Source: Branchiostoma floridae
Taxonomy: Eukaryota > Chordata > Leptocardii > Amphioxiformes > Branchiostomatidae
Direction: 5' to 3'
Assembly (NCBI RefSeq): GCF_000003815.2
Contig: NC_049981.1
Coordinates: 30,386,760 to 30,450,759 of the forward strand
Length of the DNA stretch: 64,000 nt
In this document: positions 1-64,000 of the stretch, one piece after another
Numbering within the stretch: position 1 is the stretch's first letter
Layout of the letters: every line of letters starts with the position of its first letter
The notes under the pieces: generated by a model
Database searches by the model: none
Told to the model about the DNA's origin: nothing
Seen by the model: only the letters and a program-made list of their open reading frames with translations
Program-made: the position numbers and the translations under genes

Positions 1-514
1 TAAGGACTAATCCTACCACCTCTGACCAGTGCTTCCTTTGCTTCCTGGCACAGACAAGAGACTGGTTCTCACCGTGCTGTACTAGGCGATCTTTGACGGC
101 AGAAATATTACTAGGTAGAGTAACCGGTTACTGATATCTAAAGCTAATAAATGTACTGCTAGCTCCTTTACCATGTGGTGATCATGTTAAATAACGTGTA
201 AATAGTATAACATCCGATTTTAATTGAAAAATAAATTATATCGCATGTGTGGTCGCCCTGCTTTGACATCTAGGAACCTAATTATGGAGAACACAGGACT
301 TCAGGTGGACGAGCTCCGCTCTGTCACGCTGGGCAGGGATTAGTGGAAATCCTGTGGCATCTCTCAGAGGATGAACTGAGCTTGATTGTAAACCAGCCTG
401 ATAATTCAGCATTAGGGCTGCCACGAGGCTTGTGTTTGTTGAATAACCCAGCCATGTATCATCTCACCATGCAGTGTTCTCACTAAGTCCATGTGCGGCC
501 GGAACTTATGTCTA
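1..514. other. No gene recognised
   Basis: No splice-bounded coding exon, RNA gene or clear repeat boundary was recognised here. The sequence is AT-leaning and has no open frame worth calling. Confidence 0.4.
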
Positions 515-1092
515 GGTTACACATAGCCGAATTTAGCTCCCGACCTTTAGCCGACTCTTAGCCAACCCAGGTCGGCAGCAGTAGTTCGGGAGCAGTCTGA
601 CCAGTTTAGGTACATCACGCCTATCTTTTGGCGCCGAAAATGTCCCGAACATGTCCTAACCACCTCCCGACCAGTAAATGACTTACTCCCGACTGCGTCC
701 CGAATGCTATCTAACCTATTCCCAACCATCTCGACCTCTAGCCGTAGACTGCCGTCGCAGCAGAACACCTGCCGACTAAACTGAACGCCAGCCGACTAAG
801 GCTTAGGTCCCGGGACCCGGCCGGGTAGCTTTCAGAAACGAAAAATATGATATAAAAGGCAACCAACACAATGAACGTAAACAAAATTAGCGATGGGCAT
901 AATATGTGTATATTCATTGGTAAACACTTTTATTTTTCGTTTCCGCAAACATACCGGCCGGGCCCCGGTTTGGAAATTGGACCTAGGCCTAAACCGAACG
1001 CCACCCGACAACAGCCGACCTAGCTCCAGAGTAACTCCTAACCATAGTCGGGAGAGAGTCAGGAGCCAAATTCGGCTATGTGTAACCGGGGC
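515..1092. mobile_element. Inverted-repeat MITE, about 580 bp
   Basis: The two ends are inverted copies of each other. The left end (about 515-545) carries GTTACACATAGCCGAATTT followed by a CTCCCGAC-like stretch, and the right end (about 1047-1092) carries its reverse complement. There is no coding capacity. The middle holds a second, inner inverted pair around CCGGCCGGG (about 815 and 955). That core resembles the separate element at 6739-6931, so the two families share a core or one captured part of the other. Exact ends and the target duplication are not resolved. Confidence 0.6.
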
Positions 1093-1099
1093 TTTACAC

Positions 1100-2060
1100 G
1101 CGGTCGGTTGCTATCAAAGTACAAACGGGCGAGATGTCAGATGAAGACACGAAATGAGCTGAATACGCGGTATGAGAATTAGTATTCATAGATTTTAAAG
1201 GGCAGAATATGCAGATTTTTTTCGGGTCGTTTACATCGATATATCTTAGCGCTGTCAAAGTTTCAAAACTTTTTTTCATATAGATGCCGATGCTGACACA
1301 TTATACATGTACTGCTCGTGGGACGCAACAGTATTTTTCTCATATTCACACAACGTTTCAATTGCAATACATGGTAATTGAACCAAAAAGTAGGGGGTTC
1401 TGATCACGAAATCGCTGAACAATTCTCTTACTCAATTCTAGTAGTTTCCCAATCTTTCCCTTTCTAAAAACATGTGTCGATGATTTCCAAACTTCACAAT
1501 CACAGAGCGGTGATTCTGATCACGAAATCGTCGCACGTCTCCGCCGCGGCCTGTAATTGCGGGCGCATTTACCACTGATAGGTGATTCGTGACCGATTGA
1601 AGGTTGGAGATGATTACTACAATTTGTTCTCCGCAAATCTTGTTGTTCAGGGAGCTGACATCGTCCCATCGGGAACGTAAAGAAACAATCCGACACGGTG
1701 CCAGGTGGAGGCTTCGCGGGGTAACTCCTTTATATCATTAAGGAAAGTTGTACTCCTTAAAATCCAAATTTTACCAAGCGTGGCGACATCGCTGTGACCT
1801 GAAATTTGACAAATCGCTCGAGTAATTTCATAGAATTTGCTTCACGCTTTCTGGTGTCAGTCACACTTTTACATTTTACATTTTAATATTCCAATCATGA
1901 AATCACTCACACACTCACTCATCTTCCTGTACGTGGTGAATGTACCAGGATTTACCTGCATGTACCAGGAATCATGAAATCAATTCTTACATAAATCCTA
2001 TTTCGCTGGTCACAACGAGATCGCTGTCTAGGGATTGCAGGGTTTTCTAAAATTCACTTC
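1100..2060. other. No gene recognised
   Basis: Intergenic stretch. It contains short local repeats such as a repeated phrase around 'gattctgatcacgaaatcg' near 1400 and 1510, but no exon or element boundary that could be supported. Confidence 0.35.
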
Positions 2061-2069
2061 TCCTATCGG

Positions 2070-2420
2070 GCATGTACATAAATAAAATACTTGTCCGCAG
2101 TGACATTTAGCTTGCCCAAAATTTAAAAAAAGATATATTTTTTGTATATTTTCACTTACAGTAATGAAATTCTTTTACTATCGGCACTTTTTTCTGTGTC
2201 GAATAATACTTGAGGCCATGACTGTAAAAAAAAAGTAACAATTTTTGTGTTGGAATTTACAGTTCAACTATTCTAACGATGACTTCTACCAACACAGATG
2301 AACTTTCATGTTAAGTACATAACATATCAAAATCTCACTCATCGAAAAATCGCACATGCCCGATCGGGCACGTGTGGTAGGACATGCACTTGCCTGATCA
2401 GCACTTTTACGCCCGGGACT
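2070..2420. repeat. Dispersed repeat with CCCGATCGGGCA-type ends
   Basis: Contains ATCGGGCATGT near 2066, GCTTGCCCAAAATTT near 2111 and CCCGATCGGGCAC near 2360. It resembles the repeat at 35760-36050, which carries the same 'cttgcccgat/gggcaagt' phrases. A fragment of another inverted-repeat family (compare 45782-46072 and 57664-57875) lies at about 2235-2315. No protein is encoded; boundaries are approximate. Confidence 0.4.
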
Positions 2421-2569
2421 TTGGCGCCCGGGACAATCGGACTAGTCCGACCCTGGGGATTGGGACCTTAATGGGATCGGAGTTCTGCGTTTAATCCACA
2501 GTGCAGGCAATCCGGGAAGTTACCGACTAATTGGAAACACATCTCTGGGGATTATGTATAGGTTATTAC

Positions 2570-2992
2570 TAGGGCTGGGTATCGGTACAGCGTACCGGTA
2601 CAAAACCGGGTTTTCCTATTGGACCGGTCCAGAAAAACCGGACCTGAAAAAATTAGGTGGACCGGATGTTGGACCGATTAGAAAATTAACAGATTATTTC
2701 ATAAGGCATTCACACGTTTTGGCGCTTGTAGGTGCAAGAAAATAAGAGTGAAGTACTAGAGTAGAGTTAATAGTCATGTCTACCGAGTTTTACAGCCAAT
2801 CGTACAGGTGAAGTTAGCGTTGTAGGATTTTAAAACGCCAGTGTAAGTCTCATACTCCACCAAACAGATTTCTTTGTAGTGAAATGGACCATTGGTATGA
2901 GTCAGAGTCAATGTATGGTCCGGACCTGGACCTGATCCTCTGGACCTGAACCGGACCTGGACCTGAATTTTCTGTACCGGTACCCATCCCTA
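2570..2992. mobile_element. hAT-like MITE copy 1 (423 bp, 8-bp target duplication)
   Basis: The left end reads TAGGGCTGGGTATCGGTAC and the right end is its near reverse complement, GTACCGGTACCCATCCCTA. The flanks are GTTATTAC (2562-2569) and GTTGTTAC (2993-3000), an 8-bp target duplication with one mismatch. Eight-base duplications and short TA-starting inverted ends are typical of hAT superfamily elements. The interior is non-coding and closely related to the copies at 25942-26362 and 55876-56306, so all three are non-autonomous members of one family. Confidence 0.85.
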
Positions 2993-3099
2993 GTTGTTAC
3001 CACCATGTACGTACAATGCCGCGCGCTGCAATCAAACGCCTGCGCACATAAACATGGCAGGATGAAATTTCACGCCTGTTGAATGCTGAACATAAACTT

Positions 3100-3480
3100 T
3101 CAATCATTGTCATATTGCTGTAACACGCCTCATTACATTCGCCAAGAAGGTTATGGGTTTTGATAGCATTTGTATGTATGTATGTATGTATATAGCATTT
3201 GTATGTATGTATGTATATAGCATTTGTATGTATGGCAGATGTAATCAAGGCTGATTCAAACGCAGGTTGTTGTTATCTCACTCGTAGTCCAGACGCTGCG
3301 CCTCCTCCGTCTGTGTGATATTCCTACAGGAAGTTTGCAGACTTTCGGCTAGAACTAGAATGTATGTGGTTAAGCTGAATATCTCAAGAAGCTATATATG
3401 GATCGTCATGAAAATTATTATGTGGTTTGATCATGTTCTGTGACTGTTCCTGGTACTGCAGCAGAACTTCCAGTTTTGAT
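3100..3480. repeat. Dispersed 'gccaagaaggtta' repeat with microsatellite
   Basis: Starts near CGCCAAGAAGGTTATG (about 3140), a phrase that recurs at about 59767. It contains an imperfect TGTATGTA microsatellite (about 3168-3236) and continues with non-coding sequence (TCTCAAGAAG near 3382) resembling parts of 59757-60170. It is a non-coding dispersed element; ends are approximate. Confidence 0.45.
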
Positions 3481-3871
3481 ATCCCATTTAACACTGCAGT
3501 TATCATGTTAGTCACGTGCAGGCCGGGGAGACGGGTCGCCTAACCCACCTTATCTGCATACCATTGTCTTCCGAGACAGATGGATGCCATTAGTTTATCA
3601 TGATCATGTTTTAGAGATACGAATACTAGTGGTTCTAATGCAGTACCACGGAGAGTTGATGGAAGACCCACAAATCGTACCTGTCATTAGCTTTGCTGGT
3701 AACAGTCCGCATATAAAATATCACAAGGATCCATCCTCAGCTTCCCGAATCAAGCAGTTTTAGTCCAGTGCTGTATGTTGATAAAGACCACAGGAAGAGT
3801 AGCTGCAGTGTACATGTTAAGCTATTGTCTTGATGGAGCTATCTGTATCTGTATCTATATAGCCGGTAAAA

Positions 3872-4127
3872 CCCAGCCTCCTTCACCGGCCTCTCTGGGG
3901 GCATTGGCGTAAGTTGTTGGGGGATGCCAAGAAATGAACATATGCCTACTGGGGGCGAGTACAAGCTTCCCGGCATATATTCCTTTCCCGGCATTTTTTC
4001 TTTCCCGGTATTTTTTTTTTCCCGGCGTATTTCCAGTTTAAAATCATGAATCAACCCCCCCCCCCCCCCCAAAACCTACCCCCACCCCAACAACTTGCCC
4101 CCAGAGAGGCCGGTGAAGGAGGCTAAG
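3872..4127. repeat. Inverted repeat around a poly-C tract
   Basis: About 28 bp at 3876-3904 (CCTCCTTCACCGGCC...) is repeated in reverse complement at about 4095-4124. A further match (AAGTTGTTGGGG) lies inside each arm. The spacer contains several TTTCCCGGCAT-like phrases and a run of about 18 C (4051-4069). It is probably a foldback element; the outer ends abut a LINE fragment. Confidence 0.5.
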
Positions 4128-4139
4128 TATGACTGCCCT

Positions 4140-4447
4140 TCGGCGTAACACACCAGCTTCGCAGGCACGCGGCGCGGCAGCAGCACTGAACGACCCGTCA
4201 CACCTAGCTTTTGCACATCTAACAGCAAATGCTCTTTAAAACTACCCAGAGAAGATACCCCTACTGTGCTTGGTGATAACAAATTCCACTCCACGATACT
4301 TCTGAGAAAATATGAATTTTTCAACACATCAATCCTAGGTTGGCAACTCTGGTACTTGAAGGCATGGCTATTCTTGTTCTTTTTTCGAGCTGGTATCCAG
4401 CATAAACTCAAATCCCGTCTACGACCCACAAGCAAACCCACAAACAT
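4140..4447 (-). pseudogene. Decayed LINE reverse-transcriptase C-terminus
   Basis: The minus strand stays open for about 100 codons. It encodes a block with the layout typical of the extreme C-terminus of non-LTR retrotransposon reverse transcriptases: a Phe-rich 'NSYFLRSIVEWNLL' stretch, then 'SLGSFKEHL'. Only this terminal part survives; no polymerase core is present upstream. It is most likely a 5'-truncated LINE insertion. The family (CR1- or jockey-like) cannot be decided here. Confidence 0.6.
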
Positions 4448-4464
4448 TAAGTACAGCTACTCAC

Positions 4465-4532
4465 TTCTTGGAGCCAGCGGTACGCATGGGAACGAACATG
4501 CGCCTTCTCCTGTTGCCAGCGGACTTGTCCAT
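4465..4532 (-). other. Possible coding first exon (uncertain)
   Basis: A start codon (complement of 4530-4532) opens a 22-codon frame beginning MDKSAGNRRRR, which ends at a good donor, AA|GTGAGT (exon edge 4465). No downstream exon could be identified toward position 1, and no protein family is recognised. It may be a chance match. Confidence 0.2.
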
Positions 4533-4658
4533 TTCAATAACGTTTTCTTACGTTTAGCGTCAAGACGTCTTAATGGTTCCGACTGGGCCCGTGACAGGAT
4601 GCAGGAAATACATCGTTTCTTCTTAGCAATTATGAGCTGTTATAAGGAAGTTATTTTT

Positions 4659-5440
4659 GGAAATGGACTATGTACTTCGGCCTTAAATTCACACTAGCAA
4701 CCAACCAACATCAAAGAGAAGAACAGTAGTTTTATGGTCGTATGTTTACGATAAATATAAGATTAATGAGGGGCCGTAAGACTATTAAGTTGCCAAAGCG
4801 TTATCATGTATTTTTCAAACAACAATCCATATGCCGTTGGACTATATACCTTAGCCCTGAACTCACACTAGCAGCCAATCAACATCAAAGACAGGAGGAG
4901 TTCTATGGTCATATGTTTACGATAAGTTGAATAAGATTCATGAGGGGTTGTAAGACTGGAAATTTGTCAAAGCGTTATCATTTTTTGCCGTTGGACTACA
5001 TACTTTCACCTTAAAGTTAAACTCACACTAGCAACCAATCAACATCAAAGAGAGGAACAGTTTTATGGTCGTATATTTACGATAAACTGTGCTATATTGG
5101 GCTATATAGTATATTGAATAAGATTCATGAGGGGCTGTAAGACTATAGGTTTCACCAAAGCGTTATCATCTTTTAAAGAACAATCCATATGTCGTTGGAA
5201 AATATACTTTGACCCTAAACTCACGCTAGCAGCCAATTAACCAGCCAAAGAGAGGAGGAGTTTTATGGTCGTATGTTTACGATAAATTGAATAAGATTTA
5301 GGAGGGGATGTAAGACTATAGATTTGCCACCTTTTAAAGTACAATCTATACGCCGTTGGACTATATACTTTGACCTTAAACTCACACTAGCAACCAATTA
5401 ACATAAAAGTGAGGAGATTGCATGGTTGTGTATGTACGAT
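4659..5440. repeat. Five-unit tandem repeat, 163-195 bp period
   Basis: Diverged units are marked by the phrase CTCACACTAGCA near 4690, 4862, 5023, 5219 and 5382. Each is followed by ATCAAAGAGAGGA, TATGGTCGTATGTTTACGATAA and GCCAAAGCGTTATCA phrases. The units differ in length through small indels. No open frame is conserved across units, so it looks like a non-coding minisatellite-like array. Confidence 0.75.
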
Positions 5441-5630
5441 GTGGGGGTTGCAAGACTCCAAATTCGTAGGCAGATATGAAACTGATAAGGGTTAACGCTA
5501 CTAAATGGAAAACACCCGTGGAGAAATGTGGATGTTAAGACGAATCATAGTGAAGTTGGAGTCAATGAGTGCACTGTTACACTAGTGTTTTCTTTAGTTT
5601 ACGGTTTGTAAATTCCTTAGAGTGGATTCA

Positions 5631-5872
5631 TACGTGCGTACATTGTGCAAATAGTACAATTTACAGACGCATAGCATGCCAGAGTAGCTAGCTGACAGAG
5701 GAGTATGGAATGCGACCCAACTAACTCGTCTAGCATGTTATCTTCTTATACAGTATCTTTGTCTAATTTCTATTTTTTTCATCGACTTGTGGAGCCTGGT
5801 AGAGGCTAAGATTTCCATACGGACCTCATACGGACTTGAATATATACGCAGGTGCGGACCCACCATTATATA
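5631..5872. mobile_element. Inverted-repeat MITE, degraded copy
   Basis: The left end carries ATTCATACGTGCGTA and the right end carries TATATACGCAGGTGCGGACC, roughly reverse complements. The right arm (AAGATTTCCATACGGACCTC) matches the better-preserved copy at 7831-8130. Non-coding. Confidence 0.45.
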
Positions 5873-6738
5873 TGAACAAGCACCAGTAACCATTTTCAAC
5901 CACCTTTGGGATTATGTTCTCGCGGCGAAAGCGTCACCTAGATTGGCTACGTATAGCGGCGAGCAGCAGCACTCCGGTCAGAAGCTCTGAGGAAGATGTG
6001 TGATAGACATCATAACGTCAGCAGGAGACAGGCATCACTGGTGGTGCAAGAGGAAAAGTCCAATATCCTATAGCTATACGCTCCATGCACTCGTGCCCAT
6101 CCTAACACTTGTGTTGGTGTTTCATTGTGTGTGTGAAGAGTATGAATGCATCGAAGGGAATGATGTGTACTGGGTGATGCAGAAACTCCAATATCCTATG
6201 CTCAACCAACCTGATGGAATCATTTTCGGAAGTGTTCGACTATAGTTTACGGTTTGTTCATCCTTTTTACACCAGATCCATCAAACGTGGCCGGTCCAGT
6301 AAACTTTGCGGTAGCCAGAATGTCACACACGACGTGCGGCGGGCAGGTTACCAAAACAGACGTCTATTTTTGGCAGCAGGACCGACAGGCTGACATGAAT
6401 CAGGTAGTGCTGTCGTCGTGTAGCTCGTCCGGTGTCGAGGCAAATTTCTGCCCCTTTCAAATAATTGCCCGGCACCGCTTTGGGGTTTCCGGTATACCAA
6501 CACCGCTTTGGGGTTTCCAGTATACATGATCAGGAGAGAAGAGCGTCATATTCGTGTGGCGTGGTAATTTTGAAAAAAAAAAAAAAAGCCTGAGCGGATT
6601 TTGCTAGCACTTCCCCTTTAACGTGCTTGACGCACCTCCTGAAACACGGGAGGCACATTTTACGTCCCTTCCGAAAGACGGGTGCAAACCCAACCGAGAG
6701 CTCCTCCTCGGGATTGAACCGGGATGTCCCAGTTAGCC
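5873..6738. other. No gene recognised; short direct duplication
   Basis: No supportable exon. A direct duplication of about 26 bp (ACACCGCTTTGGGGTTTCC) is present near 6473 and 6500. Confidence 0.35.
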
Positions 6739-6931
6739 TTAGGTCACATCTCCAAACCAGGGCCCGGCCGTGCAGCTTTCGGGAGGGAAACAAATGACAT
6801 AAAGGACATCAAAATACACAAAATGTCAACATAAGATCCGTGGGCACAATGTGTCTATATTTCTAGGTATACATCTTAATTCTTCGTTCCTTTAAACATC
6901 CCGGCCGGGCCAGTTTTGAAATGTGACCTAA
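6739..6931. mobile_element. Small inverted-repeat MITE, about 190 bp
   Basis: The ends are inverted: TTAGGTCACAT...GGGCCCGGCCG on the left and CGGCCGGGCC...ATGTGACCTAA on the right. The outer TTAGGTCACAT is perfectly mirrored. The core resembles the interior of the 515-1092 element. A further fragment with ATCACATTTTTAAACCGGGG lies near 17777. Confidence 0.6.
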
Positions 6932-7375
6932 GCCATGCCAACTAATAAGAGCGAAGAGCTCAGCTGAGAGACTGCTACCAGCTGAGCCACATCATGGACA
7001 TCCTTGTTATCATCATCAGCTCACCTGAAATAGAGCAGTATTAATTTCTACACCGCCTGTGTTCATTCGTTCTCCCGCGGGGCGCCAGCTGGGAAGAAAG
7101 AGCTGTACCTAATTTTCGCCTCCTTTGAAGCTCGGCGCTCTAACACAAACTCCTTCAAGGAAAATCGATTTTTGTAACAAGATGAAGATATCTGCGCAAG
7201 GACCATGCAGATGGGAGAGTAATGGCAGCCAATGTAGCGGAAAGACGCAACTTGATTATCGTAAAGCTCTCCGCTGTTTGTTATGACTGCACTAACGATT
7301 TAACCGCGATATCCCCAATAGCTGGCGCAACGGTTTGTTCCAAATCCCCAGGAAGATCCTACGGTAGCATAAGAT

Positions 7376-7583
7376 ACTGTAAATGCAAAAATGTTCGCGG
7401 TAGATTAATGTTCACGGTTTTCGCGGCGGCCGCTTCACCGCGAATTTAAAACCACCGCGAACATTTTTCCATAACAGTAAGAGACTACAGTGCATGGTGC
7501 TACCGCGAAATTAAAACCACCGCGAAAAGTCCATTTTCCCGCTGCCGCGAAATTAAATCCCCGCGAACTTAAATGCATTTAGC
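7376..7583. mobile_element. Palindromic 'TTCGCGGT' MITE copy 1, about 208 bp
   Basis: Begins ACTGTAAATGCA and ends near AAATGCATTTA. It contains repeated TTCGCGGT and ACCGCGAA phrases in opposite orientation, making most of the element self-complementary. Other copies lie at 12653-12863 (opposite orientation), 24600-24809 and 38977-39548. No protein is encoded. Confidence 0.75.
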
Positions 7584-7830
7584 ACATGTATCAAAAGCCG
7601 CCAAAGTGAAGCCAGCCTACGAGTGTGTTTGGCTACCCAGTAGCTGATGGCTCCCTTTGGCCAGTTATACTTAGCCATCTTTGATAGTATCTCATACCAC
7701 TGGTAAATCTGCCTGGAGATTAGTTTGTTCCCTCAAATACCTCTTGAAGGGAGGGTTTATATAACGAGGACGCGAACTTGACTCTACGGATGGTTAAAGC
7801 GAACCCTTTCAGCTCGATAGCACCTAAAAC

Positions 7831-8130
7831 CAGGTTCACACGTGCGTATAAACTCAAGTCCATATGAGGTACATGTGGAATTCGTAGCATTTACCAGGCT
7901 CCACGGGTAGCTGGAAACATAGTAGAGTTTGGACAGGTATAGACAGACAATATGGCACACGAGTTAGCTGGGTCGCAAACCAAGTTCTCCTCGGCCAGCT
8001 AACTCCTTTGCCATCTTATGCATTTATATTTGTCCAATTTCTACTATTTTTCCAGCGGCCTGTTAGAGGGTAAGATTTCCATACGGAGCTCATACGGATT
8101 TGAATATATACGTACGTGTGAACCCACCTT
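7831..8130. mobile_element. Inverted-repeat MITE, about 300 bp
   Basis: The left arm (GGTTCACACGTGCGTATA, from about 7832) and right arm (TATATACGTACGTGTGAACC, to about 8125) are near reverse complements. The similarity continues inward for roughly 70 bp. The interior is non-coding. A degraded relative is at 5631-5872. Confidence 0.65.
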
Positions 8131-8606
8131 AAGCGAAGATAATTTGCGAAATACGCGCGCGAGGGGAGGGGGAAACACCCGGTGTGCACCAGCTTTGCTA
8201 GCGACTGCGTGACCTTGCCTCTCACTACAGCATAATTTACTCTCCAAGAATAGGGTTAGGTTCCGACTGTTTTTCCGGTCGCGACATATAAAAACGATAC
8301 AAAATAGAAAGCCCGATAAAAAATGCTTTAAAAAAAACGTAAAACACTGCCGGAGCCTAACCTCTGCTTGGAGGGTACAGGTAACTATGGTAATGAACTA
8401 GCCTCCATTCCATAGCAGGTCGCCTGGGACCGCCAGTGTTTACTTTTAGGTTGAGCGATGATTCGCATAATTTTCAGCATGGGGAAGGTTCTCTAATCTA
8501 AGGCTCGTTTCCGAATCAGCGCTCCCCTAAAAATAAACACCGAGCGGTACTCCTAGAGACTGTCTGCGAAGGAGGCCAGTGATGAACGTTGTTTAAGTTC
8601 ACTTAC
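8131..8606. other. No gene recognised
   Basis: Nothing was supported between the MITE and the candidate exon at 8607. Confidence 0.35.
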
Positions 8607-8677
8607 CGCCCCGCCGACGCCACTTCACGAGACATCAGCTTTGACTGCTCCCTGACGGAAACCATCGGATCCTCCAT
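8607..8677 (-). other. Candidate first coding exon, gene unknown
   Basis: On the minus strand a start codon (complement of 8675-8677) opens a 23-codon frame beginning MEDPMVSVREQSKLMSREV. It runs into a consensus donor, GGGGCG|GTAAGTGAAC (exon edge 8607). Its GC-rich surroundings fit a promoter-proximal exon. The product is not recognised, and no downstream exon was found in 1-8600, so the gene would extend out of the window or be a false call. Confidence 0.35.
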
Positions 8678-8884
8678 GTCCGTCTCCGCTGTTGTACGAC
8701 GAGTTGTACCTTTTCCCTTCACCGATGTCCGTGCGCTCCGCTAGTCGGTGATGCTAGGTTAGGTAATAATCCCAGCGCCGCATCGACGCCTTGTGATCAT
8801 CCTACACGCGCGACAGTGATGCAGCACCTTTCATGTGGAGATAAATACAGACGTATATTCCTCCCAGGTCACCGCTCGTCAAAC
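8678..8884. promoter_or_regulatory. Possible bidirectional promoter (weak)
   Basis: A minus-strand candidate first exon starts at 8677. On the plus strand ATGGCGGGCTCG (8885-8896) is followed immediately by GTACGT, a good donor. Both starts face outward from a 207-bp GC-rich interval. This mirrors the other two head-to-head pairs in the window, but neither flanking gene is confirmed. Confidence 0.2.
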
Positions 8885-8896
8885 ATGGCGGGCTCG

Positions 8897-10852
8897 GTAC
8901 GTATGTACAGGTACAGGTGCCGTCTGCATGGCTCAATCTGACGCTCATTCAAAGCCGTAGGTCCTGGTGGCGTGTCAGCGCGTGCATGCATGCGGGGCAT
9001 TTAACAGTCGTCCGCCACGTTTTTGATTAGTCTACAGAATCGATGCGACAGTCCTAAATGAAAACGAACCAGCGAAGCGTCGAAACAACAGAGATGAGAT
9101 GAAAGTGCTCGCAAAGTACATGTAATCATGCAGCAACGTTCTCAAGGGGAGTCCAAACGTTTGGAAGTGTTTGAAACTGCGCAGGTCATGAGAGAAGTAA
9201 ACATTCGAATCGTAACGCTTTGAGTTGCTAAGGGCTACGTTCACGCAACCAGTGTGACAAAATTTAAAACGTGTCAGACAGAAAAATACACACGGAGTAG
9301 CGTTAGTTGTCAAACGATTCGTGACATGGTACACTTACAAGGGGAAACATCGCTACGGCAATCCTAGAAACACCACCGTGGTATGTTACGGTATAAACGA
9401 TTACCTCGAGCACATGGTCCATAAACGGTACTCTAACGTGCACTTAGCGGTATGGCTTAGGTAAATGGTTAACGAACTGTCAACGTCTCATGATCCTAAT
9501 GAGGATATATTGGGGTAAAATAAGGAGGCGTAGCATGGGAATATCAAAAACAGGCCATGGACCTTGGACGGGTTAAGGTCTGCACCAGAATATTTATGGA
9601 TAGTTGAAAACATGTACATTTGTATTAGTGCAAGGAAAGCTCTTTGATTAGTGTAAGTGGACAAGCTGTTGCGTCAGAGGGGCATTCCTGCAACAGCTGG
9701 CCATGAGGTGTGCATTGTGTAGATTTGATCACAATATACAAGGACACATAATGTAAAAGCAGTCTACAACTGGAAAGGAAAACGTATGACAGGTCTTGTC
9801 CATTTGGTGGAATACTATCCCTAGAAGTCTACATACTGCTGAGAAATGATGATTGTATGTGCCTGGTCTAAATTCAGGGACTGCTCTAGGCTAGGTCAAT
9901 CTGCAGTTAAGACTTGACAAGGTAGGGGGCTCTCTTCCACTGTGGAACTCGTCACTCTTATTCCAGGGGTCTATTCTTATGAATCTAATGATCTTTGCAT
10001 GCAATACTCTTTGTGTGATTGATATCTAATACATACATACATGTTCTTTACCCTAGAGTTGAACAAGAGTACACAAACTTCGGCTTCCAGTATTCTCTAT
10101 TGTGCATCCGGTCAGGACTTCTCCACTGTATCAGGCCCGATCAGATTCTTAAGTGTAAGATATGGGCTTTTGGCTTCAAAATTCTTCAGCCTTCAAAGCC
10201 TACCAGCTGGTTCACTATGATATGGCAAGTAAGGTAACATATCTACAAATGTATATGTAATAGTCTGGATAAATACCAATACCCTTTCCCCATTGCTCAA
10301 TGTACTTCAGTCCTTAGCACAAAATATCTGTCTTATTGATGTGACATTTATTGATCATGAACATAATTGTACATCGTAGGTTTTACATTTCTGATTAGCA
10401 AATAGGCAACATATCTATTACATTTGTTTGTAGTGCATACCTGGTAAATATCCTCAAGGCACCAAGTTTATATAATTACAGGAGTGCAACTACAAGCTGT
10501 ATATCTGAACAGATTTATTTGATCCACTCACACCAGGAAGGATCCCTACTCTTTTTGATACCTGTGGTGGGCAGTGGGCTCTTTTACCTGCTCGAGGTGT
10601 GGCTCTCCTCAAACACGGGACCTTTATCTAAAGTCCTATCCGAGGAATGTTCCTAACCAGTTTAATAGGTATTCATTTTTACCTGATTGAGTGAAGTGAG
10701 GTAAGGACACTACATCAGATTAGAACCAATTGTGCCTTACTGACACGCTCTTACACATGCTTCCTTGTGAATGTATTTTTCTGTCTTTATCTCAGCTTTA
10801 GAGCCAAGCATCTACTAAGTAGCATTCAGATTTAAGCTGCAATTTTCTACAT
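8897..10852. other. Gene-poor stretch; SINE tail; one possible exon
   Basis: No confident gene. A stretch at about 10057-10220 is preceded by CTTTACCCTAG and followed by AAGTAAGG. It is open in two frames, so it could be an exon of a plus-strand gene starting at 8885, but no family is recognised. A degraded SINE 3' region lies at about 10535-10640 (CTCGAGGTGTGGCTCTCC), the reverse complement of a related piece at 14690-14790. Confidence 0.3.
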
Positions 10853-13494
10853 TCAATCGTTTGGAAGAACCTCCTTCTTGAGAGACAACCACATCTGATT
10901 AACTCTTTCTGAAACCTCCTTTAATCTTGCAGCATTTGTGCAGAGGGACGTCAGAGCTTGTAATCTCTCTATCTCTGCCATAGCTGCTTTCTGCCAGTAT
11001 TCAACATCATCATCTAGAAAGGAGTTATTGAGCATTGGTGTGGTACCAAGTTGTCTCTGCACACCAGCGGTGCTAATCTCTGTCTCACTGCCTACCGATA
11101 CCATCTCCACTGGAGTCAGCATGTATGGGATGGTGGAGCCGTCACCCAACACACAATCTATTGCCACAGGGTTTCCAGTCTGGATCGTGTGCTGCTGTAA
11201 GAAACTGGAGGCTACGTTAGACCTAGAGCAGGGTTCTTCGTCACTTATGTCCTCCATTTCATCATCATACCCCAGGCTAGGATGAAGTCCACCTCCAACA
11301 AGAGGTTGTGTAGACATACTACTTAGTGTTACGGAATCTCTCGGGTCGGCCATTGGAAAATCGTCCATAGACCCAAGGTAGTCGTGCTCTTCTAGGTCGA
11401 TGATTCTAGCCTGATCTTCTTTTAGTTTGAACTTGAACCTCCAAACGTGGTTCTGAATATCTTTCATGAGCGGGTGATACCTGCGGTCGGTGGGGTATGG
11501 TCGTACGATGGCATTTTCCAACAGCTCTTCCGTGCAAGCTTTCAGGTACTGTTGTACATCGCGGAAGTCGCTGATACCCGCTTGAACCAGCTGCCCGATT
11601 TTCGAGATGAGTGCGGGATGGACTTTTTGGACGCTCCCTGCTGCCTCTCCGAGAGGGTGGTCCGAGTGGGCCTCCGGTAGCGGAACTCTGATGTGATACC
11701 TTAAAACAGGAGGCGAAGCTTTTCCGCATCTCAAATCAGATGTCAGACGATTCACGCACCTTTTACGTAAGGCTGCCTTCTGATTGGATGATGGCGAGGG
11801 GCCGTAATCCGTAGCAGCGTAGTCAAGGAAAACGCGGATCTCTCGAACATGAATCTCCGCTTTGCACACAGATCTTCCAAAAGTGGCCCTTCCACTCCTT
11901 TTGTTCAACTGGTTGAATAGAATCAGTCTTGTAAAACACACCATACAATATGCATTGTTTTAACATGTACTTGTACTATTATCAATATATACAATGTACT
12001 TACTAGTATATATAGAACTTCTGAAGATAAGCAAATTGTAGACCTAAATTAACTGCAACTCATACATTGTTAAAAGTACTTTTGACATTAATTGCCAAAA
12101 AATTAATTGTAAGCTTCATTAGTAATGGTCTTTATTTGCATGTTCCAGCCCATGTGGGCTAAATGCAGCATCAAATTAATACCAGTAGATTCACATGATT
12201 CAGTTTGCATGGAATGGGGGTTTGACCCCCATCCATGAAATAAAAGCCAGCCCTGTTTGAAGTCTGTAAAGTCTGTTACTGTAAATGTAACACCTACCAG
12301 CGGATTTTTCCTATCACTGATGAACATACAGTGGTGATGCCTGGTTCCTGACATGATGAAAGGCGTGTCTGTGTCGGGGATGGGAACCTTCCCAGAGTTG
12401 GACGACCACACGATACGTTCTGAGAACGGGTCATAAACAAACACTCTTTAATTTAGAATCTAATTAGATTACTTAGTTAAATACACAGTTAGCTTCTGTA
12501 TGTGTTTGCAGTATTCCCAATACAGCATTACCACAATTGAAGGGTCCTAAACTAAAGCAGAATAGGAAAAATGAAGTCTGCGAAGTCGAATGTGTGAAAG
12601 GCCTTATAACTATAAGCCCTTTCACAGAGATCAGAACGCAGGAATTCTAGGTACTATAAATGCATTTAAGTTCGTGGAGATTTAATTTCGCGGTAGCGGG
12701 AAAATGGACTTTTTGTGGTGGTTTTAATTTCGCGGTAGCACCATGCACTGCAGTCTCTTACTGTTATGGAAAAATGTTCGTGGTGATTTTAAATTCACAG
12801 TGAAGTGGCCGCTGCGAAAACCACGAACATTAAACCACCGCTTAAGTTTCTGCATTTCGGTAATATTCAATAAAGATCATTGTCATTGTCATTGTCAAAG
12901 TAATATGTCAAAGGTAAAGGCCCCATAGACGAAAACTCTTGAATTCTTCTGATTTGCATAACAATGTCCGGACAGGGTTTATTTTCTTTTTCGGGGCCTT
13001 TACCTTTGACTTTTTTCCTAGAATTCTTGTCATCGCACATGCGTTCTAATCTCTGTCAGTCTGTGAGATTTGCGGAGACACACACCACTAACTAAACGTT
13101 ATCAACAGACACACAGGCCTAAAACAATACCTCCGCTCCTTGTTTACGGAGGTTACAATACCTAAGTTCGTAAGGTAAAATAGTGACAAGTTGCTACACC
13201 TTCCCCTGCATAACGCGGCAACCTTCCTCCCGTGCTGGCACCAGGTTTGGGTCTGGACTCGTACTTGGCTCGCGATGTGGACGACCTGAGAGGAAAACCG
13301 GTACACCCAGCTCGGTCAAAATCCTCCAAAAAGGCGTCTAGCTGCGCCTTCCCGTCAACATAACCCATCACGTACGAGCCTTGCCGTTCAGGGGACTGTA
13401 GATAGTGAGATAGAACCTTTGAAATGTTGCCAGATACGACGTTTTCTGTCAGAGTTCCCGTTTCAAAACGGTTGTCTGATCCCGCCTCCGCCAT
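10853..13494 (-). CDS. CARF: CARF-like (ALS2CR8 domain) transcription factor
   Basis: Model of three coding exons on the minus strand: 13494-13200, 12419-12298 and 11908-10853, giving 490 residues. Phases agree at both junctions (1, then 0), with GT donors and AG acceptors. The first exon has a GYVDGKAQLDAFL stretch. The second has a VPIPDTDTPFIMSG segment resembling the conserved 'VPYDGIPF' block of calcium-responsive transcription factor (CARF/ALS2CR8). The third has HPALISKIGQLVQAGI and PLMKDIQNHVW, matching the family's conserved helical region. Human CARF is about 725 residues; this model has shorter N- and C-terminal parts. The C-terminal half is acidic and low in recognisable domains. 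CARF is a nuclear DNA-binding activator that responds to calcium in neurons; that role is inferred by family. The gene is head-to-head with USP39. The start is the first ATG in the GC-rich first exon. Confidence 0.75.
12653..12863. mobile_element. Palindromic 'TTCGCGGT' MITE copy 2 (inverted), in CARF intron 1
   Basis: Begins ACTATAAATGCATTTAAG and contains TTTCGCGGTAGC and AAATGTTCGTGG phrases, in the opposite order to the copy at 7376-7583. It lies within the intron between the first two CARF-like exons. Some CG positions have decayed to TG or CA. Confidence 0.7.
12907..13010. mobile_element. 104-bp mini-element with perfect 18-bp inverted ends
   Basis: GTCAAAGGTAAAGGCCCC (12907-12924) is exactly reverse-complemented as GGGGCCTTTACCTTTGAC (12993-13010). 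The interior of 68 bp is non-coding. It is preceded by a short TCATTG tandem run (about 12880-12896). It is probably a very small MITE; a target duplication is not obvious. Confidence 0.6.
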
Positions 13495-13733
13495 GACGGC
13501 AGGTCACAGGGCACTGACCTCTTCTGACTCGCGATCGTGTCCACCACAGAAAAACGCAAAATCAGAAGCCCTTCTAAAAACTGTTGCTTACATGTAATAT
13601 TTGAGAAAACTTACCTGTAAGAAAGACAAAAAATATATATATTTAGCTTGAGTAGTTTTGTTTGATTGTTACGTTTCTCTGTTTTCTCTATCAGCCTTCT
13701 CTATTTTTTTTCTTTGATGCAGTCTTGGTGAAA
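13495..13733. promoter_or_regulatory. Bidirectional promoter region, CARF-like / USP39
   Basis: Only 239 bp separate the start codons of the divergent CARF-like (minus) and USP39 (plus) genes. Transcription of both must therefore start within or very near this interval. No TATA box is evident at a fixed distance. The USP39 side has a pyrimidine-rich stretch ending TTGATGCAG just before the ATG, so a 5' non-coding exon with an acceptor at about 13721 is also possible. Confidence 0.55.
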
Positions 13734-16700
13734 ATGGCGGCCGCCGTGAAAAGAAAATATTCTGACTCTTCAGAAGACGAGGAAAACGAGCCTACACGTA
13801 CGTCTTTTTGTGCCTTTATGCATTGCATTTATTTAGAGTATAAACAAAGTTTCTGTCCTCACTGCAAGGTGGTGAACAGTTGCATTCTAATCGTAGTTTT
13901 GCGTAGAGTATGGCATTGATGATGGGGAGGGGGGCGCTCCACTCGACGTTTGGGAACGGCAAAATGGCCAAACAAATTTATTTGATCAGGGGAAGAAACT
14001 GTAATATTTAACCTTCCCATCTTTCTACCCACAGGTAGGGTCCGTGGAGGGAGTGATGCAAGAAGTCGGCACTGCCCCTATCTGGACACCATCAACAGGT
14101 CAGCTATTGTTTTACATATCATCAATCATATCACATGTGTTAACTTTTATGCCCACATGTCCATGAATGTGTTATTTTTAGAAAAAATTCGAATCAAAGT
14201 TGAACTAATTTTCAAATGTCTGTATGAAAGATTGTTTCTTTGTCCAGTGAAACAGTGGCCATGTTACGCAGACCAGGTTTACTCTAAATGTTCTTGTTGT
14301 GTGTTTTCATTGAGATGTTTTGTGACAGTATACATTGAGAAAGATATGAAATGAAGTGCATGTTTTGTTCAGAATGTATTGCACCATGTATCAAATATTA
14401 GTGTTTCACTGATAAATGATATGTTTGTTTCCAGGAGTCTACTTGACTTTGACTTTGAGAAGCTGTGTTCTGTCTCCCTGTCCCACCTGAATGTTTACGC
14501 CTGCCTGGTCTGTGGCAAATACTTCCAAGGTAAGTTTCGGGTCTTCTTCTTCTTTTGTTTTGCTCAGCCTTCTAAAAATGTGATTATTAGCAGTTTGTGC
14601 ATCTCTTAGTTACCATAGACAATAAGGAACATACATGTTGGTAACTGATTTTGTGTATGACTATGTGCAAAGGACAAGTGTGTTAGTGATACATGCATCT
14701 GTGTTTGAGGAGAGCCACTCTTCGAGCATGTAAAAGAACCCACCACACAAAAGATTAGGGGTTCGTCCTGGTGTGAGTGGAATAGAAAATTATTTCCGGA
14801 TATGCAGCTTGTTCTCTCTAAGACAATACTGATGTGTTATGCCAAGGAGCTTTCATCAATGTTGGTGAAAGCTTCTTGGCAATGCCAAGAGGTGGTTAAC
14901 TGGGTATGCAATAACTTAAGATAACTCAAGAAGATAATGGAATTAAAGAATTTGTTGTTCATAATATTTTTCCCCAGGACGAGGCCGGAAGTCTCATGCC
15001 TACACCCACAGTGTTCAGGTAGACCATCATGTCTTCCTGAACCTTCACACGCTCAAGTTCTACTGCCTACCTGACAATTACGAGGTCATTGACTCCTCCC
15101 TGGATGACATCAAGGTATGATATGTGTGTTGTAAGCCATTTTTAGGTTAGGCAAGACTGTGTCTGCATTGTCTGCTTTGCAACTCACCACATCTGGTCCA
15201 AATTCCATGGAGCCAGCAGCCAGATTCACGTCTGGGTGTGTACATGAATTGAAAAGAATTGAATCACAATGTCCTTTCATCAGAGGGGCACCTATGAGTA
15301 AAGCTGGCAGCCCCTTGTAGGAGGTAGCTTTAGGTGTTATAGTATTCTGATTTTCTGGATTGCCTTGATTGAATATACCAATTGAGAAATTCCCAGTGCA
15401 TTTGATGTTTGAACAGGATTTCCTTGTTTACAGCCTCCCCAAAGTATGTTATATAGCCTTTAGGTGTTGCCCTACGTACATCTAGTATGTTGATTACACT
15501 CATGGTCATGTACCCTTCTCTGTAGTATGTGTTGAATCCAATGTTCACGACGGACCACATCCAACAGTTACACGGGTCCTCCAAGCTGAGAATGTAGTAG
15601 AATGTAGCTAGGAGAATGGTATGTTGAGAACACTCATGTATGTACCCTTCTCTGCAGTATGTGCTGAATCCGACGTTCAAGACAGAACACATCCAACAGT
15701 TACACGGGTCCTCCAAGCTGAGAATGTAGTAGAATGTAGGAGATGTATGTTGAGTACACTCATGTATGTACCCTTCTCTGCAGTATGTGTTAAATCCGAC
15801 ATTCAAGACGGAGCACATCCAGCAGCCAGACGGGTCCTCTTCAGCTGTGTTGTATGGGCTTTGGGTGTGGCTGTGCATGCTCTACATGTAGGAGAATGGT
15901 GTGTTGATTACACTCATGATCATGTATTTACCATTCCCTTCAGTATGTGCTGAATCCTACAATACATTCAAGATGGACCACATCCCAACAGCTACATGGT
16001 TCCTCCAAGTTGTCGCGTGCGTACGACAGCACCATGTACCTGCCGGGCAAATACACAAGATATTATTATTACTGAGTGTGAGTGTGATTATTACACTCAT
16101 GATCATGTATGTACCCTTCCCTGTAGTATGTGCTGAATCCGACATTCAAGACGGACCACATCCAGCAGCTAGACGGTTCCTCCAAGCTTTCCCGCGCGTA
16201 CGACAGCACCATGTACCTGCCTGGCAAATACACAAGATATTATTACACTCACATGATCATGACTTTACCCTTCCCTTCAGTATGTGCTGAATCCGACGTT
16301 CAAGATGGACCACATTCCAACAGTTACACGGGTCCTCCAAGCTGAGAATGTAGTAGAATGTATCTAGGAGAATGGTATATTGGGTACACTCATGATTACG
16401 TATGTACCCTTCCCTGCAGTATGACGGTTCCTCCAAGCTGTCCCGCGCGTACGACAGCACCATGTACCTGCCGGGCAAATACACAAGATATTACTAGTAT
16501 TACATTCATGTTCATGTACATGTGTATGTACCCTTCCCTACAGTATGTGCTGAATCCAACGTTCAAGACGGACCACATCCAGCAGCTGGACGGTTCCTCC
16601 AAGCTGTCCCGTGCGTACGACAGCACCATGTACCTGCCGGGGATCGTGGGGCTCAACAACATCAAGGCCAACGACTACTGTAACGTGGTCCTGCAGGCCC

Positions 16701-19700
16701 TGTCACACGTCAGCCCCCTCAGGGACTACTTCCTGCAGGAGGAGAACTACAAGGACATCAAGCGCCCACCCGGGGACATCATGTTCCTTATTGTACAGAG
16801 GTAATGCGTGTTCAGTTGCAAAGATGCAGAAAATAGAGGTACAGTACTACAGGTACGGTTTTGGTTCAGAGGATCAGATTCAGAACCTTAACCTAGTTGT
16901 TTTTGAAAACTTGTGAAGGGGTGATACTCAAAACAATAGTTTGCTACAAATTTTGCTACAAATGTATCTGTTTGGTGGAGTATCTTCATGTGAACCAGGC
17001 TAACTACCTCTGTTAACCTAGACCAAGTTTGGTAAAAATGACTATCAACTCTCCTCTACTTTACTATTGTTAATTTCCTGGACCCAAAACACATCTGCCA
17101 CCATAGTATAGGTAAAAATCTCATTTTCCTGTTTGGCTCAGATTCGAAAGGTCCTAAGCCTCTTCAGCTAATCTGTCTAATTGTGTGCATAAAAAACACA
17201 CTATGCACAAATATGCAGACATTTGCACATTGATTTCCAATAAGAACCGTAAATTTTTCTATTTTTGTAGGTTTGGTGAGCTGATGAGGAAGCTGTGGAA
17301 CCCTCGGAACTTTAAGGCGCACGTCAGCCCCCACGAGATGCTGCAGGCCGTGGTGCTCTGCAGCAAGAAGAGGTTCCAGATCACAGAGCAAGGTGAGACC
17401 ACAACATGGTGTCAGAAGTGGGATGTACTAAGATGGAGTTGGGTTTGTTTTGTTACTGTGTTTGATAATGAGATGCTGCAGCAGGCCGTGGTGCTCTGCA
17501 GCAAGAAAAGGTTCCAGATCACAGAGCAAGGTGAGAGAGGACTGCGATAAACGGAGTGCTTAAAGATGGAGATGTATATGTTATATATTCAGGTGTTTTT
17601 TTAGAAAACAATGGGGACACAATGTACCCTGGTTGCGCTTAGTGGCTACAGGTTTTTCCAGAGCCCCTAGCCACATGCCCTGTAAATCGTATAAGCCGGC
17701 CCGGGGAATTACTCCCCTGGCTGGCTAACGCTGTTCTCTGACAACCAGTGTAGCCACGAGGCAGCTTATGTTTAGATCACATTTTTAAACCGGGGTCCTG
17801 CCTGGCAGTATGTGGGAACAGAAAGTAGGATTCACAGGTGTTTTCTAAACCCCTTTCCCAGCTTTTGATCATATGCGACCTCAAGATCTGCTTGGAGATT
17901 AACAAATATGTAGCTCATTGTGAGATACTATCAATATTGTTCTCTTCCACTGTTTCAGGTGACCCGATAGACTTCCTGTCTTGGTTCCTGAACGCCATGC
18001 ATGCCTCCATGGGTGGCAACAAGAAAGTCATGTCAAGTAAGTTTTGAACTGTTGCTGTGTAAACTTGCTTTTTGAATATTGCAATTTCTTCATTTCTGCC
18101 CAATTTTGATCTATTATATTTCATAAGTACACAGTGTGTGGTGCATGGAGGACTTAAACTAATATTCCATTGCAGGTTCAGTCGGCAAGGTGTTCCGTGG
18201 AACAATGAAGATTTATTCCAGACAACTCATCACTAAAGATGACGTAAGTTCCTTGCACAAGTATAAAGATATTATGAAGGCATTTTCTCTATGTACAAAC
18301 TTAGCTTACATGTATTTAAGGATTTGTAGGAATGCTTTTCCCTTTTGGGTCAGTGCTGCTGATACAACTACCGGTAGTCTTTATATATTATATTATTTGT
18401 AGTGACTTAATGGTGAATATGCAGATGATTGATGACAAAATGCTTGTTATTTCTTCCAGACTGGAGAGACCAACATTTCTGAGGGGAAAGGTTAGTGCAT
18501 ATTTTTTGCCATGTTTTTTTGTTGTTGTCTTGCTTGTCCATTTAATGTATAGCCTCATCATATACAAGTGGTCATGTTGGCCAGTTGGTCCTTATACAGA
18601 GGTGATAACTTGTACAGGTTTGACTGTATTTCATGGGATTAATCAACATAAAGTGACAATCACAAATTGTCATCTTAAAACTATAGAATGGGTATTGAGA
18701 GTTTGCATGGCCCAGACTGAAGATAGAAAACTTTACACCTTACTGTGTGTATTTTCCTCTCAATTGTTTTTTTTTTTAATTCTGGCATACATTTGTATAA
18801 TCAGACCACTTTAGTTTTGGATTAGCTGATCTTCTTTAGATCTCAATGAACAAAAATGATTAAAGGGATGGAGAATATTGTCAATTTTCTAGAATTGTTC
18901 TGTTCTTACACTGTCAAAAGCTGCTTAAGTTAAAGGATTCGTCAAAAAGAGCTGATTTCATCCTTTTACCCTTTTGCAGTGATTTGTTCATGAAAATAAT
19001 TTTGTCTCATTGTGTTGTGTTCTAGAAAAAGAAGCTGAAAAAGGGCCAGGTTTGTAGAGGAACAATGTCTGTTCTTTGCCTCCACTAGCAAAAGGAATGA
19101 GTGTTTTGTTTGCTGTGCAAGAGATAGACTAACAAAGACTAACAGTAACACCATAACCAAATCAAAGAGTAATTTATGTAAAGGACTGTAGCATCTTAAC
19201 CCACTGTGTGACAATGTTCAAGCCTGTCACAGTTAGAGCTGTCTCCACGACCCGTCCCTCCATTTGGGACAGAAATTTACTTGTTACAACGTAATCTTCG
19301 CCCTGATCATATCTCTTTAGTAATTTTGCTAACATTATGACATTTGCACAGGTCGACCATCAGCTTACTAATAAATGATATGATAATCTTTATTGCATGT
19401 TCATGCCCATAGGCTAAATGCACAAATGACCACAAGTGTTCTGATAGATGAGAAGAAAACAAAAAACAACTAAACTTCTACTGTAATTTTAAACTAGACT
19501 AATGGAAAATGATCTAAAATATCATGTATTTCTATGGGAAACATCATATTACTATGATCGTTAATAGCTACATGTAATATTTTCTTCTTTGTTTTTGAAA
19601 CACACAGAGATATATTGACACACTGTAAAATTCCTGTCTATTTTTAGAAACCGTGACGACCTCGCCCTTCATGTACCTGACCCTTGACCTCCCCCCTCCA

Positions 19701-22700
19701 CCGCTGTTCCAGGATGAGTACGAACAGAACATCATTCCGCAGGTGCCGCTCGCCAACCTGCTGGCCAAGTTCAACGGAGAAGCCGAGAAGGTTTGTTTGT
19801 TTGTTTGTTCTAGTTTGCTCCTATGGTATGATATGTCATACCAGTACTAGCAGAACATCATTCCGCAGGAGCCGCTCGCCAATCTGCTCGCCAAGTTCAA
19901 CGGCGAAGCCGAGGTTTGTTTCTTCTTCATACCCAGTAAACCGCCTTTAGGCCATGTTGATTTGACCCAAAAACTATCACAGCAAGTTGCAAACATAGGG
20001 CTCCTACACTGTGATTTGGGTCCCTATTCTGTGATTCATCCATAGAAGGGGACCTTTCTGCTATTTTGTAACAATGGCAAAAATGTTGGCTTTATTTCAC
20101 GAAATATGGGCCCTCAGAATGCATGAAATGGTGTTCCTTCGGCGGTGTTCTGGATTTAAAGATTTTCAGTGGTACGATTCCTACAGTAGTACAGTGCATA
20201 GGGGATCCAAATCGTAGAGGCGCTAGGCCCTTATGCTGAAAAGGCCTGGCAAGAACACTGTCACAAGCCCGTTATGTGTATCTTTAGATACGCATGTAAC
20301 TGCAGAAAGTCCACTGACAAATATCTAATACAATTAACAGGATTCTACTATCATCTGACTTCATGTTTTCTACTAGAATAGTGTGTAATGCAGCATAATA
20401 TCAGATCAAATTCAAACATAGCATGAAAGTTAGCATTTTGTATCCTTGTCATGACATGAATGTCTGTCCTCTGCACCCAGGAATACAAGTCTTACAAAGA
20501 CTCCACCTTGAAGAGGTTTGAGCTGACCAGGCTGCCTCCCTATCTCATCCTCTATGTGAAGGTAAGGGGTATTCCTAGTTTAATCAATGAAGTTTAGACA
20601 TCGTTGAAATTAGGTGGTGACAAATTTTAGGTAGTCCTTACACTCGCTACCTTAAAAAAAAAATGTAAGCGTATCAAGTGTAATGGTACCCAGGCTATGT
20701 ATACAATGTACCTGAAACATCAGACCATTTCCAAAAAACATCCAGTTACTTGAGTAAACGTTTTCCTGAGTATTTCTATCTTAAATTTTTAAGCACAACC
20801 AAAAGTAGTAAGAGAGTGTGAATAAGATGACAACTACATTTTGTGACTTGTCATAATGAAACATTGATTTTAAAAAATCTATATCAGACTGGTATTTTTT
20901 TTCTTTTCCCAGCGTTTCACCAAGAACAACTTCTATGTGGAGAAAAATCCAACCATTGTCACCTTCCCTGTCAAGTAAGTGCAGTACTTTTGGTATAGTT
21001 GTACTTTTTTACTTTCAGAATGCCGCAGTATGTATGTATACATCTATCATTATCTTTCATTTATTGTGGTGCAGCAAGGATGTCTCTCTCTGCTTCTTGG
21101 GATGGCAAAAATTTCACCTCACCCAAAAAATTTTAACTTCATGACATTAAAATGTATTAGTTAACAGTAAAAATTGACAACATGGGCTCCCAAACAACGG
21201 ATGAGACAGAAAAATTCAGAGCTGGAGACAGTCCTGGTGTGCAGCTTCTTGAATTAGTTCTGCAACGATATGATGCATACAGTTAACTCAGCACTCACAC
21301 TCACTCACTATCCGATTTAGCGTCCATTATTCCCTGTCTTCCAGGGGTTGGACGTTGTGAGAAGTTGTTTGGTTCTGATAGCTGCTCTCCATCCACCTCA
21401 GTCAAGGGAGTCGGCTTTTTACAAGTCTAATATCTTCATTGACACTGTCTACCCATCTCCTCTTGAGGCGTCCACATGGGTTCTGGCCCACTACAGATTA
21501 ATTCATTACTTTTCTTGGCCAGTTGTTGTGGGTCAGTCTTTGCACATGGCCATCCCAGCAGAGTCTGTCATAGCACAAGATGTCATGAAGGCTGTGTAAA
21601 TCTAGCCTACATCTAGGCTGATCACATTTCTCTTTATCTCAGGAACATTGATCTGAGAGAATACCTGTCCAAGGACCCAGAGATCCAGAAGAAGCATCCC
21701 AACACGACCTATGACCTGATCGCCAACATCGTTCACGATGGGCTGCCTGGGGCCGGCAAGGGGACGTACAGAGTTCACATCTACCACAAGGTGTAGTGGC
21801 ATTGTATTACTAGTTATTTGTTTATTAAAAATCACCACACAGGTGGAAGGGGCGAGGAAACAGGTGTTGGCACCTTTGCTCAGTCCTCGCCTCAACATAA
21901 AAATACAATGGATACAGATTAAAAACGACATAATCAATCACAGGGACTACTGAGCCCTTCCATCCTGGCAGGAGGCGCACTTACATGTACATGCTGTAGA
22001 CCAGGTACATAGTGAGATATTTGTCGTCTCTACTAGACTGACTACGCTTGCTATTATAGGGAGAATAAATTGCCAGGAGGGTTTTGCTACCAGAGGAGTT
22101 GGTCAGCTGGGAGGGGAAACAAGAACCTAAGCGAGGACTGACTCCCCTGGCCAATTTTCCGATTTTTTTGCCGAATTCTACAATCCCTGTACCCTCGTAG
22201 GAAGGTCTGGTGGAGGCTAAGATATTTGTGGCAGTTTCTTGTTTGCTGTTTTTGAAGTAATCTCTCCACTACAAAATTGTACACTCAAACAATGCAAATA
22301 TCAGTACTTATGCCACTAATGGAAATCTGGTTTACCATCTCCTGAATAGTATTCAGCCATATCAAGTATTATTCAATGAACAGAGATATTTGTACAAAAT
22401 ATGTACCTCCTTCTCATGTTGACGTGTTTGACATTGAATCTTACAAAGCATACTTGCAGCCATTGGTGTCAAAAGCACTATTTTTTCCACCCTGCAGGGT
22501 TCCGGCCAGTGGTATGAGATGCAGGACCTCCATGTAGCCGACATCCTGCCTCAGATGATCACCCTGTCAGAGTCTTACATTCAGGTAGGATTTTACTCTG
22601 TCGTGCGTGAAAAAGACATGTGCCCTGTTGAAGAAATGGTTAGATTTTGGGCCCCCTGGCGGCTTTTTTAAGGCCTGCAGCAGAATTTTGTATAGATTTG

Positions 22701-23330
22701 AGTTGATGGTAATGCTAATATGTGAATGACAATAATGTAACTTTCAAGGCTTTGACTGTGATGTGACATTCATTGTTTTGTTTTTGTATCCTTTTTCTAT
22801 ACATCGTAGTAATAGTATGATTGGTACCTGGTATTATCTTTATGAGCCGCTTATCAAAGCATCCAAAGTATTATCTGTAATGATGCTAATATTCAGGCTC
22901 CTTTTGAACTTTGTTTTTAGAAAGATAGCTATTATACGTGGGACATAAGATGACATACTTTTTTTAGGTTTGTGCCTTCCATCAGCTTTCTTTGGAACTG
23001 CAGGGGCATTTCAATTGCAGAATTAGAAAGAGGATAAGTCAGGAAGGGATGAATGAACTTTCATTATTTTTTTTACCTGTTGGTAACTTTGATGGTATTT
23101 AATGTAAATAATAGATAGTAAATGTATTTCGAATACGGAAAATAGAACTTGATTTATGCAATTAATGGTGAAAATCCATTTGCAATACATTTGTATATTT
23201 ATTGTGCTAAATGACAGGAAATTCATAACTAGTCATTACATGACATGTTTAACATGTTTTTGTTTTCTTGTAGATATGGGAGCTGAGGAAAGACCAGCCA
23301 TCAGACACAGACATCACTGTAGACTCCTGA
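13734..23330 (+). CDS. USP39: USP39, U4/U6.U5 tri-snRNP-associated protein 2 (pseudo-deubiquitinase)
   Basis: Sixteen coding exons: 13734-13797, 14035-14098, 14435-14529, 14978-15114, 16544-16800, 17271-17392, 17959-18036, 18176-18243, 18460-18490, 19026-19049, 19648-19790, 20481-20561, 20913-20974, 21643-21790, 22498-22584, 23274-23330. All junctions are GT/AG and the phases close, giving 505 residues (human 565, with a longer N-terminus). Residues about 33-115 form the ZnF-UBP domain (RHCPYLD, CLVCGKYFQG). From about 150 to the end is the USP fold (GIVGLNNIKANDY, RPPGDIMF, FMYLTLDLP, ITLSESYIQIW). In the USP 'GNTCYMN' box the catalytic Cys is Asp164 here, with Cys166 two residues on, and the His-box histidine is absent (GSGQWYEM). 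This fits USP39 as a non-catalytic splicing factor needed for tri-snRNP maturation in the nucleus. Exons 5, 6 and 11 have partial duplicate copies in neighbouring intron sequence. The 24-nt and 31-nt exons are the least certain. Confidence 0.96.
14690..14790. mobile_element. Degraded SINE 3' region in USP39 intron 3
   Basis: GAGGAGAGCCACTC...TTCGAGCATGTAAAAGAACCCACCAC and TCCTGGTGTGAGTGG phrases are the reverse complement of the stretch at about 10535-10640. This looks like the conserved 3' part of a tRNA-derived SINE with the tRNA head missing. Confidence 0.45.
15526..16503 (+). repeat. Seven degenerate tandem copies of the start of USP39 exon 5
   Basis: Copies begin at 15526, 15658, 15784, 15944, 16127, 16281 and 16420; the functional exon begins at 16544. 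Each copy starts TATG after an intact CAG or TAG acceptor with pyrimidine tract. Six then continue GTG(C/T)T(G/A)AATCC in phase 0. Periods are 124-183 bp. One type (15526, 15658, 16281) diverges after TCCTCCAAGCTGAGAATG. The other (15944, 16127, 16420) continues to CTGCC(G/T)GGCAAATACAC, and the 16420 copy has an internal deletion. All but the 16127 copy reach a stop soon after exon homology ends; that one stays open into the next unit. None keeps the real exon's downstream half or donor. The intron-derived CACTCATGATCATGTATGTA lead is duplicated too. Confidence 0.9.
17470..17536 (+). repeat. Duplicate of the 3' part of USP39 exon 6 with donor
   Basis: 17470-17530 repeats the last 58 bp of exon 6 with an in-frame CAG insertion and ends at the same GTGAGA donor. 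The two donors are exactly 138 bp apart. The sequence between them is open in the exon 6 frame, so use of the second donor would add 46 codons and end in the same residues (KKRFQITEQG). Confidence 0.85.
19842..19920 (+). repeat. Duplicate of the 3' part of USP39 exon 11
   Basis: About 72 bp (19842-19913) repeats the end of exon 11 (CAGAACATCATTCCGCAG...) and its following GTTTGTTT. The codon equivalent to Glu in 'YEQN' is TAG here, so reading through from exon 11 would stop. The other differences are mainly single-base substitutions. Confidence 0.8.
19921..20480. other. USP39 intron 11 interior, no exon seen
   Basis: Non-coding; no element with clear ends was recognised. Confidence 0.4.
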
Positions 23331-23462
23331 TAACACCGTGCTGACATTTTTATAGATAAACTGCTATAATTCATGATTCAGACTCTCCGATTGGCTGGGA
23401 AGGCACAAATTACTATAATCTCATTGGTTACAAATGGAGTAATCATGGTACGCGAAGCAGCT

Positions 23463-23705
23463 CTCTGGGGCCTTTTTTCGGCTGATGATACACTTTTGCT
23501 GGCCATTTCTTTTTGTACTGGGTCACTGATTGACAGCCGTCGCTGACTCATTGGCCCCGTAGAGCCTGCGTTAGAACCGGGCTTTAAAGCAAAATCAAAA
23601 AAGAGGGGCCAATGGATCAGCGACGGCCGGCAGGCAATCAGTGACCCAGTACAAAAATAAATGGCCAGTAAAAGTGTATTATAAGCCGAAAGAAGGCCCC
23701 AGAGG
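23463..23705. repeat. Long inverted repeat just 3' of USP39
   Basis: Arm 1 (23463-23558) and arm 2 (23605-23705) are reverse complements over about 96-100 bp, with scattered mismatches and a 46-bp spacer. Both carry TTTTTGTACTGGGTCACTGATTG and CGTCGCTGA in opposite directions. It starts 133 bp after the USP39 stop codon, so it is likely inside the 3' UTR unless polyadenylation is very early. Candidate AATAAA signals occur later (about 23656 and 23955). It is probably a foldback MITE. Confidence 0.75.
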
Positions 23706-23732
23706 CTAGGTACGCGGCTGATAAGAGTTGAC

Positions 23733-23785
23733 TAGGGGTGGGTACTGGTACAGTAAATGCAGGTCCAGACCTGAACCTGAGAATC
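23733..23785. mobile_element. Isolated end of the hAT-like MITE family
   Basis: TAGGGGTGGGTACTGGTACAG followed by GGTCCAGACCTGAACCTGAG resembles the right end of the 2570-2992 family in reverse. No matching opposite end was found nearby, so this is a truncated copy. Confidence 0.5.
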
Positions 23786-24599
23786 TGTAGTAGTAATGTA
23801 CTGAAGTAAATGTAGAAGTGTGTGGATTTTTTTATTTGAACTAAATAGCTATCTCCTAACATTGTATTATTTTAAGTTCCCAGAAAGGTTAACGTTACAT
23901 ACTTATTAATAGAGAAAACTGTTGAGCACACTAATATCAATGATAAGTTATGAAAATAAACACATGGAAGTTGTGAATTTGTTCTGTGATGTTTTTAAGT
24001 GAGTTCTTTTGACTATACACAGTGAATACATCCTTGATTTATTCCTTACAGTCTACATTGTACAAAACTGCAGTTTCTTTCGAGACTGGTTAAAATACCA
24101 CTTCCTTTTAATAGTATTCATCTACTGTTTGTGTATAGCAACAACAACCCTAAAGTTTAATAAATTTACTATGGACAGGAATTTTTACTTCAGTCCCCAC
24201 AGTTTCGTTCTGGTTTGAGAAATAAGAAGCACATCAGAGTCCACTATACTATCATTCTAATATATGCAATTCTACATGTATGTACTCAGCCATATGTTGC
24301 ATTATCAACACAAATACAGCTCATAACCTAAAGTAAATGTTTAAGAGCAAATCCCACCAATACACATGAATTGCTAAAATGAGCATAGCCAACAGTCACA
24401 GAACATTTAAGTCTACGAAAAAATGTGTTAACATGCTGTTTTCATGTATAAGCTCCCTTGCTCTTGATTCTTCATCATTTACCAAAATGCATGTTAAAAT
24501 TTAAAGTAACAAAATGCTAGATGTAGGAATGTACTTACTGGTTGCAAGCACACTATTTGATGCATGTGAACTTACAAAACTGCAATACTATAAAATGCT
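23786..24599. other. Intergenic stretch between convergent USP39 and RBM22
   Basis: AT-rich and non-coding. It may hold the 3' UTR end of USP39 (AATAAA near 23955). No other feature supported. Confidence 0.4.
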
Positions 24600-24809
24600 A
24601 CTGTAAATGCAGAAATGTTCGCGGTGGATAAATGTTCGCGGTTTTCGCGGTGACCACTTTACCGCGAACTTAAATCCACCGCGAACATTTTTCGATAATG
24701 GTATTAGACTGCATTCTATGGTGTTACCGCAAACTTAAATCCACCGCGAAAAGTCCCTTTTCCCGCTACCGCGAAATTAAATCCCCGCGAACTTAAATGC
24801 ATTTACAGT
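24600..24809. mobile_element. Palindromic 'TTCGCGGT' MITE copy 3, 210 bp
   Basis: Starts ACTGTAAATGCAGAAATG and ends AAATGCATTTACAGT, so the outer 14 bp are inverted. The interior alternates TTCGCGGT and ACCGCGAA. It is the best-preserved copy in the window and lies between the ends of USP39 and RBM22. Confidence 0.8.
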
Positions 24810-25193
24810 ATCTTACAGGGTACTTGCACAACCTGCCATACTGGATAGTTTAACTAGAAGTTTCCAGGTACATCTGAATTGTTTATATAATCACAGTCAT
24901 GTGCAGAGTACTATAAATCTTGAGTTGGTGAGTCTTATTTTTGCGGTAGCCTCACAACACTGCAAATAAGTTCCAGTGTATCACTTATCTACTGTACTAC
25001 AGAAATGTTTCAACCGCAAACTTAGAACATTGTGACAACCTCCTTTTGTCGTCTCCATAAAAATAGAAGAGTTTACAGTATTCAGATACATACATATGCA
25101 AATCTGTAGGTCTTACTCTTCTGGACTCAACCAACCAGTTATCGGTAGTATGAAAAGTCCATAGCCAACCCCCTGTTGTGATCCTATTGGGAG

Positions 25194-28100
25194 CTAGTTC
25201 TTGGGAGGGGGCTGGGTGGGTGCAGGGGGTTGCTGTGCCTGCGACCCCATCCGCTGGGGGTCCTGTGAGGGGTAGTGGATGGGGGCGGGGCCGCGCATGG
25301 GTGGTGGCGGACCCTGGCCCTGCGGCATCATGGGAGGCGGCTGGAAGCCGGGCGGCCGGAGTCCGGGAGGCGGTCCTCTGAAACCGGGCATCAACCCGCG
25401 AGGCGGCATTCCTGCGGGAAAGGAGACACGCTAGTTTAGAATCTAAAGGTTTTGGGTTCAAACCCCTTGTAAGCCCCAACGTTGTTGTCGTTGGAAAAGG
25501 TCTTTACACCTATTTCCACTCTCAACTTAGGTACCAACCTTTGGTTAAGGATGTCCTCTCTGACGAGACGTAAAACTGAGCTCCCACATTTAACCAGCAA
25601 CTAACCAACAACTTAAGCACTTTAAAATTCCCACCACCAGAATCATACCTTGCAATCTCACAACATAAACATCTTTTTCACCGAAATGCCTTCCAATACA
25701 TGTACTTCATAATATTAGTAGAGTGTGTAGTCCAGTGTTGTTGACCCTTGAGTCACCCTGCCTTTGGACCAAGAAGTCCTGACTTCGAATCCCGACTGTG
25801 ACACTCATACGACATGCACACTACTGAAAAGGGCTGCAGTCCTTTTTAATAGGAAGGGACGTTAAGTCTTGGTTCACTGTTGTCAACAGAGCAAGGAGAA
25901 TTTCCACGAGTAAAAGATGCACCTGTGCATACTGTACATAGTAGGGCTGGGTATCGGTACAGCGTACCGGTACAAAACCGGTTTTTTTCTTATTGGACCG
26001 GTCCAGAAAAACCGGACCTGAAAAAATTAGGTGGACCGAATGTTGGACCGATTAGAAAATTAACACATTATTTTATCAAGCATTCACACGTTTTGGCGCT
26101 TGCAGGTGGAAGAAAATAACGAGTGAAGTAGAGTAGAGTTTATAGTAATTTCTACCAAGTTTTACAGCCAATCGTACAGGTGCAATTAGCGTTGTAGGAT
26201 TTTAAAACGCCAGTGTAAGTCTAATACTCCACCAAACAGATTTCTTTGTAGTGAAATGGACCATTGGTATGAGTCATACTGCATCAGGTTCAGGTCCGGA
26301 CCTGGACCTGATCCTCTGGACCTGAACCGGACCTGAATTTTCTGTACCGGTACCCACCCCTAGTACATAGCATCTGTCTTCTCTGTCTTGACCAACTAAA
26401 GATTGGAAGCTCATCTGTTCATTGAGTCCATATGAGCAAAACTTTTTACAACATATCATACCGGGTGGTGCCATTCCTGGCGGCAAGGGGGGTGGCATGC
26501 CCAGCGGAGGGGGTGGCAGCATCTGGCCGGAGCTGTGAGGGGGTTGTGGCTGGGGGGGTAGGTTGAAATAGTTGGGTGTTGACCCTGTCATCTCACCAGG
26601 GGGTAGTGGCAGAGCTGGAAAAGATTTGAAATGGTTATGGAATTTGCATCTCATCACATTAAAAAATTGTACATATAAATACATAACACTGTAAACTTGG
26701 AGGGACCATAAACCGTGTACATGGTGATATGGAGTCTATTTTTCTTTCACATTAAATCAACATTTCAGCAATGAAATGAGTATACCGGCTCTTCTGCCCC
26801 AACCAGGGTCCTGGCAGTGCACGGCAAAAAAGCAAGGAAGGATTTCAAGAGTCAAGATTTGAGTTCACTCATAATCTGCTATGAAATAGGTTGTGTCCGG
26901 AGTTGTGTCTCAAGTTGGGTGCAGAGATATTAGAGTAGTACTCCAGTGCTCGAAATGCCCACTTGCAAATGCAACAAATATTTTGCTTGGTGTAAATTAA
27001 TTTCACACACAGGTTGCACACTGCACAACCTGAAATTTAGCAGTTGGAACACCGCTTTTCCTCCGCCTAAGTGCATAAGATTTTGTACTTGTTTCTTGAT
27101 TAAATAAAACATAAGCAGTTACATGTAACTGGAATAAATGATAATGGATAAGTAGCTGATTTGAAGAAAGTAATACCTTGGGTGTGGGGCAACCTTACAT
27201 GTTGATGGCGCAACCTCACTTTTGCCTTACTATTCTGAGCAGCCTGGCTGAAAAAAAGTATTTTGAGCACTGTACTCACCCCCGGGTAGCCCCGGCACTG
27301 GTGCCAGGCTCATGTCCAGCTCTGAGTGTTCCAGCTTCTTGTCCTTCCCCTGCGCCTGAGAACGACCCCATCTGTGGTGGAACGAACAGGAGTCAGGTTT
27401 TTTTTTCTAACGAGGGAAAGAGAGACCTTGCACCCCCATGTTCTAACAATTCACCTCCTTACCTTGGGGAGCAGATACTCTGACAAGCATAAAATCAAGA
27501 TTGACCAGGGATGCTACTAGGTCATATGTGGCCACACTCACACTTTAAAAATTCATTGAGACGTGGGCACAGTCTTCAACTGTGACTCGTGATGTGACAT
27601 CAAATGCACGTTGAAGTGTGGAGCCCTTGGCTGTACTGTGAAATACAGACCGGTCGGAACACTGATATCGAACATAAATACGGACCAGGCATGATTGACC
27701 AGAAATACAACATTCTCCCCTCAGGATACCTTAGAATGCATCATTTAAAATTCTTGAAAACTCTGCACCATGGAAGGTGGATGCATTGCCCCCAGACCCC
27801 CTACAATAGTCACTACTATATCACTTACTGCGACTCACCAAGAAATTTGGACACCCTTTATGCCAGCTTAAAGCCTGGGAACATAACATTTTTCTCTGGC
27901 CAATACAAGAGCGGTAGCTTACCTGACACTGAGCCGGCGCCCGTTGATGATGAGTTTGTTGAAGGTTCTCTCCGCTGCCATCTCTGCCGCCGGCCGTGAC
28001 GTGAACTGGATAAACGCACACTGTTGCCTAGCAACCATCGTTATCGACCTGATCTCACCAAACTGGTAAAAATGATCCCTGTAAAAAGAGAATAAATGAT

Positions 28101-31100
28101 TTTACCTCTGAGTGATAAGGAAAGTCTAGGGTTGGGTTTAGTGCCAACATGCTATTATTTGTTGTGACAATTACACTCAATTTCAACAAATGTAGTGGTA
28201 CTTAACTAGCATTTCCTTGTGTAATATGATGTGAAAAAAATATTGAAATGTCCCTCAAAAATGACAACAAAATGCTTATTACACGTGATCTATAGTATGA
28301 AAACTAAGTCCCCCATGGGTACCCCCAGGAAGCCAACTTTTCACCTTATATTTTTAAAATCTCACCATAGAGAGGCCAAGACCCCCTGACAAATCATCCC
28401 CCTGATTGGCGACTTTAATACCTTGCTGTTACCATTATGCTAAGATAAAATCAGAACTAGAATCCTTAAGTCCTTGTCACTGCTATAAAAATATTCATGG
28501 CTAGGAAAAAAAAACCTGAGTACCTACCTAAGATCCTGTTCAGTGATCTTATCCCCCAGCCCCCCTATGTACAGAGTTGTAATGGAACGGTCCTCTGGCG
28601 GCTTCAGAGACGGCATGTTGTCGTATCTCTTTAGCAGTTTGTTAGCCACAGGGTCGTTGACCCCATAGTAGCGGTCCTTGATGTTCTGGTCTGCCAGAGG
28701 GTCGTCCGGATCTGTTGGCTTCTCGTGCCTGAAAAAAAAAGTTGATAAAATGTTATTCTGGCAATATTGAATGACAGTCTGTAGAATTCTTCATCTACTT
28801 TGCAAATTAAATTTGAATCCAGGTACTTCTTCTTACTCAGTCCTATATAAAGTTTTGTCATCACTGTTTATGTTATGCTCTATAAAACAATTCCTATCGA
28901 ATTGGTTCGATCTTGTTTCAGAGTGTCAATGAAGGTTAGACATCCAGGTAATACGATATGCCAAAAAGCAGTTACTCAAGCAACTGGATATGATTTTGGA
29001 AACAGTGAGACATTTAAGATAGCATCCACTATCTTTCATCAGTGATGATCATTTAGGAGCAATACCTTTTGCAGTATTTTTCAGACCTCAAATCAACCCT
29101 TTGATGCCTTAGCTATGACAACAACAAAAAATGATGCGATTACCTGTAGGGACACTCCTCTCCCCTCTTACATTCACCTTTGACCCAGAAGGAGCAGATG
29201 TGGGGACGGTTCCTCTTGTAGTACGGCGTGGTCCGGGCCAACTTCAGCAGCATGTCGCTGGGTGCCTGGGCCTTACCCAACGTGCCCACGGCTTTGGAGC
29301 CGTCTGTGTTGGCAATCTGTTGGGTGGGACAGAGTTTTGTTAATGTGAGACACAAGCAAAATACAGTGATAATAAGCTACATGTGCGTGTATTCCTCGCC
29401 CATTCCTCATTAACTGGGAAAATTGGAGGTAGAAAATTGTAAAAAATAAAGTTGTCCAAAACGCTTACCTGCTGGTATGAACTTGTTACCACTTATATCG
29501 ACTATCTTTTGCTATTTTTGTCTGGTGCTAACACGCTTAATTTTGGAGATATTTGATTTTTAGTAGGCCATGTCATCTTTCCTACAATTTCGTAATAAAG
29601 AGCATATTACTACACAGAGAAATGTTCCAGCAAGTAATAGTGGATTAACAACAGCCAAATTAGCGAATTTTCCAACCCAAAACCTTCAAATTACACGCCA
29701 ATGAGAAATATTTAACCGCCGTGTCATTTGTTTCGGAATAATCATCAAAATTACTAGCTATTAAGTTTGCTACATTTGTATAAAAGTAAATAAATGATTT
29801 TTTTTTTTCTGATATGAAGACAAACCGTTTAATACTCCTTAATTTTCACCCTGTAGGATGGGATAAGAGCGATAGAATATATTTATGAAAATGGTTGGAA
29901 GCAGGCGATATCTATTCTACAGGTAAATTCCAATGAACTGTGGTAACGTAAATTACAGAATCTCTAACATTTGGAGGAAAGCCGAATAGTGTACATACTG
30001 GCTCTATTTGAACTGATCAGGTTATGTTCGTCTATAATGCTGGACCTCTTATCTTCATGTTGCTAACTCAGAGTAGCAAAAAAGTGTATCTCTGTTATCC
30101 GGAATACCCGTATAATCTTGTTCGTCCTATACCCACCCGGACTCTGCGGAAAGACACCCAAGATATGCAAGGTCTCTATCTTGGCGGGGTCTATTTACAT
30201 ACATGCTAAGTAACAAAGGATTCACGCAATCACACGCTCTAGGTCAGAACCGCTTCGTCCTCGCGTCCTTTAATCAAGTCTTTGGGAATAGCAGGACATG
30301 ATGCGATGGCAAAATGCACCAGATGGACTGGGCCTTTCTAGCACAAGCTTTCGATATTGGAAAGACAACAAACTAAACACCAATTATCGCACTTCTTATA
30401 AAACATTTTTTAATGTCAGGACAATCTTTGTTCGTGGAACAAACACAATGTCACATCAATATAGAATGAATGTGCTACCTAACAAAATGTCCATCCATAC
30501 ACCTTATATCGTGTGGTTCAATAATACCGGCAGAAAGAACTGTGTAATATGTGTATAACAAGGCTTTTGTTGATGAGCAAGGCTATAAACAACATTATCA
30601 TATAGCCATGCGCCGCGGACCAATCAGAAGGCCCCGTTCCACGTTGGTTATGACGCCGTAACACGTAGATCCAGGCCAGGCAGGTGGGTTTCGCTCCTCT
30701 GATTGGTCAGAATGAATCGACACCGGCACCGGTGTCGATTTGCATCGACACTGGCACCAGTGTCGATGCTCATAAAACCACCTCGTTCGCTTCGCTCACA
30801 TCGGTGGTTTTATTCGGTGGTTATAGCATAGGACCAGGCGTTATGACACCATATACACCTCGGGGCGGGTCATTAACCCTTAAGTGAATTTTCCAAAAGA
30901 GAGCTGCATGTGTAAAGGCAGTCTGTTCTACAGTTATCCTGGCAGCCTGTCCCTTTATACTAATGCCACATGATTACATGACAAGCCTGACGTTATATAG
31001 ATCTTGACTTTATAGAGTGGGATTGGTTTCACAAATAGCTTTCTGCCTTGAACCATGTGTCTGTCCATGTAAAACAATTCTGTGCATCAATTCTGTGCAG

Positions 31101-34100
31101 TCACGACTGGTTGAAAGAGTAGTTTGCTTCTAATTAACAAGATTTCCAACCTAAACAAGCAAAGGTGAAAACTTCGGAACATCTAATGATAGTGAAGTCT
31201 TAACTTAAGTTAGCTATTAACTTCTGCAGCCCATATGCTTTTGATCATGGAGCTTATAACTCAATGACAAGTCCTCAATGTAGGTAACGTGGCGCTAGCG
31301 TAAATAGTGTCGCTGATTTACCGCCGTCTGTACGTAAAGGGGTCCACTGTGTAAAACGAGAAATATTTCTGTGACACGAATCTTGACTACATTGACCTTC
31401 ATAATTAGCTGATCATAATCTCTGTTGCTATTTAAGACAAACATGCTTGAAACGTACCTTACTTCATCAGTCAGTGTTGAGCATGAATTTCTGTCATTCC
31501 AGTCGTGTGATCTTCAAAAAACGCGCGAAAATGACGACAAACTTGGACGCGTCTAGTTTGACAACAGGGGTTTATTTTGGTTCAGTCCAACCCAATATAC
31601 ATTTATTCAACTTGGTACTATACATTCCGTGTAATGTTGATTATTGAAGCATCAGATATCAATATAAACACCCGCATCTTTCCAAGTTGGTGCATGTCAG
31701 GTTTATCATTTGAACATCGTTCCTGTAACAGTGGGGTTCTAGCGCTGCCAAACTGACCACGCCAACAGCTCTTGAGCTTTTAGTGTTGTGGTTAGCACGT
31801 TGGATTTGTGATCCGGCTGCCCGAGTTCGACGCAGGTTCGAATCCCGCGAGTCGGGATGTTGTTTATTTCAGTTCTTACTCGCCCCTATGAATTTCTACA
31901 ATGGTTCCTACGCCGGCCCTGTGAGTAACAGGCTAGTATGTGCCACACAGGGATGTCGATCTCGGAGATTCGAGGACGAATCTTGAAAAGAAAAGGGGGA
32001 GTAGTGTAACAGTGGTGTTCAAGGACTGCTAAACCGAAGACGCCTAATGGCTTAAGCCTTTTGGCCGAACGGTTTGCACGTTCGATTTGTGATCCGGCTG
32101 CCCGGGTTCGGCGCGGGTTCGAATCCCGGGAGTTGGGATGTTGTTTCTTTCTGTTCTTACTCGCCCCTCATATTTCTACATTCCTATGAGAAATGAAAAG
32201 TCCCAGCATCGTAAAATTCACTGAAACAGGAACATATAAACAGACTGCATTGTGACTCTATGGCGAGCCAAGCCCACCTACAGTAACATTACAGCAGATA
32301 ATACGTCTTTGGTTGATGTGCTCTTGCTGAACATCGGATGACATGTTGAAGAAAAAAAATGGTAACGTAAATTATATGGTAACGTAAATTATATTTATGC
32401 TTTTAATGATAAATAAAATTTTAACAAACAGCTCTGGAAAGATTAACTCTGCAGGCAATTACTTATCTGGGAGCATTCTTTCCTATGAGTACAAAAGTAA
32501 TGATCTTTCTATAATTCTAAGGGACTTATTATGGTAACGTAAATTATATCAAAAAAGTGACAAACGGCCTGAGATTGGCGGTTATAGTCATGTTTCCAAC
32601 ATTCGTGTTTTATGTGTTCTGTCATTTGTTTATTACGCAACACCACTGTTTAGCAGATAAAACAGTGAAAACATTATCGGAAAATGTCTTTTCGTAAGCG
32701 AATTACGCCCAACAGAAGTTCGGTAACGTAAATTATACAAAAGTTGGCGACAAGAATAAAACGGCATCTGACGTAAAAAGGTTGTCTGCTGGACAAGTTC
32801 ATCAACACGTGACAAGCCGGCCTAAGTGGTTGATGTAAATTATGACTGAAAATTTAAAGAACTAATGTATTTTCATTATCAGAATGCCACGATATTCACC
32901 TTTATAGCATTTCCGACACGTGTTTTTAGCGTGTTTCTAAGCAAAACCTTACCCGGGACGACCAAAAGGCAACTAACAATGGTGGGAAAACATTGCTTAG
33001 CATATTACTATCATGTACTTGTAACGGAAAAGGGCAAAATACGTAGTCATTGTGTCTTTAAAGAAAACTGTGGCCCGCTGCTTATGTGCGACAGCAATTT
33101 GCCCCTTTAACGAGGAATGGGCGTCCTGTGCCTGGGCCTTCCCTAACTGGCCAAAAGCTTTGGAGCCGTCTGTGTTGGCTATCTGTTGGTTAGGACAGAG
33201 TTTTGTTAATGTAAGGCACAAACGGAGTACATGTGCATGTATGGGGCGCCTGGGCCTTTCCCAACGTGCCCACGGCTTTGGAGCCGTCTGTGTTGGCTAT
33301 CTGTTGGGCGGGACAGAGTTTTGTTAATGTAAATGATAAAGGGCGCTGGAGAGCTGCCATCAAGCCCCCTCATCTACATGCAAGCACGTCTAACCCCCAC
33401 AGGATAGGGAACAACAGAGTGATGATAAACCGGATAGTGAATGAGTGAAGGCACAAGCCACAAGCACAAAGTACAGTGATTAGCTACATGTGCATGTACG
33501 TAGGGCATGGGCCTTCCCCAACGTGCCCAGGGCTTTGCAGCCGTCTGTGTTAGCTATCTGTTGGGTGGGACAGAGTGTTGTTAATGTGAGACACAAGCAT
33601 AGTACAGTGATAAGCTACAAGTGTGTGTATGGGGGGGGGGGGGGCCTAGCTCTAAATGTTATTCAGTAGATTTCTAGCGAGGTCAACGCCCATGAAGCCG
33701 GTTCTTTCAAATGCGGAGTAACCAATTAACACCAGACCGGTGGCACGCGAGGGTCAGGGAGGAATGTTTCCCACCTATTGTCCGTCGATTACTAGCTGTT
33801 AAATACCGTCAATACATTACAAAGGAAATCTTTCTAGGGATTTCTTTAGTTTGCAGCATGTATTTTTGTGAGCTGGTCCTTGAAATACTGGTAATATATA
33901 GAATAGAAGTACGGACTGAAGAATCAACTTACTACAGCCGTTGCACATGGGTCTTTAGAGACGTCTTTTTACCTTATTACAAGATCCAAGTTGTGAGTTG
34001 TAGAACTACGTGCTGTTTTTACTATATATTTTACAGAAATAACAACAATGTAAAATGTGACACATGTTACATTAGCCCAAAACTTTACACACATCATTGC

Positions 34101-37100
34101 AAAATGCATGCATGATAGCATGCCATATTATGACCGTGTACTATTTAGTACATCTACTGGCTCAACATAGGTAAGTATACAACTTCTTAGGAAATATGGA
34201 TACAGTACATTTGATTATAACAATACAAGTGCTAATACTAACTTATCGGTGACCTCTTTATAACGAGGCCATACAGCCGTCTCATCACAAAAGTACCTGT
34301 GACTTATGGCGGAAGAGAAGGGTCTACTGTACTTTTAATTCTACTAAATTCAATAATTCAATAAAATCACATTGATCATTTATCTGTGTCCATTCTTAGG
34401 GCTAACCCAAGTCACTTCCTCGTCACAATTTTTACACGTTGTGGAGGCTTCTGTAGCTTCTTGACACAAACATAGTTCGACGTTCCACAGTTGTCGCAAC
34501 GGGCGCGTAGCGACCGCTCCATTAGCGCGAGCGCAGTACCATTGAAAGTGTAAAACTTCATCTCTACAGTACAGTCCCTCCGCTTTTTGATCATCCAACT
34601 TTCAAAGTTAATTATATTCAAGCTGATCGATCTAGACGTACGGAAGAACTCAAATGCGCTTGGATTGAGTGTAGGACATTTACATGAAACTAGATGGCTA
34701 CAAGAGGTGCAATTAGCCCGTAACTAGGCTGCCATTGGTCTTCCCTAGCTGGCCCACAGCTTTGGAACTGTCTGTGTTGGCTATCTGTTGGATGGGACAG
34801 AATTTTGTTCATGAAAGGCACAAGCAAAGTACAGTGATTAGCTACATGTGCATGTATGAACATGTATGAACCTCACTCTCCATATTGAGTGTAGTACAAG
34901 TTAGTGTAATGTAGAACGTGTACAGTACATGTACAGGTACATACCTCCCTCTCCATGTTCTGAGTGTAGTACTCCTTGTTGACATCAGACTTGGGGACAT
35001 CGTCCTTCAGCTGCAAGGCACGATCACGAACCTCCACTGGCAAACCTGTACAACATGGGCATGAGTGTTGATTAACTAGCTGCTACTGGAAGACCCACAA
35101 GCCACATAGATGTTATAGTCTAACTAAGATGTACTAATATTGCTGACAAGTTTGTCTGAAGTTATTACAGTGCTGAAAACTAACTAAAAAACCTACCCAA
35201 ACCAATTCAACCAATATGCAAGATAATAGTTACTCAAGCAACTAGATAGATTTTGAAAGCAACCAGACGTTTCAGGTAGCATCCTCTACCTTTTATTGGT
35301 GACTTAATAAATGGACTGGTCTAAAGCTGAATGATGTTCCTGATACTCCTGATCTCCAACTGCATCTCTTCAGGGTCACTAACGAAAACCACTGGATAGT
35401 AGTTGAAACATCTGACCGTTTCCAAAAACATATCCAGTTGCTTGAGTAACCACTTTTTGGCATGTCTTATTACCAGGATATCTAACCTACATCAACGTAC
35501 AACCTTGTAAATGTATCCTCAACCTGCATGTACACCCCGGATGCGAAACATTCAACAACGATTCAACCAATACAGGCTTTGCATTTGACGTCACCTGCAC
35601 CATGTTGGATTACAACGTACGTCTGTAAACCACACAAGGATGCACTGTTTAATTACCTGCAAACATGATCGTTGGAGGATTAAAATTATAATAAGTATGA
35701 TGTCAATGAAAAGCCTGTATAGCACTGAAGCCCAGGGATAAACAAGTCCACTAGCCCTATTGTCCAGGGCAAGTGAAATTGCTGTTCGGGCAAGTGCATG
35801 TCCTACTTCACTTGTCCGATCGGGCAAGTAAGATTTTTCCATTGATTTTAGTGCAATTTTGATATACTTGTTACCTTTTACAGTCATGACATCAAGCAAT
35901 TGTCTACAGAGAATTCCATTGCTGGAAGTGAAAATGCATATACCAGTAACAGTGACATTTGAATTTTGGGCAAGTGAAAAATTGGTTCGGGCAAGTACAT
36001 TTTTTATGTGCTTGCCCGATAGGACAAGTGGATTTTAGAAAACTTGTTCAACCCTGAAGCCACTTTACTGTCAGCAGCCCCAGACACCCACCATACTCCA
36101 GGTCCAGCAGGCAGGTCTGACAGACGTTCTTCAGTTTGCTGCACGTCTGACACACCTCCGTCTTCTTAAACCTCATCCTCGCTCCCGGACACCACCGGAA
36201 CACTGTGAAGGGGCGCTGGCAGATCTGTGGGAGGCAAGGAACAGACAAATCTGTTAAAGCCATAGTTCCATTCCCCTCCCTCTATTTGAGGCTCTAATTG
36301 AGTACTAGAAGAGTATGACACAATGACCAACTTCAGCTTGCAGGGCAATTGTCAGTTGGAGTTGATCAATCAGACTGGTGATCTTAAAAACTTTTTGAAA
36401 AATCAAGCTAGTGTTAGTGAAATTTTCAATTCAATACCCAATTTTTAAACAATGTACTAAAGAAGTTCACATACCTTGCATTCTTTTCCAAATTTCTCCT
36501 TTGTCTGCAGAAGTGGAAGAGATATTTCAGAATTCAATCATGAATGTGTCTGTTCTTGTAAATTGTAATACTTTCAATAGCATTCAATATAGTTTTATTA
36601 TTGTTGGTAAAAACAGCTATCTATACATGTACAAATCTAGTGATATCATTTCTAAATGTTTGATCAATTTTGATTGAACTACTAGTATATCATTTTGGAC
36701 AGTTTTACTTAACGGGTTTGTGGTTCGGCTTCATTCAAATTAGACTGAGTAACTTAAGTCGTAAGTATAATTTCTCCAAGCAGATGTTGCGAAGACTAAA
36801 TCTTTATGTTGTGGATCATTCAAGTTACTTACCATCCGTATGTAAGGGTTATCTCCTAAGCATGTCTGGCACAGAATTGGGAACTCCTGGAGGTGGAAAG
36901 AAATCGCAAACACGTCAGGAAAGAAATAACCTTGTTCTATCGTCGTTTCAGACAGCATGCGTCTGGAAAATTTCACTAATTACTCTTCCAAATATTCCTT
37001 ATCTGAGTGAAATCCAAGGAAACCACTTAGATATCTACATCATTATTTATAAATTATTCTATGGATTATTTTCTGGCAGTGTAATCAAAGAGGTTGAAGC

Positions 37101-37357
37101 AACCTCCTTGAGTTATAAGGCATAATTTTTGCAACATGCGATTTTGTGAGACAGTGAAGCTTGGCGTGCGTGACTGCTCTAAAACATAGGCCACTCCACG
37201 ACGCTTGCCCCAGTTGAAGCCAAAATAACCACAGGAATAGATACCCTGGTACTTAAACTATGGATTACTGTACTTGAAAATGTTTCACGAGACTTAAACT
37301 TACCGAATCTTCCCAGTTTTGCCGGTTGTATGTGTTTGCACCCAAGGAAGTCGCCAT
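25194..37357 (-). CDS. RBM22: RBM22, pre-mRNA-splicing factor (CCCH zinc finger + RRM)
   Basis: Eleven coding exons on the minus strand: 37357-37304, 36886-36833, 36504-36475, 36224-36092, 35045-34945, 29316-29144, 28728-28528, 28078-27923, 27371-27280, 26614-26462, 25411-25194. All are GT/AG with closing phases, giving 454 residues (human 420). It starts [17 protein letters not shown], as in the vertebrate protein. The N-terminal Cys-rich module ([29 protein letters not shown]) is followed by a CCCH finger C165-x7-C173-x5-C179-x3-H183. An RRM follows at about 232-302 ([18 protein letters not shown]), then a Pro-rich tail ending in [12 protein letters not shown] and a short Gln/Pro extension. 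RBM22 contacts U6 snRNA and pre-mRNA in the Prp19-related part of the activated spliceosome, in the nucleus. Exon 3 is only 30 nt. Intron 5 (5.6 kb) is enlarged by mobile elements and by partial copies of exon 6. The gene is head-to-head with the DPY30-motif gene. Confidence 0.97.
25428..25600 (+). mobile_element. tRNA-derived SINE in RBM22 intron 10
   Basis: A B-box-like GGGTTCAAACCCC (about 25453) follows a short tRNA-like stretch. Next comes a region resembling widespread metazoan SINE cores (GTTGTTGTCGTTGGAAAAGG, then TTTACACCTATTTCC and TTAGGTACC). The A box is weak and the element is degraded. Confidence 0.5.
25735..25885 (+). mobile_element. Second degraded tRNA-derived SINE
   Basis: Contains a B-box-like ACTTCGAATCCCG (about 25782). 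A SINE-like tail (AAAGGGCTGCAGTCC, then GGAAGGGACGTTAAG) follows. It lies between the other SINE and the hAT-like MITE in RBM22 intron 10. Confidence 0.5.
25942..26362. mobile_element. hAT-like MITE copy 2 (421 bp, perfect 8-bp target duplication)
   Basis: The ends TAGGGCTGGGTATCGGTAC and GTACCGGTACCCACCCCTA are flanked by GTACATAG on both sides (25934-25941 and 26363-26370). The interior is highly similar to copy 1, including repeated CCGGACCTG phrases and GTTTTGGCGCTTG. It sits in RBM22 intron 10. Confidence 0.9.
26690..27270. other. RBM22 intron 9 interior
   Basis: Non-coding; no element with clear ends was recognised. Confidence 0.4.
28925..29060. mobile_element. Foldback MITE, left half only
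   Basis: AATGAAGGTTAGACATCCAG, then AGTTACTCAAGCAACTGGAT and TTTGGAAACAGTGAGAC. This matches the left arm of the complete element at 35190-35495. It lies in RBM22 intron 6. Confidence 0.65.
29317..30590. other. RBM22 intron 5, proximal part
   Basis: AT-rich and non-coding. It contains one instance of a recurring motif GGTAACGTAAATTA (29942), listed with the group at 32361. No exon seen. Confidence 0.4.
30715..30813. repeat. Three consecutive near-perfect hairpins
   Basis: Hairpin 1: arms AATCGACACCGG / CCGGTGTCGATT (30715-30740), spacer CA. Hairpin 2: arms GCATCGACACTGG / CCAGTGTCGATGC (30742-30769), spacer CA. Hairpin 3: arms ATAAAACCACC / GGTGGTTTTAT (30772-30813), 20-bp spacer TCGTTCGCTTCGCTCACATC. 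The first two are related to each other. They are probably the sub-terminal part of a mobile element, but no outer ends were defined. Confidence 0.7.
31724..32180 (+). mobile_element. TRIM: 457-bp miniature LTR retrotransposon with tRNA-like LTRs
   Basis: LTR 1 (31724-31900, 177 bp) and LTR 2 (32005-32180, 176 bp) both begin TGTAACAGTGG and end ATTTCTACA; they are clearly related but diverged. The 104-bp interior begins just after LTR 1 with a TGG-led primer-binding-like sequence (ATGGTTCCTACGCCGG). It ends with a polypurine tract (AAAAGAAAAGGGGGAG) just before LTR 2. The flanks are TTCC at 31720-31723 and 32181-32184, a 4-bp target duplication. Each LTR contains a tRNA-like segment (31785-31856; 32062-32138) with an A-box-like GTGGTTAGCACG (LTR 1) and the B box GGTTCGAATCC. 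No coding capacity, so it depended on proteins from another element. It sits in RBM22 intron 5. Confidence 0.8.
32361..32740. repeat. Recurring motif GGTAACGTAAATTATA
   Basis: The 16-mer occurs at 32361, 32378, 32533 and 32722, with a partial match at 29942 (GGTAACGTAAATTA). The intervening sequence is not itself a clear tandem repeat. Function unknown. Confidence 0.6.
33125..33557 (-). repeat. Three partial copies of RBM22 exon 6 (5' end plus acceptor)
   Basis: On the minus strand, fragments start after an intact CAG acceptor at 33182, 33300 and 33557. Each repeats the first 45-58 bp of exon 6 (ATAGCCAACACAGACGGCT...). Each also carries the intron lead (AACAAAACTCTGTCC-like). Spacing is 118 and 257 bp. 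Exon similarity stops before the CCCH finger, and no donor is included. Confidence 0.85.
34380..34621 (-). pseudogene. Possible zinc-ribbon gene relic (frame broken)
   Basis: Two overlapping minus-strand frames each carry one Cys-x2-Cys pair (CDNCG in one frame, CKNCDEE in the other), about 25 codons apart. This suggests a small zinc-ribbon protein whose frame has been broken. Introns are not evident, so it may be a retrocopy or a mobile-element remnant inside RBM22 intron 5. The family is not recognised. Confidence 0.25.
34736..34784 (-). repeat. Fourth partial copy of RBM22 exon 6
   Basis: After a CAG acceptor (exon-like edge at 34784) the minus strand repeats ATAGCCAACACAGACAGTT and about 30 further bases of exon 6, more diverged than the copies at 33.1-33.6 kb. 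It lies only 160 bp from the real exon 5. Confidence 0.8.
35190..35495. mobile_element. Foldback MITE, complete copy, about 300 bp
   Basis: The left arm (AGTTACTCAAGCAACTAGAT, then GACGTTTCAGGTAGCATCC) is mirrored by the right arm (TGAAACATCTGACCGTTTCC, then ATCCAGTTGCTTGAGTAAC, and CAGGATATCTAACCT). Partial copies lie at 20712-20768, 28925-29060, 40672-40803, 46268-46455, 55407-55450 and 60301-60385. Non-coding; in RBM22 intron 4. Confidence 0.75.
35760..36050. repeat. Dispersed 'GGGCAAGT' repeat
   Basis: The inverted phrases TCGGGCAAGTGCATG, CTTGTCCGATCGGGCAAG and TGCTTGCCCGATAGGAC occur at both ends and centre. It is related to 2070-2420. Non-coding, in RBM22 intron 4, ending about 40 bp before exon 4. 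Confidence 0.5.
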
Positions 37358-37723
37358 CTTGATGACGCCAGGCCTAGCAAACCAGGCTTGGGCTTGCGCA
37401 GTAGGGACCTTCGTAACTTATAACCTTTGACCCAAGGCAAGTAACACAGCAAAGATTTCGGCCAAAATTTTGCAAATTTCTAAATATTTTAGTATGTTCT
37501 TTATAAAAATTATGAAAAAAGTACACACGGTATCGTATAAAATACATAATGTCTAAATTTATCTTTTAGAATATTCCCACCATGCAACACAAATCTGACC
37601 TTTAACCTCCAAATCAACTGGTCCAAACAAGTCCTTAGCAACCACAACGCCACTTCTTCGGACGATTCAAGGCGATTTAACAGGTCAAAATTCACATTTC
37701 TGACGGACCGACTGGCTTCCCTG
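37358..37723. promoter_or_regulatory. Bidirectional promoter region, RBM22 / DPY30-motif gene
   Basis: RBM22 starts at 37357 on the minus strand. On the plus strand an unspliced-looking stretch ends at a consensus donor CCCTG|GTAAGTG (exon edge 37723), fitting a 5' non-coding exon of the DPY30-motif gene that would join the acceptor at 38570. The two transcription starts must lie within a few hundred bases. Confidence 0.5.
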
Positions 37724-38426
37724 GTAAGTGCTACACCATAGAAAATACAATTATGTCGTTGGCTTTTTAAACTTCCAGAAATCTTTGTTTTGGTGGAAAT
37801 AAATTTACTGTCATATGCTGAAACTAGTGAAAAAGAATGATTTTCCCATAATTTCTTGTTTTGCAGATAGAGATTGATAGTTGGAATAAGAGGGAATTTT
37901 ATTCACATAGACTTCCTCTTTCTGCTTCGGTCTGTATGTAAGGCTGCTGAATTAGCAACTTCCCATTATATTACGTATTAGATTATAGCAAGCTATATCC
38001 AACAAAATTGCACAAATTTTGTACATTATATTCTCCCGTTTTTCTCACCTTGACAATTTGTATGCATTATAGCCTGAATGATGTCAACAAAAACCTCACA
38101 CTTAGATTGTATGCTATATTGTATGATGCCCAAGTAGTCTGTGCCACAATATGTAGGCTACTGAATATTGCATTTGATTTGAGACACAAGCAAACAAGCA
38201 ATATCAGAGGGCATTCTGGCTAGCCTGGTATCCAGCCATATTATAGCTCTCGTGTCTCTTCTGTCCTCTCCGTATTTGCAGAAAGGACAGAAGAGACTGG
38301 ATACCTGGCTAAGTTCTGGCACTTTGACAGTTCACCCCTTGCAGTCAGGACAGAATTATCTGCACACTCACGCACTGAATGGCGAACAAACAATAGGTTC
38401 TATAACTCAGCCCATCTCTCCCCCAG

Positions 38427-38491
38427 GTTGTTGATGGTCACTGGGCGCACTGAACACTGAGTACCTAAAGACACACCTGGGCTCCTGCATT
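38427..38491 (+). repeat. Partial copy of the first coding exon of the DPY30-motif gene
   Basis: After its own CCCCCAG acceptor, 65 bp repeat the start of the exon at 38571 (GTTGTTGATGGT, then GTACCTAAAGACACACC and CTCCTGCAT). A small deletion and substitutions destroy the ATGGACACAG start. It lies 144 bp upstream of the real acceptor. Confidence 0.8.
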
Positions 38492-38598
38492 ACTACGTGT
38501 TATCTGCGTAGACAAACAAAAAATTAACAAACAAACAAATAAATAAGTACACTGTACATTTCTTCCCCAGGTTGTTGATGGTGCGATCACTGGGAGCG

Positions 38599-41500
38599 AT
38601 GGACACAGAGTACCTAAAGACACACCTGGGGTCCTGCATGACAGAGTGTTTAGCGGAGGTGGCAGAGAAGAGACCGCTGGATCCCATAGAGTTCATCGCA
38701 CACTGGCTCTACAAGTACAAGCAGAATGAGGCATACCTCAAACAGGTAGGGATCCCGTCTGTAGTCCATAATTCAATCATTATAATCTTTTGGGGGTCAG
38801 CACAAGTAGTAGTCAGACTTTTGTCAGTTTTGACCAGTCAACTTGGACCAACATCATGAATGCTAGGTTAGGGTTAGGACTCAACCTGGGTTAGGGTTAG
38901 GGTTAGTGTTAGTGTTAGTGTTAGGGATATATAGGCCTCTTCACATTTTGAATGTTCTTAACAGACTGGAGATGTTACTGTAAATGCAGAAATGTTGGTG
39001 GATTAGTATTCGCGGTTTTCGCGGTGACCACTTCACCGCGAACTTAAAACCACAGCGAACATTTTTATATTATGATATTAGGCCACACCAATTTAATTTC
39101 TTGGTTCACGGATTTTTTCATAAAAAATATGGAGCGAGAGGGCGAAATAAAAATAAAAATTGTAAAATGGTTGGGGTAAAGGTAAGGGCTAATCCAAAAC
39201 ATAAAGAATAAAAAGTTTTCAGCTTGAAAAAAGTACAAAAACACTATTACTGTACAGTAACAACACCTGTTCATTGAAAATTACAAAAGTAGTGTCAGTT
39301 TTTATGTTTGCTACACCAGAAAGTTGGTGAATGGTTTCATTAATGGTGAAAATTTGATGAGTGGTAATTTTTATTTTTATTTTTTTTCCAAAAAATAGGA
39401 GCGAGCGAATCCGTGAACCAAGAAATTGAATTGGTGTGGCCTTAGACTGCAGTCTATGGTGTTACCGCGAAATTAAAACCACCACGAAAAGTCCTTTTCC
39501 CTACTACTGCAAAATTAAATCCCCGCGAGCTTAAATGCATTTACAGTACTTCAAATGTTACTTCAAGATGTTAAAAGAATGTGGAACTGCATTCCAATCT
39601 CTTTTTCTTGGACATTTCCTTGGACCATGATTCTTGAAGTTATCTTGTCAGAACAAAACTTGTAGCTTTTGCTGCACATACATGTGTCGCCTTGTTGGGT
39701 TTTCATGTATACGTTATGGTCACAGATACATTTGTACTTTGCCTCTCTTGTTGCATAGAACAGGCCATAGTGCAGCATAGACCACTAGTAGTAATCTGCA
39801 TTATATGTGATCTGTCTATTGCTTGATGCAATCTGGATTCATCTCTAGTATGTAGATACTTTGTACAAGCAGGAACTATATATAGATCTATTTGTCTTTT
39901 AAAACTTTCTGCTTCCCATCATGGCTTCATTTCATGTATATAGATACTTAATGTACAAGCATGAACTCTGTAATCTATTTGTCTTTTAATCCTTGTCCCC
40001 ATCATCTGATGTAGCAATATCTATTTGCCTTTTAACACTTTCTGCCTCCCTGCATTTCTTCTGGCCTGGACTCCATTGTAGCAGGTACTGACAGCTTATT
40101 TCTTCAGTTGTGCTCTTTTCACTAATGACCTTGATGTAGTCATCAGCTAAGATGGTCCTTCTGTATGAATAACACTTAATGATGCTTCCTAATTCATCAT
40201 ACCCAACAACAACTGTTGCTTGTAGTTGTAGTAGCTACTTAGTAGTTTTGTGTTTGTTTAAATTTATTTTTTGCTTTGTGTTGTGACCATTGATGAAAAT
40301 GTGACTTGTTCATGACAACTACTGTATTAATTTTTTATATAGAAAGTTCAACTATTTATGAATTTTTGTTATATGAGTTATTCAATGTGGTCAAGATTCT
40401 GAAGTTTGTCTATTAGTCTACAAGTACAAGACATCATTTGTGCATTGTTCTCTTGCTTAGTCATTGTTCCTGACCTTGGATATGATGTTTAAAAAAAGGG
40501 CTAATGTCATGGAGACTAGGATAAGCAAACAAACAAACAAATTGATTCATTAATATCAACCTTATGTCTTGACTATGTCTCTTTTTTGTTTCCAATTAGG
40601 CTATTGAGAATGTGTCTTAACACCATTTTCATATCAAAACATTTCTGGTAAAACATTGCTGCTCAAAAGATCTCAATAGTGTTACTGAAGTAAGGTAGTG
40701 GATACTACCTGAAATATCTGACCATTTCCAAGTTCTATGCAGTTGCATGACTTACTCTTATCTTGGCTATCTTTTTACCTGGATGTCTAACCTTCATCGC
40801 GGATACAAATTTATGATTTCAGGAGGATGAGAAGGCAGAGCAGCTTGCTACAGAACGGGAGGAGGCGGCAAGAGAGATGGAGAGACAGGAGAAGATGAGA
40901 GAGGAGGCTGACAGGATACTGAGGGAGGAGGAGGAGAAGAAGAGGGTAAGCATGGATGGATGGAAGGAAGGAGTGATGGGATAGAGGGAGGGAGGGAGGA
41001 AGGAAGCTTGAGAGATGAGAGGAAGGAGAAGATGAGAGAGGAGGCTGACAGGATACTGAGGGAGGAGGAGGAGGAGAAGAAGAGGGTAAAGATGGCTGGC
41101 TGTCTGGATGAATGGATGGATGGATGGAAGAATGGAGTGATGGGATAGAGGGATGGAGTGATGGGATAGAGGGAAGGATAGAGGGGAGGGAGGGAGGAAG
41201 CACAAGAGATGGAGAGACAGGAGAAGATGAGGGAGGAGGCTGACAGGATACTGAGAGAGGAGGAGGAGAAGAAAAGGGTAAGGATGGATAGATGGATGGA
41301 AGGATGGAGCGATGGGATAGAGGGAGGGAGGGAGGAAGTATGAGAGATGAGAGGCAGGAGAAGATGAGAGAGGAGGCTGACAGGATACTGAGGGAGGAGG
41401 AAGAGAAGAAAAGGGTAAGGATGGATAGATGGATGAAGTGTGAGATAGAGGGAGGGAGGGAGGAAGCATGAGGGAAGGAGACACTGGAGAAAATGACGGA

Positions 41501-44409
41501 GGAGGCTAATAGAATACTGAGGGAGGAGGAAGAGAAGAAGAGAGTAAGGATGAAAGGAGGGAGAAAAGTTATAAAGGAAGTTGTAAAAGCACAAAAGAAA
41601 TTGTATTGTGCTGTACTTAATGTTAATTTTTTTCCATGTGGGATTTTGTGAAATCTTGGAGAAAAATTGCAATGTATTGTTAAGAATGAAGAGGGTCTCC
41701 TTTTCCAGTACAATTTGAACTGACCTGCTCTCACACCCATACGCTAACACAAAGTTATCCCTACGTACAGCAACATAGTCATGATGAGTATACTCTAAAT
41801 CCTTCCTTAAGTACAGTAGCATAGTCTCATTGCTTCCATGTTTGCTGTGATGTTCAGGAGTTGATAGCCCAGAAGGAGGCAGAGGCTCAGCAGGAGAAAC
41901 CAGTGAAGGAGACGTCCAGCATGCCGGGCGCTCCGACGTTAGAGACGGTTACCGAAGAGATGGAGGCAGCGGAGGCAGCAGCGGCTGCAGAGAAGCCTGT
42001 GGTAAGGCTATGATATATGATACACAATGTAGTTGCATGTAAAGTGTTGCTAAAGTGAAACCTATAGTTTAACTGCTGAGGAGCCTGTGGTAAGGCTATA
42101 AATACCTGAAGAAAGGCCTGTGATGAGGCTATAGTTACATGTACCAGTGGCTGCAGAGAAGCCTGTGTCTAGGCTAGGAAACCTTGATAGAAACTTCACA
42201 TGGCTGTAGTGAAGCCATGGTAAGGAAATAGTTACATTACAAAACTTCAGTAAAGACTTTGGATATAGATAACTGCAAAGAAGCCTGTGGTCAGGCTATG
42301 ATAACTAATTAGTTACATTTACAAATAGATATCTGCAGAGAAGCCTGGGGAGGCTTTTTTTTTACATGTAACTGCAGAGAAGTCTGTTGGTGCGAAAATG
42401 TTTAATCACGAGTCATATCATAGCAGATGAAATGTCTTTTATCTAAAACCAAAGTTATGTTGTCTTCCTCATGTGGGGAATTGCTGCTTTTAACAATATT
42501 TTTTTCATGCTCCACCTGGATGTTGCTAGCATCTTTCCCATTTGTAACTCACACAAAAATTATGAACACATGAATATGTCCAATTGGAGTGCCCTCAGAT
42601 AATGCACGGCTCATTCATTTGAAGAGTGGTCAGTTCATTGCTCACATCACATCACATCTGAAACTGAATCACACAGCTGCGTTGACTGCAAACAATATAC
42701 CCACTTGATCTGGCCCGCTGGTACAGTGCAAGCCACACACATACAGTTTCACCCACCATGCGTTACGGTTTGTCTCACTCCATCCAAGGTGCTGTTTAGG
42801 ATGAGTGAGATCGGAGTTCCTGGCATTGTTGTCACTGGTGTGAGTACTGAAGGGTGCACAGTGCATTGGTGACTGTACACATAGTTGTTCGAATCCATTT
42901 GATTTGCACTGGGTGAAAGTCTTACAAAAAAATAGTATTTTGCAGTGAAAAACTGTTCACTACCAATGTACAGTATAGAAGTATTCATAGATTCTAATTT
43001 CTATGTTTAGTCTAGGTGACAAGATACGAATTGCACCTCTACTAGTATTCTCTGTAGTTCACCAATTTTCATTTTGCGTCTTGGGTTCCAAAGATTCCAA
43101 AGTACATCTTTGTCACCACTCACTATCATTCCTGGTGTCCCAATTGCCATGATGCTGTATATCTGTGCTAATATTATTTAAGGCTACTTAAAAATATGTT
43201 CGTACAGGAATCATGATCAGGGGCATAACTCTCCAAGTAAACATTGATTTTTAGTAGGCAGGAGAGAGTTTTTTTGCATTTGTTTGCTTATCTATTTGCC
43301 TAAAGGAGAGAGTCAGAGTGAGTGAGTGAGTGAGTGAGTGAGTGAGTGAGTGAGTGAGTGAGTGAGTGAGTGAGTGAGTGAGTGAGTGAGCGAGCGAGCG
43401 AGCGAGCGAGTGAAAGAAAGAAAGAAAAAGAAAATGAAAGAAAGGAAAAGAAAGAAAGAGAGGAAAGGAAAAAGACAAAGAAAAGAAAAAGAAAGAAAGA
43501 AAAGAAAAATGGCAATCAGAATAATGTGTGCAGGTAAGCTGTACAAGGTAAAACATGTTTGGATGTTGGTGCTAGCCATGATAACCATGATGGAGGAATG
43601 AAAGTTTTTTTATTGGGGTTTTCAAAGGAAAAAAAAAACAAGGAGGAACCATGCAACAAATCGATGATATCAGATAATAGTACAAATCAAAGACATGTAT
43701 ACAAGAATAGCACAATTGATAAACAAAGATTTCATGACATAGCAATATGTGTGCTGACAGCATGTTTTCCCATCTCCCACAGGAAGCCGAGGGGGAGGGG
43801 GAGGAAGCAGAGGCTCCTGCTGAGGAGGAGGGGGAGAAGGAGGAGCAGGAGGCACCTGCAGCAGGTGAGGAAATCTCAGACTTCAGACATCATAGACAAA
43901 AATTCATAACGTATGCTGTAGCCAGGTCATGATCATTCCTGGCAATGGTTTGCGATAAATCATACCACCCTCACTACGAATCAGGAAAAATAAAATGGCT
44001 TCCCTACGAATTTCAGGAAGTTAAAAAGGCCTGCCTACGCCTTTCGGAAAAGAGCATGCAGACCCTTGTACATACCTGGTACTTAGAGGTATCCGCTTTT
44101 TTCCAACACTAGAAATCTACAACAACAATGTAGATGTACTACATGTAGCTTAGAAGAGTTTTGGCTGTATTTATCAGCACTTATCAACTACTACTATCAA
44201 ATGCTTGACATTGGACTTGTTGTATTCCTTATTGGACTTATTGTATTATTAATTACTTGACATTATAATGTTACCTTTGGACTTAGTCACTAGCCTGATT
44301 ACATGCTTTAGTAGTAAAATCATGTAAACTTTGGCTGAGCCTTGTGAATAAAGTAATGTTTCTCCCAACTAACTGTAAGTTTTTTTCTCTTTCCACAGAG
44401 GAGCAGTGA
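38599..44409 (+). CDS. DPY30-motif protein, DYDC1/DYDC2-like
   Basis: Five coding exons: 38599-38745, 40823-40945, 41858-42001, 43783-43864, 44399-44409, all GT/AG with closing phases, giving 168 residues (human DYDC1 177). Residues 1-49 ([11 protein letters not shown]...[18 protein letters not shown]) are a Dpy-30 motif, the helical hairpin used for dimerisation and for docking to amphipathic anchoring helices. Residues 50-100 are a charged coiled coil ([15 protein letters not shown]), and the rest is a Glu/Ala-rich acidic tail. DYDC proteins are linked to cilia and sperm; this role is inferred from family. The start at 38599 matches the vertebrate start better than the upstream ATG at 38578, which would add seven residues. 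A 5' non-coding exon ending at 37723 is likely. Exons 1, 2 and 3 all have partial duplicate copies nearby. AK7 and NME5 also carry this motif, but with enzyme domains that are absent here. Confidence 0.85.
38872..38932 (+). repeat. Interstitial telomere-like TTAGGG repeats
   Basis: Imperfect TTAGGG units (GGTTAGGGTTAGG, then GGGTTAGGGTTAGGG and TTAGTG variants) over about 60 bp in intron 1 of the DPY30-motif gene. Confidence 0.7.
38977..39548. mobile_element. Palindromic 'TTCGCGGT' MITE copy 4, split by an insertion
   Basis: The two halves (38977-39080 and 39442-39548) together match the 210-bp copy at 24600-24809. The outer ends ACTGTAAATGCA and TGCATTTACAGT are inverted. The 361-bp block between the halves is a different element (39081-39441). 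Confidence 0.85.
39081..39441. mobile_element. Harbinger-like MITE, 361 bp, nested, TTA target duplication
   Basis: The inverted ends are GGCCACACCAATT and AATTGGTGTGGCC, and similarity continues through TTTCTTGGTTCACGGATT on both arms. TTA precedes and follows the element (39078-39080, 39442-39444); the uninterrupted relatives have a single TTA there. Three-base TWA duplications and GG-starting ends are typical of PIF/Harbinger. Non-coding interior. Confidence 0.85.
39549..40670. other. Intron 1 of the DPY30-motif gene, no exon seen
   Basis: AT-rich non-coding sequence with a partial direct repeat (about 39840-40030, GATCTATTTGTCTTTTAA). A foldback MITE half follows at 40672-40803. Confidence 0.4.
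40946..41550 (+). repeat. Four tandem copies of the 3' half of DPY30-gene exon 2 with donors
   Basis: Copies end at donors 41086, 41279, 41415 and 41544; the true donor is 40946. Each repeats GAGAAGATGAG...GAGGCTGACAGGATACTG (the last copy diverged) and GAAGA(A/G)AAG(A/G)G|GTAA. A GATGG/GAGGG-rich intron spacer (GTGATGGGATAGAGGGAG) separates the copies. Periods are 129-193 bp, and all donors are intact. Reading through the first donor soon meets TAG. Confidence 0.9.
42060..42395 (+). repeat. Seven short degenerate copies of the 3' end of DPY30-gene exon 3
   Basis: The exon end CTGCAGAGAAGCCTGTG|GTAAGGCTATGATA recurs in degraded form near 42073, 42105, 42153, 42204, 42272, 42332 and 42372. 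Copies near 42073 and 42204 keep GTAAGG; others have lost the donor. Copies are 30-70 bp apart. Confidence 0.75.
42396..43250. other. Intron 3 of the DPY30-motif gene
   Basis: Non-coding; no clear element ends seen. Confidence 0.4.
43316..43510 (+). repeat. Compound (GAGT)n, (GAGC)n and (GAAA)n microsatellite
   Basis: About 20 GAGT units, then about five GAGC units, then an impure GAAA/GGAA tract. It lies in intron 3 of the DPY30-motif gene. It creates long Ser/His/Leu or Phe/Ser-rich spurious frames on the minus strand. Confidence 0.95.
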
Positions 44410-44885
44410 TTGGAAACATCTTAAAAATGGACCAAACAAAAGCTACAAAAAGGATTGCCTGAAACTTGTCCCATTTTGATTGGTGAACTCCACTCTTTCC
44501 ACCTGTTGTTTGCTGTTTGGCTCTGGGAACCCTTTAGAAAAGTTTTAACATATGGTGCCGTTCAAATGACATGACAGTTAAATCTCACGTGAAGAAATAA
44601 GTAAATGACAACATGGTAAAAATGGTAACATGCTCAAGAACACTTCAGTTAGTTCAGTTCATCCAAACGGCGACATTGTAGGAACACTTGTATTATCTAT
44701 ATTCATTCTGTTTGATGTGTGCCAATCTCTACAAGGGACCAAAATTGCATTGACATTTTTGTTCTGAAAATGCAAATGCATTACAGTAGAATATGAAGGA
44801 GCTGTTCAGTCAAAGAATTCTTAGCATAGATCTTATTTGTACATTCCGTTTTTCATTGAATTAGTTCATCATATATTACTACATG

Positions 44886-44891
44886 AATAAA
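44886..44891 (+). terminator. Poly(A) signal candidate, DPY30-motif gene
   Basis: AATAAA about 480 bp after the stop codon. A second AATAAA lies at 45306. Either could end the transcript. Confidence 0.4.
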
Positions 44892-45781
44892 TACACAATG
44901 CTGCTGTAACAAACAAAGTAAGGGGGAAAGATGGCTAGAAAAATAACTAGTATGTATATGAGATGGAATAGAGGCATTTTGAATGGGTGGGTTAAAAGAA
45001 AATACTGGGAGTGTGGATATCAAAATACCAGCTTGTGCCCAAGTTCATTTTCCCTGGAATAGCGGTTTGTTTCCTGTCAGCTGAAGGCAGATCCTATAGG
45101 TCTACACTGTATGTTGTTGAAAAATGTTTAGTAGCAATAGGCTCAATTTTATGAACAATTTATTCCTAAAAAATCACCATCACATCTTCTAAATGAATAG
45201 AAGATACTATTCATGATATTATGTCTATTCGTAAGTGCTGTTTTTTGTGTGTAAAGGTACAAGTTGTGGTTGTTGAGTACAATGCGTCATATTTGTATAT
45301 AAGTGAATAAATAGACAGCACAAACAGAATGTGCAGAATTAATGACTTTTATTTCATTGTAATGTTATAATGTATTGTTTTTGTATATGGATATAAATCA
45401 AAACCTGGAGGACAGCAAAAGCCTGCAACTGTTCCAATAGATAGGTCCTATATATCTATAATTCTTATCAATAGACACTGCACTGCTACAGTATATCATG
45501 CATTCATGCAGATACACTTGATCATTATGTTACAACATTATCTTTGTAATTTACATCTACACATATACTCTCCTGCCATCAAACATCTTTTAGTTACAGC
45601 TGTTCCACACTCCTCCGTTGTTGATACATCAAATTGTAATTTGAACAGGTGGTCACAACCAAGTTTTCATGATTAGATATCTTCTTTAAAAGAAAGAGTT
45701 TGTTACCTGAGACTTGACAGCAGAATTGACTGCGACACACTTACCACCCTTTTTCCCCATTGCCAATGACATAATGTCCTA

Positions 45782-46072
45782 ACTTGAAAGTTCGTCTGTG
45801 TTGATACAAGACATTCTGGATAAGTTGAACTGTAATTTCCAACACGAAAACTGGATTCACACAAATTTTCGACTGAACAGCTCGAGTCTTTGTCAAAGGC
45901 GCCATAGACTTCCTGCAACTTATGATCCACTGCTAACCGAGTCACGTGTGCTATCTACATAACATGACGTCACATAAGCAGTGGATTCATTCCACTCCTT
46001 GACAAAAACTGTTAAGTTGAAAATTTGGGTAAGTCCAATGTTCGTCTTGGAATTTACAGTTCAACTTTTCCA
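45782..46072. mobile_element. Inverted-repeat MITE, about 290 bp
   Basis: The left arm (TTCGTCTGTGTTGATAC, then GATAAGTTGAACTGTAATTTCC) is mirrored by the right arm (TTGGAATTTACAGTTCAAC). The interior carries GCGCCATAGACTTCCTGCAAC and TGACGTCA. A related right half is at 57664-57875 and an end fragment at about 2235-2315. Confidence 0.6.
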
Positions 46073-46267
46073 GGATATAAATAATTTGATATGCTATACG
46101 CATATGCATGCATACATCTGGTACCTTTTAGTGTATATCATGATTGCACAATACTTTCGTCTCCAAACAAAAAGAGCATATTTATTGATATGGCTATCAG
46201 TTTCAATTATATTTTGCACATTTTAGAAAGCTGATTGCTTTAATACTATCATTAGTGTATTACAGCA

Positions 46268-46455
46268 ATGAAGGTTAGACATCCAGGTAATAAGATACGG
46301 CAAATAGCAATTACTCAAGCAACTAGATATGATCAGATAACCTCAATTTTTTTAGTGTCACTGGCAAAAGATAATATATGTTATCTGAAACGTATGACCG
46401 GTTCAAAAATCATATCCAGTTGCTTGAGTAAAATTTTGCATAAGTCTGTCATTAT
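46268..46455. mobile_element. Foldback MITE copy
   Basis: ATGAAGGTTAGACATCCAGG and AATTACTCAAGCAACTAGAT at the left; CATATCCAGTTGCTTGAGTAA at the right. It is an internally shortened copy of the 35190-35495 element and lies just downstream of the TPR gene. Confidence 0.7.
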
Positions 46456-46499
46456 TTGGCACTTGTGTCAGAATGTGTTTTACTTCTTTCTTGGATAAG

Positions 46500-46637
46500 C
46501 TGGCTCATCTTCATTGCCCGATAGAAAATTGCCTTTCTGCAGTCACCAAGGTTACCCCCAGGCGACAACCAGGTTGTGAAGTGCACCGGCACATAAAACA
46601 ATAAACCGGCAATGTCATCATGTGCAGTGTTCTCCCC
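46500..46637 (-). pseudogene. Relic of an 18th TPR unit beyond the stop codon
   Basis: Immediately after the TAA of the TPR gene, the same minus-strand frame continues GENTAHDDIAGLL, then GDCRKAIFY, and stays open for about 50 codons. In the intact units the stop position is TAT (Tyr in 'SIYGE'). The array therefore once continued and was cut by a single T-to-A change; the central part of the unit has since drifted. Confidence 0.75.
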
Positions 46638-49600
46638 TTAGATACTCTGCTTCACCTGTGAATACTGTTCAAAATACCTGATGGCCTTCTTGTAATCACC
46701 TAGGATGCCATAGGCCGTGCCCAATTTGTTAAGTGAGTCAACAATGTCAGAATGTGCACTTTTCTCCCCATAGATACACTGCATCATCTGAAGTGACTGT
46801 TCAAAATACCTGATGGCCTTTCTGTAATCACCTAGGTTGATATAGGCCGTGCCCAAGTTGTTCAGTGGCATGACAATGTCAGAATGTGCAGTTTGCTCCC
46901 CATAGATACTCTGCATCATCTGTAGTGACTGTTCACAATACCCGATGCCCTTTTTGTAATCACCTAGTTCGCAGCAGACCCCGCCCAGGTTGTTAAGTGA
47001 CATGGCAATGTCAGGATGTGCAGTGTTTTTACCATAGATACTCCGCCTAACCTGTAGGGAATCATCATAATAGCTGGCGGCCTTTCTGTAATCACCAAGT
47101 TCGCGACAGACCCCACCCAAGCTGGTAAGTGAGGCAGCAATGTCAGAATGTGCACTGTTCTCACCATAGATAAGCCACCTCATCTGTAGAGACTGTTCAT
47201 GATAGCAGACGGCATTTCTGATATCACCATATTCTTTATAGTTATTGCCCAAGCTATAAAGTGAGTCGGCAATGTCCGGATGTGCAGTAGTCTCTCCATA
47301 GATACTACGATTCATATGAAGTGACTGCTGAAAATAGCTCACGGCCTTTCTGTAATCACCAAATTCACTAAAGGCCGCACCCAAGTTGTTTAGTGTGTTA
47401 GCAATGCTGGGATGCGCAGTGTTTTCCCCACAAATACTCTTCCTCATCTGTAGTGACTGTTCACAATAGCTAACGGCATTTCTGTAATCACCAAGTCCAA
47501 TATAGACCGTAGCCAAGTTGTTAAGTGAGTCGGCAAGGTCAGGATGTGCTGTGCTATCTCCATAGATACTCCGCATCATCTGAAGTGACTGTTCACAATA
47601 GCCGATGGCCCTGCTGTAATCACCAAGTTCCTTCCAGGCGTCGCCCAAATTGTTAAGTGTCGAGAAAATGTCAGAATGCGCAGTGTTCTCACGACAGATA
47701 ATCAGCTGTGTCTGAAGTGACTGTTCATAATAGCTGATGGCCTTCCTGTGATTACCAAGTTCTCCCCAGGCGCCACCCAAGTTGTTAAGTATCGAGGAAG
47801 TGCCAGGATGCGCAGTGATCTCACCATATATTCTCTTGTTCATCTCTAGTGACTGTTCACCATAGAAGATGGCTTTTCTATAATTACCAAGTTTCCTCCA
47901 GGCCGAGGCCAAGTTGTTAAGTGACCTTGCAATAGAAGGATGCGCAGAGTCCTCTCCATAGATACTGCGGCACATCTGCAATGATCTTTCGTAACAGCGG
48001 ACGGCCTCTCTTTGGTCGCCAAGATCCCCCCAGGCTTTGCCCAAGTTAGTGAGTGATCCGGCAATACAAGAATGTGCTGAGCTTTTACCGTATACAATCT
48101 GATTCATTTGTATTGACTGCTCCAAATAACCAACTGCCTTTCTGTAATCACCATGTTTACAACAAACATTACCCAAGTTGTTAAATGACGAGGCAATGTC
48201 CGGATGCACAGTATTTTTCCCATGGATGCTCAGGTGAATCTGTAGTGACTGTTCATAATAACTGGTGGCCTTTCCGTAATCGCCAAGTCTAATCCATGCC
48301 GTGCCCAAGTTGTTAAGTGACACTGCAATGTCCGGATGTGAAGTGTTCTCCCCAAGGATGCTCTGCTTCATTTGTAGTGACTGTTCATAGTAGCGAATTG
48401 CCTTTCTGTAATCACCAAGATCATACCAGGCCGTACCCAAGTTGTTAAGTGAGTAAGCAATACCAGGATGCACAGTTATCTTCCCATAAATATTTCGCTT
48501 CATCTGTAGTGAACGTTCCCAATAGCCGATGGCCTTCCTGAACTCACCAAGTTCGCTCCAGGCAGTGCCCAAGTTGTCAAGTGAGTTAGCAATGACAGGA
48601 TGTGCAGTGTTATTCCCATAAATTATTTTCGACATTTGTAGTGTTTGTTCAGAATAGCTGACGGCCTTTCTGTAATCACTAAGTTCACAGCTGACCTCAC
48701 CTAAGTTGCTAAGTGACGAAGCAATGTCAGGATGTACAGTTTTCTCACCATAGATTCTTCGCCTCATCTGCAGTGACTGTTCATGATAACTGAAAGCCGT
48801 TCTATGATCTCCTTGCTTGCCACAGGCATCACCCAGGTCAGTAAGAGCCTCAGCAATATCGGAATGTGCATTACCTTCACCATATTTATTTATGTAAGCA
48901 TGTAGTACCTGTTCTGCACATTCCTTATAGTTTCTATAGTCACAAAGATTTCTGTACACTTTTGCTCTTTGTCCGGAAGAGTCGTCAAATAGAATTAATG
49001 ATTCCTTTGTGAGCTTCCCGTGGACAATTTCTGAAATGAAGCCTTTTGTTGGCAGTGCTGTGTAATAGTATCTCATGAGCTGTTTTGCATTTGAACAGTA
49101 AAAGACTTTCTTTGATGTCTCCCCAATATCTGATTCTGTCGACATTGTAATTGATGACAAGGCTGACATGCTTTCCACCTGGCCTCCATTGCTCATGTAT
49201 GTACGCAGTCGCAGTTCTGCTGAGATGCTTACCATCACCATCAAGTGATGTGCGTTTTCACTACTGATGACACCATTCTTGTGCAGATTGTCAATGGTCT
49301 CCCAGATTGTGGTCGGTGCTATGTTATGCAGTAGCGCCAAACACGACACTGCAAGGCTTGAAAATCGATACATATCCTTCTTTACATTCATCAACGTTGC
49401 AGGTAGAGATTCACATTTGAATAGTGGCGCATTATCAATCATATGAGTTATTGCTAATAGGGAACGAACTAGCCCGGGATGATTTCCTTGCTGTCGCTTA
49501 GTCCATAAAGTGAGATATACTTCTACCAACTTTTGTTCTCCTGTGATTAAACAGACATTTCCCAAAATACTAGCAAGATGATAGCCTTTCTCCAAGTGAC

Positions 49601-52600
49601 GGGAGATGTCTTTTGCCATTAATTTGGACATCTCCATTGGTGTGTGGATAAGTTCACTTGTTGATGCGCAGTTTCTACCTCTGCCTAGTGGAGTTTTGCA
49701 TGCATGTGGCATGGCTCCATCAAACGCAAACCCGCGCGGCGTTACTGAGTCATAGAACCAGTTGTCTAGTGGGTCGTCAGAGTAGAAATCATTGAGAGAC
49801 CGAATTCCCATAGCAGGGAGAATGGTTTCTCCCAAACTAATAACTTTGAGATGCAGAAAATGAGTGAGATTGCGGAAATATGTGACGTTGGTCTCTGTTT
49901 CCTCCTCTACTAAGATGGCAAACTCTAGATCGGAATATGGTGTTACCAATCCTGTCGCTTGTGAACCCAAGCCTATCATGGCGTACTTACAGGGAGGGGG
50001 ACCCATTACCTCCATACATTCATCTACTAAGCCAGCTATACATGTTTTTCGCTGACAAACAATTGTCTCAAACAATGCCTTGATCTCTTCCGCTCTCATT
50101 TTCTCAACTTCTCTTATCTTTGGGTTATCATCATCAAGACTGTATGGATCCACCTCTTGTTCGATTCTTTTGATCTCTTCTTTTACATTGTTTCTATTTT
50201 CTTTTAACATTAACTTGTGTTTCTTTGTGTCACCAATGTCTACCCTTTCTTCAATATTGAGCACATGCTTACAAAATGCATGACTTATTTCCTGGAGAGC
50301 TTCAGTTATGTCTTCTCTCCTTGACCTTACCAGTGCTGCATTACAGAGTGCAGCAGCCTTGGTGAAGTCTCCTCCATCCTTTGACTGGATTCCTCTCTTC
50401 AGGTAGACATCGCTTAACTTGTAGAGGGGCTCTGCTTCTTTGCAGTGTTGGTCAGGCTTTGAATCTGTAAAAATAATAGAATTCACAGGCTAGCAATGGC
50501 TTTATTCTATTTTACTGTTTACGTTGCCATATGAATTGAACTAATTTTTTTGCATGTGGTCATTGAAATAGTGTACAGTTTGATATCGCAGACTCACATT
50601 TAACATGTACAGACTTGAGCGCAGCCGCAATCTCTTGCTCTGCCTTGTCCAGGTCCCCTTTCTGCAAGGCCCTGCAGCCCTCCTGCATTTGCTCTTGGTA
50701 TGTACTGTAAAGAGAGATGAAAATAAGCGATACACGTTTTTATTTGACCACCGATCATGAGTACACTTTTATTGAATGAATAGCAATGTGTTTAGTCACT
50801 CCAAATGCTTAAAACCTCACAAACCTCATAAAAGTTTGTCTTCATTCGTAGCTGACATCAGACATATAAAATAATGTCTGTTGACTTGCTGATTTGGAAG
50901 AACAAGTAATTCACAGCTCACAAACCTGTCGGTGTCTCCCTGTGTTTTGTCACTTGTCTTCACGAGTCCGGCGTTTTCCTTTCCTGTGCTCATTCTATGT
51001 GGAATAATAAAACAATATCAGCATATATCTATTAGATATAGTGACAGGGCACCATGCATCAGTGAACCCAGCCAATTCGTGACCTGGGAGTCTAAGGGTA
51101 ACACAGTAAATAGCCGGTCAGGATATTGGGTAGTGTGCGAAGTTTCTGTACTAATAATAATGATAATCGCTGCAGTACACACGGAAGCCACACACAAAAA
51201 TTCCCAGTAAATCGAGCATCAATGCAGTATAGCTGGTTTATTTTAAACAGTGTGAAGCTTGTAGTAACGGTTTACTACCTCGGTATGTCAAGATGGAGAT
51301 AGTGGTCCCGAGTCACATCAGTTTCTCTGTTGGCTCCAAACTTGTGCCCCATTGATGATCTTTTTCCTTTTGGTCTTAATATATCTGCTGGTGGATGCTG
51401 AAAAATACAATCCGCAATTGCTATAATGTTTTACCTTGCACGTATATTCTGGAACATTGCTGCACTTACAATTAGGGTATATATGTCTTATCACATTCGA
51501 ATACATATATATATTATTGACAAGTTACTTACTGATCGGTTGTATTTGTGAGAAGTTCAAAGTCGGTTGCTAATGTCATTAAATGATTGCTTGAAGTGTT
51601 GGTCATTAGTTTATGGAAGAAATTATTTGTGTGGTGTGGCAGATTTTGTTCGTCATTCTTAAGATAAGGATCCGAGTTGTTCTGTTTATTTGCGCAGGGA
51701 GGGGGGGGGGCGAGTGACGCACCCTTACAGGTGGACGCATTGCTCTGTCAAGAATACAATATGGGAAATAGTCACGAGAAAAATTGGCTGCACCATGTTA
51801 AAGAAATAGTAGATGACACAGGCTATTCTTTCTTATGGAACACAAACTACCCTACATTAGACAATAAAAATATATGTACATTGGAGATGTAAAAGAGGAG
51901 ACTTACTGATATGTATGTTAAAACTGTCTTTAAATAATGGTAGGCTAAGATTTTACAAAAGTGTTAAATCCGAATACGCGATGGGAAATTACCTATATCA
52001 TAACGTGTTTAATGTAAGATAAGAACAAGCGCACATCCGATAGAGATAGAAAAGGGCCGCAATAAACAGTTCCCTTTCCAAAGATTGTGTACATATTGCC
52101 CAATGAATGCAGTGGAAAAACATACCAAAAATCATGACGATCCGTCAACATGTTCATATTTTCTCATTAATTATGCAAATGAGGCCGTCATTTGCATAAT
52201 TGATATGCATTGACATTTCTCTCTTTCTCATCTATATATGTAACAAGTTTGAAAGCCCTATCATGAAATGCACTGGATTTATAAACTTTCCTCATTAATT
52301 ATGCAAATTAGTTGCTGATTTGAATAATTTGTATTTCTTTAGGTACATTTTTACTTGGGCTGTCTACATACCAAATATCATGACGATCCATCAACACGTT
52401 CTCGAGTTATTCTCGTGCAAAGTTTGAAAGGAAATCGGCGACTGCAGTTCCAAACAAGCCGCTAGGGGGTCCAAACTTACAGCACTTACTCTCTGGCTCA
52501 AGGGTTATCTGCCACTCAAAAATCATAACCACAGCATGTCCAAAACAAGAGATATAAAAAATTGAGTTTCTGCTGCAGTACCTTAGCAAGCCGCTAGGGG

Positions 52601-53794
52601 GCCCAATATCGAACTTGACCTTCGTTTTCCCGACCCCTACCCACCTACCAAATATCATTGGGATCCATCCACGGCTTCTTGAGTTATGCTGTTAACACAC
52701 ACACAGACAGACAGACTCACAAGCCCAAAACATAACCTTAGCCATTCTGGCAAAGGTAATGAAACACATTTTATCAGTCAGTGTACCCACTATGAATCCG
52801 AAAGAAACACATTATTTCAAACATTTGTCACAATTTCACCAAGCCTTTACCACCTAAGAGATCAACAAAAGACTATATTTCTACTAAAAGCACAAAATCC
52901 CACCATCATACAGAACGTGGGACAGTTCATTAACCACTGCCTTCAAAGAAGAAGTCAAACGCGACAATAGTATTTATTGTATCATATAGTTGATTAGTAT
53001 GTATCACACTATCTAGTTCCCTTAGTCCTAGATTTTGTATAATTATGTAATTAGCCTTCGGGCATGATTTTGCAAATAAACAAACTTAAAACCAAATTAA
53101 GACTACTCACCCTTCTCACTGCTCCCCAGACCTTTACCATGTACAGGACACGGTGGTGCAGAGTCTCCTTTGTTTCAGGATCTCTACATCTTCTCAGGGC
53201 CTTGCCGTACATGGCAGCTGCCTTGGAGAACTGGGATAGATCAGAGGTTTTCCTGCCTTTCTCAAGGTAGTGATCTCCAAGAGATTTCATAACCTCAAGT
53301 TCCAAGAACATGTCGCCATTTTCTATTGCAGTCACTAATGTTTCTGTGTAAGCCTCCTCAACAGAACCCTGGAGTTCATTGTCACTTTTGTCTAAGTTGT
53401 CACACGTTTCTCCGACCCTTAAGACATTGCTTTCAGCTGTACCCCAGTAGTCTGATGACAACCACCGGAAGTGTGGAGTGTACTCCTGCAGCAGGCATCC
53501 GGAAAGTTTCTCCATGTAGCCAATACGGTGTTCAATTGTGTGTCCCATGTCTGGATCTGTGCAGCGCAGTAGGGCAGCAGCATACAGGGCAGCAGCCTTG
53601 TCAAACTCTGCTGAATCTTTGCTCTGTTTTCCTTTCTGAAGATGTAGGTCTCCAATACTTTTTAAGACTTCTACTTCCATAGAGACATCTATGCTCAGAA
53701 AAGCGTCTCTCAATGCCCGCCTATAACCGACGATTTGGCCGTGACTTTTCAGACACAGCTCTAATTCCCGTAACTTGTCTGCCAGGCTGGTCAT
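46638..53794 (-). CDS. Nucleotidyltransferase-motif protein with 17 TPR repeats
   Basis: Five coding exons on the minus strand: 53794-53111, 51397-51279, 50994-50926, 50704-50598, 50464-46638, all GT/AG with closing phases, giving about 1,601 residues. Residues 42-80, 165-205 and about 339-375 are three copies of one helical module ([25 protein letters not shown]). Residues 493-507 (G493-S494...D505-L-E507) have the Gly-Ser and two-acidic-residue pattern of a polymerase-beta-type nucleotidyltransferase, closest in layout to GlnD/DUF294-like domains. A helical region follows. From about 850 to the end are 17 TPR units of 44 residues (132 bp), each with AH(P/S)DIA.SLNNLG and [16 protein letters not shown], as in kinesin-light-chain or nephrocystin-3-type TPRs. 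TPRs bind partner proteins. Activity and pathway are unknown; a third acidic residue was not placed. The last exon alone is 3.8 kb. Confidence 0.85.
51740..52115 (+). pseudogene. LINE reverse-transcriptase 3' remnant, part 1
   Basis: The plus strand encodes a decayed block ([19 protein letters not shown], then [35 protein letters not shown]) with the layout of the C-terminal region found in many LINE ORF2 proteins. Stops and frame changes show it is dead. It continues at 52757 after an inserted element. It lies in intron 1 of the TPR gene. Confidence 0.65.
52116..52756. mobile_element. Non-coding dispersed element inserted in the LINE
   Basis: Contains repeated ATCATGACGATCC(G/A)TCAACA phrases, TTAATTATGCAAAT, paired AAGCCGCTAGGGGG phrases, and an end with TTGAGTTATGCTGTTAAC followed by ACACAGACAGACAG. 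Removing it joins the LINE frame from '..NAVE' to 'NETHFISQC'. Similar phrases (GGGCCCCCTAGGGGC) occur at about 59910 and 22650. Confidence 0.55.
52757..52985 (+). pseudogene. LINE reverse-transcriptase 3' remnant, part 2
   Basis: An open frame of about 70 codons carries [20 protein letters not shown], the His/Cys motif near the end of many LINE ORF2 proteins, then [14 protein letters not shown] and a stop. The 3' tail runs to about 53090 and ends near GCAAATAAAC. Confidence 0.7.
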
Positions 53795-54652
53795 ATTGAT
53801 TGATATTTTCACTTTCTCATTCCAGTTTGATTACCTTTAAAGAAAGGACAAAACAAGTTGCTCATATGTGCAGATTTGTACAACGATCTCAGTGCATGGG
53901 CGGCAGTCACTGTAACCTGACCTGCGTCTGCCATGACCTACCCCACGGCCACAATGTCTTGGGTTTTTCCGATGTAGCAGTCTACGTTAAGACTTAACGT
54001 TAACAAAGACTCCTATCGTTGTTGGATACTGCTGTATGGCCTTATTGAATAGTCTTTGATTCACAGTTGAAGATCTAAAGTGTATATTGTGTAGCTTGTT
54101 TTGACCAGATACCATCTATTTACAATCGCTGTAACCTTACCTGCGACCCACACCCCATAGCTGATTGTGCAGGGACACCTGTTTGTCTGATCTCTAAGGT
54201 CCCTTAAAACTGAGCGCTCACAGTAACGGAAAGTCATGTTGTGGTTGGAAACTATTGCATTTCACTATCGAAAACAGTCAGGGTAGCTTGGTCTAACCCA
54301 CAATAGACCAGTGAGCACCTATTCACATTCACTGTAACCTTAACCGTTACATTATACTTCCATAACACCTCACTACCCTACCACGTATAGTTGTGTCCAT
54401 AGTAACAGTGCCTTTCCTATCTACATGTTAACAGACCCAGTCTCCACGTACACAGAAACTGCTTTCGTGGTTGTATACTGTTGAATAAACCTCAAATCGA
54501 TTTTGATTTGTATCTTTTACAGTTGTCGTGCAATAAAACTCTTTTTCTTTTTTATTCATGACAGGTTTGATACAGTTACAGTGGTAGAACAATAGTTTTG
54601 CAACATAAGTATTAACATAAACATAACCATAACGTATAACCAATGTACTTAC

Positions 54653-54876
54653 TTTAGTCGTTTCAGGTCTACGTTGTCCTCGGTAGCGCTTAGGGTTATG
54701 AATAGCGGTTTTGTTCGTGTGGAAATTCTTCCTTTGTCTTCAGGATGCATGTACAGGTAAAGCTGAGTCGCGGTCCCACCTCGCGACTGGCGCAGGTGAG
54801 AGTGGAAGTCCCCAGGTGTGACGCACCTGTTGTAGTATGCTGGGGCGTCTGGGAAGGGGGATTCCCCAAGTGTCAT
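54653..54876 (-). other. Possible exon upstream of the TPR gene
   Basis: A minus-strand frame from ATG (complement of 54874-54876) runs 74 codons (MTLGESPFPDAPAYYNRC...) to a consensus donor CTAAA|GTAAGT (exon edge 54653). Joining it to the likely acceptor before the TPR first exon would hit a stop, so it is not simply an N-terminal extension. It could be a 5' untranslated exon or part of another gene. Confidence 0.25.
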
Positions 54877-55199
54877 GTTACATTGGCAGAACGGAGGGTG
54901 GGGTTGGGAGGTAACATTTTGTTTTCATTTTTGCTAAACGAGAAATATTTTAGGGACCATTTGCTTCCGTTTTGTCTACTATTATCATTCGATAGCAGAC
55001 GCCAGATTTCTCGGGTAAGAATATTGCCTTTATCCAATTTACATGTGTACATTTGTGATCATTGACAGGTGATGACAACCATGTATGAAATATTCAAAAG
55101 TTATCAGATGCAATCCGGCAATAGAGAGCACATTCGTTGCTGTTGTTATCAGTTCAAACTACCTTTATTATCTGCTTTCGATATGTATATTTTTTCCAA

Positions 55200-55400
55200 G
55201 ATATCGCCTGTGTCAGAGTGTGCTTTACGCCTTTCTTGGATAAGCTGTCCAGTACTCATTCCCTAATCACGATAGCTATCGGACGATCACCAAGGCTCCT
55301 CCAGGTGTAAGCCGAGTTGGTATAAGTAGATGTCTGGATGCCAAGTGTTCTCCCCAAAGATAAACAGCTTCATCAGTACTACTGAATGTCCAAAAAACTT
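55200..55400 (-). pseudogene. Detached TPR-unit relic
   Basis: On the minus strand, sequence around 55280-55385 matches the TPR unit of the 46.6-53.8 kb gene (CTTTGGGGAGAACAC, GACATC, GGTGATCGTCCGATAGC). The adjoining 55205-55262 matches 46455-46510 beyond that gene's stop (TTTCTTGGATAAGCTG). It is a separate, dead copy of the gene's 3' end. Confidence 0.6.
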
Positions 55401-55875
55401 ATAGCCTAGGTTGTTTGACTGACCGTTTTCAAATTCTATTCAGTTGCCTGAGTAACCGTTTCTTAACACAGTACAGAAACTCGGTGGTAAAAAAAACCAC
55501 CACACTCCAACATTACATAAAATATATATTTTATTAGATAACACATTTGAATAGTAATATTTTACAGCATATTTTTTTTACCCTGAATCATTCCGCATAG
55601 ACCTCATCTCATCCGTATATATTTGACAATTCCGGAATTGCTACAAATGATTTACAACTTTTGTACAAAGCAGTTGTTAATAAAGTTGCAATCTGTAGAA
55701 TGTTGTCATTTACACTCATTTTCTCTTTCATTTCAATTTTCAACTTACCATTTATGATATGCAGTATATAAAAACTGTTTACTGATTGAAGCGTTTTTGT
55801 TCACGTAGCCTGAATTACGTTTCCGGAATCTTGTACCAAATCATGCCAAAGTTTCATGGTCTTTGTAGTACATAT

Positions 55876-56306
55876 TAGGGCTGGGTATCGGTACAGCGTA
55901 CCGGTACAAAACCGGTTTTTCTTATTGGACCGGTCCAGAAAAACCGGACCTGAAAAAATTAGGCGGACCGGATGTTGGACCGATTAGAAAATTAACAGAT
56001 TATTTTATAAGGCATTCACACGTTTTGGCGCTTGCAGTGGAAGAAAATAACAAGAGTGAAGTAGAGTAGAGTTTATAGTAATTTCAACCAAGTTTTACAG
56101 ACATCGTACAGCTGCAGTTAGCGTTGTAGGATTTTAAAACGCCAGTGTAGGTCTAATACTCCACCAAACAGATTTCTTTGTAGTGAAGTGGACCATTGGT
56201 ATGAGTCATACTGAATCAGGTCCAGGTTCAGGTCCGGACCTGGACCTGATCCTTTGGACCTGAACCGGACCTGGACCTGAATTTTCTGTACCGGTACCCA
56301 CCCCTA
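55876..56306. mobile_element. hAT-like MITE copy 3 (431 bp, perfect 8-bp target duplication)
   Basis: The ends TAGGGCTGGGTATCGGTAC and GTACCGGTACCCACCCCTA are flanked by GTACATAT on both sides (55868-55875, 56307-56314). The interior matches copies 1 and 2. Confidence 0.9.
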
Positions 56307-56314
56307 GTACATAT

Positions 56315-57241
56315 ACTAGTACTGTAGATTTTTGCACACGGAAACAGCAATTCTGAAGAAGAAAAAAACACTCGCATTATGACCTATCACATCTCCCTCG
56401 CCATTTGTTGTAAATTGGAGCCGAATTAGTAAGACGGAAAAATAAGCCCTCTTACAGTTTTTGTACAGTCAAAGATGAATATGATTGGCCAATGATAAAT
56501 ATTTGCTATGCTATATTTTAATGTTTATGTGTAATTTACTGTACTTGAATAAGATGCGTTTTATATACATTAGCTTGGAGATTTGATTATGTATATTTTC
56601 CCTTCGATTATGTATCATTTCCATTTATACAAATGCTCTCAGTATAGTTTACGGAAGCATCATGTAACATACCCTGCATGAAATTATCTATCTTTAAATT
56701 TTCGTGACGACTGCGTAGATTTTTAACATCATTACAAATTTACATTTCTAAATATGTCAAGCCAACTAATTCAAAGCTTTGTATAATGTCGGCGTCCTGT
56801 TGTCAAACTTGTAACTTTTTTTAGCGCTTTAAGAAACGTTTTTCGAGAGGAGCTGATATGGATATTGAGTATAGGACATTAAACATGGCCGATGGGTTAG
56901 GCCGCAGCAAGTAAATCATATGAATGACAACAGCATGTGTATTAATGTTCGCCTGCATGTACGGGCTTGCCTTGAATGTATTTGTCAGGTTGGTAAGTAA
57001 ATCGGTTACAATTCTAGTGTCACTTTAAGCATCTTGAATTCAGGAATAAAGGACATGATGGCTGTCAGACCTTTTGTTTTTTTTTACCCATTTTTGTTTT
57101 GTTTCCTCTCGCATTAGATTTGTATTGTACAGAGGATGTCATAAAAGCTATACTTGCTGTGGCCTTGCATGTTAGAATAGCAGATTATTAACTGATGGGC
57201 GATGCATTTCTGGGAGGACATGAAGGACGACTTCTTCAATC
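56315..57241. other. No gene recognised
   Basis: AT-rich intergenic DNA. It includes a fragment resembling the Harbinger-like end (GGCCGCAGCAAGTAAAT near 56900). No exon supported. Confidence 0.4.
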
Positions 57242-57467
57242 TCACAAGTTGGATTCCGGAATGACCCTGTAGACTCCGTACGGTGCGTAGCTCATAGCAG
57301 GCCGCTTGATTTTGAACTGTGGGCAAATCGCAAAGAATGCCATTAGTATGGTCATGTCGAGATGAACTGCCACGCTGGTCATCATGCACAGTGATTGGTC
57401 TACAGGAATGACAACGTACACCCTATATAACAGAGGTGCAAGCACTGACATGCAGTTAGTTCAAGGT

Positions 57468-57498
<31 letters not shown>

Positions 57499-60458
57499 CT
57501 CTTTCTTTCTTTCTCTCTTTCTTTCTTTCTTTCTTTCTCTCTTTCTTTCTTTCTTTCTTTCATCTAAGACGTGTGTGTATGTGTTGTGTTGATATGGGCA
57601 GTCAAGTTTGAGACGAACAAACAAGCAAATCTAGCAAACAATAAAAAGATATACAGACGGTGAGCGCCATAGACTTCCTGCAACCTAGGATCCACTGCTT
57701 ACTGAATCACGTGTTCTATCTGCATAACGTGAGGTCACGACAGCAGTGGATTGTTCATTCCTTGACAAAAGACTGGTGGTGTTCAGTCCAATTTTTGTGT
57801 TGGATATTACAGTTAAACTAAATCTTTAGTTCAATAAGTACTTCTACCAACACAGATGAACTTTCAAGTTAAGATATACATACGGTTCTGTCCGGGCCGA
57901 AGGTTTCCGTGTAAAGGCCTCCCCCTCGCTCAGCGGTCGGGTACGTCTCGTCTTCTGCAGGAACCGTCTGCGGGGACCGAGGCAGGTACCGGGGCAGGAC
58001 GAACCGGCAGGAGGCGCTGCTGCCCAGGCCCTGCAGGTACACGTCACCACCCAGGCGGCGGGAGCCGAAGTAGGGGCTCCCCGGCTGCTGTTCTTGTATT
58101 TGACTTTGCTGTGAGATTGGCCGCAGCCTTGGGATGTGGGGCCTACGCAGGGTTAGTAAAAATAGTCATGAGAATCATTGGTACTGAACGGATGGCAAAA
58201 ATACATGGCAAGGTAACGTTGTAAACATTTCTAAGATAACGGCTATTGTTCGGGTCTTCTTCTTTGCCGTGACACTGGCGCAGCCTTCGGATGTGGATCA
58301 TGTGGAGTCTGTGTATTGTTGGTTAAAATGGTCATGAGAACGTAAATCTGTGGTATTGGACGGATGGCAAAAATACATAGTCTTTCCCAAATGACACAAC
58401 ATCTGTGGCATATCAGGGATTCGAACCCGGGACCTCTTGGTTCTGTGCCAAACACCCTAGCCGTTACGCCAACAAGACACCACTAGATATTTTGAGTTTA
58501 AGCATAAGAAATAAAAGATGACCTGTAGTCAATCAGGCGAGGACGACCGTAGTCTCGATCCCAGACGTCCTGGTCAGGCTCTCCGTCAGGCAGGTACGCT
58601 GGTTGTCGGGTTGGAATCGGCTGGTCCTCGATCCCGTTTCCGCCAGCCCAGTAGGCCCGGGAGCCGAGGCTGTAAACCTGGGTGAACAGTCCGCCTCCGT
58701 ACTGACTCCCAGACTTCCCGCTCGAGGAGGAACTAGACAGTGGCGTGTCGGGTAGGAAGCGAGGGAGGCGGGTGGGATAGCGGATGGTGGAACGGGCGGG
58801 AGAGGCGGTGCTACCACCGGGGAGGTAGGACGGGCTGAAGCCGAAGTGGAAGTCGTCCCAAGCCAAATCCAGGTTCGGACCGCCAAGAGCGCCGCCGGTA
58901 TGTCGAGCTCTCTTTCGCCTCCAGGAAAATCCCAGCGAAGAGCGCCCGTCCTCGACGACGTACCTTTTAACGAAAGATTTAGGGCCGTTAGTCACCCACT
59001 TGTGAAGGTATATCGCTACAGTGCTACAGCCCTTGGCAAAGCCACATCAACAGAAGCTGCAAGAAAGCGCGAATCCCTTACTACTCGAGAAACCCAACTC
59101 TGCCCTACCGGTGACAGGGACTTTAGAACCCGTAGTGGACTGATAAGCCGCAGCCGGACACATCGCGTTACGTTCTTGTTAAGAGATTCAGGAAGATGCA
59201 TTTTATGTGTTTGACTCCAGGACGACTAGTGATGCAGAATTGTACTCACTAATGGAGATCATTTGAATAAACAATAATTGATGCATTTTATACTGATTTA
59301 TAGTGAAGTGTTATTACAGGGACTGACATAGTGATGCTCAGCGTTCGGGATGATCGGAGATGGAAGATCATGGAACCGGGGACTTGTGTTAAGTAATTAT
59401 TGACCGAGCTATGGTAATATTCATAGTACTAGGCTAGATTGTTACAGCGCTTTTGAGGGGTGCTATCCTGTTTTTTTGACTGCTAATACACGTACCTGAC
59501 GTGATGGGGTGGCAATCGACTACGATGGACGAACAACCCATGAACACTCATGAAACGATCGGAAACAACAATCCGGGTCATACCTGTTCCACCTCCGTTT
59601 TCGGTGCCGTTTGATGTAGACGGCTCGGCCGATGGTGGCGCAGCACAGTAGCAGGAGGAGCGCGCCCAGACCGGACCCAACAGCGATCAGCAGCCACATG
59701 GTCTGGTCTGTGAGAACGCGAAGGTTAAAGTCAGTATGCATGTATATGTTACAGTGACTCATTACCTTCGCCAAGAAGGTTATATTTTTGGTAGGGTGTT
59801 TGTATGTATGTGTGTAGAACACCGGCATAACTGGAGAACGCATGGATGGATTGTATTGATATTTGGTATGTCGGTAGATCTTTATAACACCTAAAAACGA
59901 TTAGATTTTGGGCCCCCTAGGGGCTTTTTACAGTACTGCAGCGGAACTTTCTGGCTTGATATCAATTTCTGGACATGCTGTGGTTATGATTTTTAAGTTG
60001 TAGATAGCTCGTGAGACCGAGAGTAAGTGGTATAGATCTGGGCACCCTAGCAACTTCTTTTGGAACTGCAGGGCAGGTTTAGTGTTAGACTTTGAAAGGG
60101 AATAACTCAAGAAGGATTGACGGATTGTCATGATTTTTGGTATGTAGATAGCTGAAGTGATGCTTCATATAATTACATATTAACCATGCAAATTGGAATC
60201 TAATTCCTCTATCTATCTTACCGCAGTCTTCCCTTAATAAGACATCTGGAGCCTCATAGGTCAAGTTTCAAAACCATTATTCAGCCTGTCAGCAAGTCAG
60301 TACGCATGGTAACAGTTATTCAAACAGCCGGATAAAATTTGGAAACGCTCAATGACATACGTTCAGCATCTGCTGTCTTCTGATAGTTACAGGATGAGGA
60401 ACTATATATCTAGTAATCAGTGAGCAACTCACCTCGCGGTCCTGGGTCTGGCACAGAC
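57242..60458 (-). CDS. Single-pass membrane protein, 3' exons only (identity unknown)
   Basis: Five minus-strand exons join in one frame: 60458-60433, 59707-59584, 58963-58523, 58127-57884, 57316-57242 (stop 57242-57244), giving about 302 residues without the N-terminus. The first is a short extracellular stalk (SVPDPGPR). The second holds one transmembrane helix (MWLLIAVGSGLGALLLLLCC) and a basic stop-transfer stretch (KRHRKRRWNR). The rest is a Tyr/Pro/Gly-rich cytoplasmic tail (SLGSRAYWAGG, SPYFGSRRLGGDVYLQGL, ending YGVYRVIPESNL). The 58963 acceptor (TTAAAAG) and 58523 donor (AG|GTCATC) are weaker than usual. The acceptor at 58127 lies in a SINE-like tail. Upstream exons, including any signal peptide, were not found before the satellite at 62.4 kb. 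No family recognised. Confidence 0.6.
57466..57562 (+). repeat. (CTTT)n microsatellite
   Basis: About 24 CTTT units with three CTCT interruptions. It lies in the last intron of the membrane-protein gene. Confidence 0.95.
57664..57875. mobile_element. Right half of the 45782-46072 MITE family
   Basis: GCGCCATAGACTTCCTGCAAC, then GATCCACTGCTTACTGA, and a terminal region with TTGTGTTGGATATTACAGTT and AACACAGATGAACTTTCAAG. The left arm is missing. Confidence 0.55.
58104..58215 (-). mobile_element. SINE 3' region, truncated
   Basis: On the minus strand, TTTTTGCCATCCGTTCAGTAC, then CTCATGACTATTTTTAC and CATCCCAAGGCTGCGGCC. It matches the tail of the full SINE at 58255-58485 over about 110 bp. It overlaps the start of the 58127-57884 exon. 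Confidence 0.6.
58255..58485 (-). mobile_element. tRNA-derived SINE
   Basis: On the minus strand a tRNA-like head (58485-58410) has the A-box-like TGGCGTAACGGCTAGGG and the B box GGTTCGAATCC. It is followed by a non-tRNA body (AAATGACACA region, TTTTTGCCATCCGTCC) and a tail shared with 58104-58215. Confidence 0.75.
59757..60170. repeat. Dispersed 'gccaagaaggtta' repeat
   Basis: Starts ACCTTCGCCAAGAAGGTTAT, has a TGTATGTATG tract, and continues with GGGCCCCCTAGGGGC and TGCAGCGGAACTTTC. It shares phrases with 3100-3480, 22640-22690 and 22985-23045. Non-coding. It separates the stalk and membrane exons of the membrane-protein gene. Confidence 0.55.
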
Positions 60459-61388
60459 CTGAAAAATATTGCGAAAAAAAATCACTTGTAGGTTGGGATA
60501 TGTTAATGATTCTTTACACCGAGGAACATGTCATGAAAGAAAGAACGGTCATCCTCAGTAATAGTAATTATCTTATATGTTCCGTAAAACTCGTATGGAT
60601 TCCGCAAAATCCGTACGTTTCTTAGTAGTCAATCGTCTGTGTTCCTAACATTTCGTATAAATGTGTAAAAATATGTGCATAGACTTATCGGGACTTAAGA
60701 TTATATAAACTGTATTTCTGTTATATGGTCTTATATATTTTTTTCTGTCCAATGAGGCTAAAAAAAGGTACTCCTTGGTGATTTAATATTGCCAGACTAT
60801 GTGTTCCCCCTATCGATCCATAACAACGTTTTTATGCCTTTTCACTTTGTCACGTGCATGAATGTATGTGTGTACATTTTGTTATAAACATAGAACATGA
60901 TTAATGTCCTATTATGTAACAAACTTCAAATACATTTCTATTAGCCTGGGTACCAACCTCAGCTCCGTAGTAACCGCTGGCTCAATCTTAGGGCCACACT
61001 GTCTTAATTTTATGGATGATCCTCTGGACGAATCCTAAAAACAATAATGTTACCGTCCTTGCCAAATCTAATGCGCGAAGACGAAAAAAAGAAAAAAAGT
61101 CTAGAAAACGTGATGTTGAACCACAGGACCTAACATCCAATCCATTCTTTTTCATGCTTGGTTTGTCTTATATTCATCTCCAGTAACACTGTAAGAGGCA
61201 ATCGTCGCCATTTCAATCAAGTTTGCCCCGACACTGCCATGCCCCGACAATGTGCCCCCTAACCTATAGGCCCTATGGAGCAAATCCTCTGTTAGGCATG
61301 AAATTCTGATATTGACCAGGGATGCTATGCATAGTATTAAAATTGATAATCTCAGAAAATAAAAAGCATATCATAGGTTTTTGCATTA
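60459..61388. other. No gene recognised
   Basis: AT-rich. It contains a stray Harbinger-like end (AGGGCCACACTG...AATTTTATGGATGA near 60990) and part of a foldback MITE at 60301-60385 just before it. Missing upstream exons of the membrane-protein gene could be here but were not seen. Confidence 0.35.
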
Positions 61389-61943
61389 GGCCACAGCACG
61401 TAAATTTTATGGATGACATCATCTGCAGACTGCAAAAATAGTGTGATAGGGCGAAAAAAAACAAGATCGGTGAAAAAAACACAAGATGGCTACATTTTCA
61501 AAAATAGGCACCATAAAGTTGTGATGGATGTTGTAACAAGAATTAATTGATAAAGGGTACATGGTATGAGAGCCAATAAGGCATTCATTCCTGTATTTAA
61601 GACATGTACTGGTGTGGTAAAAGTGGCACTAGTGTGGTAGACTGGCATCACCAACAAAGTTCGTAACCACACTTATGGCTTCCATATTGGTGCCACTTTT
61701 ACAACTATCCGATGAGTTTCATTTCTACAACTACAGTCCTGAGTACCTCGCAAGTGTCACTTCTACAAGTACAATCATTTGCAATTGCCTACAACACAAT
61801 AATGACAATATATTTGCTCATTTTGGTACTTTATCGTCGTGTTGACCATCCCTACAGTAGAAAAAAAATCTTGTTTTTTTCTGAAAACAGGCGAAAATTA
61901 ATGCACGCGCTGATGTCATCCATAAAATTTACTTGCTGTGGCC
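61389..61943. mobile_element. Harbinger-like MITE, 555 bp, TTA target duplication
   Basis: The inverted ends GGCCACAGCACGTAAATTTT (left) and AAAATTTACTTGCTGTGGCC (right) continue through ATGGATGACATCA on both arms. TTA lies on both flanks (61386-61388, 61944-61946). The ends share GGCCACA with the nested element at 39081-39441. No transposase frame. Confidence 0.85.
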
Positions 61944-62400
61944 TTAGTTTGGGTTTAGGCACCGAAAACTTTCCCGATATATTGGCCGAGTACTTCCTGG
62001 TAAAGCGGCCCTATCGCCTGATTACCCAGATAATGCATTTTCGCATGAAGGCCGAAGAACACAGTGTTTCTACGCGACCCCCTATGACGCATGGGTAAAA
62101 AAGAAGTGCGACCGAAATCTTGAAGCGTACGTAAACACTGTCACGTAAAAGACAGCGGGGCATGAACTTTGCTATATGGTAGTATAGCGAGTCAAATTGC
62201 AGACCACATGTGAGAGATTGTGGTGCATGTTCGTCCATTCATTGTATCAATGCGCGTGACCTTTACAGCTGATTGCCTCGGTGAGTCGGCTGAATGTCCA
62301 CATTACTCCCCCATGGTCTTAGCCTGGGTACCATCCTGGTAGTAGTTCGCTTCTACTCTGCTGCTTTGAACGTTCTTATTCTGTCGTATAGTCATGTGAG

Positions 62401-64000
62401 GTCTCTTTCTGGGCATATGTCGCGATTATACCTTCCGTGGTTCTCAAGGCCACGATGACGTCACAGGCCTGGACAGGTGAACACCCGATATCACCGCCTC
62501 AGTCGCTCAGACGGCTGCAGAGGCCGGATCTTCCGCACCAGGTCGATGCGGACGGGCGGCGGGTATGTCTTGGTGCTAAAATCCGGCGGTACTTCCTCGG
62601 TATAAAAAAAATAGGTGTAAAAAGCCCTGGCCTAATGCATTCCAATGGGGCCCAGGGCTTTTTAAGGGCCCTTAAGAGCGGCGACGAGATGTGCGCCCGC
62701 CATGGGTCCCCAGCCATGCCCCTGGCCAAGGCCCTGGGGATAGGCACCATAGTCTTGGGGATACAGGTCTCTTTCTGGGCATATGTCGCGATTATACCTT
62801 CCGTGGTTCTCAAGGCCACGATGACGTCACAGGCCTGGACAGGTGAACACCCGATATCACCGCCTCAGTCGCTCAGACGGCTGCAGAGGCCGGATCTTCC
62901 GCACCAGGTCGATGCGGACGGGCGGCGGGTATGTCTTGGTGCTAAAATCCAGGCGGTACTTCCTTGGTATAAAAAAAATAGGTGTAAAAAGCCCTGGCCT
63001 AATGCATTCCAATGGGGCCCAGGGCTTTTTAAGGGCCCTTAAGAGCGGCGACGAGATGTGCGCCCGCCATGGGTCCCCAGCCATGCCCCTGGCCAAGGCC
63101 CTGGGGATAGGCACCATAGTCTTGGGGATACAGGTCTCTTTCTGGGCATATGTCGCGATTATACCTTCCGTGGTTCTCAAGGCCACGATGACGTCACAGG
63201 CCTGGACAGGTGAACACCCGATATCACCGCCTCAGTCGCTCAGACGGCTGCAGAGGCCGGATCTTCCGCACCAGGTCGATGCGGACGGGCGGCGGGTATG
63301 TCTTGGTGCTAAAATCCGGCGGTACTTCCTCGGTATAAAAAAAATAGGTGTAAAAAGCCCTGGCCTAATGCATTCCAATGGGGCCCAGGGCTTTTTAAGG
63401 GCCCTTAAGAGCGGCGACGAGATGTGCGCCCGCCATGGGTCCCCAGCCATGCCCCTGGCCAAGGCCCTGGGGATAGGCACCATAGTCTTGGGGATACAGG
63501 TCTCTTTCTGGGCATATGTCGCGATTATACCTTCCGTGGTTCTCAAGGCCACGATGACGTCACAGGCCTGGACAGGTGAACACCCGATATCACCGCCTCA
63601 GTCGCTCAGACGGCTGCAGAGGCCGGATCTTCCGCACCAGGTCGATGCGGACGGGCGGCGGGTATGTCTTGGTGCTAAAATCCGGCGGTACTTCCTTGGT
63701 ATAAAAAAAATAGGTGTAAAAAGCCCTGGCCTAATGCATTCCAATGGGGCCCAGGGCTTTTTAAGGGCCCTTAAGAGCGGCGACGAGATGTGCGCCCGCC
63801 ATGGGTCCCCAGCCATGCCCCTGGCCAAGGCCCTGGGGATAGGCACCATAGTCTTGGGGATACAGGTCTCTTTCTGGGCATATGTCGCGATTATACCTTC
63901 CGTGGTTCTCAAGGCCACGATGACGTCACAGGCCTGGACAGGTGAACACCCGATATCACCGCCTCAGTCGCTCAGACGGCTGCAGAGGCCGGATGGTACC
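62401..64000 (+). repeat. 366-bp satellite array, 4.4 units, running off the window
   Basis: Units begin (GTCTCTTTCTGGGC) at 62401, 62767, 63134, 63500 and 63866, with periods of 366 or 367 bp and very high identity. Each contains a CRE palindrome TGACGTCA (first at 62456). Each also has a hairpin AAAAAGCCCTGG / CCAGGGCTTTTT and a TATAAAAAAAATAGG tract. A minus-strand frame of 106 codons is repeated in each unit; in the 367-bp unit one extra base changes its C-terminal end. The last unit departs at GGATGGTACC instead of GGATCTTCC at the window edge. GC content is much higher than in the flanks. Confidence 0.9.

Follow-up and report, generated by a model that had tools for sequence, protein, structure and literature searches.

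Can an LTR element too small to encode a protein carry a tRNA-type promoter of RNA polymerase III (Pol III) in its terminal repeats and nevertheless move as a retrotransposon? The question is raised by a locus of the amphioxus Branchiostoma floridae, at 31724..32180 of the 64,000-nucleotide stretch of contig NC_049981.1 analyzed here in its entirety (the window). The original prediction had read this locus as a TRIM, i.e., a short LTR element without protein, with a tRNA-like module inside each LTR, and had considered it an animal analogue of the plant element Cassandra that captured a tRNA-type promoter.

The element and its family in the genome

The element is protein-less and measures 457 bp on the plus strand. 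It is composed of a 5′ LTR of 177 bp belonging to a subfamily A (31724..31900), an interior of 104 bp, below the size for the usual LTR-element protein (31901..32004), and a 3′ LTR of 176 bp belonging to a subfamily B (32005..32180). The two related repeats, whose termini are TGTAACAG...TTTCTACA, and the TTCC motifs that flank them on the left (31720..31723) and on the right (32181..32184), were confirmed where they had been predicted. The same is true of the two signals that bound the interior: a TGG-led primer-binding site (PBS), TGGTTCCTACGCCGG, located one base (an A) past the 5′ LTR (31902..31916), and a polypurine tract (PPT), AAAAGAAAAGGGGGAGTAG, which closes the interior and abuts the 3′ LTR (31986..32004). 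The two LTRs agree at 145 positions and differ by 29 substitutions and 5 gap columns; BLAST gives 81% identity.

The genome (513,431,437 bases in 431 contigs) was searched with the whole element and with a pattern that extends from the LTR start to the B box; scored searches give minimum counts. There were 40 scored matches out of 1267 candidates for the whole element and 594 matches for the pattern, against none for its reversed control, so the element is not a product of chance. Among the scored matches, 39 of 40 (window copy included) cover at least positions 7-457 of the query. Apart from the window copy, all of them share 91-98% of its sequence, which is odd because its own LTRs are only 81% identical.

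A total of 55 distinct copies with an interior were collected and 49 of them were parsed at both ends. Outside the larger repeat described in the next section there are 23 parsed copies, of which L057 and L062 were left out since one of their LTRs is disrupted. In the remaining 21, the LTR pairs are 97-100% identical, and 13 of these pairs carry no substitutions at all. Target duplications flank 19 of them, 18 of 4 bp and one of 5 bp (L055), and none was found at L060 and L071. Seventeen single LTRs were also read. Five adjoin a TRIM interior (L125, L126, L131, L133, L136), leaving 12 candidates for solo LTRs; perfect 4-bp duplications are present in eight of these, either detected by a script (L113, L132, L134, L135) or by eye (L121, L122, L123, L124), and absent from the other four (L127-L130).

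Different LTR types coexist in the family. Types A and B diverge chiefly over their first 80 bases, where 59 of 80 columns agree, compared with 93 of 99 further on. Type C LTRs occur both in two-LTR elements and in tandem ones, exemplified by L109, which has three type C LTRs and the duplication acaa, and by L097 (951-1676), where LTRs of types B, C and B follow one another within the duplication gtac. The many two-LTR copies, 4-bp duplications, solo LTRs, interiors bounded by PBS and PPT and conserved boxes that the original prediction expected are all found genome-wide, and the outcome that it had named as contrary, tandem SINEs only, with neither a bounded interior nor duplications, did not occur. 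At the level of sequence, the substitution-free LTR pairs, the 4-bp duplications, the solo LTRs and the tandem forms show that members of the family insert in the manner of LTR elements, and the copy in the window is by its structure a genuine protein-less mini-retrotransposon with tRNA-type promoter sequence in its LTRs.

The DNA transposon around the window copy

The window copy is contained in a DNA transposon of ~3.7 kb (29397..33123), which has ~29-bp imperfect inverted ends (CGCCCATTCCTC...) and is flanked by the 4-bp duplication TCCT; at copy L008 of this carrier the flanks are CATA. No open frame in 29397-33123 reaches 150 aa, and the carrier copies are ~98% identical, with internal deletions. 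Common carrier flanks, together with a common mismatched LTR pair, characterize 26 of the 49 parsed TRIM copies, a share that is biased because the whole-element search favoured window-like copies. To judge from these flanks, the 26 copies are one TRIM insertion within a larger repeat. A search with the joined TRIM flanks, containing a single TTCC, gave 40 scored matches out of 92 candidates: 15 of the 40 match at 95-100% (six of them at 100%) over the full length of the query or as far as base 139, two span the junction partly and 23 match a single flank only. Carrier copies without the TRIM, where a single TTCC stands, do exist, and the 4-bp duplication around the window copy is therefore real.

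The 5′ LTR of the window is 93-96% identical to young A-type LTRs and the 3′ LTR 94-97% identical to those of B-type; the divergence between them is, on these identities, mainly that of two LTR subfamilies and not decay since one insertion. Since LTRs are mixed both in the window copy and in the tandem element L097, recombination between types is likely, perhaps during reverse transcription. The window copy is, by all appearances, a passenger: one mixed-LTR insertion, then multiplied by the carrier, a case in which a DNA transposon is shown multiplying a retrotransposon as cargo.

The common mismatched repeat pair could also be explained if a dimeric SINE or a DNA transposon were copied as one unit, and the nearly full length of almost all scored matches, despite the low identity between the LTRs, is in line with such copying. 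However, the 26 copies with the mismatched pair among the 49 parsed lie within the common carrier flanks, and the carrier itself explains copying as a unit, whereas the other copies have closely matching LTR pairs and mostly 4-bp duplications of their own; a tRNA-Glu piece captured in one copy (discussed below) and the solo LTRs also argue against it. Unit copying, by a TGT-ended DNA transposon or a dimeric SINE, was rejected on account of the carrier flanks, the A and B subfamilies of LTRs and the TRIM-free carrier copies, and we regard it as very improbable for the family as a whole.

Other features were observed within the carrier and the window. The carrier copy L105 (246-1415) has an additional ~1.17 kb inserted into its TRIM interior, at the borders of which the interior overlaps by 8 bp (20-27), and the LTR spacing at G000 C10:14468085-14469721 is nearly the same as in L105. 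Dispersed 17-bp repeats (GGTAACGTAAATTATAT) are found within the carrier at window 32361-32742. Elsewhere in the window, there is a 1283-aa open frame rich in TPR repeats (13 stretches of Pfam TPR_10) on the minus strand of 46641-50489, and a 366-bp tandem repeat (4.4 copies, 99% matches) at 62399-63994.

Promoter sequence, hairpin and T-run in the LTRs

The tRNA-like segment with a B box that had been predicted in each repeat was recovered. Motif matches to the B box GGTTCGAATCC are located at 31835..31845 in the 5′ LTR and at 32116..32126 in the 3′ LTR, and the match of the 5′ LTR to the Rfam tRNA model, at 31781..31848, is weak (26.4 bits against a gathering score of 29; E 0.0025 with that region searched alone). 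It includes the D, anticodon and T arms and covers positions 8-63 of the 71 of the model, the acceptor stem being missing. The A box TGGCCGAACGG is present in its strict form at 32062..32072 in the 3′ LTR; the strict form is absent from the 5′ LTR of the window. An LTR of type E reached 24.4 bits over the same model positions (8-63), also below the gathering score and without acceptor stem. No tRNA match was obtained at E 0.05 from six other loci that contain young copies, nor at E 1 from a type C LTR. Over the whole 64-kb window, the Rfam scan found nothing at the gathering score, and ARAGORN reported no tRNA and, with a lowered threshold, only weak and mutually inconsistent folds. Neither the window nor the tested LTR region matched 5S rRNA in Rfam. 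From its sequence, the tRNA-like part looks like a promoter relic rather than a tRNA.

LTR types were sampled from 100 listed matches of the 594 obtained with the pattern, which yielded 43 distinct strings and 22 types at under 85% identity. A strict A box occurs in 8 of the 22 types (shuffled mean 0.11) and a loose one in 15 (shuffled mean 2.0); in subfamilies A and C, the A box is weak. Of the 46 LTRs of parsed non-carrier copies, 44 have the B box, and the two exceptions are disrupted LTRs. Its presence in the 594 matches is not independent, as it forms part of the search pattern. TATAWA and AWTAAA are absent from these 46 LTRs, the sole exception being a TATA in L062, in its disrupted LTR.

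A second tRNA-like unit, possibly a SINE, was observed on the minus strand at window 58380-58480, where TTGGCGTAACGG accompanies the B box GGTTCGAATCC. A SINE origin of the tRNA-like part of the LTRs was considered with this unit (near 58417, minus) and set aside: the shared stretch is of only 14 bp, and its score of 28 compares with maxima of 25 and 26 in shuffled sequence.

Upstream of the A-box region, the LTRs contain a hairpin followed by a run of T. In the 5′ LTR of the window they occupy 31762..31781 (TTTT at 31778-31781), where sequence and family evidence would place the R region, and in the 3′ LTR, as a palindrome, 32042..32065 (TTTT at 32059-32062), the predicted 3′ end of the RNA. 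A T-run just 5′ of the A-box region exists in 21 of the 22 LTR types, in the form of TTTT in 20 and of CTTT in one, and one type is without a run. The TTTT, at about LTR position 55 and overlapping the start of the A box, is present in 37 of the 43 distinct strings and in 33 of the 42 LTRs of the 21 non-carrier two-LTR copies; a hand count of the 100 listed matches gave 77 TTTT, 15 TTTA, 5 CTTT, 1 TTTC, 1 ATTT and 1 without run.

The innermost three pairs of the hairpin are complete in 17 of the 21 types, compared with 4.86 on average and at most 11 when the arms were re-dealt 20,000 times, although such permutation controls overstate independence because the types are related. Despite this relatedness, the six different arm pairs encountered (GGC/GCC, GCC/GGC, GCT/AGC, GCA/TGC, GGT/ACC and GGG/CCC) would be hard to get otherwise than with a covarying hairpin. 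One representative of each of the types A-E folds into a hairpin at this site (-8.4 to -16.9 kcal/mol), and in some types the apical loops are self-complementary (TTAA, CTAG). The fold z-scores of the 21 types against single-base shuffles are mixed, with a mean of -1.8, 8 of 21 at P ≤ 0.015 and seven above 0.25. An alignment of 13 distinct rows from about five LTR types (A1), a weaker test than the re-dealing of arms, gave a covariation score of 0.285 versus 0.102 when shuffled and at most 0.110 when slid; two of its five measures, the number of pairs with a change in either arm at once (2) and that of further pair types (5), were not above shuffles (474/500 and 366/500).

A particular subtype carries TTTA and retains the hairpin without TTTT. 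It has moved without a plain TTTT, because there are loci with two TTTA LTRs and because the LTRs of two of its copies, L055 and L067, are substitution-free. This weighs against TTTT being strictly required and represents a real difficulty for reading the T-run as a stop. In undisrupted parsed non-carrier copies there is no other TTTT in the ~300 bases between the 5′ LTR site and the hairpin site of the 3′ LTR, a weak observation given that shuffles lack TTTT in 8-21% of cases (six copies tested), and L112 has an additional TTTT at an LTR end. We infer that hairpin and T-run constitute the Pol III stop and the R region. The broader proposal, that Pol III-driven LTR elements use a covarying hairpin and a T-run set against the A box as one start/stop/R cassette, has in our estimation slightly less than an even chance of being right.

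Two alternatives to this cassette must be weighed. The element might be an ordinary TRIM made by Pol II, in which the tRNA-like part is the inert leftover of a SINE insertion, as could be suspected from the low tRNA scores, from the weak A box of subfamilies A and C and from a TTTA subtype that is mobile without TTTT. We consider this unlikely, since A-box matches far exceed those of shuffles in LTR types with differing 5′ halves, TATA and poly(A) signals of the forms searched are not found in undisrupted LTRs, and T-run and hairpin have been retained next to the A-box region. Less unlikely, but still improbable in our opinion, is that the covarying hairpin acts as an RNA signal for packaging, dimerisation or strand jump, Pol III being stopped otherwise. 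Self-complementary apical loops are found in retroviral dimer sites and, as described, some LTR types display them; the TTTA subtype, moreover, has kept its hairpin while lacking TTTT. Against this stands the position of the T-run, which directly follows the hairpin site in all types but one.

Probable primer tRNA, known relatives and proposed mechanism

With overlapping loci counted again, 94 of 114 primer sites begin with TGGTTCCCACGCCGG; in the window copy, a T replaces the last C of the CCC of this usual form. Over its 15 bases, the usual form is complementary to a tRNA-Glu 3′ end with its CCA, and the corresponding pattern has seven matches in the genome and none in the control. The one of the seven that was read (L137, 1451-1525) is called by ARAGORN as a tRNA-Glu with anticodon ctc. 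At this locus CCA is encoded in the DNA and pairing between the 5′ and 3′ strands of the acceptor is poor, for which reasons it may be a pseudogene or a retro-copied tRNA. In L110, the primer site runs on into tRNA-Glu for 55 bases, 54 of them identical, and is then followed by the usual interior. The simplest reading is that plus-strand DNA was copied far into the attached primer; it points to tRNA-Glu(CTC) as the primer of the family, and L110 provides strong genomic evidence of LTR-type priming by tRNA-Glu.

The autonomous partner that the original prediction proposed to look for was not among the matches read in these genome searches. One search gave four matches, and the two read (L138, L141) are other TRIM types; another gave five, of which three were read, L139 and L142 being TRIM derivatives and L140 being without TRIM; and a third search of the genome gave none. 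A query with the altered primer site of the window also gave no match, a result that the alteration renders uninformative.

TRIMs with tRNA-like LTRs have been named Helenus (Kojima, 2024; PMC10886601), and the term TRIMp3 was proposed for TRIMs bearing a Pol III promoter (PMC10886601). In animals, Helenus insertions are flanked by 4-bp duplications and the families are considered Gypsy-dependent; for Helenus, no complementarity is reported between the tRNA-like segment and the PBS, and Pol III transcription was, according to the discussion, not validated (PMC10886601). Among chordates, Table 1 lists ray-finned fishes and the coelacanth, and the main text does not contain the words amphioxus, Branchiostoma or lancelet, nor any occurrence of hairpin, palindrom or TTTT (PMC10886601). 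Bivalve TRIMs are treated in PMC6934838. No title or abstract start among the literature matches listed names an element of this kind in amphioxus, which does not prove its absence from print. The predicted animal analogue with a tRNA-type promoter is supported as regards its sequence features and is not new, Helenus having already been described (PMC10886601).

The resemblance to Helenus is extensive. The amphioxus element is a short two-LTR element without coding capacity, whose 457 bp are inside the Helenus range of 311-1263 bp; A and B boxes lie in the tRNA-like part of both LTRs, and they are kept while tRNA scores are weak or absent in several young copies; the PBS corresponds to a tRNA 3′ end, here that of tRNA-Glu, and a PPT is present; and duplications of 4 bp (18 of 21, with one of 5 bp and two copies without), solo LTRs and tandem forms (in Helenus, LTR-11_DR) are shared. 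It differs in its host, missing from Table 1 of PMC10886601, in having been multiplied also as a DNA-transposon passenger, in the 55-bp tRNA-Glu capture of one copy, and in the hairpin with its T-run, which the main text of the Helenus paper does not mention.

According to PMC10886601, the plant element Cassandra likewise has a Pol III-type promoter in each LTR, with the start in the 5′ LTR, the stop in the 3′ LTR and an 18-bp repeat at the RNA ends, a layout that would be the same here; its LTR segment is 5S rRNA-derived, whereas that of amphioxus is tRNA-like without 5S match, and transcription is reported for Cassandra and predicted for the amphioxus element. Ajax, from nemerteans, is also an animal TRIM with a Pol III-type promoter in its LTRs, but the promoter is 5S-derived and the duplications are of 5 bp (PMC10886601). 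The traits of tRNA-type SINEs, namely non-LTR copying and the lack of PBS, PPT and LTR pair, are not those of the amphioxus element. The kind is thus already known, and what is added here is the amphioxus host, the trace of the primer tRNA and the conserved hairpin with its T-run.

Altogether, the best explanation, and one that we hold to be quite probable, is that of a young Helenus-type TRIM, primed by tRNA-Glu, with Pol III start and stop in its LTRs, whose mixed-LTR copy in the window was multiplied by a DNA transposon. At tRNA-type promoters, Pol III initiates some 15-20 bases upstream of the A box. The polymerase would start near LTR position 40, at the foot of the hairpin, directed by the A and B boxes of the 5′ LTR (positions 58 and 112, respectively), and the transcript, of about 300 nt, would traverse U5 and the interior and stop at the hairpin and T-run of the 3′ LTR. 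Both RNA ends would then have in common a short R of about 18 nt, which could serve the first strand jump, and the proteins would be supplied in trans by another LTR element, most likely Gypsy.

Amphioxus thus joins the patchy list of Helenus hosts, and the captured tRNA piece provides genomic evidence of the primer. If true, the cassette, of which we found no description, would be a structural hallmark of Pol III-driven LTR elements, and as a testable start-stop arrangement it suggests how a Pol III transcript could serve LTR-type reverse transcription.
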